A stretch of DNA of 64,000 bases, taken from NCBI GenBank assembly GCA_905221615.1, contig CAJNDT010006191.1, forward strand, positions 1 through 64,000, in the 5' to 3' direction. Within the stretch, counting starts at the first letter, position 1; each line of letters starts with the position of its first letter. This document shows, one piece after another, positions 1 through 64,000 of this stretch. This DNA comes from Symbiodinium sp. CCMP2592 (Eukaryota > Sar > Dinophyceae > Suessiales > Symbiodiniaceae). The notes under the pieces are model-generated. The model did not search any database and was not told the DNA's origin. It saw only the letters and a list, made by a program, of their open reading frames with translations. The translations under genes and the position numbers were made by a program.

Positions 1-3000
1 AACTGTTGAGTCCTTTGCAGCGAGCTTTGGGTGAGAGTCACACACCTCACTTGCTGTTTCCTTTCGCTTGCATCATGTACATTCAGCCCCCAGAACACCT
101 TGCATCACAAGTTGATGGTCGATACGACATTGGTGCCTATCTCGGCCCCGTGATTGGTGGGCAAAGGCATCACTGCATGATCAGACTCTCAAATGGGTCT
201 ATGAAAAGATGCGTCGCCCGGGCTCTCAAGATGGCCTACCCAGTGACGTTCTCGTCGAACTTGTTACCCACTATCGCCGAGGCTAATCCTGATGAGCCTG
301 ATTATGAAAGCCTACCAGGGGTGGCCCTACCGAGGAAAGCAATCCCGTTGCCGCAACCGGCGCCTGAATGGCTGGAAAACAACAAAACGGCACGTTGTCC
401 GGGATGCTTAGGTAGATCGCGCTTCCACTCTAGGCGTTGCAAAGTTCGCTTTCGTGATTACATCAGGGATACGCTCGGTGACCTTGACAATCCTGAACAG
501 CAACAAGCCCCTGACAAGCCTCAAGTAAAAATCAACCCGAACCCTGAAGTTGTGGAGTTTGAAGAAGAGAGCTTGGACTACGAGCCCAGTCTTCCTGGGT
601 CTCCTGTTCCTGAGGATCTGCAGCACCTGGTGCCCGAACCCTCACAAGCAGTCCAAGACTCTGAGCTCCCTCAGGAGTATCTCCCTGGTGGGGACGTTGA
701 GATGGATCAGGTTGATATGGACGACTACACTGTGCCCATGGATGTTGCTCAGGTCCCGGATGTCCTTGACAGTACGAGCATGCCTCAGTTCATGTTCTCA
801 GTGATTCCGGACCAGAAGCATCACCTGAGTCCTGTTGATTACGGTGAGGTCGGCTTGTTTGCTGCCCAGCTTAAGAGAAAAGCACCCGCTCAGCACAGTA
901 ACCCCGATGAGGGGGTAGCCCATGCCTTTCGGTGATCGGGAGGTGTGGGTCATCAAGCCCACTTCTGTGGTTGATGATGTCAGTGGCTTGCCTTTGGATC
1001 CTGAGAAAACGTGGGTTGGCATGCAGAAAGAGGTGTCTGCTATGCACAACTTGGGTGTCGGCAACGCCCGCACCTATGATGAGATTAAGACCCACTGCCA
1101 GGAGACAGGTGCCAAGATCATTAAGTCGCGTTTTGTCTTCACTGACAAGGTTGATGTTGACGATCAGCACATTGTGCGTGCGCGCCTTGTTGCAAAAGAC
1201 TTTGCTTTCAATCAACCTTCGGCGCTTGACTTGGGCATTGCGAGCCAGACTGCTTCTGTGGAGGCCTTCAAGGCTTTCATCTGTCGTGTTGTCCAGGATA
1301 CGCTTGTCCTTTGGGGACTTGACGTTTCGACTGCCTTCTTGTATGCCAAGTTGGTTCTTGATACCGTGCTTGAGTTGCCGTGATGCTTTCAGAACCTTGA
1401 TGGCTCTAAGGTTTACGTCATCCTGGAGAAAGCCATATATGGCTTGAGATCGGCAGGCCTTTCGTGGCAGAAGCATCTTGCTGGACTTCTTGCTGAGTTG
1501 GGATTGTTTCCTTCTCTTATTGAACCTACGTTGTACAAAGGGTATTGGGGCGACATCCTTGTGCTTTGTCTTGTGTACGTCGACGACATCTTGCTAGCCA
1601 CAAGAACGAAAGAGGCAAACCAACAGCTTCTAGACTTCCTCATGGGCCGTCTTAAGGTCAAGTTGACTGGACGCTTGGATGAGGACGGCAGGATCGGATT
1701 CCTAGGCCGTGAGATAATCAAGCGTGGCCATGAGATCTTGTTGGCTGTGAAGAAAGAATACGTCGATTCGATCTTCGAGGCTTTTGGGTGGAGCCAGGAG
1801 AACCGCAGGAAGATGAAGCCCTGCACTGCACCACCAGACCTCCGATCGATCCTTGACAAGGAAGACCCCGAGAAGCCCTCCGAAGAGCTCTCCCCTGAAG
1901 CCGCGAGCCGCTTTAGAAGCACCCTAGGGAAACTAGGCTGGCTTGTGCAAACCAGGGGGGATTTGTGTTATTTTCACTCCATGCTGTCTAGAGGTCAAGC
2001 CTGTCCGCGCGCTGTGCATGAGGATTGTATGCGTAAAGTGCTCCGTTGGCTTTTGGAGGTTCCCGATCTTGTTCAGGTCTTTCAGAAGGACTCCAAAGCT
2101 CAACCTGGGACTGCAACCCTCGTTGGATTCAGCGACGCTAATTGGGCCTCTGAGCGCTCTACTGGACGGAAGAGCACCAGCGGAGGAGTGATTTACCTGA
2201 ATGGGAATTGTATCAAGACTTACTCGAGGCTCCAGCCTATCGTAGCACTCTCCAGTGCGGAGTCTGAGCTTTTCGCTATGGTTGAGATGGCGCGCGAGCT
2301 TGTAGGATTGGGGCAGCTTTTGGGCCACCTTTTCGAAAGCGTTGCGCAACCCCTATACCTGCCTACGGACAGCTCTTCCGCTCGCCAAGTCAGTATGATG
2401 TCCGGCTTCCTGAGAAGGATGCGTCATGTGGACCTTCGTCTTTGCTACTTGCAGGATAAGGTTGAGAACGGCGAGATCCTGGTTACACACGTCCCAGGAA
2501 CGGATAACGTCGCCGACTTGCAAACAAAGAACTTGAGTGTCGCGCAAACTTGGTATCATATAGGACAGTTGTGTCTTGAGGAACGTCTCACCCGTAGTGA
2601 CTATCTTCGAGGTGATGCGCCCCCGGTCCGTTGCCTTGTGTTTGCCGCGTTCAAAGGTCTGTTTTCTGCAAGCGTCGATGATCCTTGGAGTGTGTTGGTT
2701 GGTCGTTGTCGGTTGCAGACACCGCATTACATTGTGATGGTCGAGTTCTGCACCTCTGGAGAAGCCTGGTTGACTAAGCTTGCTAGCCACTATGGCATCC
2801 ATGCTATTCCCGTGACGGAAGAAACGGATGGGACTCTTCCGGAGACCATCGAGCTCATTGAGCATGCGCTTCGTTCGGCGCACCGTCGGAACATGCATGT
2901 TGTTGTGTGGGCTTCGACGCCCTGTACCGGTGGTTCGCCTTGGCAGCGGTATCACCAAGCCCGATCTGCAGATCACTATGATGAAAGGATGAAAGGACTC

Positions 3001-3372
3001 TTCACAGTCCACAGAAAGCTCTGGAAGAGCTTCTTGAAGCTAGTCAACACATCTGATTCGGCAACTTGGGTCATTGAGTGGCCGCAACGTTGTGCTTACT
3101 GGGGATGGTCCGCTACGAAGTCATTCCTTAAGATCAATCCGCATGAGACCGCTCTTGTGCATGGTTGTGCCTGCGGTATGGTTGGAATGGACGCACTTCC
3201 TGTGAAGAAGGTTTGGAGGTTGTGCTCGAACAGTCATGTTCTCATTCACTGCATGGATAAATTAAAGTGCCCTGGAAACCACGAGCATAGTAAGATGTTC
3301 GTTCTGAAGAACACCCAGCACTACCCCGAAGCTTTTGCTCACACAGCTCTTAGGGCTTTGAGTGCTTGGTAG
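1..3372 (+). pseudogene. copia pol, 3' part, with frameshift and premature stop
   Basis: This is the C-terminal part of a copia polyprotein: integrase tail, reverse transcriptase (FVFTDKVDVDDQ, LDVSTAFLYAKL, YVDD near 1577), RNase H (VGFSDANW near 2125, SSAESEL, VADLQTK near 2512) and a further domain of about 230 residues ending at 3372. Two lesions are seen against the intact copy at 10524-12976. One extra C in the run at 919-921 shifts the frame before the MPFGDREVW segment. At 1381-1383 the codon GGA has become TGA. The rest is colinear and nearly unchanged, so the lesions are recent. The frame after the stop runs open to 3372. Confidence 0.9.
2590..3372 (+). other. extra C-terminal domain of copia element 1, possibly methyltransferase-like
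   Basis: About 230 residues follow RNase H in the same frame, where copia polyproteins normally end. Visible motifs are YIVMVEFCTSGEAW, then VVVWASTPCTGGSPWQ (Pro-Cys at 2920-2925), then WVIEWPQRCAYW (Glu at 3076), and near the end GMDALPVKKVWRLCSNS followed by a Cys/His cluster CPGNHEH. The order of an acidic strand-1-like motif, a Pro-Cys motif, a Glu-containing motif and a late K-x-W/TN-like motif recalls a Rossmann methyltransferase of the DNA cytosine-5 type. The canonical PCQ and ENV signatures are absent. The identical domain occurs in element 2 (22930-23714). Function is inferred and uncertain. Confidence 0.5.
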
Positions 3373-3507
3373 GTGCTGACGCCTCTTTGTACAGCCGCAG
3401 CCGTTTTTGGAAGAGCCATAAAACTATCGTGGACCGTGAGAAGATCTACGAGCCCAATACGCAACAGCAGCCACTGGACCGATACCTTTTCTCGACGACA
3501 GGTTCAT

Positions 3508-3514
3508 GAGGGGG
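3508..3514 (+). promoter_or_regulatory. polypurine tract of element 1
   Basis: GAGGGGG lies immediately before the LTR start at 3515, where the plus-strand primer of an LTR retrotransposon is expected. The same tract stands before the 3' LTR of element 2 (23850-23856). Between the ORF stop and this tract lies a 140-base 3' untranslated stretch. Confidence 0.7.
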
Positions 3515-4131
3515 AGTTGATTTTCAATCCTATAATGGTGCCCCTGTGTCTCGCCAAGGTCAGGAACACTTTCTGTTTTCTCCTTTGTGAGTTTTAGAGA
3601 ACCTTAGGTGTAGCTGTGAACGGTAGGAGTAGGGAAAAGTTGTCTGTCTGTCGGTCGCTGCGCTCACGCTTCCTGTCTCACCTTGCGGTGAAAGTTATCA
3701 GTGTCAGAAGCGTGTCCAACCGGAGTTTTCCTCACGAGTTTTCACGAAGAATGGTGTTTCCCTGAACTTTCCTGAAGCATGATGAACATCAGAGTGTTTT
3801 CAGTTTGTTTGCTGTGAGAGCGGACTTCTAGACGAAGTCCGGGGAACACCTGGGCCGTGTAGCAGAGTTGCCAGTGCAGAGAAGCCGTTAGGAGTCCTTA
3901 GGACTTACCTCGGAAGTGAGTGTGCTGAAGTCTCTGTCCGCGCCCCGTTTCACTTGGCTCAAGACTTGCACTGCGTGACAAGCGCGTGGTGAACAGTTGG
4001 TTGCGACGAAAGGTGTAAAAGTGCTGTTAGCTTTCACTGCTGTAGCCTTGCGTGACGTAGTCAGTCAGTCGGCTTGCACCTCCTTTTACTAAACCTAGAA
4101 GTGTGCCTCAAGGCGCGTTTGGGTTTTAACG
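3515..4131 (+). repeat. 3' LTR of copia element 1 (617 bp)
   Basis: This is a direct repeat of 4399-5017 and 23857-24463. It starts AGTTGATTTTC and ends GGGTTTTAACG, so it lacks the usual TG...CA ends. The boundaries were set by comparing all three copies and by the AAGGG duplication around element 2. It contains TTGGCTCAAG at 3954-3963, the 3' end of the dinoflagellate spliced leader. Confidence 0.9.
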
Positions 4132-4393
4132 TCTAATACCAGTTGCAGCATTTAAAGCGGCAGTCCTCATCTTGTCTTGAACCACCTCGTAACGGACCCG
4201 AAGTTCCACGTCAAGCAGAAAACGTGGCAGAATTGAACATTAACTGAACTAAGCGGATTTTGCAAGGGGATAGGGTTTAAAACCTTGAATACCTACGCTC
4301 TAAAAGCTTTAAGGCCTTGGGTTTCTGAGGGCTTAAATTGGAGCTTCTCAGAGGTTTCTAACTGAGTTGGACGAATGTTTTAGAGGTTTGATG
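4132..4393. other. spacer between copia elements 1 and 2
   Basis: These 262 bases separate the 3' LTR of element 1 from the target duplication of element 2. I see no ORF, repeat or known motif. The first five bases (TCTAA) would be the right target duplication of element 1; the partner lies outside the window. Confidence 0.6.
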
Positions 4394-4398
4394 AAGGG
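4394..4398. repeat. left target-site duplication of element 2 (AAGGG)
   Basis: AAGGG directly precedes the 5' LTR and is repeated directly after the 3' LTR at 24464-24468. Five bases is the usual copia duplication length, and it fixes both LTR boundaries. Confidence 0.85.
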
Positions 4399-5017
4399 AG
4401 TTGATTTTCAATCCTATAATGGTGCCCCTGTGTCTCGCCAAGGTCAGGAACACTTTCTGTTTTCTCCTTTGTGAGTTTTAGAGAACCTTAGGTGTAGTTG
4501 TGAACGGTAGGAGTAGGGAAAAGTTGTCTGTCTGTCGGTCGCTGCGCTCACGCTTCCTGTCTCACCTTGCGGTGAAAGTGATCATTACCAGAAGCGTGTC
4601 CAACCGGAGTTTTCCTCACGAGTTTTCACGAAGAATGGTGTTTCCCTAAACTTTCCTGAAGCATGATGAACATCAGAGTGTTTTCAGTTTGTTTGCTGTG
4701 AGAGCGGACTTCTAGACGAAGTCCGGGGAGCACCTGGGCCATAGAACAGAGTTACCAGTGCAGAGAAGCCGTTAGGAGTCCTTAGGACTTACCTCGGAAG
4801 TGAGTGTGCTGAAGTCTCTGTCCGCGCCCCGTTTCACTTTGGCTCAAGACTTGCACTGCGTGACAAGCGCGTGGTGAACAGTTGGTTGCGACGAAAGGTG
4901 TAAAAAGTGCTGTTAGCTTTCACTGCTGTAGCCTTGCGTGACGTAGTCAGTCAGTCGGCTTGCACCTCCTTTTACTAAACCTAGAAGTGTGCCTCAAGGC
5001 GCGTTTGGGTTTTAACG
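4399..5017 (+). repeat. 5' LTR of copia element 2 (619 bp)
   Basis: It matches 3515-4131 and 23857-24463. It should hold the element promoter and the start of the transcript, although I cannot place a TATA-like box. It carries the most complete spliced-leader-like segment of the three LTRs (4829-4848). The primer-binding site follows directly. Confidence 0.92.
4829..4848 (+). promoter_or_regulatory. spliced-leader-like segment inside the LTR
   Basis: CCGTTTCACTTTGGCTCAAG resembles the 21-nt core of the dinoflagellate spliced leader. By hand alignment with one gap about 17 of 21 positions agree, including an unbroken 11-base 3' end TTTGGCTCAAG. The other two LTRs have one T fewer (3954-3963 and 24286-24295 carry TTGGCTCAAG). 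It may be a relic of trans-splicing followed by reverse transcription, or chance. Confidence 0.45.
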
Positions 5018-5029
5018 TGGTAGCGGAGC
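5018..5029 (+). promoter_or_regulatory. primer-binding site, initiator-Met tRNA type
   Basis: TGGTAGCGGAGC starts directly after the 5' LTR. It closely matches TGGTATCAGAGC, the common copia primer-binding site complementary to the 3' end of initiator methionine tRNA. Its position supports the LTR end at 5017. Confidence 0.75.
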
Positions 5030-5050
5030 TCAAGGTTGCTCCTCAGAGCC

Positions 5051-8000
5051 ATGGACCCACGAGCCGAGCCTAGCCGCGACCGTTCCCCAAGAGGACGGAG
5101 TTCAGGGCGAAGTGCTAGTCGTGCCAGTGGAGTTTCTTCTGGCTTTCCCTCAACCCCTCGAGAGTTGAGTGCACCTGGCTCGCGGACTCGTGGAAGGTCC
5201 CTCCCTGCTCGGAACAGTCCGACAGCACACCGGCCTGTGAGTAGACCCAGACCTCTTGTGAGTGCAGGTCAAGTGCCTCAGGTGCCTTTTCCACAGGTAC
5301 CTCAACAGGTTCCGTTGCAGCAGGGTTTTCAGCAGCAGCAGCAGCCTCAGTTTGGAACGCAACCGACTTTCCCTCACGGAGGAGGGAATCCTCAGCAGGC
5401 ATCTGTGCCTAGTCCAGAAGACAACACTGTCAACCTTTTCAGGCAGATGTTGCAAGCCCAGGATGAACAGATCCGAGCTCAGCAGGGCCAGATTTCGCAG
5501 CTCACCGAGATGGTGAAGACGCTCGCCGTTGCGAGTGCAAACGCTGCAAGTTCGGCCGCAAGTGCAGCTCCTGTTGCTGCAAGTTCGTCCCAAGGGACGC
5601 CCGCTGAAGCTCTTGGAAGCCTGGGTGCCATCAGAGTTGACTCTGATGGTGTTGTGAAGATGGATGTGGACACAGGCTTGCGCAGCAACAGGGCGGAAAA
5701 CTACATTCCGTCCCTGCCAAAGTTGGCAGCAGACAAGATGAGATCGCGCCATGAGGAAATCTCCACGTGGACCGCTTACCGCGAAGAACTGACCTCCTGG
5801 CTGTGTCTTTTAGACGACCGCTACGCGGAGGAACTGCAAGAGGCTGTGGAGAGCGGTGTTCAGGTTCAGCAGATCAGCCTCTCAAAGGGGAAGGCCGCTC
5901 GTTCCACTAAGCTGTGGTACCTCTTGAAGCAGGCTCTCGCTGGTTTTCAGCGAGGAGTTGACATAGCCAAGCTTGTCGAGTTGAGTCAAGGCGGTGCCGC
6001 TGCAGGGTACGACCTCTGGCGTGAGTTGAACAAAGAACTGTCTGTTAGGTCTCGTGTGGAGGGACAGGCGCTCAGAGAGCAGGCTCTCTTGATCGCGCCA
6101 CCAAAGCACTTGAGACGGCCATTGGATATTTTTCGCCATATGATTTCTGATTTTGCTCGCTACCGCACGCTCGTTGCCAACAAGTACCCAGACCTTGAAC
6201 TGCAGCAGGCTGATGTTATCAGCTGCATCTTGAAGCACCTTCATGATGATTGCAAGAAGTACCTTTTGTTGCATGGGTCTTTGACAACCTTGGAGCAGCT
6301 TGAGCGCGGTTTGGTTTTCTATGATGAGCAGCTTCGTGTTTTGAACTTTCACAAGGAAGCCTCGAACGCCAAGGGCTTTGCAGCTTTTGGTGGTGACCGT
6401 TCTGAAAAGGGTGAGCCCAAGGGTGGCGAGCCCAAAGGAAAAGATCATGGAAAAGGCCAAGGCAAGCATGGTGATAAAGGCAAAGGCAAAGACAAAGGAG
6501 GAAAGGGAAAGGACAAAGGCAAAGGTGGCAAGAAGGGCGGAAGGCCGCGATCTGCAACGCCGGCTCCTGGAAAGAAGAAGCCGGGCACTTGCAATTACTG
6601 CCACAAGCCGGGCCATTGGGCCAACGAGTGCAGGAAGAGGATTGCCGATGAGAAGGCTGCTGCGACCGCAGCGGCGGCAACAGAGAGTGCCGCTCCCAAG
6701 GTGGCCCCTCCTGCACCTTCCTCGACTGCGGCGCCAGCTCCCACTGCTCCAAAGGGTGCCGGGAAGATTGGCAAAGCGGCCCTCCTTATGTCGTCACTGT
6801 TGCCCGCGGCAGGGCAGATTTCTGAAGCAATGCCTGAGAGGGGACAGTTTTTCACCATGACTGCCTTGATTTTCACGTTTTTCATGTTTTGCATGGTAGG
6901 ATGCTTGATTTGTCGGTTGGTTGCATGCTTGAGTAGCCCACGGCAGTCATGTTTCACGTATGCTTGCGTAGCCGTAGCAGTGATTGCTTTGAGCCTTGCT
7001 TCCGCGCCGCAGCCTCAGCTTCGGGATCGGTCTTCAGAGTGCCTTGCTTTTCCAACTTTGGCACTTCCTGCAGTCACTAGGGACGACCCCTCGTATCTCT
7101 TGATTGATAGCGGTGGGAGTGTTCACCTTGTTTCGCAAGACATGCTTGGAGTGACTGCGAAGCTGATCCAAGAGCTTGAGGTTGAGCCTCTCTTTGTAAG
7201 TGTCGCCAACGACCAGACTATGGAGATAACTAGGTATGGGTTGCTAGAGCTTTGGTTCCCTTGTTTCGAAGCGGGGCCCTCTGGAACCCAAGCTTACAGA
7301 GAGATTCGAGTGCAGCTGGAAGCGTATATTGCCCCCAATTCGATAAGCATCCTTAGCTCAGGCATCTTGCAGTCCTTAGGCTTTAGGATCTTTCATTATG
7401 ACTATGATCCTCAGTTACACGTAGCCTATCCTCCGGGTGGTCTGCGCTTTGAGACAGAATTGTACGCCAACACGTCGTGGTTGAAAGCTTGCACCTATGT
7501 AGAGCCAGATCCTTCTATGCTTGTTTTGCAAAGTGAAGAGAAGGGAAGCGTAGGCAGTGCAGTTTCGTCGGTTGCCTCGTCTCACCCCTTAGGAGAAGTA
7601 GGATCTAGGAGTGTAGGTAGCTTGTGCGTCGGTCGGTCGGTTGCGTCTTCTCACCTTTTAGGTCCCGGCAGTGAATACCCCGAAGCCCAAAGCCGCTCAT
7701 GCTCGGAAGGCCAAATAGGGTGTGTAAGGCGTGATGTCTGGTTCGAATCCGGACCAAGAGATGGAGGACCAGGACATGGAGAACTCGACCTTCCGGGTTC
7801 AAAGGTTGCCGGCGGAGCAGACGGAGCTCTCCAACGACGTGGCGCTGCCGACTCCGGTCTCTTCCCCGGAATTGTCTCCTCACCTCACAGAGCCGGACTT
7901 GCCGACAGCAGAGGTGGAAGAGAGTCCGCCGATGAGTTTTGCGAGCCTTTTCGAAAGCAGCCCGGTGGAGCCGCCAAGTCCGTTGATTCTGCCAGGATCG

Positions 8001-11000
8001 GAGACTTCTCCCCGCGGCGCTCTTACGAAGGCTGGCGCCAAGGCACTGGCCAGGCAAGACTCTCCAGACAGCCCGGTCGTGACTACTCCTGTGTACGCAT
8101 GGCGTGGGAAAGTGGCTCCTCTCAAGCCACCCATGCCAGAGCCGGATACAACTCCTATGCCTCCCGTGCCGGAGCCGAACACGGTCCCTATGAGCGTGGA
8201 AGCACAGGAGGAGGAGACGGACGAGGACGAGTGTTGGGGCAAATGGAGACCAACGTCGAGCACCACAGCCTCCAACATTGCTCCTGGCTCGGGTGCGCCC
8301 GCAGCCAGCTCCCAGGGCGCCGTTATGCAGGAGAAAATTGCGGATCTAGCCCAGTTCAGGCAGCGAGCCAGCGAAAGGAGGCAGGGGGTGTTGTCCGCGA
8401 TACGTGGGGCGCAGCAGCCTGTGACTCCACCGAAGGCCCCAGGCTCAACAGCTATGGTGCCAAGTACGCCCCCAAAGGGGCCAGCCACACCACCGAAGTC
8501 TCCGATTACACCACCAAAGGGGCCAACCACACCGCCAAAGAGTCCGCCAAAGAGTCCGCCAAAGGCCGCGCCAGCGCCGCCCAACATCTGGACAGCACCA
8601 CCTCCACCGAGGGCCGCTCCGAAGGCTGCCGCTCCAAAGGTTCCAAAAGCAGCGGTTCCAAAGCCGCCGAAGGGTCCAAAAGCAGCGGTTCCAAAGCCGC
8701 CGAAGGGTCCGAAAGCAGCGATTCCAAAGCCGCCGAAGGGCACGACTACAACAACGCTGGCTCCTTTGACAACGCCGGCCCCTGTGGCAACGCCGGTGCC
8801 AACAACAACACCTCCGGTGGCGACGGTGGATCCTGTGGTGCCGACGAGGCACATGCCTTTTTCGGCCATAGAAGGAGTGCGCCTCGGCTTCATGGACACG
8901 GAGGATGCCGCGACCTTCGCCCGCAGAGCGTCCCTTGCAAAAGCAGCAGCCTCAAAGGAGAAGGGGAAGGCCCCGAGACCACCGGCGCCACCGCCGGCGC
9001 CACCGTTGGTGGAGAATACGCCGGAGCCTCCTCGAGTTCCAGCTCAAAGGTCGGTGCCAGCAACAATGCAGATGCAGGTTCCTATGCAGATTCCGGTGCC
9101 CATGCAGATGCACGTGCCCCCGCAGATCCTCATGGATTACCGCTACAGGCCCTATCCGGCCCGACCGACCACAGCACCGAGGCCGAGTACAGTACCAGTG
9201 GCGCCGAGTTCAGCGCCGATGCCAACGCCCACAGCAGCGCCTTCTCTCCGGGCGCCATTTCCAACATCAAGGCCGTCGTTCATGCCGCCGGCAGCCACAC
9301 CAAGGCCTATAACAAAGAAGCTGATGCCGGCATCCAAGCATGCGCCAAAGCCACGGGCGGTGGTGGGCGTTCACTACACCATCGAGATGCCCACGCCAGA
9401 GGAAATATTTGTGGCGCCGCCGACCAGTATGGCAACGGCAGCGAAACCGGCACCTTTGGTTCCTCCTCTTGTAGACCTCGAAGAGGTCGAGGCAATCAGC
9501 AGCGACAGCGACCTGTAACTTTAGCCGCCCTTGAGCAGCAGCCAAAAGAGAGAGTTCGTGAAGTTCTCTTGCAGAGTGCCGCTGTCAGTGAAGTGCTGCC
9601 GGTAGGTTGCCCAGCGTGTGTTCAGCTAGGTAGTCCAGCTTGCGTGCAGGTAGGTTGCCCAGCTTGTGTTCCGGTAGGTAGTCTAGCTTGCGTGCAGGTA
9701 GGTTGCCCAGCTTGTGTTCCGGTAGGTAGTCTAGCTTGCTTGCAGGTAGGTCGTGCAGCCTGCGTGCCAGTAGGTAGTTCAGCGTGCATGTCGGTCGGTC
9801 GCCCATTGCTTGATTCAGGTGATGTGGGTGGTGCCATTGGTGTTGAAGAGCTAGAGCAGCTTTTTGATGATGATGGTGATGACCGTGAAGGGTTAGAGAG
9901 AACCACCCCGAACAACACCAAACCCCCGGTAGACCCTGAATCAGCTCTCCCCGAAAACATCGGTGCCGAAGCTAGATTGCGCCACCAACGTCAGGGTCAT
10001 ACCCCCTATTGGGGTGGCTGTCCTAGCTGTGTAAGATCTAAAGGGCTCTCACCCGCCCGAACACGCAAAAGTGTCGACCCACTTGAGGTGCAGATGGATC
10101 AATACTGGTATCGAGGCATCCGTTTGATCGCTGTGGTGCACGTACCGACGTATTGTGTAGGCACAGCTGCTACCTATGCAGGAGATTACCGAAAAGTTAC
10201 CGTGGGGAAGCTAGTCAAATTCCTCAAATCATTCGGTCTCAAAGAAGTTCATGTTGTACATGACGGGGAACCGCTTTTAGCAGCCATAGCAGCCGAGGTT
10301 GTTGAGGTTACAGGTGGGAGTTCGGTTTCTACCAAAACCTCTCCTAGCAGGCACGCCCCGGTAGCTGAGAGAGCAATCCGCACGCTTAAAGAAACCGCTT
10401 TGGCCAACGAGCTTCACGCCAAGGGCGTGAGTGGCTTGAAATTGTTGGCAAATGAGGAAGCGATGGAATTGCTTCACAGCCATGCGGCTGCTTCACACAA
10501 CCGGTTTGGAACGTCACAAGGTCAACTGTTGAGTCCTTTGCAGCGAGCTTTGGGTGAGAGTCACACGCCTCACTTGTTGTTTCCTTTCGCTTGCATCATG
10601 TACATTCAGCCCCCAGAACACCTTGCATCACAAGTTGATGGTCGATACGACATTGGTGCCTATCTCGGCCCCGTGATTGGTGGGCAAGGGCATCACTGCA
10701 TGATCAGACTCTCAAATGGGTCTATGAAAAGATGCGTCGCCCGGGCTCTCAAGATGGCCTACCCAGTGACGTTCTCGTCGAACTTGTTACCCACTATCGC
10801 CGAGGCTAATCCTGATGAGCCTGATTATGAAAGCCTACCAGGGGTGGCCCTACCGAGGAAAGCAATCCCGTTGCCGCAACTGGCGCCTGAATGGCTTGAA
10901 AACAACAAAACGGCACGTTGTCCGGGATGCTTAGGTAGATCGCGCTTCCACTCTAGGCGTTGCAAAGTTCGCTTTCGTGATTACATCAGGGATACGCTCG

Positions 11001-12976
11001 GTGATCTTGACAATCCTGAACAGCAACAAGCCCCTGACAAGCCTCAAGTAAAAATCAACCCGAACCCTGAAGTTGTGGAGTTTGAAGAAGAGAGCTTGGA
11101 CTACGAGCCCAGTCTTCCTGGGTCTCCTGTTCCTGAGGATCTGCAGCACCTGGTGCCCGAACCCTCACAAGCAGCCCAAGACTCTGAGCTCCCTCAGGAG
11201 TATCTCCCTGGTGGGGACGTTGAGATGGATCAGGTTGATATGGACGACTACACTGTGCCCATGGATGTTGCTCAGGTCCCGGATGTCCTTGACAGTACGA
11301 GCATGCCTCAGTTCATGTTCTCAGTGATTCCGGACCAGAAGCATCACCTGAGTCCTGTTGATTACGGTGAGGTCGGCTTGTTTGCTGCTCAGCTTAAGAG
11401 AAAAGCACCCGCTCAGCACAGTAACCCCGATGAGGGGGTAGCCATGCCTTTCGGTGATCGGGAGGTGTGGGTCATCAAGCCCACTTCTGTGGTTGATGAT
11501 GTCAGTGGCTTGCCTTTGGATCCTGAGAAAACGTGGGTTGGCATGCAGAAAGAGGTGTCTGCTATGCACAACTTGGGTGTCGGCAACGCCCGCACCTATG
11601 ATGAGATTAAGACCCACTGCCAGGAGACAGGTGCCAAGATCATTAAGTCGCGTTTTGTCTTCACTGACAAGGTTGATGTTGACGATCAGCACATTGTGCG
11701 TGCGCGCCTGGTTGCAAAAGACTTTGCTTTCAATCAACCTTCGGCGCTTGACTTGGGCATTGCGAGCCAGACTGCTTCTGTGGAGGCCTTCAAGGCTTTC
11801 ATCTGTCGTGTTGTCCAGGATACGCTTGTCCTTTGGGGACTTGACGTTTCGACTGCCTTCTTGTATGCCAAGTTGGTTCTTGATACCGTGCTTGAGTTGC
11901 CGGGATGCTTTCAGAACCTTGATGGCTCTAAGGTTTACGTCATCCTGGAGAAAGCCATATATGGCTTGAGATCGGCAGGCCTTTCGTGGCAGAAGCATCT
12001 TGCTGGACTTCTTGCTGAGTTGGGATTGTTTCCTTCTCTTATTGAACCTACGTTGTACAAAGGGTATTGGGGAGACATCCTTGTGCTTTGTCTTGTGTAC
12101 GTCGACGACATCTTGCTAGCCACAAGAACGAAAGAGGCAAACCAACAGCTTCTAGACTTCCTCATGGGCCGTCTTAAGGTCAAGTTGACTGGACGCTTGG
12201 ATGAGGACGGCAGGATCGGATTCCTAGGCCGTGAGATAATCAAGCGTGGCCATGAGATCTTGTTGGCTGTGAAGAAAGAATACGTCGATTCGATCTTCGA
12301 GGCTTTTGGGTGGAGCCAGGAGAACCGCAGGAAGATGAAGCCCTGCACTGCACCACCAGACCTCCGATCGATCCTTGACAAGGAAGACCCCGAGAAGCCC
12401 TCCGAAGAGCTCTCCCCTGAAGCCGCGAGCCGCTTTAGAAGCACCCTAGGGAAACTAGGCTGGCTTGTGCAAACCAGGGGGGATTTGTGTTATTTTCACT
12501 CCATGCTGTCTAGAGGTCAAGCCTGTCCGCGCGCTGTGCATGAGGATTGTATGCGTAAAGTGCTTCGTTGGCTTTTGGAGGTTCCCGATCTTGTTCAGGT
12601 CTTTCAGAAGGACTCCAAAGCTCAACCTGGGACTGCAACCCTCGTTGGATTCAGCGACGCTAATTGGGCCTCTGAGCGCTCTACTGGACGGAAGAGCACC
12701 AGCGGAGGAGTGATTTACCTGAATGGGAATTGTATCAAGACTTACTCGAGGCTCCAGCCTATCGTAGCACTCTCCAGTGCGGAGTCTGAGCTTTTCGCTA
12801 TGGTTGAGATGGCGCGCGAGCTTGTAGGATTGGGGCAGCTTTTGGGCCACCTTTTCGAAAGCGTTGCGCAACCCCTATACCTGCCTACGGACAGCTCTTC
12901 CGCTCGCCAAGTCAGTATGATGTCCGGCTTCCTGAGAAGGATGCGTCATGTGGACCTTCGTCTTTGCTACTTGCAG
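5051..12976 (+). CDS. copia gag-pol polyprotein, C-terminus cut off by LINE insertion
   Basis: The first ATG after the primer-binding site is at 5051 (MDPRAEPSRDRSP); the frame is open upstream only to 5036. The order is a Ser/Pro/Gln-rich Gag start, a helical Gag core, a Lys/Gly-rich stretch, and a CCHC knuckle CNYCHKPGHWANEC at residue 514. A hydrophobic segment precedes the protease (IDSGGS, Asp686). A long Ser/Gly/Ala-rich stretch overlaps another ORF, then come a Cys-rich octapeptide repeat, integrase with an HHCC-like motif and Asp1683, Asp1738, Glu1773 (35 residues apart), reverse transcriptase with YVDD at 2350-2353, and RNase H. The LINE interrupts RNase H after LRLCYLQ, before the last catalytic Asp. 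The frame then runs through LINE DNA to a stop at 14119, giving an artefactual tail. Confidence 0.93.
7734..9518 (+). CDS. proline-rich ORF overlapping pol in the +1 frame
   Basis: This 594-codon ORF starts at ATG 7734 and lies wholly inside the open pol frame, between protease and integrase. Its protein begins MSGSNPDQEMEDQDMEN, is rich in Pro, Ala, Lys and Thr (PPKSPPK, three PKPPKGPKAA-type repeats, MQMQVPMQIPVPMQ), and has a short non-repetitive part near its middle (FSAIEGVRLGFMDTEDAATF). Codons in this frame favour G or C in the third position, as in dinoflagellate genes, whereas the pol frame reads as Ser/Gly/Ala-rich low-complexity sequence here. This frame may be the translated one, reached by frameshifting, internal initiation or splicing. 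No known family is recognised. Confidence 0.5.
   Translation: MSGSNPDQEMEDQDMENSTFRVQRLPAEQTELSNDVALPTPVSSPELSPHLTEPDLPTAEVEESPPMSFASLFESSPVEPPSPLILPGSETSPRGALTKAGAKALARQDSPDSPVVTTPVYAWRGKVAPLKPPMPEPDTTPMPPVPEPNTVPMSVEAQEEETDEDECWGKWRPTSSTTASNIAPGSGAPAASSQGAVMQEKIADLAQFRQRASERRQGVLSAIRGAQQPVTPPKAPGSTAMVPSTPPKGPATPPKSPITPPKGPTTPPKSPPKSPPKAAPAPPNIWTAPPPPRAAPKAAAPKVPKAAVPKPPKGPKAAVPKPPKGPKAAIPKPPKGTTTTTLAPLTTPAPVATPVPTTTPPVATVDPVVPTRHMPFSAIEGVRLGFMDTEDAATFARRASLAKAAASKEKGKAPRPPAPPPAPPLVENTPEPPRVPAQRSVPATMQMQVPMQIPVPMQMHVPPQILMDYRYRPYPARPTTAPRPSTVPVAPSSAPMPTPTAAPSLRAPFPTSRPSFMPPAATPRPITKKLMPASKHAPKPRAVVGVHYTIEMPTPEEIFVAPPTSMATAAKPAPLVPPLVDLEEVEAISSDSDL
9602..9805 (+). repeat. 24-bp tandem repeat coding for a Cys octapeptide
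   Basis: About eight and a half units of 24 bp encode VGCPACVQ-like octapeptides in the pol frame, with the Cys at position 6 kept in all full units and an extra Cys in several. Alternating unit types make a 48-bp higher-order period. It sits between the overlapping ORF and the integrase. Confidence 0.85.
12966..12976. repeat. left target-site duplication of the LINE
   Basis: GCTACTTGCAG is present once in element 1 (continuing GATAAGG) and twice here: before the LINE and again at 22786-22796. Two further bases (GA) also match, so the duplication is 11-13 bp, typical of target-primed reverse transcription. Confidence 0.88.
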
Positions 12977-13209
12977 GAAGCTCCTCTAGTGCTCAAGCGC
13001 TCTATGGGGCGCTCAAGTTCGGGGCCGTCGTGGCCGAAATCTTTTCTGGGGCTCGACATCAACGGTAAAAGGCTCTCTAGACTGGCTTTTAGGCCCTCGA
13101 ACCTTCAACAAGTTGGCCGTAGTTTTCGCTGCATGGTTTTCCGATTGGCTCTTTGCTGCGCTCTTTTCCTGGCGATTTCCTGCGAGATTTGCTTTTGCTT
13201 TTCTGGAGA

Positions 13210-13704
13210 ATGCCGCCTGGAAGGCGTATTCGGGTCCGAGCAAAACGGAGGCGTCGGAGAGAGAAGAGACGAACGAGCAGCTCGAGCAGCTCACACACCA
13301 TTCGAAGCTCGTCGATCGATTTTCCTCGGCGATATTTTCTTAGCCCTACAGGATCCATTGGATCATGCGACAGCTCGGCCGACCGGGAAGCGCCTGCAAC
13401 GGGTATTGATACTTCCACGCACATTCGAGCATATGCATTGGACTTGGTTGCGGACACACTGCAGCTTGCAACAACGAGCCAGTATCGATATGGAACAGAC
13501 CTGGCTAAAGAGCTGCTACGAGGCAGCTGCCCGAGGCAAGTTCTGCTACGAGCATGCGACCTGCTGTTCCCTAGGGAACGCTCCCTTCTGCTTGCAATGG
13601 TTCAAACAAGCTACCCGGCCCTGTTGCGAGAGGAGCGGGCCACACCTGCAGTTTTCACAGCATCATGTTGGGACACACATTCGACCGCGTTGCTGCAGTG
13701 TTGA
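13210..13704 (+). CDS. possible short LINE ORF, unknown
   Basis: The first ATG of this open stretch is at 13210; the frame is open from 13153. The product has an Arg- and Ser-rich start (RRRRREKRR, a run of Ser), followed by a more ordinary, leucine-rich segment. It is 165 codons long and reads better than the frame that continues from gag-pol. It could be part of an ORF1-like product or an accidental frame. No known domain is visible. Confidence 0.25.
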   Translation: MPPGRRIRVRAKRRRRREKRRTSSSSSSHTIRSSSIDFPRRYFLSPTGSIGSCDSSADREAPATGIDTSTHIRAYALDLVADTLQLATTSQYRYGTDLAKELLRGSCPRQVLLRACDLLFPRERSLLLAMVQTSYPALLREERATPAVFTASCWDTHSTALLQC

Positions 13705-15539
13705 GCTGACCTCACACATGCCCTGTCATGAGAACTATCCTGTTACAGGTGGCTGGCTTACTTTAGCTACTGCTTGCTGCGACCTCAGTCATGGCTGTGG
13801 TGCCTCCACGCCGAGACTCCATCCCCTTTGCAGGTCCCTGGGACCACGAGGAGTCTTCGCTTGGAATGATGGGTCAGTCCCCTGTTCCAGACACAGTTGT
13901 GGTGACACCACGCTGTTAAGCATTCACACTGCCAGGTCCAATGTGCTCGGCAAGCTGGTGACATGGTCAGGAACTTGGGTTCAGCCAATCAGGGATATGC
14001 ATTTTCACAACATGTGGCTAGAGGTTCTTTCATGCTCCCCTTTGCGAACTGCTGCAGCGGAGTGCCCAATGTCCTCTTCTAACTCCCGGCCCCAGTACGT
14101 AGCAGAATGCATGGCATAGCCCGCAGGTGCCAGTATGCTGCTTCTATAGGCCTGGGTTGTTCCTTCATCATGCCAGTGAGTCCAATGATCCTGTCTGGTG
14201 GCTGTGGTGCACCCACGCTGCCAGGGCAACAAGTACAAGCTGCTCACTGCCTAAGCCAGGCGCGGTGTGCCGGTTCGGTGAGTGCTGGGTGTACCCGCCT
14301 CGCGCTTCCTCAGGTCTCTCGACGGAACGAGCCTGGATGTACAGAAGGCTTCGTGCACTCTGACACTCGCATGTGTTGTCGTGTAGGGTTCCGCACTGGT
14401 GATGCTGTACCTGCACCTGTTCATATACGCCTCTTGACCTGCAGGAACCATCAACGAGGATGCCGTGCAGGCCACTGCACCAGACCGTTGCTCAGCCGTC
14501 ACATGCACTCAGCCACTGCTACTGGTCTTGCCATGCCTCTCTCTGGTAAGTTTTCGCTCGAGGGACGCATAGCCGCCGTAGCTAGCTACGGTCCAGTGTC
14601 TCTTTCAGAGCACAACACATTTCTCCACATGGGCGCTCATAGCAGTGACTCGCGGCAGAAGAGATCGGCTTGCAGACCGGGCCGCCGGGAACGATTCATC
14701 ATCAAGCAGACGGCCAAAGCCAAAGCTGCCCCGGGGCCACCGTTGCGACAACCACCGAAGCCTCCCTTGCCTAGACATCGAGTGCTGCAGTATCCCGAGA
14801 GTACAGATTCACTGCTTCAACACCGGACACATGCGATACCCACACTGCAGCGAGATAGCTCGACTGCTGTTTCTATCGAAGAGACTATTGCGGGGACCGG
14901 TGAGCATAGCTTGGACAAGAAGGCCAAGGGCTGCAAGCACCAAGCTACTTCCAGTGACAGTGCCTATGTTACCTTTGAGCCTCTGCCCTGTGAAGTTTAT
15001 CGCCCACAGCTGGTCTCAGATCAGCAGAGGGGCAGACCGAACCAGTGCGGGAAGACGGCTGCAGCATACATAGATGCTCTTGCATTGTGTCGGTCAGCTT
15101 GCACAAATGCTTACATCGCATGTCTGAGGTGCTTGCGAATCCGGCCACACAGCACACAACAACATGTTGCGGCAGGAAAACACGTGACAGCCGCTCGAGC
15201 AATAGGGTATGTACCACCTGCAGGTCGGACTCTTCCGTGGGGAGGGTGTCTACAGGACTTTGGGACACATGAAGACTCTGCACAATCCTCTGGGGCTCAT
15301 CAGGGACCTGTTTTGGTAGCAGGGAGTGGGCGGGGCGGCTGGGAGATGTGTGCTCCAGTCGATACCTCAGCACCGCTTTCACTTTACCAACCAGGCAATT
15401 CGGCCGGCCCCTTGTCAGGTTTTCGCATGCTGAGAGCCGTGTGCGAACCTCGATTCTCTGCAACCACTGCACTACTCAGCACGGCTCCATGCATTGGCCT
15501 CTCTAGGTTGTGGATCACTTTCTGGGGCACCTTGACATC

Positions 15540-16226
15540 ATGGTCAGGAGCTCTGCCAAGGCCACCACAAGTAAACCAAGAGCCAAGCAGCGATCCAAAG
15601 CAAAGCCCAAACCCAAGCAGACAGCCACTCGTGACACACCTGGGAGACGCAACCGCGCCAACAGGGTCGCCCGATCCAGCACCAGCGACAGCAGCTGCGA
15701 AAGCAGCAGCAGCACTGAAGGACCTGGCACCCGCACTGAGGCGGCATCTATGCCACCAGACCCGAGGTCTCCTTCGAGGGACCCTGGAGTGGACATGGAC
15801 TCCCGCTCTGACTGCGAGTGTGCTTCTCTACCTGGTAGCTCTGAGATTGCATCAGAACCCACGTCGGCAGTGCAATCGCCGAAGAACTGCAGTGCAGAAG
15901 AGCCGCCACAGAGCCACGGCGCGACGCCGGGGCCTCGCCCTATTGTCTCTGCTCTTATGCCAAAACATTGCTGCTTCAGGACACGGGACACGGGCCACGG
16001 GACACGAGGCAGGCCGGCCAGAGCGTGCGCCAAGATGCTGGTACGTGCATCGTTACGATGCAAATGCCACTTTGCACTGCTACATGAGTGCGTCAACCAC
16101 CGGCCGACGCCGAAAAGTCCGAGCCCCAAGCCGAACGGCACATCCACCCGGGTACGGCCGTACCTGGTGCTACCAGGAGACCTCATCCTGGAGGCATGCC
16201 TGGATCCGTTTCCGGAAGCTGGCTGA
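15540..16226 (+). CDS. candidate LINE ORF1, basic low-complexity protein
   Basis: The ATG at 15540 opens a 228-codon frame. The protein starts with a Lys/Arg/Pro-rich stretch (MVRSSAKATTSKPRAKQ), followed by Ser/Glu/Pro-rich sequence and a Cys/His-containing part (CCFRTRDTGHGTRG, CKCHFALLHECVNH). A basic nucleic-acid-binding protein upstream of the endonuclease/RT ORF is what ORF1 of a LINE usually is. Its stop lies 37 bases before the ATG at 16264 that probably opens ORF2. No canonical RRM or zinc knuckle is seen, so this is positional inference. Confidence 0.4.
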   Translation: MVRSSAKATTSKPRAKQRSKAKPKPKQTATRDTPGRRNRANRVARSSTSDSSCESSSSTEGPGTRTEAASMPPDPRSPSRDPGVDMDSRSDCECASLPGSSEIASEPTSAVQSPKNCSAEEPPQSHGATPGPRPIVSALMPKHCCFRTRDTGHGTRGRPARACAKMLVRASLRCKCHFALLHECVNHRPTPKSPSPKPNGTSTRVRPYLVLPGDLILEACLDPFPEAG

Positions 16227-16263
16227 CTGGCCCTGCCCTTGGTTGCAACAGCCTGCAAGCTCA

Positions 16264-19200
16264 ATGGAAGTACCGGCTAGCATGAGTGCAGGCAGAGAGT
16301 CACATTGTGAGCCTATACACCGTGTCACATTCAGAAACCACGACAAAGAAGCATTGTCTCTCCCCATAGAGCATAAGCCCTATTATCAGAATCGCACTAG
16401 ACCCGGTCCCAAGTCCGGGAGGCACTACATTAAGTCGATCTCATTGCGCCCATTTCTTTACCTTGTGCTCTTTATACATTGGGCCAGCATGATCGTAGTG
16501 TCTGGAGTGAGGGTTGGCGCCTCTAGTACCCGCTACGCGCCAGGAGCGTCTTCGATGCTTCCGTCAACTTCCCAGTCTGCAGGGGACGTTAAACACGGGG
16601 ATGGGGTAGCAAATGCCCCAGGCAAGTGGCAACCAGCGCGCAAACGCGCCTACCGACGAGCACTCGCCCGGGCCCAGAAAAGCCCGGCGGGCGGGGTCAT
16701 GTACAGAGGTCACTGGCTAACTGGAAGAGCCGATCTTAAGGATCGAGCTGACACCAAGATTTCCCAGGCAGCCACGGAGGCCAGACCCACCATCGATGTA
16801 CTTAGCTGGAACTGTGGAGGCCTCACCTCGGCCAGGTATGCCGAGTTAAAGCAGTGGCTCCACATGCAGACCCCACAGGCACGTCCAGGGATCACCATCA
16901 TCCAGGAGACATTCTGGAAAAGCTCCAGTGAGTGGGAGGACGATCTGTTCTCCTATGTGCACTCAGGCACGAACCGCAATAAAGAGGGGGGCCTGTTGGT
17001 GATAATATCCAAGCAAGTGTGCCAATCGAACCTTATCAGGTATGATGAAATTCAGCCGGGCCGCCTTCTCCACGTCAGGCTGGCAACGGAGCCGTGTACC
17101 AACTTGCTAGCAGTCTACCAACACTCATGGCGAAGTGACCTCAGCACTGCCGCAAAAGAGCTGCTGCTCTCTAAGCGTGCCACGGTTTGGCGCAGGATTC
17201 AGCAATTTGTGCATGGGACCTCTGCCCGGTCCCAACTTGTGTTGGCAGGTGACTTCAACTGCCCTGTCACTGAATGTCTGCCTTTTGTTGGAAAGGGCTA
17301 CCGTCGCAACGTCCGTGCGGGGCACCGTGAACTTCCGCCCATGGCAGCTGACTCGGATGAATTTCTTGATATCTTGAAGAATGAGGACTTGCAAGTACTC
17401 AATAGCTTTGGCAAGTCGGGCCTGGCCTGCAGCACATACATCAACGCGTCGCAAAAGCCTGTCCAGGGATCGCAGATCGACTTTATCATCATGCGCCGAT
17501 CTCAGGCGGATGACGGCAGTCGCTGTGCCCAGCTTCTGCGAGACTTCCCGCTTCTCCCCATTGAGGGCATGTGGCATTACCCACTGCGGGCACGCTTGCC
17601 GTGCCCTCGGTTGCCACGACACCAAATGCGGGGACAACGCCTCACACCTGACTCTGCTTCACTGGCCTTGAACCAACAGCCTGTCAAGGCACAGCAGTTC
17701 CAACAGTTGGTGGCACAGGCACTTGACCAGTGTGTCGACATGGAAGGAATCAACACTGCACTTACTCAGTCCTGGTCCCAGGTCTTCGGGCCCGTTCGGC
17801 GACAGAGTACGGTCCATGCCAAGGACTGTTGTCTTGCGAATATGTGGCACCATAGAACCAGAGCCACACAAGCTAGGTCGTGGATGGCCCGATGGCACCA
17901 CATCTCCCGATACCAGGCCATTCGCCGCACTATTCAGCAGCATGTGCGGGCTGCCAAACAAGCCAGGCTTCAGCAACAACTTCTTGATGCTGAGAGTGCG
18001 AGCACCCGAGGAAACCCCGGAGCATTGTATCAAATCATTCGTCGCATTGCACCAAAGCTCCGACGGAGGAAACTGCAGCTGAGAGACGAGCATGGCCGAC
18101 TGCTTGGCCCCCGAAAGGAGGCGGAACACATACTTGCTCACTACTCGGAAGTATTTGCTTCAGCTTCTGCCACGGAGGACTCCTGGCTGACACAGCCCTT
18201 CCACTTCGAGGAAATGGAATTCCAGGCCGCTCTTTCTGAACTTCCGTTGCATAAAGCCTTGCCTGCCCACTGTGCCCCTGCCCCACTCTGGCGCTGGTGT
18301 GCTGACACAGTCAGCTCGTGCACGGCTCGGCTCTTGAAGTGTGGCTTGCAAGCAGGATCGTTTAGGCAGCAGTGGCCACTTGAATGGGCGATCTCATTTC
18401 TGTGTCTCTTACCCAAAACAGATCAGAAACTTGATGCTGTGATCAAGCTCCGCCCCATCTCCTTATTGCATCCTCTTGGTAAATCTTTCGCTGGCATGCT
18501 TATGTACCGGGTTAGGGACACCATCGCACACAAGCTGGCGGACACTCCACAATTTGCATACTTAGTAGGGCGTTCAACAGCGGATGCGGTTGATCGGGCT
18601 GTGTGGCACATCTACCAGACTAGGCAACGGGTCGGTCAACAGTACACGATCCACCACAGGCGTGCAGGTATACCTCAGCACGAGATCCGCGGCAGCCTTA
18701 CTCTGAGCATTGACTTACGTAGGGCCTTCGATTCCATCGACCGGTGTCTTATCGCTAAGTCGTTGGAGTGGGCTGGCGTGCCCACTTCTCTGGTCGAGGT
18801 CATTGTCGGCATACACGAAGCCATGCGTGTTAGCTATACTTCTTGCTCGGGAGAGGCCCTGTCCACCGCGACAGGACGCGGCCTCCGACAAGGATGCCGT
18901 TTGGCCCCTATCATTTGGGCTTGCATAACTGGCTATTTGATGGCCAAACTAGGCCCGTTACTTGATCAAGGAGAGCTGCGTCCCCTGCTCACTCTGTTCG
19001 CAGATGACACTCTGGGCCAATGGGAGATACAATGCAAAGAGCACCTGTCCATGGCATTGACCCAGGTTGCCTTCCTACTCGACTTCTTGAAGGCACACAA
19101 CCTGTGTGCCAATACAGAGAAATCGGTGATCCTCATCAAGCTTGCAGGTGCCAAGCATGTGTCGCTCTGGAAAAAGCACACAACGCACGACCCCGAGCTG

Positions 19201-22200
19201 GGACTGTGCGCCAGAATTCCGTGTCAGGGGCATCATGTATTGCTTCCTGTCAAGTCCAAGCACAAATACCTAGGAGTAATGTTGTCTTATAACCATTTGG
19301 AACGCGAGACGGCTGCATATCGAACACGTTGCGCCCAGGCCAGTTTCGCGAGGATCCAGGTGGCCACTAAGCGCACCAGTAGACTTTCTTTGCGCTGCAG
19401 GGTTCGCTTGTGGAGGGCAGTGGTGTGGACCACGATGTGCTACGGCATTGATTGCACAGGCCTCGACATCGTTGGACGCCGTCAGCTTTATGCCACGGCA
19501 GTGCGACACTTGAGGGCTATGGCCAACTCGCCGTCTCACATCAGCAAGGAAACCACCTCGGCCCTTCTGCTCAGGCTGGAGCTGCCACACCCTGCGGATA
19601 TGCTGCTGGACAAGACAAAGGCCAGACATGAACGCACTAGTCAATCACAGGTCTTCGCATTGCAGCCACAGGGCCTGACACAGGTTTGGGAGGCTGTTAG
19701 GAGCTCACTTGAAGTGCCAGGTAGGAAGTCCCCTGCTCCCTCCCATCCAACCGCTGCGGTGACACCGCCGGCTGTGCAGTCTGCTGTGACACAGGAGGAC
19801 AATTGCCCACCTGCCGCTCAGAATAGCCCGGAGGACCCGGTAGCCGTGCTAAACACAACACATGCTGAGGTCCCGACCCCCACTGAGACGATACCTCCGG
19901 CTCCGATTGAAACGGGTGCCCATGCTGACCTGGTGTGTCCTGTCTGTGACTACCAAGCTGCTGACACCACGGCCTTGAGGTACCATATGACCTCGATTCA
20001 CGGCCTTTCTGAGAGGGAGCTTGCCATGGCCACAGCTGCACCGTTCAAGTTCGAAGAACATTCGTACGCGGGCATGCCCACTTGCAAACACTGTCGTAAG
20101 TCCTTCTCTGGCATACCTCAGTTTCGTAGACATATAGAGGCCCAAGCATGTCCTGTCCTGCACGGATACACGAACAATAGCAGGGATTACGGACAGCATC
20201 CGCCGCTCCCGAAAGAAGCGAGCACAGAAAGCACTCCGCTCAGGGACAGGCCGAGCACGCTCCAACATCTCAGCGAGGGGGGCTGGCTGCAATTGGCTCA
20301 ATCCCCAGGATTTAGGGAAGTTGCACTGGCACACTGCCCGCTTTGTCACCTTTGGGTTGCCAACAGTAGCGGTCAAGTCAAGAAGCATATGCGCACAAAA
20401 CATGGGGACCAACAGGACTTGATTCAAGAGGTCATTGAAGTCTGTCGTAAGTCGTCTTACTTTATCCAATCCCCGTGCCAGTTGTGTGGCATTGCTTGGA
20501 AGGGGGCACGAATCCGCCACCGCGAAGCCTGCGCTGTGCTCTTTGCTGCGCGGCTGCTAGCTGCTCACCACGGCTATGTTTTCCGAGATGAGCATGGAAC
20601 CCGAGCCCTCGCCTCTGATGGAGTTCGAGTCGGTGTTCAACCAACCGCTGCCGAGCCCGTTCCCGTCCTTCCGCCACCCGCCGTCGGCACACCCGATGCC
20701 GCCAAAGCGCAGAGGGGCTCCGCTAAGCCAAAACCAGAGCCAAAAACTGAAGCATCAGGGCAAGGGTCAAGGAGGGCACGGCGGATATTGGGGAAAGGGC
20801 CCGAACAAGGGCAAAGGAAAGGGCACTCATCAGACACCGTGGCAGTCGTCTCAGGATCCCTCGTGGCAGCTGGCACCAACGTCGTGGCATCCGAGCTATC
20901 CGAGCTACCAAGGCTATCAGGGCTACTCGGACATGTATGTGACACAGCAGGAGATCCAGCTGCTTCGGCAGCTGCTGGTGCGACACGAGTGGGAGCTAGC
21001 AGCTCTTCGTGTGGATCGAGGGTTCGTTCTCCACATGAGGTCGGGCCCGGACGGCATCCTGAGAGAGGTGTTTCAAGCGAGCAAGCTTTGGAACGAGGCG
21101 AAGACCCAGGGTACCCTTCAGAATCTTACATTGCGCCAGGCTCTCCTCATGAAGGTCTTCACTGTCCTGAAGGATCGAATGGAGCATATGAACGAGGGCC
21201 ACATCGCCACAGCCCGCAAGCACGGTTGGCTCAGCCGGGACGGTATGCAATGGCAGTATCTGAAGTGGTCACAGACTCACGAGAGCCTCATCCCGGAGGA
21301 TCCAGTTCGACAGGTCCCGCACGACTCCCTGGTGCAACACATCACGTCGATCCTTCGAGCATTGAACATGGACCACATGATCCACCGCTTTGCAGCGACT
21401 CGCAAGCTGACAGAGAATGTGGAGAACACGATGCCATTCCTGTTGCAGATCTCCCTTCAGGGCCAGACATCGCATCAACTGTTTCAGGCTCTTCAGGACT
21501 TGTGCGGAGCGGGATGTCTTCAGCTTATCGGCATGACAATGCGTCGCGAGCGACTGGAGTTGCAACCCATGGCCAAAAAGCTGAATTGGTGAGTACGGCA
21601 GGGCAGTGCATAGGAGGCTCCTCCCCAGTGGACTTCCCCTCTCCGGTGGCTCCGGGTGGGCGCCACACTCAGATTGAGGCAGATGCGGTACGCTCTAAAA
21701 TAAAAACTTGGAAGCTTCTCAATCAAGGTCGCAACAGCTGTTATGCCAATTCCTTACTTTTGAGCCTTGTGTGGACTGAAACCTTTCTCGGATGCCAACT
21801 CTTCGAAGGTCCTCTGGGATCATCGCTGCGATCCTTGGTTCAGGCTGGCCGGGCAGTTGACATTTGGTCTGTGCTGCCCTGGATTAGTGCCACCCGTACC
21901 TGGCGAGCACCTAGGAGGCAGCATGACATTGCGGAGTTTTTGCTCTACATGCGTCCACAGCTCAATGCTTCATTGATCGACGGTTCGTGGGGGACTGCGG
22001 GGTCCGCGCCCCATCGTGGCTTGGAGGTTGTGGATGAGGGCCACACGTGGCCTATGCTGCTTGCAAACAGGCCCGCCTCAGCAGCTGATGATCCCACACC
22101 GTGTTCGGAGTGCGGCTTGCAAGACTTGCTATCGTGCTGGCATCAACAGGCGGAACCACAGGCGCTCCTGAAGCCGCCAAAGTTTTGTGCGATTCAAGTG

Positions 22201-22521
22201 GGCCGTTTTGACAGCACGAATGATGGAGCTTGCATTAAGACCGACTTCAAGCTTTGCCTGGAGCCCTTAGTGCACATTCCTGCTTTTCGCGACAATCTGC
22301 AAGATGTGTACTTCGTTAAGTACTTTGTGAGAGCTTGTGCAGTGCATCACGGTCCCACACCCGACAGCGGTCATTATCGCTCAATTTTGATGCCACCGAA
22401 TGGCGTGCTTGCGCAGTCCTTCTACACTGATGATAACGCCACGGCTCGCAAAGTAAAGTCCTCGGAGCTTGTGGGGATCCAGCAAAACGCATACATCATT
22501 TTCTTGCAGCGCGCCGACTGA
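16264..22521 (+). CDS. LINE ORF2: endonuclease, reverse transcriptase, zinc fingers, ubiquitin protease
   Basis: The frame is open from 14107, but recognisable coding starts after the ATG at 16264. Numbering from there, the exonuclease-endonuclease-phosphatase domain covers about 178-460: WNCGG near 182, IIQETF, GDFN near 329, QIDFIIMRR near 406. The final His (about 438) stands in GMWHYPL, where SDH is usual, so its Asp partner is missing. Reverse transcriptase covers about 700-950 with LRPIS, LSIDLRRAFDSID and FADD at 912-915. Four C2H2/C2HC fingers lie between 1225 and 1420. A Ser/Gly-rich stretch follows, overlapped in another frame by 20576-21592. The last 260 residues are a C19 ubiquitin protease. 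At 2,085 codons it is long for a LINE ORF2. Confidence 0.85.
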   Translation: MEVPASMSAGRESHCEPIHRVTFRNHDKEALSLPIEHKPYYQNRTRPGPKSGRHYIKSISLRPFLYLVLFIHWASMIVVSGVRVGASSTRYAPGASSMLPSTSQSAGDVKHGDGVANAPGKWQPARKRAYRRALARAQKSPAGGVMYRGHWLTGRADLKDRADTKISQAATEARPTIDVLSWNCGGLTSARYAELKQWLHMQTPQARPGITIIQETFWKSSSEWEDDLFSYVHSGTNRNKEGGLLVIISKQVCQSNLIRYDEIQPGRLLHVRLATEPCTNLLAVYQHSWRSDLSTAAKELLLSKRATVWRRIQQFVHGTSARSQLVLAGDFNCPVTECLPFVGKGYRRNVRAGHRELPPMAADSDEFLDILKNEDLQVLNSFGKSGLACSTYINASQKPVQGSQIDFIIMRRSQADDGSRCAQLLRDFPLLPIEGMWHYPLRARLPCPRLPRHQMRGQRLTPDSASLALNQQPVKAQQFQQLVAQALDQCVDMEGINTALTQSWSQVFGPVRRQSTVHAKDCCLANMWHHRTRATQARSWMARWHHISRYQAIRRTIQQHVRAAKQARLQQQLLDAESASTRGNPGALYQIIRRIAPKLRRRKLQLRDEHGRLLGPRKEAEHILAHYSEVFASASATEDSWLTQPFHFEEMEFQAALSELPLHKALPAHCAPAPLWRWCADTVSSCTARLLKCGLQAGSFRQQWPLEWAISFLCLLPKTDQKLDAVIKLRPISLLHPLGKSFAGMLMYRVRDTIAHKLADTPQFAYLVGRSTADAVDRAVWHIYQTRQRVGQQYTIHHRRAGIPQHEIRGSLTLSIDLRRAFDSIDRCLIAKSLEWAGVPTSLVEVIVGIHEAMRVSYTSCSGEALSTATGRGLRQGCRLAPIIWACITGYLMAKLGPLLDQGELRPLLTLFADDTLGQWEIQCKEHLSMALTQVAFLLDFLKAHNLCANTEKSVILIKLAGAKHVSLWKKHTTHDPELGLCARIPCQGHHVLLPVKSKHKYLGVMLSYNHLERETAAYRTRCAQASFARIQVATKRTSRLSLRCRVRLWRAVVWTTMCYGIDCTGLDIVGRRQLYATAVRHLRAMANSPSHISKETTSALLLRLELPHPADMLLDKTKARHERTSQSQVFALQPQGLTQVWEAVRSSLEVPGRKSPAPSHPTAAVTPPAVQSAVTQEDNCPPAAQNSPEDPVAVLNTTHAEVPTPTETIPPAPIETGAHADLVCPVCDYQAADTTALRYHMTSIHGLSERELAMATAAPFKFEEHSYAGMPTCKHCRKSFSGIPQFRRHIEAQACPVLHGYTNNSRDYGQHPPLPKEASTESTPLRDRPSTLQHLSEGGWLQLAQSPGFREVALAHCPLCHLWVANSSGQVKKHMRTKHGDQQDLIQEVIEVCRKSSYFIQSPCQLCGIAWKGARIRHREACAVLFAARLLAAHHGYVFRDEHGTRALASDGVRVGVQPTAAEPVPVLPPPAVGTPDAAKAQRGSAKPKPEPKTEASGQGSRRARRILGKGPEQGQRKGHSSDTVAVVSGSLVAAGTNVVASELSELPRLSGLLGHVCDTAGDPAASAAAGATRVGASSSSCGSRVRSPHEVGPGRHPERGVSSEQALERGEDPGYPSESYIAPGSPHEGLHCPEGSNGAYERGPHRHSPQARLAQPGRYAMAVSEVVTDSREPHPGGSSSTGPARLPGATHHVDPSSIEHGPHDPPLCSDSQADRECGEHDAIPVADLPSGPDIASTVSGSSGLVRSGMSSAYRHDNASRATGVATHGQKAELVSTAGQCIGGSSPVDFPSPVAPGGRHTQIEADAVRSKIKTWKLLNQGRNSCYANSLLLSLVWTETFLGCQLFEGPLGSSLRSLVQAGRAVDIWSVLPWISATRTWRAPRRQHDIAEFLLYMRPQLNASLIDGSWGTAGSAPHRGLEVVDEGHTWPMLLANRPASAADDPTPCSECGLQDLLSCWHQQAEPQALLKPPKFCAIQVGRFDSTNDGACIKTDFKLCLEPLVHIPAFRDNLQDVYFVKYFVRACAVHHGPTPDSGHYRSILMPPNGVLAQSFYTDDNATARKVKSSELVGIQQNAYIIFLQRAD
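20576..21592 (+). CDS. ORF in the +1 frame inside LINE ORF2, unknown
   Basis: This 338-codon ORF starts with ATG (MFSEMSMEPEPSPLMEF) just after the zinc fingers and ends before the protease domain. It has a Pro-rich start, a Lys/Gly-rich linker (KGKGKGTH), a Tyr/Ser-rich bit (YPSYQGYQGYSDMY) and a long, apparently helical region rich in Leu, Gln, Trp and His. Third positions are mostly G or C and Trp, Met and Tyr are frequent, while the ORF2 frame over the same bases gives only Ser/Gly/Pro/Arg-rich sequence. This frame is therefore likely the coding one. It may be joined to ORF2 by frameshifting or splicing, or made separately. No homology is recognised. Confidence 0.55.
   Translation: MFSEMSMEPEPSPLMEFESVFNQPLPSPFPSFRHPPSAHPMPPKRRGAPLSQNQSQKLKHQGKGQGGHGGYWGKGPNKGKGKGTHQTPWQSSQDPSWQLAPTSWHPSYPSYQGYQGYSDMYVTQQEIQLLRQLLVRHEWELAALRVDRGFVLHMRSGPDGILREVFQASKLWNEAKTQGTLQNLTLRQALLMKVFTVLKDRMEHMNEGHIATARKHGWLSRDGMQWQYLKWSQTHESLIPEDPVRQVPHDSLVQHITSILRALNMDHMIHRFAATRKLTENVENTMPFLLQISLQGQTSHQLFQALQDLCGAGCLQLIGMTMRRERLELQPMAKKLNW
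21700..22521 (+). other. ubiquitin-specific protease (C19) domain of the LINE
   Basis: The Cys box NQGRNSCYANSLLLSL has the nucleophile codon at 21739 and the oxyanion-type Asn before it. QHDIAEFLLYM resembles the second conserved block. One CxxC pair (CSEC) follows. The His box is DSGHYRS with His at 22372, then FYTDDNA supplies the Asp, and AYIIFLQR closes the fold just before the stop. All three triad residues are present and spacing (about 210 residues Cys to His) suits a compact USP. This family removes ubiquitin from proteins; activity here is inferred. Confidence 0.85.
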
Positions 22522-22765
22522 AAACCAGTCACGCTTTTTTGCTTAGTAGTGGAGTTGCTGTTACACAAACGTTGCATCTCCTTTAGCCTTCACTCGTCAA
22601 ACTAGTTGTACAGTCTTAGTTGGCGGACCTGCTTGGCTGTACGCAGCGGGGTCCTTAGCCTTTGGGAAGATCCAACAATGATCTGCAGCCCTGTAGCTGC
22701 CGCGGCATTAGAGTAATACACTCTGATACCGATGCCCTTCGCTTAATCGCTCTCGAGCGATTGCG

Positions 22766-22785
22766 CATCAAAGTCAAAGTCAAAA
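22766..22785 (+). repeat. 3' tail of the LINE
   Basis: The bases just before the right target duplication read CATCAAAGTCAAAGTCAAAA, a short CAAAGT-type repeat. Short-repeat tails in place of poly(A) are found in several LINE families. Confidence 0.65.
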
Positions 22786-22796
22786 GCTACTTGCAG
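22786..22796. repeat. right target-site duplication of the LINE
   Basis: GCTACTTGCAG repeats the sequence at 12966-12976. Copia coding resumes here exactly as in the uninterrupted element 1 near 2445. Confidence 0.88.
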
Positions 22797-23714
22797 GATA
22801 AGGTTGAGAACGGCGAGATCCTGGTTACACACGTCCCAGGAACGGATAACGTCGCCGACTTGCAAACAAAGAACTTGAGTGTCGCGCAAACTTGGTATCA
22901 TATAGGACAGTTGTGTCTTGAGGAACGTCTCACCCGTAGTGACTATCTTCGAGGTGATGCGCCCCCGGTCCGTTGCCTTGTGTTTGCCGCGTTCAAAGGT
23001 CTGTTTTCTGCAAGCGTCGATGATCCTTGGAGTGTGTTGGTTGGTCGTTGTCGGTTGCAGACACCGCATTACATTGTGATGGTCGAGTTCTGCACCTCTG
23101 GAGAAGCCTGGTTGACTAAGCTTGCTAGCCACTATGGCATCCATGCTATTCCCGTGACGGAAGAAACGGATGGGACTCTTCCGGAGACCATCGAGCTCAT
23201 TGAGCATGCGCTTCGTTCGGCGCACCGTCGGAACATGCATGTTGTTGTGTGGGCTTCGACGCCCTGTACCGGTGGTTCGCCTTGGCAGCGGTATCACCAA
23301 GCCCGATCTGCAGATCACTATGATGAAAGGATGAAAGGACTTTTCACAGTCCACCGAAAGCTCTGGAAGAGCTTCTTGAAGCTAGTCAACACATCTGATT
23401 CGGCAACTTGGGTCATTGAGTGGCCGCAACGTTGTGCTTACTGGGGATGGTCCGCTACGAAGTCATTCCTTAAGATCAATCCGCATGAGACCGCTCTTGT
23501 GCATGGCTGCGCTTGCGGCATGGTTGGAATGGACGCACTTCCTGTGAAGAAGGTTTGGAGGTTGTGCTCGAACAGTCATGTTCTCATTCACTGCATGGAT
23601 AAATTAAAGTGCCCTGGAAACCACGAGCATAGTAAGATGTTCGTTCTGAAGAACACCCAGCACTACCCCGAAGCTTTTGCTCACACAGCTCTTAGGGCTT
23701 TGAGTGCTTGGTAG
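22797..23714 (+). pseudogene. 3' part of element 2 gag-pol, cut off from its start
   Basis: This is the remainder of element 2 pol after the LINE: the end of RNase H with its last Asp (VADLQTK) and the extra C-terminal domain. That domain matches the one in element 1 (PCTGGSPWQ near 23268, IEWPQRCAYW, CPGNHEH) and may be methyltransferase-like. The frame is intact to the stop at 23712-23714. It has no start of its own apart from an accidental frame through the LINE tail, so it is probably silent. Confidence 0.85.
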
Positions 23715-23849
23715 GTGCTGACGCCTCTTTGTACAGCCGCAGCCGTTTTTGGAAGAGCCATAAAACTATCGTGGACCGTGAGAAGATCTACGAGCCCAAT
23801 ACGCAACAGCAGCCACTGGACCGGTACCTTTTCTCGACGACAGGTTCAT

Positions 23850-23856
23850 GAGGGGG
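23850..23856 (+). promoter_or_regulatory. polypurine tract of element 2
   Basis: GAGGGGG lies directly before the 3' LTR, as in element 1. The bases between 23715 and here are the 3' untranslated stretch. Confidence 0.7.
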
Positions 23857-24463
23857 AGTTGATTTTCAATCCTATAATGGTGCCCCTGTGTCTCGCCAAG
23901 GTCAGGAACACTTTCTGTTTTCTCCTTTGTGAGTTTTAGAGAACCTTAGGTGTAGTTGTGAACGGTAGGAGTAGGGAAAAGTTGTCTGTCTGTCGGTCGC
24001 TGCGCTCACGCTTCCTGTCTCACCTTGCGGTGAAAGTGATCATTACCAGAAGCGTGTCCAACCGGAGTTTTCCTCACGAGTTTTCACGAAGAACGGTGTT
24101 TCCCTGAAGCATGATGAACATCAGAGTGTTTTCAGTTTGTTTGCTGTGAGAGCGGACTTCTAGACGAAGTCCGGGGAACACCTGGGCCATAGAACAGAGT
24201 TACCAGTGCAGAGAAGCCGTTAGGAGTCCTTAGGACTTACCTCGGAAGTGAGTGTGCTGAAGTCTCTGTCCGCGCCCCGTTTCACTTGGCTCAAGACTTG
24301 CACTGCGTGACAAGCGCGTGGTGAACAGTTGGTTGCGACGAAAGGTGTAAAAGTGCTGTTAGCTTTCACTGCTGTAGCCTTGCGTGACGTAGTCAGTCAG
24401 TCGGCTTGCACCTCCTTTTACTAAACCTAGAAGTGTGCCTCAAGGCGCGTTTGGGTTTTAACG
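23857..24463 (+). repeat. 3' LTR of copia element 2 (607 bp)
   Basis: It matches the 5' LTR at 4399-5017 except for a 12-bp deletion in the stretch after GTTTCCCT and a few substitutions. The deletion lies between short CCTGA-like repeats, as expected for replication slippage. It contains TTGGCTCAAG at 24286-24295. Confidence 0.92.
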
Positions 24464-24468
24464 AAGGG
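24464..24468. repeat. right target-site duplication of element 2 (AAGGG)
   Basis: This repeats 4394-4398 and ends the element. Confidence 0.85.
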
Positions 24469-27130
24469 TATATCAAAGCGCTTGAGTTTTACCGTTCAAA
24501 CGCGTTGGCCTCCTGCTGAGCAAGGTCTTTTTTTTGCGTGTTTCCACAAAATTAAAAGCATTCTTTTTTGTTTTTCCAGTGTTTCGGACCCAAAACGGAA
24601 CCCGAAATAGGGTCTTCATCGGGTCCTCCGCAAGAGTTTCGTTTTTTGCAAGTGATTGAATGTTCGAGAACCGGGAAAGACTGCAAGCATCCAGCGACCA
24701 TTTGTTGTGCAGGTGCAGTCCGGACTTGCGACTGTGTTGGGTTCATGATTCATGAAAACAGAATTACTCAGAATGCAGCTAGTTGGAGTTAAGCTTGGCA
24801 AAGCGTGTGCGCATGGAGTGTTGAAGCTTGTTATCCAGTAATTTTAATCGTTGTGTGGTTCCTTCCAACCCAAGCTTTTTTGCGTTGGTGTTTGTTTGGT
24901 GTTCACGTGGATGAGGTTCAGTTCATGCTGTTTTTCATCAGGCCAGGCGGCCTCCAGGCGTCCTTGCCAGTGATAGCTTTTGCGCTGGCATGTGAATGTT
25001 GTAGATCTCTCATAGCTATGGCCCATGGCGCAAATCAATGTTACGGCTTGGCTTGTGGGCAAGTTGGCCACTGGCGTAGCGCCATTGCCCGTCCAAGCGT
25101 AGAGACATCTCGTTACCTCCAATCAAGCAGACCCATTGTGTGGGTGGTGAGTTTGTGCATCGTTACTGCCTTGGGCTGCTGCTACTGTAAACTGGGCCGA
25201 CAAGTAACTGCCGATCAGTGGCGTGTTGTTATGAGCAAAATCGCAGGAAGGTGGACGGATGTGGACCAACTGCCAGTCTTGTTCCCTTTCTCAGTTTTGT
25301 TCTTGTGCTTGGACTGTGCTCGGATCTCAGAAGAGCCAGTTGTATGCTGCGGAGCGATTATGTCAGCTTGAACGGTTGCGTCTTTCTGTTCTTGCAGGGG
25401 GAGCAACTGCATGCTGCCGGATTCGTTGGCACTCCTCCGCTCCCATCTTCGTAGGCTGGCCATCCAACTCCAAGTTTGTGCTGCGCAGCTTGGAGTGACG
25501 AGTCCCTTCTGCTGACGACCTGCTGTTTCATTTTCTTTTTGCTTGCATAATTTTTCTTGCGGCCCTTTGGTTGCTTGTTAGGACCGAGTGCGGCAGGCGC
25601 CGTCGACGAGGCTTCTTCACGCCAAAAACATCAAACCTCGCATCTCGGGTTGTTCCATGGACGCTCCGTCATCGACGCGGCCAGGCTGGATGTTATCCAT
25701 AAACATCTTGTCATCGGATGAAGCCAGAGAGGACGTTATCATGGCGGAACGATCGTTATACATGGATATTCATCGCATATGGTCCAAGTGAGATTGCAAG
25801 AAGTTCAGTCAGTCCCTGGACCGGTGTTGGTGCGATTGTACGAACGGTATATGTTGTCGAACTGCAGCAGCAAAAAGAGTTCGTGGTTATGGGTGGCCGC
25901 GGGGGCCCTCGCCGTTTTGCAATGTAACGCCAATGACAGTTGAAATATTTAGGTCACACAAGTGATGAGTTCTGCTCGCAAGCTTTCAATCCTCATCATG
26001 TAGATTGCAGAACGAGGAACTAGTAGGCCGCTAATCCAAAGATGAAATGTAGCTTGGTCACTGTGCAATGCCAAAACGTTTCTGGCTTACATGGTTCGTG
26101 TTCACGATGCACGCTCGCATTGTGGAGGTCACTGATGCGGGTGGTGTTCGCAGACAGTGTAACCGCATCCAGTGAACAGCACCAACCGAAAAGGTTGTGG
26201 CTGTTCGCACGTGCTGATGCATCACAACTCAGAAGCCTTGTCACCACCTGGTGAGGTGCGCAAACAATATCTTAAGTCTTGGTGGAACTCGGATGCACCG
26301 GAAGACAACTCAAGACCTTTCGAAGTGCGAGGTTTATCTCGTAGCTTCGTGGTTCTAAATTCTTGCACGTTACAGCGTGGCGTTGGGCTCGAAGGTATTC
26401 TTGTGCTCGCACTGATTGTGTTGGGTGGACACGTCATGTAATATGTGATCGTAAGAAACGGAAACCTATGCATACATCAAACAAGAAACAACAGCTGCTC
26501 CAATCACAGTCACGGTACCGGCGCCTTGTCTTCCAGTCCGGATCCCAAAAATGCTTATGTCCAAGCTCTATTGCGATTAGAACTTGAGTACGCCGGCACC
26601 CTAAGCCTCCTTACATAGGCAAGAGGGGAAGCAGTGATCAGAAAGTGGAGCGACGGTGGGACGGAGCGCATGGCAGACGAGCCGGCGGGAGCCTTTTCCG
26701 GGTTTTGCTTCTTTGGTTTCGGACGTCTGCGGCTTTTGGTCTGAACCGAAGTGTTAAGATCCAAATGGCAAAGGTTTCGTGTGATGGCGGCATTTACCGG
26801 TGCCCCTGACTATCCGAATGACATTGCTGGCTGTCTTGTCGTCTCTATAACCGTTTGGAGATTGCTTGCATGTGCCATATTGTACACTTGTCGTTCGCCG
26901 CTTGTGGTGCCGTTCTCGTACCTCCCCATGGCTGCTGTAGTTTTGATGCTGTTGATATTGATGACGATCTTTTGGTGGTGGCAGTTGTCTAGCTTTGGCC
27001 TTTAGGCTGTGGGGTTGAGGCTGTCGGTGTTGCTCTGCTTGTTCTTGTTCTTGTACCACTTGGACCCTATATGGGAGCTTCCGCAAACTAGGGCTCTTTT
27101 TGGAAACTCCCAGACCTTCATCCCGAAGCT
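24469..27130. other. non-repetitive sequence with no recognisable gene
   Basis: This stretch has almost none of the telomere-like motifs that fill the DNA to its right. The longest open frame (24805-25371, plus strand) starts at GTG, has hydrophobic segments and resembles nothing I know; other frames are shorter. It could contain exons of a host gene with introns, or old unrecognisable transposon DNA. I cannot support a gene model. Confidence 0.4.
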
Positions 27131-27283
27131 TCAAACCCCAACTTGAGACCCCAGACTCTTGAGCCCGATGGGGCCCTAAGAGTTGAGCCCTAAGCCGTAA
27201 TACCCTTGATGATCTGGGTTTTAGGGTCTTGTTTTTTTTTTTTGGTTTCTGGTTTAGGGTTTAGGGGTCCATAATCAGGGATA

Positions 27284-27384
27284 CCGTTGATGATATAAAC
27301 CCTGCCTTACCCATGATAAGGAATATATCACCGTTCCCATAATCTAAGGAATTCAGGTAATGCAGGATTTATGTCAACAACCCG
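27284..27384. mobile_element. MITE, family A (degenerate copy)
   Basis: The ends CCGTTGATGATATAAACCCTGC and, on the right, GCAGGATTTATGTCAACAACCCG are imperfect inverted repeats. The interior (TTCCCATAATC) matches the clean copy at 53635-53735. A TA precedes the element. Confidence 0.65.
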
Positions 27385-27512
27385 ATACCCTAAGCGCTAA
27401 ACCTTACACCCCTAACTCGCAAACCCGTAGACCCTAAAACCTTAAGACTTATCATCAAGCGTAGTCTCTCCAGAGTGGCCAACCCTTGGCTTGAAAGCGG
27501 CTGTCCCGCAGG

Positions 27513-27642
27513 CTTCTGGGGCTTACATGGGACTTAGTAAGTCAGGTTATAAATAAGGTAACTTTGCTTATAACTACTTATAACTTATAACCCCAATTAA
27601 GGTACTTAGAACCTTACTTACTAAGTCCCAGGATCCTCCAAG
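27513..27642. mobile_element. MITE, family B
   Basis: The left arm contains GGGACTTAGTAAGT and the right arm ACTTACTAAGTCCCAGG, ending CCTCCAAG then TA. Internal TTATAAGT motifs match the other family B copies. The left end is diverged, so that boundary is approximate. Confidence 0.6.
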
Positions 27643-27828
27643 TACCCAAGCTTAGGATAGGATCGTCGGTCTGGGGTGGTTGATCTTCAGGTTTCCTTAC
27701 CTTTGCTTAGTACCCATAGGCCCCATAGTAGTTCCTTTTTGGGGTTCCTTTAAAGGGCTCCTTAAAGGGGTCTACAAGCGATCTATAGTAGGGGTCTATA
27801 GTATAGTATAGGGGCCTTAATAGTCATA

Positions 27829-27906
27829 GGCCCCATAGTAGTTCCTTTTTTGGGTTCATATTTAGAATACTACCAGGTAATCCCCAAAAGGAACTACTAG
27901 GGACCT
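27829..27906. mobile_element. MITE, family D, and an upstream half copy
   Basis: GGCCCCATAGTAGTTCC on the left and GGAACTACTAGGGACC on the right are inverted repeats around an AT-rich core. A second left arm lies at about 27718-27745. The copy at 49801-49988 shows the same ends. Confidence 0.6.
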
Positions 27907-27987
27907 TTGGTTAGTAGGGAATGGAGGAAGGGGGTACAACTATAGCGACTATTACTACCATTCTTCCATTCCCTACTGACCAAAGGT
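27903..27987. mobile_element. palindromic MITE-like element, family J
   Basis: The arms at 27903-27925 and 27965-27987 are complementary at 22 of 23 positions (ACCTTTGG...). The loop carries ACTATAGCGACTATTACTA. It directly abuts the family D copy. Confidence 0.55.
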
Positions 27988-28262
27988 AAGTTTCGGGGCA
28001 ACAAGTGATAAGTACCAGGACCCGATGCGTGATGCTTCAACTTCGAATGGAACCTGGAGATCTTGAAGCTTACAAGAACTAAGATCACACCAAGCATCCC
28101 ACTTGTAATACGCCAGAAACCCTCACCCGTAATCTCAAAACACTATAGCCTGAGCCCAAAGGCCCACCTTCAAATTCTTAAAGCCCTAAACCTGAAACCC
28201 TAATCTAAAATCCTTCCTTATCTGGACCGCCCTTATACAATCCCTAACTGCGACCGTCAAAT

Positions 28263-28345
28263 TCTAAACCCCTAGACACTTAAGCCCTAAACCCTAAACC
28301 CTAGACCCCTTTAAGCCGTAAACCCTAAACCCTAAACCAAAAATC
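28263..28345. repeat. telomere-like array (CCCTAAA)n, degenerate
   Basis: Several exact CCCTAAA units alternate with variants such as CCCTAGA and GCCGTAAA. Too short and impure for a chromosome end. Confidence 0.7.
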
Positions 28346-29064
28346 CTAAACCGAAATCCTAAGCCCTCAGCCCGTAGACTCCTTAAGCCCTAAACCGCTA
28401 CAGCCGTAACCCGCTTTGGAGGCCTCTACTGGTGGGGAGCTGTTTAGCCCCAGCTCAGCAGAGAGCCCGGGGCCCTGAAGTTGTTGACAGTCGTTGGGTG
28501 TGAAGGGTTCTTTGGAAGGATCTACAGGGGGCTTGGGGATTGGTTGCCGGGGTGTAGGGTTTAGGCTTCGTTTGGGGTCTAGCAGTTGTGGTCAGTGGTC
28601 TGAAGCTTTAGGGATTCAGACGTGTGCGGGGTCAGGGTGACAGCAAGCGCTCGAACTGCTGAAGCATCTTCATGCGAGGGTTTACGATATTGCCGATGGG
28701 AGATCTTCCTTAAGTCTTCGTTCTCCCGATACAGATAACCCTAAACCTAAACCCTAAACCCTAAACCCAGATAACTCCTTAAAGCTGCACCCTGAAAACT
28801 TAAAATCTGATTGCCCTAAACCTGTGACTTCCTTAACTCCTAGGATGCTTTGGTGTGGTTGTTATAAGTAGTTATAAGTAGGGTAACTATACTTATAACG
28901 CATACTAGGGGACTTATAACTCTAATAACAAACCCGGCCACTTGACGAGACTGGAACGAATTCAAACACTCGCAAGGCAAAGCTCAAAGAGCTGCAGACA
29001 TCATAACGGACAAGTGTGGCAATAGGAACACAGGGTGATTACGAATAACAGCACACCAGTACTA

Positions 29065-29174
29065 CTTGGAGGTTCAGGGGTAGTTATAAGTAGAGTTATA
29101 AGTCCCCTAATATGGGTTCTAAGTATAGTTACCCTACTTATAACCCTACTTATAACTACCCATGAACCTCCAAG
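29065..29174. mobile_element. MITE, family B
   Basis: The left end CTTGGAGGTTCAGGGG and right end CCATGAACCTCCAAG are inverted repeats continuing into TAGTTATAAGTAG / CTACTTATAACTA. TA precedes the left end; the right flank is CA. Confidence 0.75.
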
Positions 29175-30110
29175 CACATACGGGTGGTGCCCCCCACCCT
29201 CAAGCCTTGCAGAGGGCAAAGGCTTTGGGGTCATTGGGCTGATTTTCAGTTCCATGGTCGGTTTCAAGCCGTCGGGAAACTTTGAGCCATCGCAGCACCA
29301 TAACTGTTTTTTGCAGCAATTGCTCTGACCTTCGTCTTTTACAAAACCACAAACAATGCAATTTCAGCACGCCTACGATCGCTTCTGGGTGGTGCCCAAC
29401 CCATTCATCGGCACGTAAAGCCCTGATGGTTTTCAACAGCTTCCGCAGCATGTGAGGTCCTTCCGTGAAGCCTGCGCAGGACGGATCACGTCCAGGGTTT
29501 GGGCGTTTACGGTTGTGGGTTGAGGTTCGGGGACAGGATCCAAAGGCCTGAATCCTAGGCTTTACCCCAACACTTAAACGATCAGCACAGACTCCTTAAA
29601 AGTTGGTCAAACCTGAATATTAAGCAAGAGCGCCCGGTTGCTGTATGAGTGTACTGTGATGCACCCCAACATCTCAGTAATCAGAAGTCAGGGTCCCTAT
29701 CTGAGTATAGTATACTGACTGTCGTATTTCCCAAAGCCCGAAACCCTACGCCCAAAGAAGGTAAAGCTTTTCGACAACACGGTGAATGCTTGAAACGAGC
29801 TTCAGATCAGAGAAGGGTTCTGGAGTATAGAATGCTAGTTTTCAGTCGGAACGACAGGATTTGTGGTTTAGGGTTTTTCGAAACTTTTCAAAGCAGACTA
29901 TACACAGACGTAGGGACTCTAAGGGGGTAGTGTTTCTATCTGGAAGCTCCGCGCTGGCTTTTAGCAGCGACGCCAACTCCTTGGAAGCTCAAGAGAAAGC
30001 TTCGAAGATGGGAGGCTCCATCATCTAGGGGTCCATGTTTTAGAGCTCAGGGTTTAGGGTTTTAGGGTTTGGGTTTTATGGCTTATGGTTTCGGGCTTGG
30101 GGGTGATCTT

Positions 30111-30190
30111 GCGTTACCCACAAGTAGGAATATACAAGAATTTCAACCGTCGAGGGTCATTAAGGTAATGCAGGATTATATCATCAATCG
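30111..30190. mobile_element. MITE, family A (fragment)
   Basis: GCGTTACCCACAAGTAGGAATATAC and GGTAATGCAGGATTATATCATC match the core and right end of family A. The left terminus is missing. Confidence 0.5.
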
Positions 30191-30447
30191 TACGAAAGGG
30201 TTTATTTCTTTCTATGCTTGATGCAGGATTCTGTCCCTCATCATGATGTATCTTTGTAAACCCTACGCCTAAGCCCCTTAAGCCCCCGAGATCAGCGTCT
30301 GCGCCAAACCACCCGAGACCACAAAGACATCAGTCAGCATTCCTAAACCTTAACCCTCAAACCCAAGTTTTCAAAAATCGGGAACCTGTTAAGCCCTGCT
30401 AAATTGTCTGCAAGAACCAGCTCATGAGAAAGATCCATGTTTAAGCC

Positions 30448-30510
30448 ACCCTAAACCCTAAACCCTAAACCCTACACCCTAACCCCTAAACCCTAAACCC
30501 TAAGCCGTAA
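30448..30510. repeat. telomere-like array (CCCTAAA)n
   Basis: About seven CCCTAAA-type units, some with CCCTACA or an extra C. Confidence 0.75.
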
Positions 30511-30600
30511 GCAGGAGCCGGCTGATGTGGCGCCAGCCGTCGAGGCCTCCCAGGCCGTATCTTGCTAGGGGCGTTTTGAGGGCCGGCAGCAGGGGTTAGG

Positions 30601-30655
30601 GTTTAGGGGTTTAGGGGTTCAACGGTTTAGGGGTTCAACGGTTTAGGGGGTTTAG
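30601..30655. repeat. short tandem repeat of GGTTTAGGGGTTCAAC type
   Basis: About three units of 16-19 bp built on TTTAGGG-like sequence. Confidence 0.55.
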
Positions 30656-31635
30656 GGCTCCGGGTTTAGTATGGTGGTTTAGGGCTTAGGACGCTTCAAA
30701 GGATCCTTTCATGGGTTCCTTGAAGGCTCCACAAGGCTTGAAAAGGTTTGTTCTCTGTCAGCATGATTATTAGCAGGGTTCTACAGGTTTGCTGACGATG
30801 GTGGCTGGAAATTTGGATTTCTTGGCGCAGGTTTTTAGGGACGGGTCTAGAGGTTTTGCTCACATTTCGGGTTCCGGGATCAAGGCTTTAGGATTGTGCT
30901 TCAGGGTTGTGTTTAGTGTTCCGGCTGAAAGGAGCAGGGTGTTTAGATTTTCTGGGTAGTGTCAATGCCGTTTTACATGGGTCGTGGTCCAGTTTTCGAC
31001 GGGAGTTTGGGTCTACGTGGGCCTTCTGTGGGATTGGTGGGTATTTTCGGCCCATGCTCCATTACAAAAACAACTATACCAGGAGTGTCCGCACTCTTCA
31101 TAAGTGAAATCGAGCCGTGACAACAACAGTATATACTATCACTATCACCATCACAAAGCCAGATCAAACGTTCATATGTACACAGGCCCTGAACCCCAAA
31201 CCCTAAACCCCCAAAGCCCTAGATTCTAATTCTAAACCGTCAACCCTGAACCGAACTTACAGCTGCAGCCAAAAGCCCGTGGCGGTGAACTCGAGCCACC
31301 CCGGGCCAAACCTGAATCCCTGGGCCCAAATCAACCCCAAAGCTGTCCTCAACCGCAGACCGCATCCCCAATGCTTTTCAATTCACCAACCATGTAACCT
31401 CAAACCTGTGAGTCTTTCAAAGCCGGAAACATCTCGAAACCCGAGTTACATAAGTATACTTATACTTCTTAGTATAGTATTACTAGTATTTTTATTTGTT
31501 AGCATTGCTGTTATACCTGCATACTCTTGTTGCTGTCATTGTTATTCTTATTATATCTGTACCCTGAAACCCCTTGCTAAAGCTACAACCTCAAGCCGAA
31601 ACACTGCATGCTAAAGCGTTTCTTCAGCTCTTCTA

Positions 31636-31740
31636 ATGTAGGAGCCTGATCAAGAAACCCTGGCCTGAAACCCCAGAATAGTAGGATCTATACTAGGAAC
31701 CGTAATAAAGGCCCAAGGTTTCCTAATCAGGTTCCTACAT
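31636..31740. mobile_element. MITE, family F
   Basis: The ends ATGTAGGAGCCTGATCA and TAATCAGGTTCCTACAT are inverted repeats, and TA stands on both sides (31634-31635, 31741-31742). The copy at 33166-33271 has the same ends. Confidence 0.75.
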
Positions 31741-31853
31741 TAAACCCCACCAAAACCCTTATAGTAACCTTTCAAGGAACCCTTATAGAACCTTAGAACT
31801 CTTACAGAACTCGTAATGTTCTCTACAACAAGACTTTATCACAAGCCCGGGAA

Positions 31854-32036
31854 AAAAGCCCTAAACGCTGAACCCCTAAACCTCTAGACCCTTAGCCCTA
31901 AACCCCTAAACCTTAAACCCTGAACCCTAAGCCCGAAACCCTGAACCCCTAGATCCTTAACCCTAAACCCTAAGCCCTAAACCCTAAACCTAACCTCTAG
32001 ACCCTGAGCCCTAAACCCAAAGCCCTAAACCTATAT
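31854..32036. repeat. telomere-like tract, degenerate CCCTAAA
   Basis: About 180 bases of CCCTAAA, CCCTGAA, CCCCTAGA and similar words on the plus strand. Confidence 0.7.
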
Positions 32037-32074
32037 TATGTGGGTTTTCCATGTTGGCGGATGGAAGAGAGGCC

Positions 32075-32183
32075 CCCAGAGAGCCCAATACCCCTTAATT
32101 AAGGAATATGGCTTAAATCATAATATGAACCCCTACATAATTTAAGCCATATTCCTTAATTAAGGGGTTTGGGCTCTCTAGGG
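32075..32183. mobile_element. MITE, family C
   Basis: Nearly palindromic: CCCAGAGAGCCCAATACC on the left and GGGCTCTCTAGGG on the right, with CCTTAATTAAGGAATATGGC inside each arm. Flanks here are GGCC/AGGCC, so the duplication is less clear than at 49837. Confidence 0.75.
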
Positions 32184-32285
32184 AGGCCCCTTAACAAACA
32201 CGAGCCCCAGATCGCCAGGAGTCTGCTGTTGCCACTCCGAAGGCACTCTCGAAAGATTCGGCGGGTTTTTTCTTCCGCACGAAGA

Positions 32286-32398
32286 CCCGCAGAGCCGAAT
32301 ACCCCTTTACTAAGGAATACACGTAGCTTCAATCATAATATGAAGCCCTATATAATTCAAGCCATATTCCTTAATTAAGGGGTATTGGGCTCTCTGGG
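32286..32398. mobile_element. MITE, family C (diverged left arm)
   Basis: The right arm GCCATATTCCTTAATTAAGG through GGGCTCTCTGGG is exact; the left arm is altered (CCCGCAGAGCCGAATACC). Confidence 0.7.
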
Positions 32399-32667
32399 TT
32401 TGGGGTCTGGGATCTCTCGGTTTAGAGACGGGTTTAGGGTTTAGGGCTTTGGTGGTTCAGGGTTTTGGGGCTTCGGGTTTGGGGGGTCGGGGTTTGGGGC
32501 TCTGGGGGTGGGGGTTTCGGGATATTGGAATTAGGAATTAGGGTTTGGAGCTTTCCGGATAGGGTTTAGGGATTCGAGCTTCATAGAACTTATGCAGAGT
32601 TTGGGTCCTTGAGTTTTGATCGAGTTTTTCTCTTAAGGATGTTGTTGCTGGCAAGGGTATGTCGGCT

Positions 32668-32732
32668 GGGCTGCTGGCTGGGGCTGGGGCTGCTGAGGGT
32701 TCGACTGGGCTGGACTAAGCTGGGCTGGCCTG
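32668..32732 (+). repeat. GCTGGG-type minisatellite
   Basis: Repeats of GGGCTG and CTGGGGCTG over about 65 bases. Confidence 0.5.
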
Positions 32733-33165
32733 GTTGGCGACAACATACAGTTTCGAAGCCCTAAGCCTAACACTTGGAATCCCAAACTATGATGAGCACC
32801 ACGGAAATCAGGAGGAGTTCGACCCGCTGGCCGACTTCTATGACAACCGCCCGAAGGATGTGGGGGTTCACGAAAAGTCGAAGTTGTAGACTCTAAGCCC
32901 TAAACGCTGAACTCGAAGCACACCCTACCAAAAAGCCTGAAACCTGAAACAAGACGTAACCCTGAACCCTAAACACGAAATGAACCCCTTAACCCTAATA
33001 ATCAAAACAAGCCGTAAACCCGAAACTCGAAACAAACCATCAACCCTAAACCCGAAACAAGCACTAGTCCTTAAATGCAAAGCAAGCCCGCCCTAAGCCC
33101 TAAACTGTTCACCAAGAAGCCTTGATTTTCAATCGGGATCCGAGGACCAAAAACCCCAAAGCCTA

Positions 33166-33271
33166 ATCTAGGAATCTAATCAAGAAACCCTGTGTGTTTC
33201 TCAGGGCTGTTTATATGAACTGGAATAGCTTATGCTTATAGGGCCAGGGTTTGTGAATCAGGTTCCTACAT
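33166..33271. mobile_element. MITE, family F
   Basis: The ends ATCTAGGAATCTAATCAAG and GAATCAGGTTCCTACAT are inverted repeats like those at 31636; TA on both sides (33164-33165, 33272-33273). Its interior differs from the other copy. Confidence 0.7.
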
Positions 33272-33710
33272 TAAACCCCAAAGGGAACCCTAAACCCTAA
33301 ACCCCTACACAAAAAAAACCCTACACCCTACACCCCTAAACCTGAAGCCCTCACTCCGGACCTACTCCGAGGATCCTTACGAAACCCTGCGAAACACGGT
33401 TTAGGGCTTAGGGTCGAAGATTATTCCTTACAGATCCCTTCTAGGGCTATACTTTAAGGTACCCAACGGCTTGCTCCCATGACTAAGGGCCTCTACCTAC
33501 CTAAACCCTCTCCAGTGTTCCTGCAGTCACAACTTTGTTTGTTTTCTGCTTCCTCCGCAGGTGCAGGTTGCTTGCCGCAATGGGCAAGAGTGCCACATTC
33601 GTGATGATGATTATGCTCATGATGATGATGATTACTATCATTATGATCATGTTTGAAATTGTTTTAATTGTTAGGATTAGTACTATTGTTGTTGTTAATC
33701 TTATGACTAT

Positions 33711-33760
<50 letters not shown>

Positions 33761-33806
33761 CTACTCCTACTCCTCCTCCTCCTGCTGCTGCTGCTGCTGC
33801 TGCTAT

Positions 33807-33878
<72 letters not shown>

Positions 33879-33880
33879 GA
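33711..33880 (+). repeat. ACT trinucleotide microsatellite
   Basis: Runs of ACT interrupted by CTC and CTG blocks. Long open frames here in either strand are products of the repeat. Confidence 0.95.
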
Positions 33881-34949
33881 CTATGAGATTACCCACCAAG
33901 GCTTGTCAAGTAGTCTCGATGTGTTCCTGCATGTGCCCTAACCCCGAACCCCAAATCCTAAATCACATACGTAAGCCCTGAATCTTACCAAACCCTACGC
34001 TCGAACGTGCAAGTGCTCGAGGCGTTGGCGTGGGGTTATCGACGCTGACAAAAGAGTTGGGCATGGTTGATTGAAGGATATGGAATTCAGGGTTTCATGT
34101 TTCTGGATGGGTGATATTGATTTTTGAAACCTCCGTTTCCGAATCCAAGGCTCAAAGCCATCGGGCCTAGACCCTCAAGTCCCAAGATTTTAGGGTTTAG
34201 GGTTTAGTCCCAAAGAGTTTAGGATTTAGGGTTTGGGGTTTAGTTGTTCTCTTTGCAGGATCCGCTGGCCCCCCGGGAGAGCAATCACCGGAGAGACAGA
34301 GAGGCCATTGTCGCATGCTGTGCCTTTAGCGGGCCTTCATTAAAGGGGCATTCGCGTTTATCAGGTGGATCTTCTCAGTATGCCCGTAAAATCCCCCCTT
34401 TGGTATCATTCTATTCTATATATCGGTACTATTGCAACATTTTGTGGGGTTTGAAGAGGTTTATGAGGTTAGGAAATTGCGCTCCAGGGTTGAAGGCTCG
34501 GGCGTCCGGCATGAGCTCTTCGTCATACTACTTATACTAAGACTTAGGTACTGCCCGCGTACAGTAAGAGTCTATAATAGGGCTACTATTAAGGTCCTAA
34601 TATATCTATGTTATGAATATTTTCAACTATTACTGAGTCGGGGCCGTACGCAAACTAAGACCCACAAAGGATGGGGCTTTATTGCTGACAATTTCAAGCT
34701 ATGCAAAGATGTCACTGCATCAGAGATGGGTGGCGACGCTTCTGTATACTTGTTCAGTGCCGGGCAATAATCCAACCCTGACCTGGTCAGCATAAGAAGT
34801 TCGGATTCAGACTCCACACGGTAAGCTCGACGGTTCTTCAACGTTCTATAAGGGCTCTGTAAGTTGGTGTACCGGGATCTCTAAAGATTCTATAGGGGGG
34901 TTTCGGGGTTTAGGGTCTTTAAGCTCGGACTCTACGTCTCAAGCCTAAA

Positions 34950-36000
34950 ACCCGAAACCCTGAACCGCCTGCAACTCCAAACTATGAAGCTGTAAAGAGC
35001 TTGCAGCCAGAATCTTCAAAACCCTAAACTCCAAAATCCGAAAAGGCTGGACTCTTGGACCCTTTATACAACCCTTACAGCACCCCAATAACTTATAAAC
35101 TCCTTTTTAAGAGAACCCTATCAACACCGACTACTGCGACAGGATCCGCCGGAATCCCGCGAAACTCATCGGCGCAAGGGTGGAGAGGCCGGAGTGTTCA
35201 GTATCTTAAACCCCTAAGCCCCTAACCCGCAACCCTAAGCTTTGTCATTGTCGAAATTTCGGAGTATATGACTAAGCGTGTTGGGTTTGCGGGTTGTTAG
35301 TTCAAAGGGCTGTATGAGAGTTCCTCATGTATGAGGGTTCTCTAATGTGTTGTACAGGATTCTATAACGATTCCGGGGGTTTACGGGTTTAGGGGCTGTA
35401 GACCCAAACCCTACGCTCTCAGCCGCCTACCGTAGACTCCAAAAACCGAAAAGCCTAAACTCTCGGATCCTTATAGAACCCGGACAGCACCCTTGTAGTC
35501 CTTTTAGAAAACCCTATCAACACGGACTACTGCGAAAGGATGCGCCGGAATTCCGCGAGACCCATCGACGCAAGGGTGGAGAGGCCAGAGTGTTCAGAAA
35601 ATGAAGCCCCTAAACCCTTAACTCGAGCTTTGTCATTGTCTGCATTTCGTGTTGGGCTTGCGAGTTGTTGAAACAAATTTATGAGGGTTCTTTATGGTGT
35701 TGTACAGGATTCTATGAGGATTCCGTGGGGTTTAGGGGTTTAGGGGTTTGAGACCCCAACCCGTACGTCCTCAGCCGCCTGCAACTATAAGCTATGAAGC
35801 TGTAGAGACCTTGAAGCCCGAAGTTTCAAAACCCTAAACTCCAACACCCGACAAGCCTAAGCTCCTAGACCCAATCTTACCACCCTTACAGCATGCTTGT
35901 AGAATCCCGTATCAACCCCGACTACTGCGCAAGGATCCGCCGGAATCCCGCGAGACGAATCGACGCGAGGGTGGAGAGGCCAGATCGTTCCGCATTGTCG
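34950..36000. repeat. three-copy tandem repeat, period about 395 bp
   Basis: A conserved GC-rich core (ACTACTGCG, CGCCGGAAT, GGGTGGAGAGGCC) recurs at 35118-35201, 35512-35597 and 35909-35990. Flanking parts repeat too: CTTTGTCATTGTC follows cores 1 and 2, and CCAAACTCC-like blocks precede cores 1 and 3. Copies are clearly diverged. Element 3 is inserted about 65 bases after the last core. Confidence 0.75.
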
Positions 36001-36055
36001 ACTCCTAAGGCTTAAACCTGTTAGGCTGCAGGGTTTAAGCACATAAGTTTTACGG

Positions 36056-36060
36056 GTTTG
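36056..36060. repeat. left target-site duplication of element 3 (GTTTG)
   Basis: GTTTG is repeated at 48530-48534. The reconstructed target around it is GGGTTTGGGC, a degenerate telomere-like motif. Confidence 0.88.
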
Positions 36061-36245
36061 TACGTGAATGCAACCCAACTTATAAGGAAAGATACGATAA
36101 TGAATCAAAGAACTGAAAGGAGACCCCTCGGAATCGGGCCTCGACTGACCTCAAATGTCTCACAGCTTCGACCTTTTTTCGTTGAACCAGAACAGCCTCG
36201 TCGTCCCAACCGGTCGCAGCCTGCAAGAGTCGCTTCTCTCACGCA
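36061..36245 (-). repeat. 3' LTR of element 3 (185 bp)
   Basis: Matches 48345-48529 at every base compared. Read on the minus strand it starts TGCGTGAGAG and ends GCATTCACGTA, so it has a short terminal inverted repeat TxCGTGA and ends TG...TA. It is short for a copia LTR in a 12-kb element. Confidence 0.93.
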
Positions 36246-36255
36246 CTCCCCCTTC
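36246..36255 (-). promoter_or_regulatory. polypurine tract of element 3
   Basis: On the minus strand GAAGGGGGAG ends directly at the 3' LTR, the expected place for the plus-strand primer. Confidence 0.75.
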
Positions 36256-36281
36256 ACCACTCCCTCCAAAGGAGTGGTGAA
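36253..36281 (-). other. hairpin beside the polypurine tract of element 3
   Basis: TTCACCACTCC and GGAGTGGTGAA form a perfect 11-bp stem with a 7-base loop. It overlaps the start of the purine tract. It could structure the 3' end of the transcript. The bases from here to 36723 are otherwise untranslated. Confidence 0.65.
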
Positions 36282-36723
36282 CTCAGGAGAGAGTTGGAAA
36301 ACAAGGCCCCACAATACAGCCCCTTCAAGGCTAAGCACAACCTAATTGACCCTCGCTGACCGACCAACGGAACTCCTGCCCTCAGGATCCCAAATATCAT
36401 TTCGAGGTCAAAAGCCAGATTGCAGATCGAACATTGCTTCCCCACAGTTGTTGTTGTGGGTCCTCTTCGAGGTAGCAAGTCAACCCCCGGCAACCTCACG
36501 ATTTAAACACTGACAGAACGATTCAGAGGACGGAGTCTCATAGCGCTACTGGCTATTCTAAAAACTGGATAAGACTTTCTAAATCCAGGAGACATCCTTC
36601 CCCTTTCTTTGTCTGTCTCGAAGAACTACTCAAGGCTGTCCATAACCTACACGGTCGCAACAGATCCTTCAGACTGCCCAGACCATATTCTGACCCTACT
36701 TAACTACCGAACTTAACACCCAA

Positions 36724-39700
36724 TCAGTCCGAAGAAGAAGTGGCCGAGACATAACCTTCCTCGACTCTGGTAAGCCAGGCACCAACCAAACCTTCAAACT
36801 CAACCCTGACCCCATCAGGATAACCCTCAACATCAACTCGATACCCGGCTCGCCACAAGCTGTACAAGATCCGTGCCCGATTGGGGACATGTGACTTCAA
36901 AGGCATTTCGATGTCCCCTAGATCTTCGGTCTGCACTCCCCGCTCTTCTTCAAACACCCTTTGGGTGTAGCACACACGGAACACGGCCTTAAGGAATTCC
37001 CAGGTCAGAATGATCAAAGCAATCTTACTCACCTCCCATGCTGTGGACCCATCACAGGAATCTTTCCCAAAGACGCTCACGTCTTGGATGGAGGGGCGAA
37101 CAGCAAGCGCATTGTTCAAGTCAGTTTTAATGCACTGTTTCTCCGGGAGGTCCCAAGGCTCATCTGAAATTGCCTCTACCGCCTTAACGCACCCCCAAAA
37201 GAACCAGACGATCAACAATCCGACTAGTCGAACAACCCTCCGAAATCCGACTCCCACAGCTCTCGTACTCCGAAACCTTCGAGGAACATCCGTACTACCG
37301 CTGGGCAGCTCAGTTCCCTCTACCACGGTAGCCTCTAACCCCCGCTGAAGTAGTAGTTGAAACGACGTCCAATCCCCGGTGTTAAGCCCTGCCACAATCG
37401 CTTGAACGTCCGAAACACTCCAGCCCGGAAGAGGAACCGACCAAGTGTCATCTACATAGGTACAACACAAACGCTCCTCGTCGGCAGTGTACAATGTCTG
37501 AGCCCTCAAACCCTCGGCCGGTCTAGCCGTCGATTCCACTTCTTCGGTCACCCCAAGATTCTGCACTCCGACACTGCTGCTACCCAAAGAACTATTGGAA
37601 ACGACCGACGGTTCCTCAGTGGAAGCGGAATCGCTTTCAGAAGACGAAGAACCAAGCAACTCTTGAGCTACGGGGGCTAGCCTTACAACAGGTCCCTGGT
37701 CAAAGTGTCGTAGAGGTCGCTCGTCAATTTCGGAGTCATCCGATACATCACCCTCACCTTCCTCGACTAGGGGCCCGTCGGGCTGCCGTTCCGCAAACGG
37801 GAAACGCACTTCTCCTGTCTGCCAGTACGCATTAGCAGCATCAAACGTAGCTGCCGTAGTTGCCACATACAAATGATGAGTCCTTCTTAACCAAACCGAC
37901 AATGCCATGGTTGCACTACTCCTGAACCCATCCGAAGTCGCTCGCAGACATCCATGGGAGCTTACCCGATTACCTAAGAAATCCAGAACCAACCATCCCG
38001 TAGTCATAAAAACACTCCACAAATAGTGAACATTCACCCCCGGCGCCCACAAAACATAAGGAAAATCAGGATGCCCCACATCCAGTGGAGCAACTTCCGG
38101 CTCTTCAGGGCTCTCTTCCGGAGGGCCATACAGCAAAAACTCCCCAACTAGCTCCAGCCACATAGGACCCTGATACCTAGCAGCCTCTGGGCCCTCCCGA
38201 AGCTGATCCGCTAAGGCTCCGTAGAGCCCGAAACGCACAGCACTGGAAGTGGCGCGAACATTTAGCCAGTCCCGGGCCCTCATTCCTAACATGGACAGAA
38301 GCACACCTCCTACACTCGAGAACAGCTGTAGCAGGAAATGAACCTGGATCCACGATCCCACCATTGGCCAATTCTCTAGTGAACCTTCAAGTGGAAGATA
38401 ATCCTCGTAATACAAGCCCGTTTGCTCCAGAGGGATAGCTTGCATCCCATGTGAAGACGAACTACCCCCTACCTGAAAGTTCGGCGTCACAGCAGTCGGC
38501 ACCTCTGAAGTCCCTCCCGTAGCTGACGCTGCAGGAACGGGTTCAGCATCCCCTGAAACTTCTGAAGAACTACCGTACCCTTGAGCACCTGAACTCCCCC
38601 CAATCTGCACCGAGGAATCCGAAAGCCCTTGAGCGCCTGAACTCCCCCCGATCTGCACGGCGGAATCCGAAAGCCCTTGAGTGCCTGAACTCCCCCCGAT
38701 CTGCGCAGCGGAATCCGAAAGCCCTTGAGTGTCTGGTACAAACCTCCAATCGTTCCCAAACTCGGTATGCTGAAACACCCACTTTCCCGAAGGCCTTGCG
38801 CCTTCTACCAAAACTCCAGTATCTTGAAACTGTCTCATCAACCTAAGAACAGCATCATCCCGAAGCGCCCTAGCAGCCATGCTCAACTCAAACCACTCCC
38901 GAGCTGGCCTAGCAAAATAATCAATCAAAACCGCCCAACCACGACTCAGGATCCTAAGCCAAAGACCTAAACCGTCTGGGGCCACTGGAGCGAACGATTG
39001 CAAAGCAGGGCGCTGGTCAGAACTGCCACTAGGCTCCCCTTGATTGTTCGAAGAGTCCGTAGCCGCAACCCAAAGTGGAACCGGTCCGAAGCGCTGTAAG
39101 AAAGCAGGCGGATCCAACACCCCACCCCTCTCTAGAACCCTCCTAATCCTAGCCCTCTGAACGAAGGTGAGACCGGTTTCCCTCTCCATCGATTCCAGTT
39201 TAGCTTGGGCCGCAGCCCATTCCTCATCATTAAAAACATCATCAGCGCCATCGACCTCTCCCCTACGTTGATCCGAAGTCTCAGGCTGCTCACACAACTC
39301 CTCAGGAGGAAGGGTTTGACCAGCAGGATCGAAGCCCTCAACAGAACCCTGGTCACCAGTAGCTACCCCGGAACCCTCATCACCGAACGGATCCAAACAG
39401 ACCCCGCTAGGCTCCGAAGTTCCAGAACTCCCAGTTCCCAGGCTATCCCCAAAGAACAACCACCAGCTCCAAAGCGAGGCAAGGACAGTCACCAAGAACC
39501 CAAACACCCAAAGCAACCAATCCCATCGCATCCCCACTGGATCATCCAATGGTTGCCCCTTCGCACGGGGTAGCATAGCCAAAAGAGCCAGACCTGCCAA
39601 GGTCTGCGCTAATTCATCTATGGAGCGACCCTCCTCAAAGCACAATCGACTAAGCACACGAGCGGTTTCAGCAGAATCCTCAGGCACAACCCTAACCCTA

Positions 39701-42700
39701 ACATTGATTAGATCTAAGAGCCTAAGGATACGGGGTCGGGTTAGCGGTTTGGTGCCTAAGTCCGCCACCAACTGCTCGCCCGGCATATGGGACACACGCA
39801 ATACATTGGAAGAGATTCTTTCGCGGGCCGCGTGTGCCCTCATTCTAAGGTGGCGGTTACGCCAGCCGCTCGGCGACTGTTCAAAACTTCGGATAGCTGC
39901 TTCGTTGTCGGCGCGTAATGAAATTATGGAGTCCGCCTCCACGGCCTCCTCGATGAGGGGCTGGATGGCCTCAGCCCTTTGGATCCCCACCACCATTGCC
40001 ACGAGCTCCGCCTCAGCACTGCTCAGCGTTACAAACGGCTGCCTGGTCACTTCCCAAGCCAGCGGCACACAGCGCCATACCACAAAAATCGATTGCATTG
40101 AACGTTCACCTCCCGGACTGTGGGAAGCGTCAGTATACAACTCCAGCGCTCGATCATTTCGCGGCAGTGACAAAAGCTCCTGGTTCGAGAAGGTATCCCC
40201 AAGCTGAAATGGCACATCTATCCCCATATCAATCGTCGTCTTCAAGTAAGCAAGCGTTTGTCTACCCAGCGCAATCGAAAGCAGAGGCGATTTCGTCGCC
40301 TGTTGCCCACATCGTGCCACGGTATAAGCTATATCTGGTCGCGTACGAGTCGACAACCACAATAACGCACCTGTCACCGCTTGTGCTTCCCGGATCTGGT
40401 CAATGGTAGCCGCCTCATCGCCTTCTGGCTCGGTCCACTTGTGAATTGGTACGCTAGCTTCTTCGGTGATCTCATAGCGGTTGAGAAGCTCCTTTACGTA
40501 AGCTCGTTGCGTCATCCGGTAACCCCTCTCTCCTTTCGATAGCTCTATGCCGCAGAAAGTCACTGGTTTCTCATCAATCCATTCAGGATCGCTTGTCTTC
40601 CAGTTTGCCCGAATGGCAGAAATAAACTGACGGCACAAATCCGCTGATCCAAAGAAGGCTAGGTCATCTACATACACAATTAAAATCCCGGCCGTGGCCC
40701 CCAAACTACCATTCTTAAACACCCTAACCAACCACAACGCGTCATCTGACTTCATCTGGGTCAGCCGGTACGTAACTCCCTCAGACACAATCTCAAGCTT
40801 GGAAAACTCCTCGTCTCGGTAGCGTCCCCAATCCCTAGGGGAAGTCGGCAGACCATACAATGCCTTGCGGATCCACCATCTGTCATCCCTCTCTAGTAAC
40901 CCCAACTCTACCAGAAAACTAGGAGGCTTCACCACAATCCGCTCTTCCTTTCCCTCATAGTCACTACGGATAGGAGCATACAGAAAAGCTGATTTAACAT
41001 CAATGGTCACTCCTACCCAAAGAGGGAACCGTGCTGCAAACGTCAATGCCATCTTTACAGACAAGGCTTCCGCACCCGACGCGTAAAGGTCCTCCCTAGT
41101 CAACCCCAGCTTATCCGTAGGCAAATAGTTCCCACAACAAACGGCCCTACACCTACGCTTCCCGGTCCCTGACTTCCTGGTAAGAACCACCTTGCCTGGT
41201 AACTGCACCACGTTCACTCCCTCATCAGCCCATTTGTCGACTACTGACGCCTTGACTCGGTCTACAGCACGATTGGTAGTCTCTAGACTAATCACCTCAT
41301 CCTGGGCCGGGTCCTTCCACATATCAAGTTCCCGCCTAGCCTCTACCAACCCCACTGTCCTAGTCTGAAGAAACTGATCAGGAGCACCATTATCCCAAAG
41401 AGGGACCTCAACCTGAAGGGCTCCTACCCTAATCCCGTCTTGGTATCCCGCTAACCCTTGCTCCAGCCACTCACATTCGATCTCAGCTCTCCGGAGCTGC
41501 ACGGCAGTTTCATGAACCCCTTCTTCGTTATCCACCGCTTCGCACAGCTCCCCAGCTAGAAACCGACACAGTCTGGCCGAACACTGGTGCATGTAATCCC
41601 AAGTCGGTTGAACGTGCTCCCAAAACGGCGCCGGAAGGGCTACCTCCCAACACTCTTCAACTGGTGGCACGTCTAACATGTTAACCGAAGCCCCAAACCG
41701 TTCGGTCACCTCCAACAGTCGATTCCTCACACCCTCAACTGGAAAACCCAGCTCCTGAAGTTCCCTCCACTGATCTTCAGTAGTACTGGCTACCCCCCTG
41801 GGGACAAATGCCGAGATCACCCATCTAGACTCACCCAACCAGGTCTCTGGAACATGCCATCGTTCTCCAGAGAACAACACAGGCGCCTTCCTTATATCGT
41901 AGACCGTACCTGGGCTAAGCCTACCATTCGACAACTCCTTGCAAACCGACCCTTCACCGCGCTCTCCTTCAACCCAAAGTCCTCCTCCTACGAAATCACC
42001 AACAGCCCTAACCAACACCTCGAAACCTTTCGCATTCCCTAGGTCACGGTGCATAGGCATAACAGTATTCCGGGAGACATACAGGGTTGTCCACACGTGG
42101 TCAGGGCACTGCTTCAACATAAACTGATTAAGGTATCGGGTCACCTCTACACAATCCCTCGTAGCCTTAGAGATCCCATGAAACCCCCCTAGCCCATACA
42201 ACCCAAGTAGCAGCGCTCTACCGCGCCCCTGCAGCATAGGTCTCCGAGCTATGGGGATTTCCTTCAGACCCCTTTCAAGAACTTCCAAGCATTCCGAAGC
42301 AGAGCCTTCCCCTTGGTCAACTCGATCCCGAAGCCACACTTGGTCGTCCTCACAAATTCCCTTCAAAACAGACCCGTAACTATCCAAAACCCCATCAACA
42401 CTTACCACTCCGATTCCAGGCTTCCCCTCAGCGGTCTCGTCATCTTCTTCCCAATCATCTTCAACCCCGCTACTAAACCCAGAATCTACCGAAGAGGTTT
42501 CATCCCAAACCAGCCCACTGCCAGCCTTCGAATCATTACTCTTAAAAGAATCCGAGCAATTTTTAAATAAGGACAAGGACTCCCCCCCATGCGCGGCTCC
42601 ACCGCACATGGAAAGCTGCCCCACGCTCGGACCCGTCAGGACCCCAGCTGCTACAGCACGCAACGCAAAAGGCGGCGAGCGCTTGTGGCCCAAACGGTAC

Positions 42701-45700
42701 TTCGGTTTAGAAACCGCCACCTCATGAGCCCGGAGCGGGTACACCGTATTCGTCAACAGCACCTGCTGAGAAGCAGCCTCCGCACCCGGAACCAACACAA
42801 GATGACCTCCCGGAGTATGGGGAGCTGGCCCCAGATACTTGCCCTCCACTGTGCGAGACTCCCACTGAGCATCGTAACCAGTCCGCGTGCGACGACGTGC
42901 ATGCACCTTAAGGCCAAACGGAAGAAGTGGCATCTGTGGAACCCCAGCCGTTTCGCAAAATGTAGCCCAATTGCGCGCGGAGCCGTGCAGCAACGCCAAC
43001 GGCCACATTTCCTTTCCCAGTCCAGAAATAAAGAGCAACTTCCGGATAAACGCCTTTAACGCCTGGACCCCAAGCTCAGCCCGGTTAGCCGCTGGGGCTT
43101 CCCCAGCTGTCCAGGTAGTATGAATGCCTTTATCCTTAAGCCAACTCACTAATGCGTGACTTCTAAGCTCCTTGGCACGATCCGCATGATATCTCTGAAT
43201 CGGAAAACCAGCTGATTCAAATCGATTAACGATCCCTTGAATTTGATGCAACGTCTCACGGCCCTTCTTAGTGCGTAACGGAACCCCCACAAACAGAGTT
43301 TTCCTATCCTTAATACTGGCCTCTTCTTTACCCTTTTCCGGATCCACATCCTCTGGCCTTTTAGAGCGCACCCTCCTAGTTACCGCATTAAGCTGAGCAA
43401 CTTCCTCTAGGGACAAAGGTATCTGGTCAAGCTCTTCCATCAGCTCCTTCGCCTCTGGATCATTTTCCCAAGGGGCAGAACCCACACCCTTAGCTTCATC
43501 AGCATCATCCCTAACCAAATGCCCACATTCAACCGGATCTCCATCATCCTGGTCCTTAGGCTTATCAGCTGATTCAGGGGTAAATCCACCCGGAATGGTA
43601 TAAGCACATGCAAGGAAATAGCGGTATCCACCCCCCTTATCCCTTCCACTAGCTTCTACATCCCACGAATACCCTGACACAAAGGGACCTGCTAAGTCGA
43701 TGCTAAGAGAATGGACCCCCGGGAACCCCGAACGCCAATGGGATCTTTGCCTGCCCTGGGCACTAATGCATATGGGGCAACCCTTCCTGTAGGGAACATG
43801 GTCATTGGCTACATGACGGGCATAGGACTCTTCTTCAGTAAGCTTTTTCAGAATGACCCTCCGTTCTGTGACTTCATCCTGTTTAGCTTGTTCCCATCTC
43901 CAAAGAACCCAAGCCCTCTGAATCGCCCAAAGTAAATCCCGTGTCCAACCAAGCCAGCAACCTTCCGAAGAACCAATACCAACGAGACTATGACCTTCTG
44001 AAGCCTCAGCTTCCTCCGTTCCTCCAGTCGCGTGCAAAGCCTCAAACAGAAACCAAGAACTTGTAACCACGGAGTTATTCCACGGTTGCTCCGTAAGCTC
44101 CCTTCTTGGGTCCAACACTGCCGTACTCAGGCCATAAGCTGCTATAAAACGATCACCCTTTAAAACGCCCCCCGTGGGAGCAAGATGGCCATTCAGCAAT
44201 TGCCCGTCCAGGGCCAGAAAAACTTGGCTCAAAGGATTTTCCGAGGCCCCTTCAATGTTACACGCGAAATCAGAGGGAGCCTTGCTTAACTCGCCACAGT
44301 CCCGAACCGCCTGCGCTACAGCAAACAGAAGTACCAATCTCAACATACGTACAACTTCATCTTCAACACCAACACCTTCAGGCCCCAGTTCCTTAGACAC
44401 GGAATCCTTAACCAATCCCCCAATGACCCCAACATGAGCCCACTTCAACAGAAGCCTAAAAACCAACCTTGATCCCAAACCGCGTTCCGAATTTGCCACC
44501 GACACCACTCTACCCTTGCCCTTCCAGGACATGGAAAAAGGTGGAATCGCAAGCAACACCGAGCCCCGATCGGCTCTCGACACAGATCTTCTCAATCTAC
44601 GATTCCAAGGCAGATCTGACCAATCCTCCTGATGCTCATCAAGCATCGGCGCACAAGCCCTTGCTAGCAGCTCAAAAGGAACCTCCGGAAACAAAGCCCT
44701 AAGGTAGATAAGCTGGTCCACGTCAGAAACTCCAGCTTCCCCTCTAGCCTGAACTTTCCTTTTAATCCAGTCCCTAGCCGCCAAAACATCAACCCCCTGA
44801 AGCAAGTCCTGAACCTCAGCCTTACTTATCAACGGCGCGCCCCGCTTCCTATCCTCATACTCCTCCAACAGCTTCAAACCAACTGCCCTAGGGATAAGAG
44901 GACAACCCTTAACTACCGTGACGTCCAGGGCTCCATGCTTACGGTGTTTCACCTTGCAACCGCCGCGCTTCCAACTAATACTATAACCAAGACTAACCAA
45001 ATAACTCGCGGGAAGAATAACCTGACACTCCCCTTTATGCAACAACGTACCAAACGCATTAATGCGCAGCTCAGTTCCACCGCTCGCTAAGTCAACCCTT
45101 ATGACACGGCAATCCTCGGCTTCACCCGCGGCCGCAGGCCGCAAGGCATTAGTCGCACCGCTATCAATCAGGCAATAACCAGGGTCCGAAGCGCTCACAA
45201 GCGCACTCCGCACCCAGGAAAGGTCCACTTCGGACTCCTCACCAAAAGCCGAATCGACCCTCACAGCCCTCAATGACACTCCCTTTAACAGCTTCGTTGC
45301 CTCAGCCACCAAGGCCTCTTGACTAATGGTGGGAGTAACACTCGCTGCTGCTACGCTCGCGCTCTGACTCGCACTGTCTGGTTTCGGACCTTGATCCTCT
45401 GAAACCCCTTTGGCCTGAGCCCCCGCCTTCGCCTTAGGCTTACCCTTGGGAGACCCCTTACCCTTTGGAGATCCATCCGACCCTTGGTCCGAAACCACAA
45501 CCCTGTGCTCCGGTGGTACAACAGGACAATCAGGGCGAAGGTGCCCACCTTGCCCGCAAGCCAGGCATTTGCCCTCGCGGCGGGCTTTAGCCCTGTCATG
45601 CTTAAACCTACAGCTATCCCCAAACCTACACCCTGTCCCATCATTAAACTTGTGACAGAGCGGCAACTCACCCTTTCCCTTTCCCTTCCCTTTTTCAGGA

Positions 45701-48264
45701 GACTCACCCTGGCCCTGACCCGTAGTCACAGCAGCTACCTGAGGAGCCCCCAGATTCACCGAAGGGGGAACGGGGGGTGAAGCCTTTGTAGGCGGAGCTG
45801 GTGCAGTCACACCCGCTTGTTCCCTTGCAATGGCTGCCGCGGCCAGCTTTGTACGCTTGTCCGCTGCCGCATCCGCCGTTATCGACGCCGCTTCGCATTC
45901 GGCCTGGATCAATCGTACTAGTTGAATGACATTCGCCACCGTCGGGTTATAATCAATCGCCAGTTGATGCCTAAACGCGTTCACGCGGAATCCTATCATT
46001 GGATGGGCAGCCAACAGCGCTGCTGTAGACGTGTCCACCCCCTTCAATAAGAGCGACGGATCCGGCAACGTCGCATGGATTTCGCCTGCACGTTGTAACC
46101 CCTGTTGCCAGGTACGAAGACTCTTAATCGCCTCGCTAAACGACTTACAAACACTAGGATTAACCAGCTGGGATAACAAGTGTGATCGTTCGCTACTACC
46201 TCCTGGTTGAAACAGGCACAGCACTCTAAAGAGGATCGCGGCACTACTGAGCCATCTATTCGTAACTACGTCATCCCGAATGGACTGAGGTACCGCTGCC
46301 AGTAGAAGGCTAACCGACCTACTCTCAACCCTCCCATACAGATGCTGATCAAAACTCCCTACGATCGTAGACGGGTCGATCGACAGGCGACCAAGCGGAT
46401 CTGCCACAAGCCACTTACGGTACGCGATGGTTGCTGGTTGTTCTACGCCCTGCCACCACACCGTCGCACTGGCTGATAATCCTATCATAATCTGTCTCAC
46501 TTGCGCCAACCAGTTGCCACATACTACCGCGGAGTTCGCCAGATCTGATTGATTAAGTTTAGGCAATTCCGAAATGTAGCGGGCTGGTTCTTCAGGTCTT
46601 ACCGATCCTACCCCAGTAGAGTCCCCCAGTTCCGGAGCACTAAACCCCCGATAAGCTTCAGCTAAACCCTGAGGAACCACGGGAAGAAGACCATCCCCTA
46701 CCCCTGATGCCCCCGTTTGCATACCCAAACCTCCGCAACCCTGAAACCTTCCTGGCATCGCAGAACCCAAAGTCCCAGAAGTCTGACCCGTTGGCCCCCC
46801 TAGAAACCCGGAATTCCCTATCCCCGAATGTCCCAAGGAAGTCTCAATTCCTCTGCCCCCCTGTGCACTGGTGGGCGCACCTGTACCGATAGCTCCAGCG
46901 CCCGCGCACATAGTTGGCGGAAGAGGCGGAGGCCGGATAACACTTCCCCCAGGGGAAAGCGGGTACCCTTCAGCATCAAAGCCCACTACCCCCTCGGTAA
47001 GAGCCCTTGGCGTATGGAACCCACTAGTTCCTTGAGATTCCCTGTTCCCAGCTCGAACTTGTTCAGCAAACTGCCGCATGGTTTGAGGAAGGTCCGGAGG
47101 CCTAATCCCAGGAGAGTTCATGGATTCAGGAAGTCCTACCGGGCAGGGTGGAAGAGGCAGAGGCGCAGCGGGGAGAGACGAGCCTAGGTTTGTTGCTTCT
47201 GCTCTCATGAGGGTATCCATGGGGCCCTGTCGCATCATCCAGTTAGAAGCTACCAACTCATGACGAGGCCCTGTCCAGGAATGTAAGCCCCCGGGAAAGA
47301 CACCTTCCCAACCTGCGTCCCTAGCCTTCAAGTTATAACTACCCACATCGAGGCTCGACTGACCTGGGAAATCGTTGGCAACAAACGTCTGTACATCGCT
47401 TCCTACACGGGGCCCAAAAGTAACTGGTGATCCTTCAGGGCCAGTCGCTCCTCCAAGCTCCGGTACAGCAACTCCACTATGCCAACTGGAATGCGATCTC
47501 GACTCGTTGTGCTCTAGCCTCCTCTTCAACTGCTTGTTCTCCGTCATAACCTGCACAAGCATATTTTCCAACCTCTCCAAGCGGTCATTGGATCCAGCTG
47601 GGATCAACTCCCGGGCGTCTCCCTCCACTCCGAAAGGGTCAGGTCCCAACTGTTCTTTCAAACCAGCTCCCCTCTGCGAGACATCTCCCGCCTGGGCGGG
47701 ACTTCCCGCCTCTTGAGAGACAGCGGAGCTTGCCGCCACGAACTCCTTCGCAGGAACCCCAGCATCTGCCAGCCCACGATCTGAGTCCTCCCTCTGGGCG
47801 GACGCCTCCACCCGCGCAATACGCGGGGTCGTCTGCGTCCGATCAAGCTGCCCCAACACCGCCGCATAGTCCGGCTCGTGGGTTATTCCACTCCCCGGTT
47901 CTCCAAGCGCCGGCTCATCCGGAGCCACACCCAATCGACGCCCTTCCGCGTCCAGCGCAACTGGTCTCGATCTCAGCAGATGAACCTCCGCCTTGACTCT
48001 CTCGGAATGAAACGGGTGAGGCACCGGTAACGATCCCTCACTTCGCAAGGCCTGTGCCTCGCCGGACTCTAACGTCCCTGGGGACGCTTCCCCATGAGCC
48101 GTCACTCCACCACCCACACCATTCAGAGATGCTTCCTCGGCACTTCTGACAGGAGTTCCTGGAACTCCCGCTTGACTCAAGGCTGTTCGAAACGCTTGAT
48201 CCCTTCCAGCTTCCTCCTGCTCCTCCGTCAGTTCCGATCGTCTCTTACGAATCATAGGATCCAT
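36724..48264 (-). CDS. copia gag-pol polyprotein with dioxygenase-like insert and membrane-type extension
   Basis: The ATG (MDPMIRKRRSEL) lies 80 bases inside the 5' LTR; 3,846 codons follow without a stop. Gag covers about 1-920, with a CCCH finger from Cys870 and a CCHC knuckle CLACGQGGH from Cys900. Protease has IDSGAT (Asp1034). Integrase has HHCC-like CPIC, Asp1523, Asp1695 and Glu1730. A 2OG-Fe(II) oxygenase-like domain follows at about 1960-2170 (His2072, Asp2074, His2137, Arg2147). Reverse transcriptase has YVDD at 2531-2534; RNase H has LYTDAS, SSAEAEL, ADNEAA and VADLGTK, ending near 2855. The last 990 residues contain several hydrophobic stretches (about 2911-2939 and 3675-3694 are clearest) and three 17-residue repeats. 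At this length it is well over twice a usual copia polyprotein. Confidence 0.95.
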   Translation of the reverse strand: MDPMIRKRRSELTEEQEEAGRDQAFRTALSQAGVPGTPVRSAEEASLNGVGGGVTAHGEASPGTLESGEAQALRSEGSLPVPHPFHSERVKAEVHLLRSRPVALDAEGRRLGVAPDEPALGEPGSGITHEPDYAAVLGQLDRTQTTPRIARVEASAQREDSDRGLADAGVPAKEFVAASSAVSQEAGSPAQAGDVSQRGAGLKEQLGPDPFGVEGDARELIPAGSNDRLERLENMLVQVMTENKQLKRRLEHNESRSHSSWHSGVAVPELGGATGPEGSPVTFGPRVGSDVQTFVANDFPGQSSLDVGSYNLKARDAGWEGVFPGGLHSWTGPRHELVASNWMMRQGPMDTLMRAEATNLGSSLPAAPLPLPPCPVGLPESMNSPGIRPPDLPQTMRQFAEQVRAGNRESQGTSGFHTPRALTEGVVGFDAEGYPLSPGGSVIRPPPLPPTMCAGAGAIGTGAPTSAQGGRGIETSLGHSGIGNSGFLGGPTGQTSGTLGSAMPGRFQGCGGLGMQTGASGVGDGLLPVVPQGLAEAYRGFSAPELGDSTGVGSVRPEEPARYISELPKLNQSDLANSAVVCGNWLAQVRQIMIGLSASATVWWQGVEQPATIAYRKWLVADPLGRLSIDPSTIVGSFDQHLYGRVESRSVSLLLAAVPQSIRDDVVTNRWLSSAAILFRVLCLFQPGGSSERSHLLSQLVNPSVCKSFSEAIKSLRTWQQGLQRAGEIHATLPDPSLLLKGVDTSTAALLAAHPMIGFRVNAFRHQLAIDYNPTVANVIQLVRLIQAECEAASITADAAADKRTKLAAAAIAREQAGVTAPAPPTKASPPVPPSVNLGAPQVAAVTTGQGQGESPEKGKGKGKGELPLCHKFNDGTGCRFGDSCRFKHDRAKARREGKCLACGQGGHLRPDCPVVPPEHRVVVSDQGSDGSPKGKGSPKGKPKAKAGAQAKGVSEDQGPKPDSASQSASVAAASVTPTISQEALVAEATKLLKGVSLRAVRVDSAFGEESEVDLSWVRSALVSASDPGYCLIDSGATNALRPAAAGEAEDCRVIRVDLASGGTELRINAFGTLLHKGECQVILPASYLVSLGYSISWKRGGCKVKHRKHGALDVTVVKGCPLIPRAVGLKLLEEYEDRKRGAPLISKAEVQDLLQGVDVLAARDWIKRKVQARGEAGVSDVDQLIYLRALFPEVPFELLARACAPMLDEHQEDWSDLPWNRRLRRSVSRADRGSVLLAIPPFSMSWKGKGRVVSVANSERGLGSRLVFRLLLKWAHVGVIGGLVKDSVSKELGPEGVGVEDEVVRMLRLVLLFAVAQAVRDCGELSKAPSDFACNIEGASENPLSQVFLALDGQLLNGHLAPTGGVLKGDRFIAAYGLSTAVLDPRRELTEQPWNNSVVTSSWFLFEALHATGGTEEAEASEGHSLVGIGSSEGCWLGWTRDLLWAIQRAWVLWRWEQAKQDEVTERRVILKKLTEEESYARHVANDHVPYRKGCPICISAQGRQRSHWRSGFPGVHSLSIDLAGPFVSGYSWDVEASGRDKGGGYRYFLACAYTIPGGFTPESADKPKDQDDGDPVECGHLVRDDADEAKGVGSAPWENDPEAKELMEELDQIPLSLEEVAQLNAVTRRVRSKRPEDVDPEKGKEEASIKDRKTLFVGVPLRTKKGRETLHQIQGIVNRFESAGFPIQRYHADRAKELRSHALVSWLKDKGIHTTWTAGEAPAANRAELGVQALKAFIRKLLFISGLGKEMWPLALLHGSARNWATFCETAGVPQMPLLPFGLKVHARRRTRTGYDAQWESRTVEGKYLGPAPHTPGGHLVLVPGAEAASQQVLLTNTVYPLRAHEVAVSKPKYRLGHKRSPPFALRAVAAGVLTGPSVGQLSMCGGAAHGGESLSLFKNCSDSFKSNDSKAGSGLVWDETSSVDSGFSSGVEDDWEEDDETAEGKPGIGVVSVDGVLDSYGSVLKGICEDDQVWLRDRVDQGEGSASECLEVLERGLKEIPIARRPMLQGRGRALLLGLYGLGGFHGISKATRDCVEVTRYLNQFMLKQCPDHVWTTLYVSRNTVMPMHRDLGNAKGFEVLVRAVGDFVGGGLWVEGERGEGSVCKELSNGRLSPGTVYDIRKAPVLFSGERWHVPETWLGESRWVISAFVPRGVASTTEDQWRELQELGFPVEGVRNRLLEVTERFGASVNMLDVPPVEECWEVALPAPFWEHVQPTWDYMHQCSARLCRFLAGELCEAVDNEEGVHETAVQLRRAEIECEWLEQGLAGYQDGIRVGALQVEVPLWDNGAPDQFLQTRTVGLVEARRELDMWKDPAQDEVISLETTNRAVDRVKASVVDKWADEGVNVVQLPGKVVLTRKSGTGKRRCRAVCCGNYLPTDKLGLTREDLYASGAEALSVKMALTFAARFPLWVGVTIDVKSAFLYAPIRSDYEGKEERIVVKPPSFLVELGLLERDDRWWIRKALYGLPTSPRDWGRYRDEEFSKLEIVSEGVTYRLTQMKSDDALWLVRVFKNGSLGATAGILIVYVDDLAFFGSADLCRQFISAIRANWKTSDPEWIDEKPVTFCGIELSKGERGYRMTQRAYVKELLNRYEITEEASVPIHKWTEPEGDEAATIDQIREAQAVTGALLWLSTRTRPDIAYTVARCGQQATKSPLLSIALGRQTLAYLKTTIDMGIDVPFQLGDTFSNQELLSLPRNDRALELYTDASHSPGGERSMQSIFVVWRCVPLAWEVTRQPFVTLSSAEAELVAMVVGIQRAEAIQPLIEEAVEADSIISLRADNEAAIRSFEQSPSGWRNRHLRMRAHAARERISSNVLRVSHMPGEQLVADLGTKPLTRPRILRLLDLINVRVRVVPEDSAETARVLSRLCFEEGRSIDELAQTLAGLALLAMLPRAKGQPLDDPVGMRWDWLLWVFGFLVTVLASLWSWWLFFGDSLGTGSSGTSEPSGVCLDPFGDEGSGVATGDQGSVEGFDPAGQTLPPEELCEQPETSDQRRGEVDGADDVFNDEEWAAAQAKLESMERETGLTFVQRARIRRVLERGGVLDPPAFLQRFGPVPLWVAATDSSNNQGEPSGSSDQRPALQSFAPVAPDGLGLWLRILSRGWAVLIDYFARPAREWFELSMAARALRDDAVLRLMRQFQDTGVLVEGARPSGKWVFQHTEFGNDWRFVPDTQGLSDSAAQIGGSSGTQGLSDSAVQIGGSSGAQGLSDSSVQIGGSSGAQGYGSSSEVSGDAEPVPAASATGGTSEVPTAVTPNFQVGGSSSSHGMQAIPLEQTGLYYEDYLPLEGSLENWPMVGSWIQVHFLLQLFSSVGGVLLSMLGMRARDWLNVRATSSAVRFGLYGALADQLREGPEAARYQGPMWLELVGEFLLYGPPEESPEEPEVAPLDVGHPDFPYVLWAPGVNVHYLWSVFMTTGWLVLDFLGNRVSSHGCLRATSDGFRSSATMALSVWLRRTHHLYVATTAATFDAANAYWQTGEVRFPFAERQPDGPLVEEGEGDVSDDSEIDERPLRHFDQGPVVRLAPVAQELLGSSSSESDSASTEEPSVVSNSSLGSSSVGVQNLGVTEEVESTARPAEGLRAQTLYTADEERLCCTYVDDTWSVPLPGWSVSDVQAIVAGLNTGDWTSFQLLLQRGLEATVVEGTELPSGSTDVPRRFRSTRAVGVGFRRVVRLVGLLIVWFFWGCVKAVEAISDEPWDLPEKQCIKTDLNNALAVRPSIQDVSVFGKDSCDGSTAWEVSKIALIILTWEFLKAVFRVCYTQRVFEEERGVQTEDLGDIEMPLKSHVPNRARILYSLWRAGYRVDVEGYPDGVRVEFEGLVGAWLTRVEEGYVSATSSSD
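37185..37245 (-). other. hydrophobic segment near the C-terminus of element 3 polyprotein
   Basis: VVRLVGLLIVWFFWGCVKAV, about residues 3675-3694, is long and apolar enough to cross a membrane. It is followed by an acidic and basic tail to the stop. Confidence 0.6.
38569..38735 (-). repeat. 51-bp tandem repeat in element 3 ORF
   Basis: Three and a bit units encode QGLSDSAVQIGGSSGTQ-like 17-residue repeats in the C-terminal extension. The DNA copies are nearly identical, so the array expanded recently. Confidence 0.85.
39450..39533 (-). other. hydrophobic segment after RNase H in element 3
   Basis: WLLWVFGFLVTVLASLWSWW, about residues 2911-2939, looks like a transmembrane helix. A second, milder hydrophobic stretch precedes it (AGLALLAMLP). 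Confidence 0.65.
41755..42390 (-). other. 2-oxoglutarate/Fe(II) dioxygenase-like domain in element 3
   Basis: Between integrase and reverse transcriptase the frame encodes TTLYVSRNTVMPMHRDLGN (His codon 42049-42051, Asp 42043-42045), then VGDFVGGGLWVEG, then YDIRKAPVLFSGERWHVP (His codon 41854-41856), then GESRWVISAF with the Arg expected to bind 2-oxoglutarate. HxD, a GG-x-LW strand, the distal His and the Arg ten residues later make up the iron and cosubstrate site of the jelly-roll oxygenases. The HRDxxN form and the F-x-G-x-x-x-H spacing resemble the TET/JBP-like group. Substrate is unknown. Confidence 0.75.
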
Positions 48265-48312
48265 GGCGGTGGACTACGGAGTAGTTACTTACAGCAACCC
48301 TCTAACTGGAAG

Positions 48313-48344
48313 TATACCTTATTACGCCGTTACGGCTGATAACC
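48313..48344 (-). promoter_or_regulatory. primer-binding-site candidate of element 3
   Basis: On the minus strand GGTTATCAGCC follows the 5' LTR directly. It resembles the TGGTATCAGAGC initiator-Met type with one base inserted, so the assignment is tentative. The rest of the 80 bases up to the ATG is leader. Confidence 0.45.
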
Positions 48345-48529
48345 TACGTGAATGCAACCCAACTTATAAGGAAAGATACGATAATGAATCAAAGAACTGA
48401 AAGGAGACCCCTCGGAATCGGGCCTCGACTGACCTCAAATGTCTCACAGCTTCGACCTTTTTTCGTTGAACCAGAACAGCCTCGTCGTCCCAACCGGTCG
48501 CAGCCTGCAAGAGTCGCTTCTCTCACGCA
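48345..48529 (-). repeat. 5' LTR of element 3 (185 bp)
   Basis: Same sequence as 36061-36245. Followed by the GTTTG duplication at 48530-48534. Confidence 0.93.
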
Positions 48530-48534
48530 GTTTG
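48530..48534. repeat. right target-site duplication of element 3 (GTTTG)
   Basis: Repeats 36056-36060 and continues GGGC into the flanking DNA. Confidence 0.88.
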
Positions 48535-48560
48535 GGCTAATTCTCAAGACTTGGGGGACA

Positions 48561-48615
48561 ACCCTAAACCCTTAAACCCTAAACCCTTAAACCCTAAACC
48601 CTAAACCGTAAACCG
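48561..48615. repeat. telomere-like array (CCCTAAA)n
   Basis: About seven units, some with an extra T (CCCTTAAA). Confidence 0.75.
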
Positions 48616-48720
48616 GGGAATGGGTATTGTTTAGAGTTCAGGGTTAAAGGCGACCAGTTTAGGGATTAGGGTTGAGAGTTCAGGGTTTGAGGTCCTGGCT
48701 TAGAGGTCTCTGCGTGCTTC

Positions 48721-48943
48721 CAGTTGATGATATAAATCCTGCGTTACCCATAATACTTAAAGGATCATGGGACTTAGTAACTAGAGTTATAATTAGGGTA
48801 ACTGTACCTATAACTACTTATAACCCCAATTAAAGTACTTATAACCTTACTTACTAAGTTCCATGACCCTCCAAGTAGGGAATATACCATAATTCCCATA
48901 GTTTAGGGTCCTTAAGGTACTGCAGGATTTATATCCTCAACCG
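48721..48943. mobile_element. MITE, family A, interrupted by a family B copy
   Basis: CAGTTGATGATATAAATCCTGC on the left and GCAGGATTTATATCCTCAACCG on the right are the family A ends, in reverse orientation to the copy at 53635. The core is split between CCCATAATA and TAGGGAATATACC by a 120-bp insert. Confidence 0.8.
48756..48875. mobile_element. MITE, family B, nested in family A
   Basis: The insert has ends CTTAAAGGATCATGGGACTT and AAGTTCCATGACCCTCCAAG with TA on both sides (48754-48755, 48876-48877). Because the flanking family A sequence is known, this proves a TA target duplication for family B. Confidence 0.85.
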
Positions 48944-49532
48944 TTCTCTCTAAAGGCGAACCCACCCGAGGCTCGAGTAGAGGGAGCTTTGTAGGTCCCT
49001 GCTCTGAGACCTGAACCTCGCTGTCATTTGTTCTTGAGATTTAGAGGTGCAACAAAGAAAATTATACCCAACCCTTCAAGACCCTATACGGGATCTTCCT
49101 AAACTTTGCAGACCCCTTGGTAAAAACCTTTCAGTTGCAAACGGAGCCCCGTGCTGATTAGTCAGGCCCCCATACCTGAAGCCCCACAAAATCCATACCA
49201 ACCCAGATTCCTATTGAAAGGAGCCCTATGACAAACACGGAGCCCTCAGTGACACCCTTGACCCACACCCGGACCCGCTCAAAAGGAACCCTGCAAAGCA
49301 GAATCCTTCAAACAAAGCTACACACCGAAAACGTTTTCAAACCCGGCACCCTTTCAACAACACCCCATTCTCTAAACCCGAAGCCTTAAGCCGTAAAACC
49401 TGAACCTAAATCCTCAACCCTAAATCCTCAACCCTAAATCGCAAAGGAGCCCTTATGACTCCATGTGCTGCAGGTACAGGTGCGGAAAGACGAGAAGGTG
49501 GCAACCGTCGACCCGGATCCTCAACCCAAAAT
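48944..49532. other. intergenic stretch, no feature
   Basis: Degenerate telomere-like words (CCTAAATCCTCAACC) near the end; otherwise nothing recognised. No frame worth calling. Confidence 0.5.
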
Positions 49533-49753
49533 GGGAGTTTCCGAAAACAGGGACCCCCTACTTTAGTACCCTAAACTAGGATGCCCAGTAGTACCCTTAT
49601 TCCTTGTTTGTAGTCCTGGGTTCCTTATAAAGTTACCCAATACCAAAAAGAGAGGCCTTTTTGTTCTTAGGTTACAGGGTATCCTAGCCTAAATAGTAGG
49701 ATGCTTACTATAAGGACTCCCAAATAAGGTACACCTAATTTTCGGAAAGTCCC
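49533..49753. mobile_element. MITE, family E
   Basis: GGGAGTTTCCGAAAA on the left and TTTTCGGAAAGTCCC on the right are inverted repeats; the copy at 62791-62890 has the same ends. The interior of this copy is twice as long. Confidence 0.7.
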
Positions 49754-49800
49754 AAATCCCAAGCCGTTACGTTTCAGGATTATCCCTTAAACTACCTAGC

Positions 49801-49988
49801 GGCTCCAAAGTAGTTCCTTTTTGGGGTTCATATATACCCAGAGAGCCCAATACCCCTTAATTAAGGAATATGGCTTAAATTATATAGGGCTTCATATTAT
49901 GTTTTAAGCTATATTCCTTAATTAAGGGGTATTGGGCTCTCTGGGTAGAATCCGATAAGGTAATCCAAACAGGAACTACTATGGAGCC
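49801..49988. mobile_element. MITE, family D, interrupted by a family C copy
   Basis: GGCTCCAAAGTAGTTCC on the left and GGAACTACTATGGAGCC on the right. The core TTCATAT...AGAATNC of the intact copy at 27829 is split by the insert at 49837-49945. Confidence 0.75.
49837..49945. mobile_element. MITE, family C, nested in family D
   Basis: The ends CCCAGAGAGCCCAATACC and GGTATTGGGCTCTCTGGG are exact inverted repeats; TA stands at 49835-49836 and 49946-49947. Only short interior differences separate the two arms, so the transcript would fold into one long hairpin. Confidence 0.88.
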
Positions 49989-50023
49989 TTGGGTAGAAAC
50001 TGCGGGTTCCGGCTGAAGGGTTA

Positions 50024-50249
50024 CTTGGAGGGTCGGGGGACTTAGTAAGTAGGGGCTCCTTTAAAGGGATTGTAAGGGTTCTCTTAAAGGGCTCTATAGG
50101 GGTACTATAGGGTTTAGGGTTTCGGGTTCAGGGACTTAGTAAGTGTGTAGTAAATAGACTTATAAGTACCCTAAAAGGGACCCTAATTGGGGTTATGGTA
50201 CTTATAAGTCCCGAATATAAGTACTTGCTAAGTTCCCCGACCCTCCAAG
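50024..50249. mobile_element. MITE, family B (long copy)
   Basis: CTTGGAGGGTCGGGGGACTT and AAGTTCCCCGACCCTCCAAG are near-exact inverted repeats; TA precedes the left end. The interior includes TTTAGGG words and is longer than in other copies. Confidence 0.78.
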
Positions 50250-50299
50250 TGGGGCCCTGAGCCCGAAACGCTAAATCCTGATCTTCAAGCTACACTATA

Positions 50300-50395
50300 C
50301 GGTTGATGATATAAATCCTGCCTTAATGACCCTAGACTATGGGAATTATGGTACAATCCTTATTATGGGTAATGCGGGGTTTATATCATCAACCG
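50300..50395. mobile_element. MITE, family A
   Basis: CGGTTGATGATATAAATCC and its complement at the right end, TA on both sides (50298-50299, 50396-50397). Confidence 0.85.
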
Positions 50396-51180
50396 TAATT
50401 CCAGAGAGGTTTGCCCCCTTGAAGTACGGAATAGGTCTTCCAACTTTATCGGGTTCTAGAGGGTTTTGTAAGGTTCTGACAGGGGTCTATAGGGAGTATA
50501 CCTGTAGCTACATCCTTGGGGCATACAGCTGTGTGGGAAGACCCTAAGCAACAAACTCTACACCCACAATCGTGAACCCCAAGCCCTAAACGAAGGATCC
50601 CTTGGCTGCGTTTTACGACAATCGGCCGAAGGCGTGATTCAGATTCAGCATTTTCCGGGGTTTAGGGCTTCGGGCGTTCATGTTTTGTCTTGTTTGGGGT
50701 TTAGGGTTTGCTCGATTCAGGCGTTGAGCGTCAAGCTGCTTCGGGGTAAAAGGGTTTAGACAAGAGTTCAAGGTGTTTTTGAAGGTTTGGAGTTTGGGCT
50801 TTGTTGCATGAAGGTTTGCAGTTCCTCCTTTATTCGAATTCGTGTTTCGGGTTTAGGGTTGCTTTAGGAGGTTCGTGAGTTCTTTTCGAGTTTCGGGACC
50901 CTAAACCCTAAACCCTAGTCTGTTCAGACTCAAGGTTATCACGGTTGCAGTTACGTGATCATATGCAGAGCTCAAGGAAGCTATGTCGAGTATACTAGGG
51001 TTTAGGGTTTAGGGTATGTCGGGTTATCCAGGGGTGATCGAGCTTTACGGGAAGAGTAATTCTGCTTCTGGCAGGATCATGCATCCAGGCATGTGCACTG
51101 AAAGCAGGACCGAGTCTGGAAACCCTGAAGCACTTTACGATATAATGTACCACGGTTCAGTAATTTTAAAAGTATATCAG
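50396..51180. other. intergenic stretch, no feature
   Basis: Scattered TTTAGGG words on both strands; no gene or clear repeat seen. Confidence 0.5.
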
Positions 51181-51830
51181 GCTATTCTATACTTGAAAGC
51201 AACAGAATATGATATCTTGTATCATCACAAAACACGTCACAATGAAAGACAATGCGACATAAGATAACACAACGAGTCAAAGCATAGCAAAGGAGGCTGT
51301 AGCATAGTACAACAGAGCATATGGTAATGTCAGTTACGATAAAGTAGTCTAACATACAATGTGTAGTATATAAAATGGTACACAATATGTACCTTATATA
51401 ACATACTACATGCGACATATAACATATGATGCATCTAAGCATGTTCATATTGAACTCATGATATTTAGACATTCAATATGAAATGTCCTACAGCACACAA
51501 TAGTTGTTATACAGCATATTGCATATACTATTTCGCATGCAGTATATCTACGCTATCGTAAAGAATATACAGCATTTAGCATACAATATTCAATATAAAA
51601 CACAGTATATCATGATACGATACAGTGTGTTATAGTATAGTACGAGATATAAGATAAGATGCCCTGATAGCTTAAATAGCCTGATCTAGTTTAGCCCTGC
51701 CTATTCTAAATATTGTGATAGGGTTCGATGTAATATTTTACAATATACTCTAGTTTATGCTAGTCTCCTGTCATATCATCTCATCGCATCTCATCTCATT
51801 TCATCTAGTCTAACGTAATGCAATGTAGCA
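51181..51830. other. AT-rich island of ACATA/CATAT-type cryptic repeats
   Basis: About 650 bases clearly richer in A and T than their surroundings, made of loosely repeated words such as ACATA, CATAT, CAGTATA and, at the end, CATCTCATCTCATTTCATC. It has no telomere-like motif and no convincing frame. It could be an old, decayed simple repeat. Confidence 0.6.
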
Positions 51831-52587
51831 TTGTGGGTCTTTGACTTGGGGCATTACATGTCATTTAGGCACATACGGATGTTCCAAGTATCCCCAAGCT
51901 CTATGCAGACAACACAGGCGAGTGCTGACCACTTTGGGAAAGCACGCCAAACAGCCCTGCACCGAAGTTCTGAGACCAAGCCCTGTTTCTGGGCTCCGTA
52001 AAGGTATAATATGTATTTGGGGCTAACGTAGGGTTCAAGGTTTAGGCTTATGGTTGACCTGCAAATTACAGGGTATATGCCTTAAGCCAGTAAGTTCTTG
52101 GATCCCCGTGTAAGCCCTACACCATGAATGCTCCGCTCCTGTATCCTCTAAAAAGTCGGCCCCTCGGCTGAGACTATACCTTAAACCACCACAAGAAGCC
52201 GCACAAACCCTAAACCCTAAACCCTAAACTCTGAAGCCTAAACCCTAAACCCTATATCTCGTAATGAATGGATAAAGCGAATCTCCAGGCCCCAAGCCCC
52301 TTTTGACACGCCATAAACAACCTGCTAAAAGCACCATGAACTGTGAAATGCACCACAAAGACCCTTCAAGCCATAGCAAAGGCATGACAGCGACCCATGG
52401 GCTTCAATGACGAAACCATTTTGAAGCAAAAAACTCTAAAATTTTAATCTGCAACCCGGAAGGGTTTGGGGTTTAGGGTTCAGGGTTGAGGGTTCGGAGT
52501 TTAGGGTTTAGGGTTTAGATTTCCGGGTTTAGGGTTTCGGGTTACCCATAACACCTGAAACCTGCAGTACCAAAGCCCCAAACCCCT
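51831..52587. repeat. intergenic DNA with telomere-like tracts
   Basis: CCCTAAA units at 52205-52253 and TTTAGGG units at 52470-52550, that is, opposite strands 220 bases apart. Nothing else recognised. Confidence 0.6.
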
Positions 52588-52777
52588 CTTGGAGGTCCTG
52601 GGGGCTTAGTAAGTAGGTTATAATTGGGGTAACACCATTTAGGGTACTTATAACCCTACTTATAGCCCTACTTACCTCTAAGCAACCCTAAGACCCCCCT
52701 TCTAGAAGCCTTATAGATCCCTTTTAAGGAGCCTTTTAAGGAACCTTACTACTTACTAAGTCCCCTGGGCCTCCAAA
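52588..52777. mobile_element. MITE, family B
   Basis: CTTGGAGGTCCTGGGGGCTTAG on the left and CTAAGTCCCCTGGGCCTCC on the right are inverted repeats, with internal TTATAA motifs. Confidence 0.65.
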
Positions 52778-53092
52778 TAGACCCTAAACCCTAAACCCCA
52801 TAGATCCCTTTAAGGAACCCTATAGATCCCTAAGAGGAGCCCTTTGAGAAACTTTACTAAGTCCTCTGGGCCTCCAAATAAACCCTTATCCCTAAATACA
52901 TAGATCCCTTTAAGGAACCCTATAGATCCCTAAAAGGAGCCCTTTAAGAAACTTTACTAAGTCCCCTGGGCCTCTAAGTATACCCTAATCCCCCTTATAG
53001 AACCCTTATAGATCCCTCTTAAAGGCCCTTTTAAGGAGCCCTACAACTATCCTACTTATAACCTACTTACTAAGTCCCCTGGGCCTCCAAGT
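52690..53092. repeat. tandem repeat of about 97 bp carrying a family B right arm
   Basis: Units ending CTAAGTCCCCTGGGCCTCCAA recur near 52775, 52876, 52974 and 53089, each with ATAGATCCCTTTAAGGA-like sequence. The right arm of a MITE seems to have been amplified in tandem. Confidence 0.65.
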
Positions 53093-53162
53093 GCTCTCCG
53101 ACCTCTCGGAGCTCCGGGCGGCAGGTCACCGACTTCGAAGATCCGGAGGAGGCGTTGGATCA

Positions 53163-53300
53163 AGCTCGGGGTTTAGGGGTTTTGGGGTTTGGGGTTTGGG
53201 GTTTAGGGTTTGGGGTTTAGAGTTTGGGGTTTAGAGTTTTGGGTTTGGGGTTTAGGGTGTGGGGTTTGGGGTTTAGGGTTTGGGGTTGAGGTTCTGGGCT
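53163..53300 (+). repeat. GGGGTTT/GGGTTTA tract
   Basis: TTTAGGG variants with four G residues alternate over about 140 bases. The strand is G-rich and could form quadruplexes. Confidence 0.7.
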
Positions 53301-53634
53301 TGGGGTCGTATAAGGGGCTCTTAAACGCGTCCCTAGACGGGTCCTTGCCGTGTTTGGAAAGGCTTTGTTGCTTCAGGGCTCGGGGTTTAGTTGGGTTCAT
53401 TGGAAAGCCGATGATTCACAAGACCACGGCGACTAAGATCAACTTGCCACCTACAACCCCTAGACCCTAACCCTAAACCCGTAAACCTAAAAACGACCTT
53501 TTGAATCTTCTTGTCCATCTGGGTTAGGGATTTAAGGCATCGAGCCGTTGAAGACTCCGGTGTAGGCGAGTACAGGGCTCTGAATGACTACATTGACTTC
53601 ATGAGTGCTACTAGGACTAGTAGAAATAGTAGTA

Positions 53635-53734
53635 CGGTTGATGATATAAATCCTGCATTACCTTAAGGACCCTGAAGTATGGGAATTATGGTATATTCCC
53701 TATTATGGGTAATGCAGGATTTATATCATCAACC

Positions 53735-53735
<1 letters not shown>
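53635..53735. mobile_element. MITE, family A, type copy
   Basis: The 101-bp element has perfect 28-bp inverted ends starting CGGTTGATGATATAAATCC. TA stands at 53633-53634 and 53736-53737. It sits inside a TAG trinucleotide repeat. It has no coding capacity. Confidence 0.9.

Positions 53736-53802
<67 letters not shown>
53736..53802 (+). repeat. TAG trinucleotide microsatellite
   Basis: About 22 uninterrupted units; a few more lie left of the MITE, showing the MITE landed in the repeat. Confidence 0.95.
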
Positions 53803-53804
<2 letters not shown>

Positions 53805-53900
53805 GAAGCGGACCCCCCCACCTAGCAACTACCCCTTCTGCATTAGGCGCCCCCCCGCTACCAACCACCCCTCTGACCATACTCTTGTAGCACACATCGG

Positions 53901-54265
53901 TTTTACTCGGTATTTACAGCACTTTCGTCATGTAGGAACATCTTATGAAGCTTCAAAATTAAGCTGCGTTTTTGCAAACTGCAGCTTCCGATTCTGGACT
54001 TTTTCTTGGGGGGGTGGGTGGGCGGGGGATGATGACGACATTGTTACGCAGACACCCCGAACAACCTCTCCAGACGAGCCGTTTTGCTAGGTATTTATAG
54101 TACTTTCGTGAAGTCGGACCATCTTATACAGTCACCAAGCGTACTTCTGGACTTTGCAAACTCGACATTGGGCTTTACGAGGGCTTTCGGCGAAAACTCA
54201 AAATTGATCGAAGGAAGCTGGTTTTTGCGGTATTTAAAGGACTTTGGTCATGTCGTAGTCTATTG
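53901..54265 (+). repeat. three diverged copies of a roughly 160-bp unit
   Basis: TTTTACTCGGTATTTACAG at 53901, GTTTTGCTAGGTATTTATAG at 54081 and GTTTTTGCGGTATTTAAAGG at 54221 each continue ACTTTCGTCATGT-like; the first two also share GGANCATCTTAT. Spacing is 180 and 140 bp. Confidence 0.6.
54008..54028 (+). other. G-quadruplex motif
   Basis: A run of four G tracts separated by single T, T and C (GGGGTGGGTGGGCGGGGG) meets the quadruplex pattern. Confidence 0.6.
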
Positions 54266-54283
54266 CCAACCACCGTTCTTACT

Positions 54284-54352
54284 ACTGCTACGGATACTGC
54301 TACTGCTACTGCTGCTGCTGCTGCTACTACTACTGCTGCTACTACTACTACC
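54284..54352 (+). repeat. CTA/CTG trinucleotide microsatellite
   Basis: TACTGCTACTACTGCTGCT-type units over about 70 bases. Confidence 0.85.
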
Positions 54353-55620
54353 ACTACTGTTCAGGTTCCATATTTGAATATACTAGACCATAACCTTACA
54401 TAGGGTGCAACCCATGTAAACTCTACAAAATTCCGACAAAGCTTGGTGCAAAACATGTTAAGCCCCCCTTGGCAAGACCGTACAAAGCTCAATGGCGCGA
54501 ATGGGTTCCCTAAACCCTAAACCGGTTTCGGGCTTAGGTTCGGCCTGTGCTTGCCCAGGCCTTTCGCACGCGGGTGAGGAATAACCGGCGCGACCCCCAG
54601 CAGCAAGGTAATCGTATGGATCGTTCTCTAAATTAAGGTTTCCTTTTTAGGTCTTTCAAACAGTACGGCAACCTTGTATAAAGGACCCTAAAATGGAACC
54701 TTAATTCAAAGCGCTACCCCACATGAACTTGTTCGTTTCTTGACGGTTTTATTCCCTCACCCTAAACCTGAAGCCCTGAAACCAATCAGTCCTAGGCTTC
54801 TGGGAGTGCAAGTCAAGTCATAATGTGAGGCCCCTACAGTTGCAATCCTTTTAGCACCCTTTTGACACACTGAAAGACCCTCCAAAACCCGATAGTGCGT
54901 GATGGGCGTTTAGGCTAGCGTTTTTACTTGGGCACGGCAGAAGTCCTCGGCTGACCTCGATGATCCCACAGAGCCTAATCTGTTGCGCAAGGATTCAAGA
55001 TGTGTTAGATGTGTGTGGGCTGTAGGGTTTAGGGTCAAAGGATTACGATTTAAGGTCAAGTGTCAGGGGACTAAGGGTTGGGGGTGTAAGGTTTCGGCTC
55101 AACGGGAAATGTGTGTAGGGTTGAAGAGGTTTGAAACTGATCCAGGGTATATTCCTACATCATTGAAAGGGCCATTGGGTTTCTGGAATTCGGACAGGGT
55201 TGGAGGCACACTAAGCCTCATACAGATCCAAATCAGACGAACCCAAACAACCCTAAAGCCTCTCGTCTAAACACCAAATCCTCTAACCCGAAATCCTGAA
55301 CCGGAAGCCAGCAGTTCGAAATTGAGCTCCAACTTACGTTCCCCTAAACCCTGAACTCTAAACTTCAAACATGTTTAGAGTTTAGGTTTAGAGTGTCAGC
55401 CCTAGGCCTTCAAACCCTGAACCCCAAACCCTTCCAGCCTAGAATCCCATCTTCCAGCCTGAAGCACCTTAAACCCTGAAAACCTACAATCCTGAAGCCC
55501 TAAACTGGTTAAAGTAAGGTGGCTGGTTCTTCAGATTAGGCTCCGCTTTCGGGAAGGGTTCTGCCTCCTTTTGGCCTTCCTAAACAGGGGCCTTTACTGA
55601 GAGTTCTAGTGAGGTTTGAG
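54353..55620. other. intergenic stretch, no feature
   Basis: Loose telomere-like words; a short inverted pair of TTTAGAGTTTAGG type near 55340-55395. The 95-codon frame at 54983-55270 resembles nothing known. Confidence 0.45.
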
Positions 55621-55621
55621 A

Positions 55622-55745
55622 ATCATAGAGGCCCAGGACACTTTAATAAGTAGGTTATAAATAGAAATATAGATACCTAAATGGAGCTACCCCAACTATA
55701 ACCCTACTTGTAACCGACTTACCAAGTCCTCTGGGTCTTCAAGCC
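55622..55745. mobile_element. MITE, family B (diverged)
   Basis: GGCCCAGGACACTTTAATAAGTAGG on the left and CTTACCAAGTCCTCTGGGTC on the right are imperfect inverted repeats; AAGTCCTCTGGGCC recurs again at 55820. Confidence 0.5.
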
Positions 55746-55851
55746 CCTTTATAGAACCCCTTGTGTTATAGATCCCTTTCAAAGAGCCCCTTTAAGGAAC
55801 CCTTCAAGCAACCTTAGTTACTAAGTCCTCTGGGCCTCCTAAACACTACTG

Positions 55852-56095
55852 TAAGCCCTAAACCCTAAGACCTGAACCCTAAACCCTTAAATACCCCTAA
55901 ACCCTAAACCCTAGAGCCCTAAACCCCATACCCTAAACCCCTAAAATGCAGATTTCTGATGTTAGATGCAGCTGCACTAGCGGAGGGAAACAGGCGTTCA
56001 AACAAAAAACCCTAAACCCAAAACCCCTAAACCCCTAAACCCTAAACCCTAAACCCTAAACCCTAAACCCCTAAACCCTAAACCAGCAAAAGAAA
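55852..56095. repeat. telomere-like tract (CCCTAAA)n
   Basis: Two runs, 55852-55945 and 56010-56095, the second with about ten units in register apart from extra C residues. Confidence 0.8.
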
Positions 56096-57234
56096 AATCG
56101 CACAAAAAAACCTGCAGAAGCCAGGGCGCGGAGCCGTTCCCGCACGCGGGGTTCCATGCCAGGGGCTCTGCCCTGGGGAGCTGTCCAGGTTTAGGGTTTA
56201 GGGTTTAGGGCCTTAACCCTAAGGAAATCAGAATACAAGGAACCCTAAAACGGCAGGAAATTCGGGGTTAAGTTAAACCCTGGAACCCTGAACTTTGAAC
56301 CTTAAACGCTGAACCCTGAACCCAAAACCCAGAACCCTAAACCTTAGACCCTCAACCCTGAACGGACCTTGAACGAAAGCTCCAAAGCAACTGAAAGAAC
56401 TTCAAGAAGTGCCCGTACAGGGACCCTAAGAAGGAGGCCCCCCTAAAAGGACCCCAAGAGGAGACCGTGGAGGAATTCTGAAAGGAACCTTCAAAGGAGG
56501 GTTTAGGGTTTAGGGTTGACAGGAACCCTAAATACAGCCCTGAAAGAACCCTTGAGGGAATTACCTAAACTCTAAAGCCTATATCCTGAAACCTGCACCC
56601 TAAACCCTACCCTTAAAGGAGAGGGATTGAAGGCAGGTCGCGGGGCTTGGAGCTCAAGTTTGTCAGGTTTTGCGGAAGAGCCTGAGGTCTTCTGAGTTGG
56701 AAAAAGATTTTCTATGAGGTCTCCTTCGTGGGCTTCGAGAAATATGACCATTCTTGTTGATGATAATGATTGTAGTAGTAATCATGATCAAAGTGGCAAT
56801 AGTAGTAACAACAAACTAGTTTGGAAGTATGATGAAGTATGTCTTAGCGGCTTCAGGTTTAGAGTTCGCGGTCTGGGGTCAAGGGGTCATGGTTCCGAGG
56901 TTCAGCAGCCGACCACCCTACTGTACACCCTAGACTCGGACGTTCCGTCGTTTTGGGGATATCAAGCTTCAGCCGGTTTAGGGGTTAGGATTAGGGTTCA
57001 GGGTTGAAGCAAACCTGGCAACCCCCCGCACTGGTGAATCCTAGAGCAGAAATGCTTTAAATCCCAGGGCAGACAGCGGCTTGGAGCGGCGCATTCAGGC
57101 ACAGCACTGCGAAGCAATGCCTCTGCATTGGTTGAGGGTTTGGGGATGTTCCGAAACCCTAAGCCCGAAACCCCAAATCCTAAACCCAAACCCTACAACC
57201 CTAAGCCTTAAAGCCCGAAACCCTCAATCCCAAT
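56096..57234. other. intergenic stretch, no clear gene
   Basis: A GC-rich patch at 56120-56190 holds the palindrome CCAGGGGCTCTGCCCTGG. Frames at 56714-57007 (plus) reach 97 codons but read as low-quality sequence. Nothing recognised. Confidence 0.45.
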
Positions 57235-57350
57235 CCTGGGTTCTTGTTAAGGGAATTCCATTTAAGTTACCATAACAGGAATCTGTAGTAAATGATCTGG
57301 TTTCCTTTCCCTGTTGTGGTAACTTGAATTAAGTTCCTGAGCCCTCACTC
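57235..57350. mobile_element. MITE-like element, family I
   Basis: CTGGGTTCTTGTTAAG on the left and CTTGAATTAAGTTCCTGAG on the right, with TTAAGTTACCATAACAGG / CCTGTTGTGGTAACTT inside. Similar ends occur at 58737-58885. Confidence 0.5.
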
Positions 57351-57740
57351 CCAATCTCTAGGCTTAGCACACAGCACCGGTCATGGCGGAGTAATGGAGG
57401 AACTACAAGGTTATCGGGGCCCGAAAAGTGGTCATTTGGGACCATGTAAAGAGACACTGCTGGCATCATAGCCGGGTTCGAAGTTCCTCCGGATTTAGCA
57501 CGTCTCATGACAAGTAACAAAGATGCTACACGTAAGTGTCATGCGAGCACACGCAGTTTGCATTGATCGGTTGGTGCTCTTTCTTGTGGACATTGTTCCA
57601 TCTTCTCAGTCAGGATTGATATGGATGTGGATGTTAGGGTAAGTGTCAGATGCAGTGTAAGACGGCCTGTGAACCTGCGGGTCCAGCAAACTGCTTCGGG
57701 TCCGGCAAATTGCGCTTTTTTGCAGTTGGTAGATCTTTAG

Positions 57741-57780
57741 GGTAGCTTGCATACATACATACATACGTACATACATACAC
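57741..57780 (+). repeat. CATA tetranucleotide microsatellite
   Basis: About nine CATA units with one CGTA variant. Confidence 0.85.
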
Positions 57781-57983
57781 TTATACATGGTGTGAACTCA
57801 CGAGGCAGCGTGAGAAGAATGCCCTAAACCCTAAACCCTAAACCCCAAACCGTCCGGGTAACCGGAGGGAACTTCAGCGGTACCTTAAACCACGGTTTAG
57901 GGTTTGGTGATTTAGGGGTTCAGGGTTTTGACCACATTAAACCAATGTATCCTGTCATCGCTCCCAAAATTAGCCCCTGTTTT

Positions 57984-58141
<158 letters not shown>

Positions 58142-58736
58142 GCCAGGACTACGACGCAGAATAACTATGATAAGAAGTGTGGTTGGCCACTACCCTCTCT
58201 CACGAGAGCACTCGGAACCTTTTTCCAGACGCAGGGCAACGGACAAACCTCGTCAAATAGATCTACTCAGATGGATGTACAACAGGTTCTACTCAATCTA
58301 CGTGACCTTCACATCACTGTACACAGTTCAACTTGTCGCTAGATGCAGAAGCCTCTTTGGGTGCTTACGAGTCCTATGCCCTCAACAGCTTTGCGAGGAT
58401 ACGCCTGCATGGCTGCACACGACATGTATGTGCAAGTGCTTTGATGCTGCAAAGAATAACAATGGCATGTTGTCGCAAAGAACCCCCGGCTCAAAGGGCG
58501 ACGAGGTACCTCGTCGTTTTAGTCTAGGTCGAAAAGCGAAGGTATTCTCGAGGATGTTATCAGATGGGCTACTAGAGACATCCTGTCAAACTGCAAAAAA
58601 AACATGATACCAGAACAGAAATACTTCAAGGCCGAGGGTTTACGCTTCCTTTTTCGCGGTTCCTGCGGAAGCCCCATGGGCTTCCCAATGCGCCCACCCA
58701 TTCCGAATTCCATTGGCGAGCGCTATGATGATGATG
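58142..58736. other. non-repetitive island, no recognised gene
   Basis: Free of telomere-like words. A frame continuing out of the microsatellite gives about 150 residues of ordinary composition (to 58607, plus), but starts in the repeat and matches nothing I know. Confidence 0.35.
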
Positions 58737-58885
58737 CTGGGTCCTGGTTAAGGAGGTTAATGTGAAGGTTCAGTAGTAGGGATCTATACGGGTTCCGTTA
58801 AGGGTTTAGGGTGCAAGGTTTAAGTTACCGTAATATAGGTTCTTGACTAGGGTAACTTAAACGAATGTGCTTAACAAGAACCCAG
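58737..58885. mobile_element. MITE-like element, family I
   Basis: CTGGGTCCTGGTTAAG on the left and CTTAACAAGAACCCAG on the right; interior has TTTAAGTTACCGTAATATAGG and a TTTAGGG word. Confidence 0.5.
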
Positions 58886-59093
58886 GATGGGATGAACGCG
58901 CGCACGCCTTGCGCTCCGAGTTTCGGGCCAAGCAGCTCTGCTCTTTTAGGGGTTCGCTGGTAGCCGAAGGATTTTTTGTTTAATGGGTGTTACTAGGCAT
59001 GAGGTTAATTGCCCAGACTAAGCTTCATGTGAAGAAACCCATACCCAACGATACTAACGTAACCTCAGGGTTCCTTCTTGTAACAATATGCTT

Positions 59094-59195
59094 GTTTGAT
59101 GATATGATATAAACCTGCATTACCTGGATGACCCCAGATTATGGGAAGTATAGTATATTCCTTATGATGAGTAATCAGGGTTTATATCCTCAACC
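59094..59195. mobile_element. MITE, family A (diverged)
   Basis: TTTGATGATATGATATAAACCTGCATTACC and, at the right, GGTTTATATCCTCAACCAT; core GATTATGGGAAGTATAGTATATTCC as in other copies. Confidence 0.65.
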
Positions 59196-59727
59196 ATAGT
59201 AGAAGCTACTTCTGTGTCCGAACCCTGAAACCCGGTTTAGGGTGTATCCTTTTGAAAGATATTATATGAACCAGAAACCCAACAAATTAGAGCATCACTT
59301 TCCTCACACCTGTAATATAGAACAAAGCCCTAAACCCTAAACCCTAAACCAGGGAACTCCATCCTTAACCAACGTTCCAACTTTGTGACCCTCATCCGCC
59401 GCACCCCAAAGCCCTAAGCCCCTAAATCCCTAAACCCTATACCGACTTTTTGTGTTGATGAAGCGCTGCAGGGCTTCTAGCAGGGGCTTTCAGGAGTTGC
59501 GGTTTAGGAATCCGGGCGTTAGGCTTGAGGGTGCAGGGTTATGCCGTTTAGGGTTTTGAATCTTGATGTTTGCATCATTTTTGTTGTGGTTTCGTTGGTT
59601 TAGGGAGTTCGTTTGATTGATTGTTTCGATCGTGGGTCTGGTTGAGGTTAGGTAGGGGTGGTTGATGTAGGGTGAAAGCTGCAGCATTCAGGGTGCAGGG
59701 GTGAGGGCACACTACGTCAAGACCTGC

Positions 59728-59850
59728 AACCCTAAACCCTAAACCCTAAGCAGAACACCCTAAACCCTTGTCCCTAAACCCCTTATCCTAAACCCTAAAC
59801 CCCGAATCCTAAACCCTAACCCTAAACCCTGAACCCTGAACCCAGAGCCG
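59728..59850. repeat. telomere-like tract (CCCTAAA)n
   Basis: About fifteen CCCTAAA-type words with C insertions and CCCTGAA variants. Confidence 0.75.
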
Positions 59851-60049
59851 CGAATCGTTGTGCAGGGTTCCGACTTCGTCTGGACTTCCTCAAACTGCAA
59901 ACCCTGAACCCTAAACTCTACTTGGAGGTTCATGGGGGGCCTTAGGGTTTAGGGTTTAGGGCCTACTTGGAGGTGCAGGGGGTTCCTTTAAGGGTCCCTT
60001 TAAAGGGGATCTATAGGGATTCTAGAGGGGTGTAGGGTTCAGGGCCCTA

Positions 60050-60159
60050 CTTGGAGGTTCATGGCTAGTTATAAGTATAGCTATAAGCCCCGCAATATGA
60101 GTTATAAGTCTCATGACCATACTTATAACCCTACTTATAACTACCCATGAACCCCCAAG
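60050..60159. mobile_element. MITE, family B
   Basis: CTTGGAGGTTCATGGCTAG and CTACCCATGAACCCCCAAG are inverted repeats; TA on both sides (60048-60049, 60160-60161). Confidence 0.8.
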
Positions 60160-60195
60160 TAAGGAGGACTGTTTCCTCGTTCTTTAGTATCATTC

Positions 60196-60530
60196 TAGTA
60201 TAACGGGCCCCAAGACCCTATTCTAACTATGAAGGCCCCTGGGTCTCTGCGCCCATACAGTCGAAGGTTCTCCAATGGCATATAATACAGGGGCCTGATA
60301 ACAATAGTATACTGGGGCCCCAAACCCCAACGTAGGGGCTTAAATACTTACCTATACTAATGTGGGGGGGTTCAACATAGGGGCTTAAATAGCTGCCTAT
60401 ACTAATGTGGGGGGGTTCAACATAGGGGCTTAAATAGCTGCCTATACTAATGTGGGGGGGGTTGCTTATTATGATTATAGTATAATGGGCCCCAAAACCC
60501 TTTTCCAACAATGAAGGCCCCTAAAGTACC
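60196..60530. repeat. compound repeat: 45-bp tandem array between direct repeats
   Basis: TAGTATAACGGGCCCCAAGA near 60196 and TAGTATAATGGGCCCCAAAA near 60478 start direct repeats of about 50 bp. Between them, 60333-60462 holds three 45-bp units (TAGGGGCTTAAATAGCTGCC). Confidence 0.75.
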
Positions 60531-60899
60531 CTGAAGCTTTAGACGGTCAAGACGGGATCGAGCGGTTCCCAAACGCGATCCATGGAGCATCGTAGCTGAG
60601 GAGTGCGCGCATCCCAGGTCTCAGAGTTCAACTTCTCAGGGCTTGGCGTGTTCTGAATCGCGGATACTTAGACACCTCATATCCTTCTAGGGTTTAGGGT
60701 TTAGGATTTCATCATAAAGCCCTCAGCCCTAAATACCCCAAGCCCCTAAACCTTGAATCGCAACCCCATATCTGCGACGTTCTCCGCGATAAGTCCACCG
60801 TCCCGTGCTCAGGCGAAAGTGAAAGCCATGCTGTGCCAGTGCCTGGCGGATTTCATGGTGTGAAGCCTGAGGCCAGATAGGGTTCCTTTAACGTAAAAG

Positions 60900-60984
60900 C
60901 CAGAAAGTTGGAATATGATTATCCCAAACCCTTTATGGTAAATTTTCAGGTATCCTACCCTGAAACCATATTCCAACTTTCTGG
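60900..60984. mobile_element. palindromic MITE-like element, family G
   Basis: CCAGAAAGTTGGAATATG and its near-complement CATATTCCAACTTTCTGG lie at the two ends of 85 bases. One copy only in this window. Confidence 0.55.
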
Positions 60985-61100
60985 AGTTCCCTATAAAGGG
61001 ATCTATAGGGCTTCCTTTAAGGGGTTTATAGGGTTTATAGGGTTTCAGGATTTTTAGGGTTTAGGGTTTAGGGGTTTAGGTTGAGGCCAGGTATACGGGG

Positions 61101-61211
61101 CTTAACTAACAATTGGTATTATGGGAGCTAAGGCGCCAGGGATGATGATCATCCCTATTAAATAAGGAGCTGAAGAGCCAAGGGAACCCCCAAAACCACT
61201 GGTTAGTTAAG
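61101..61211. mobile_element. MITE-like element, family H
   Basis: Exact 10-bp inverted ends CTTAACTAAC / GTTAGTTAAG, with GGGATGATGATCATCCC, a perfect palindrome, near the centre. One copy only. Confidence 0.4.
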
Positions 61212-61311
61212 CTCGGGTCTTTCTGGCATGAGCGGATTGTCACCGCTACACGTAAACCCTAAACTACCAGCGAGAAGAATAGTCCTAGTCGCATGTTCAG
61301 CAGTTGATTTT

Positions 61312-62040
<729 letters not shown>

Positions 62041-62660
62041 CCAGTAGCAGTAACAGTTGCCGTACGGTAGCAGTAGCAGGCATTAGTGGCAGTGGTCGTG
62101 GTCGTGGTGGGAAGGGGGGAGGAAGCCACAGGAGGAGGAGGTGTTGTTTTCAAGTTTGTTTTGAGGTGCCCTGGGCTCGGGGCTTAGATGCGTGTCGTGT
62201 GGGATTGAGGGCACGAAGTCCGCGAAGACAGTGGACCTTGAGGGTTTTCCATTGCATGCCAAATCATAAACGGTGGATGCCGGATGCGCCAAGGGCTTGC
62301 TCTGCATCAAAACCGGGATTTGCTGAGTTCGGTGTTCAGGTTTTGTTTGGGCTTGTCTCGGATTTGCGTAAGGCTCGCTCGGAGTTTACATCGGAGTTTA
62401 GGGTTGGGGACCAGACAGACTTGCGCTGACAAGCCGCAGGTTTAAACAGAAATGCCACAGAAAGTCCCGAACATCAAAAGCCCCCGCTGTAAAGCTCTGC
62501 ATCAAAGCACTCTAAGCCTTAAACTTAGGGACCCAAAAAGGACATAAGCATCAGCATTTCATACGAACTTCCCTAAGTTATTGGGTTGTTGGGCTTCATT
62601 ATAACGGGGTTTATATGGGATATCACTATCCATGTTTTTGCTTATGCGCTTTTTGGGGCC
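62041..62660. other. non-repetitive island, no recognised gene
   Basis: A frame leaving the microsatellite runs to 62429 (plus) with about 110 residues of ordinary composition; it matches nothing I know. Confidence 0.35.
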
Positions 62661-62664
62661 CTAT

Positions 62665-62780
62665 AATAAACCCCTAAACCTTAAACCCTAAGCCCAAAAC
62701 CCTAAACCCCTAAGCCCTAAACCCTGAGCCCCAGACCCTAAACCGTAAACCCGAACCCTTAAACATGCCTAAACCCTAAT
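62665..62780. repeat. telomere-like tract, degenerate CCCTAAA
   Basis: About fourteen CCCTAAA-type words with many variants. Confidence 0.7.
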
Positions 62781-62790
62781 CTCTAAACGG

Positions 62791-62890
62791 GGGCTTCCGA
62801 AAATAGGGGACCCTAATATGGTACCCTAAATAGTAGGATCCTTCTTATAAGGACCCCCAAATATGGTACCCCTAATTTTCGGAAACTCCC
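62791..62890. mobile_element. MITE, family E
   Basis: GGGCTTCCGAAAATAGGGG and CCCCTAATTTTCGGAAACTCCC are inverted repeats; the interior has ATGGTACCCTAA twice in opposite sense. Confidence 0.7.
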
Positions 62891-62936
62891 AAATCCTTCT
62901 GCCTGGCAGGATCCAGTTTGGCAAAGCGTTCGGCAT

Positions 62937-63125
62937 GTTTTCATTCACAATCTTCCGGCACGTGCCGTCGGTGTGCAAGCTTAGGGTTTAGGGTTGAGGG
63001 GTTTAGGGTTTAGAGTTTCATTTACAATATTCCGGCACGTGCTCTCGTAGGGTTTAGGGTTGAGGGGTTTAGGGTTTAGGGTTTCATTCACAATCTTCCG
63101 GCATGTGCCCTCGGCGTGCAAGCAG
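62937..63125 (+). repeat. three-copy repeat interleaved with TTTAGGG units
   Basis: CATTCACAATCTTCCGGCAC, with GTGCCCTCGG-like continuation, recurs three times; each gap is filled by AGGGTTTAGGGTTGAGGGG. CGTGCAAGC ends the first and third unit. Confidence 0.75.
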
Positions 63126-64000
63126 TTGACCTAGACGGGGACTGCCAGTAATATTTTTAAGTGGGAACCATACCCCAAGCCCGTAAGTTCTAAAGTCCCC
63201 AGAGCCTCAGCCCTAAATACAAAACCCCCTTTGGCCCAAGCTCTTAGTTGGGGTCAAACAGTCAAGAAGGCGTATGCCGATACGAGGTGTCCCATAGTAA
63301 AGCGTAACAAGCTGGAACAGCAGTACTCATGTCGCTGATGCCACACCGTAGGCAGAACCTGTTATGGGCAATGCAGGTTTTGTCCATTCGCAGTATACGG
63401 TCGTTGCATATTTAGATGTTTTTCAGGGAGGGGGCCCGGGGAGGTCAAGGGTGCATAGGCGCGGTTTCTGTGCCTATAGCAAGAACTCCCTGCCCTATAC
63501 CCTAAAACTCTTGAAGCCTTTGCCCTATACCCTAAAACCCTTGAAGCATTTGTACCACCTTGATGTGGAATCGTTACCCTAAACTCTAAACCGTTTATGA
63601 AAGCGTTTTCTTTCATTTCAGGGCTGTGCGTCTGCTAAGGTGCTACCGAAGAGAAGCTGCTAGCCTTCGTGCGCGAACTGCAGGCTCAAGGGCGGGAAGG
63701 AGGGTCTCGGATTGGTTCTGTTTTTCCTAGATGTTCTGCACGGATGAAATTTTAGGTTCTGGCTTTTCGAGAAGCTTCTGAACCCTAAACCCAGGGCTCT
63801 TCCTTTCGTCAGCATCGTGCTGTTGTGAGGCTAGGTTTTAGGGTTTAGGGTTTGGGTTTTCGCATTGCAGCCGCAATTTGTTGTGGTAGCGTGCCGAGCT
63901 GTGGAGATGCCCCGGTGTCATGTCAACAGTGAGGTTGGGCGAGTGGGTCGTTTGTGTCGCGGTGCAAACGGCTAATGGCCGAGCCATACGGCAAACCCTA
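63126..64000. other. intergenic stretch at the window end
   Basis: A 34-bp unit (GCCCTATACCCTAAAA) occurs twice at 63490-63555, and TTTAGGG words at 63838-63852. A family A-like fragment TTATGGGCAATGCAGG lies at 63361. No gene recognised. Confidence 0.5.

Follow-up and report, generated by a model that had tools for sequence, protein, structure and literature searches.

The best reading of the data, and a supported one, is that a TET/JBP-like 2OG-Fe(II) oxygenase is built into the polyprotein of a copia retrotransposon of Symbiodinium sp. CCMP2592. The element lies in the window, as the whole analysed stretch of 64,000 nucleotides is called here. The same type of enzyme had been proposed in a sequence-only reading of this DNA, and the proposal is now supported by a jelly-roll model with its fold matches, by Tet_JBP matches in relatives of the domain and by a conserved iron triad, Arg, Asn and aromatic residue. 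It is practically certain that a real and conserved 2OG-Fe oxygenase domain is present, and its function as a nucleic-acid base oxidase of the TET/JBP type is considered probable.

The carrier element

The carrier is a complete Ty1/copia LTR retrotransposon, with the integrase placed before the reverse transcriptase, a reverse transcriptase of the RVT_2 type, LTRs and a 5-bp target duplication (Table 1). A purine-rich tract precedes the 3' LTR, and since both LTRs are identical the insertion appears to be recent. The DSGA motif is taken by us to be that of the copia protease. When the C-terminal extension was scanned against Pfam, no family passed the cut-off and a weak match to DUF7937 stayed below it, while the scan of the whole polyprotein returned no oxygenase family.

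Table 1. Features of the copia element and of its oxygenase domain (positions in the window, residues of the polyprotein)
Feature	Position	Strand	Evidence or remark
Whole Ty1/copia element, LTR to LTR	36061..48529	-	LTRs identical over 185 nt, flanking GTTTG
Target duplication GTTTG, 5 bp	36056-36060 and 48530-48534		read from element flanks
5' LTR (element sense)	48345..48529	-	185 nt, 100% identical to 36061-36245
3' LTR (element sense)	36061..36245	-	185 nt, 100% identical to 48345-48529
Polyprotein frame GAG-PR-INT-OXY-RT-RNaseH-C-terminal extension	36724..48264	-	3846 aa, one ORF without interruption
CCCH and CCHC zinc-finger-like motifs, end of GAG, residues 868-914	45523..45663	-	CCCH slightly under cut-off, CCHC far under
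Protease DSGA motif, residues 1034-1037	45154..45165	-	sequence motif
Integrase region, residues 1476-1800	42865..43839	-	HMM of related elements; rve weak, E 0.16
TET/JBP-like 2OG-Fe(II) oxygenase domain, residues 1962-2179	41728..42381	-	HMM, AlphaFold2 model, fold matches, conservation
HxD iron-binding motif, His2072 and Asp2074	42043..42051	-	kept in 67/67 places
Asn2077 of HxDxxN, matching hTet2 Asn1387 by spacing	42034..42036	-	kept in 67/67
His2137, distal iron ligand	41854..41856	-	kept in 67/67
Arg2147, putative 2OG-binding residue	41824..41826	-	Arg 57/67, Met 10/67
Phe2153, aromatic at Arg+6 (TET base-stacking position)	41806..41808	-	Phe 41/67, Tyr 26/67
Reverse transcriptase, residues 2355-2602	40459..41202	-	HMM; RVT_2 E 1.4e-9
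RNase H region, about residues 2688-2763	39976..40203	-	weak RT_RNaseH_2 match, E 0.087
C-terminal extension, ~1000 aa, behind RNase H, three hydrophobic segments	36727..39774	-	sequence analysis

The domain had been placed between integrase and reverse transcriptase, at 41755-42390, and this agrees with the HMM limits of all three regions, the interval being correct within about 30 bases (HMM: 42381-41728). The motifs described there were all recovered as well: HRDLGN starts at residue 2072 (42051-42034, minus strand), GDFVGGGLW at 2089, FSGERWHVP at 2131 (with His2137) and GESRWVISAF at 2144 (with Arg2147).

A second copia frame of the window (P0003, 5036-14119, plus strand; RVT_2 E 1.5e-23) is without the oxygenase domain according to the HMM, and a LINE-like frame (P0002, 14107-22521, plus strand; RVT_1 E 3.8e-14) ends in a UCH ubiquitin hydrolase domain slightly over the cut-off (E 3.2e-5). 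An array of short tandem units at 61270-62043 has an inverted copy, about 70-85% complementary, some 27.5 kb away at 33675-33886.

Conservation of the domain

By itself the motif is weak evidence, because the shuffled polyprotein often shows it: the bare pattern H.D-(40-80)-H-(8-18)-R occurred in 671 of 1000 shuffles. Together with the GG..W motif it occurred in 9 of 1000, with a pattern that was picked after the sequence had been viewed. It is conservation among relatives, and not the motif pattern, that is the decisive test of the domain. A protein search with the region of the domain yielded seven polyproteins at E 5.9e-80 to 3.7e-18, among them the two annotated as GIP and RE1 of Symbiodinium sp. 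CCMP2592, and a search with the domain only gave the fragment P0011. In the alignment of eight relatives with the window copy, HxD is kept in 9 of 9 sequences, and the distal His and the Arg in all eight that reach that far.

The 1.098-Gb genome assembly was searched too, and the best 150 of 4839 first-look candidates were scored. Reading of the list showed that a stop codon interrupts the matched part in 8 of these best 150 of 4839 matches, many of which sit in frames of 2000-3900 codons. After removal of five repeats from 72 loci, 67 distinct genomic places were left, the window included; near-copies are found among them (e.g. L004-L006, L007/L008, L019/L022, L036/L038 and L009-L012), and the sample favours intact copies because it was drawn from the best-scoring 150 of 4839. 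Lack of conservation of the HxD/H residues among related copies had been named beforehand as an argument against the domain; each of the three is kept in 67 of 67 places, and by different codons (CAC 32 and CAT 35 for His2072, GAT 29 and GAC 38 for Asp2074, CAT 42 and CAC 25 for His2137). Nine of the 204 reference positions are invariant across the 67 places, and the three iron ligands are among these nine.

Arg2147 is present in 57 of 67 places, encoded by six Arg codons. The ten exceptions are uniform: all have Met at this position, all have His for Trp2142 and all are short frames of 178-323 aa (L018, L028, L053-L060). The domains of these frames may use another co-substrate or be inactive. 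One of them, L028, adjoins a frame with Peptidase_S74, the chaperone of endosialidase (4653-5309 and 5313-5903, minus strand; E 4e-7), a domain familiar from tail fibres, and such a neighbour suggests that the carrier may be virus-like or Maverick-like. The loss of the 2OG Arg in the ten short frames, along with two DIRS-type proteins that have no distal His, could be taken to mean that the domain is a structural relic whose fold persists because the polyprotein needs it for its architecture or for binding of nucleic acid, with no catalysis. Against this stand the 57 places outside the short-frame group, where iron triad and Arg are found together in 57 of 57, and such a relic is hardly to be expected.

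Codon counts are better evidence here than dN/dS, because few pairs gave usable estimates. Among 46 distinct loci (1035 pairs, most of them saturated at synonymous sites) 832 pairs were without an estimate, and 26 of the remaining 203, those with dS of 0.005-1.8, were summarised; none of these 26 reaches a dN/dS of 1, the values ranging from 0 to 0.54 (for the pair L002/L034, dS is 0.235 and dN 0.011). When whole polyproteins are compared with the window copy, the oxygenase domain (46-59% identity) is near the integrase (47-66%), less conserved than GAG (61-83%), protease (63-81%) and reverse transcriptase (58-90%), while the C-terminal extension (38-51%) and the linkers (43-58%) mostly rank below it; behind the domain P0007 and P0008 were aligned in part only. 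The exception is P0009, where the oxygenase domain is no better conserved than the linkers.

Fold and family assignment

The AlphaFold2 model of the window domain (pLDDT 83.1, pTM 0.83) is a jelly roll, so that the core whose absence had been named as a second argument against the domain is present in the prediction. The double-stranded beta-helix by which 2OG-Fe(II) oxygenases are recognised is likewise seen in the predicted model. In VIA-align, where scores within 1 of each other count as tied, the matches were NgTET1 (11.1, 10.9, 10.9), FTO (10.2), AlkB (9.9), TET2 (9.8) and CcTet (9.6); the best 50 matches listed are all TET, FTO, AlkB or ABH, one being titled 'RNA dioxygenase', and CMD1 is not among the fold matches listed. 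In the viral library of Foldseek the best named match, with E 8.5e-7 and TMq 0.55, is a JBP1/TET protein of the 2OGFeDO type from a phage; it ranks second behind a nameless first. It can be said that the fold scores leave TET and FTO unseparated.

Such results are also in keeping with an AlkB-like demethylase, which would remove N-methyl marks (m6A, m1A, m3C) from the RNA or cDNA of the element. ALKBH5 stands in the top row of the Foldseek results (E 6.1e-5), the scores of FTO, AlkB, ABH2/3 and NMAD-1 are almost equal to those of the TETs, and the viral fold list includes fragments of grapevine virus replicase. Removal of N-methyl marks is the role ascribed to the AlkB domains that some plant RNA viruses have in their replicases. 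These domains resemble the present case in that a 2OG oxygenase is fused into a replicative polyprotein; unlike it, they belong to RNA viruses, and the AlkB signature is missing from the algal domain. This signature is the motif RxNxTxR, with a second Arg at Arg+6, and at that position Arg is found in 0 of 67 places, Phe (41) or Tyr (26) being present instead. With no AlkB family, and Tet_JBP in five members, among the Pfam matches of 37 members (see below), demethylation of the AlkB kind is judged improbable. Still less probable is a protein hydroxylase of prolyl, lysyl or Asp/Asn type whose target would be the capsid, the integrase or a host factor: lower down, the viral fold list does contain some prolyl and Asp/Asn hydroxylases of viruses, yet all of the best 50 VIA-align matches listed are nucleic-acid oxygenases, and no prolyl hydroxylase family was matched in Pfam by the 37 members.

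It is the sequence evidence that leans towards TET/JBP over AlkB. Five of 37 diverse family members match Pfam Tet_JBP, the DIRS-like copy L013 most strongly (E 2e-7), as do two of nine in a smaller set, while AlkB, prolyl hydroxylase and other 2OG families were matched by none of the 37 at E up to 10, in a scan where HMMER filters drop most matches above 0.1. When ten members were scanned singly, L013 (30.8 bits), L020, L019 and L030 matched Tet_JBP, and in scans of four pieces P0010 (E 0.0025) and P0006 (E 0.13) did so. For the window domain, Pfam returned nothing at E up to 10. As the curated Tet_JBP cut-off of 34.9 was reached by no scanned member (best relative 30.8 bits), the domain is called TET/JBP-like and not a member of PF12851.

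Profiles built from the family connect the copia and DIRS copies. The HMM of alignment A1, which has no DIRS row, detects DIRS-like copies at 61-69 bits, and profile A2 (37 rows including L013) finds the DIRS-type proteins P0014-P0021 (E 4.1e-35 to 4.4e-20). Four of them, P0015, P0016, P0017 and P0019 (A2 profile E 7.5e-35 to 1.2e-28), carry a database-assigned PF12851, and on rescanning for this family they scored 25.9-28.7 bits, below the cut-off. A genome-wide PF12851 search (150 of 155 candidates scored) gave four places, which all score under the cut-off and belong to a single family of DIRS-like Pol; a host TET gene was not found by this search, which intron-rich host genes would escape. 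Sequence searches of the PDB with the single domain and with profiles A1, A2 and A3 returned unrelated matches only (hybrid NRPS-PKS, SAKe6 chains, CFAP77 and a sensor kinase).

The putative base pocket has been compared with that of known enzymes. According to the available part of PMC11040006, residues just after HxD (hTet2 Asn1387, NgTet1 Asp234, CMD1 Asp350) bond N4 of 5mC, and an aromatic residue (CcTet Phe391, hTet2 Tyr1902) stacks on the base. Asn2077 (67/67) and Phe/Tyr2153 (67/67) match the Asn and the aromatic residue of the TET pocket by sequence spacing, not by superposition. The TET His/Arg at Arg+8, which contacts O2 of the base, is absent from the 67 places (Pro 43, Ser 14, Thr 9, Ala 1). 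NgTET1, hTET2 and CcTet differ from the window domain in this residue, in their identity to it of ~10% and in that the window domain lies inside a retrotransposon polyprotein.

Distribution over element types

The domain is found between integrase and reverse transcriptase in 14 frames (L019, L022-L027, P0001, P0004-P0009), at least two of which repeat a place, and before the integrase in ten (L015, L016, L017, L020, L021, L029-L032, P0010). In a reverse transcriptase tree of 20 rows, with long-branch warnings, the INT-OXY-RT order forms one clade (99/97) and the OXY-INT-RT order another (89/81). The tree of the oxygenase domain is weakly resolved as to separate capture by each architecture.

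Outside copia, locus L013 contains a frame that matches Tet_JBP (E 7.6e-6) and, weakly, RVT_1 (E 0.012), and that comes after two frames that we take to have a zinc-knuckle-like end and to be a tyrosine recombinase look-alike respectively; Pfam gave the recombinase-like frame a weak N-terminal match only (E 0.42). Together these frames suggest a DIRS-like element. In L013 (3911-7762), as in L009-L012, the TET/JBP-like domain of the DIRS-like Pol is followed by a methyltransferase-like stretch and then by the reverse transcriptase. The motifs VEVFSGTAILSRAFF, PPCGTASR and ENPANSHFW of this stretch are presumably those of a methyltransferase, and a Pfam scan of it at E up to 10 gave no match; the DIRS-like Pol possibly joins oxygenase and methyltransferase in one polyprotein. 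In the DIRS-type proteins P0018 and P0020 Arg replaces the distal iron-binding His, and therefore some DIRS copies may be inactive.

Proposed function

As far as the available parts of the cited papers go, CG methylation covers most of the Symbiodinium genome, and DNMTs borne by DIRS elements of Symbiodinium are argued to modify cDNA in reverse transcription (PMC5890265). In dinoflagellates 5-hydroxymethyluracil (5-hmU) stands in place of 12-70% of T (PMC6723414), and the repeats of Breviolum are mostly enriched in it, some LINEs excepted, Copia being among the least accessible repeat classes (PMC11071213, in part). It is proposed that the oxygenase, a 2OG/Fe(II) module of the GAG-Pol polyprotein encoded by the element, would be released from Pol or used within it and would travel alongside reverse transcriptase and integrase in the virus-like particle. 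There it would flip a base out of DNA and oxidise its 5-methyl group, the substrate being most likely 5-methylcytosine and possibly thymine or 5-hmU, on the new cDNA of the element or at its insertion site. The element would benefit in that base marks, by which a heavily CG-methylated and 5-hmU-rich host recognises or silences it, would be changed or erased. An oxygenase in Pol is placed where the cDNA is produced and taken to the integration site. Oxidation of 5-methyl-pyrimidines in the DNA of the element itself, by which a mark used against it would be removed or disguised, is the most economical explanation, with 5hmC, 5-hmU or a further oxidised base as possible products. As a whole, this explanation, in which the Pol module oxidises base marks on the cDNA or the insertion site, is preferred with modest confidence; action on the DNA of the element itself is likewise leaned towards, if slightly, and for 5mC rather than a uracil-type base as the substrate the chances appear to be even.

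Judging by its title, a 2024 PNAS paper by Li et al. reportedly finds that dinoflagellate 5-hmU helps to silence transposable elements, and the enzyme for 5-hmU is said to be known. If a uracil base is the target, this would favour an eraser over a maker of 5-hmU, which would be an odd product for an element to choose. It is nevertheless conceivable, though rather unlikely, that thymine or 5-hmU is the substrate, either with 5-hmU being made so that the cDNA resembles the host or with host 5-hmU being oxidised so that a silencing mark is removed. Such a substrate would suit the abundance of 5-hmU in dinoflagellates and its repeat enrichment in Breviolum (PMC6723414, PMC11071213, both in part), as well as the top fold match, NgTET1, which according to the available part of PMC12344493 also acts on T. 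The Asn of HxDxxN could, moreover, bond not only N4 of C but also O4 of a uracil-type base; against the uracil-type substrate, it is for the 5mC enzyme hTet2 that Asn at this position is reported in the available part of PMC11040006.

It may be speculated further that large copia and DIRS families of dinoflagellates run a DNA-base oxidation of their own, with a TET-like eraser in each Pol polyprotein which would rewrite 5mC or 5-hmU on new cDNA and insertion sites and would shape much of the modified bases of the genome more than host genes do. This wider idea is held to be doubtful.

Comparison with known systems and significance

Transposon-borne TET/JBP-like enzymes are known, and what would be new here, within the literature search described below, is the class of element and the architecture. 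According to the available part of PMC12730594, fungal transposons (Kyakuja, Zisupton, hAT, Harbinger and Helitrons) carry TET/JBP genes; these are likewise transposon-borne 2OGFeDO with the HxD/H triad and are thought to counter methylation-based silencing, but the fungal carriers are DNA transposons or Helitrons, whereas in the alga a copia element has the domain as part of its Pol polyprotein. SymbioDIRS-Dnmt3 and SymbioLINE-Dnmt, also retrotransposons of Symbiodinium, have a base-modifying enzyme within Pol or next to it, and modification of cDNA has been proposed for them, yet their enzyme is a methyltransferase, i.e. a writer, and not an oxygenase (PMC5890265, in part). In the available part of that text Symbiodinium Copia is described as without a DNMT domain, and the terms TET and oxygenase are absent. 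For streptophytes and dinoflagellates, treated as one set, DNMT3 has been mentioned in both LTR Copia and DIRS elements (PMC12344493, in part). Among the matches listed in a literature search of openly licensed papers, mostly by title and start of the abstract, there was no oxygenase in a dinoflagellate or an LTR retrotransposon.

If true, a TET-like oxygenase fused to the Pol of an LTR retrotransposon would be the missing counterpart to the fungal TET/JBP genes and the Symbiodinium methyltransferases, and the replication machinery itself would hold an eraser or modifier. The survival of retroelements amid mostly methylated CGs and much hydroxymethylated thymine would then become testable, and so would the question of whether mobile elements are partly the cause of the strange base make-up of dinoflagellate DNA.
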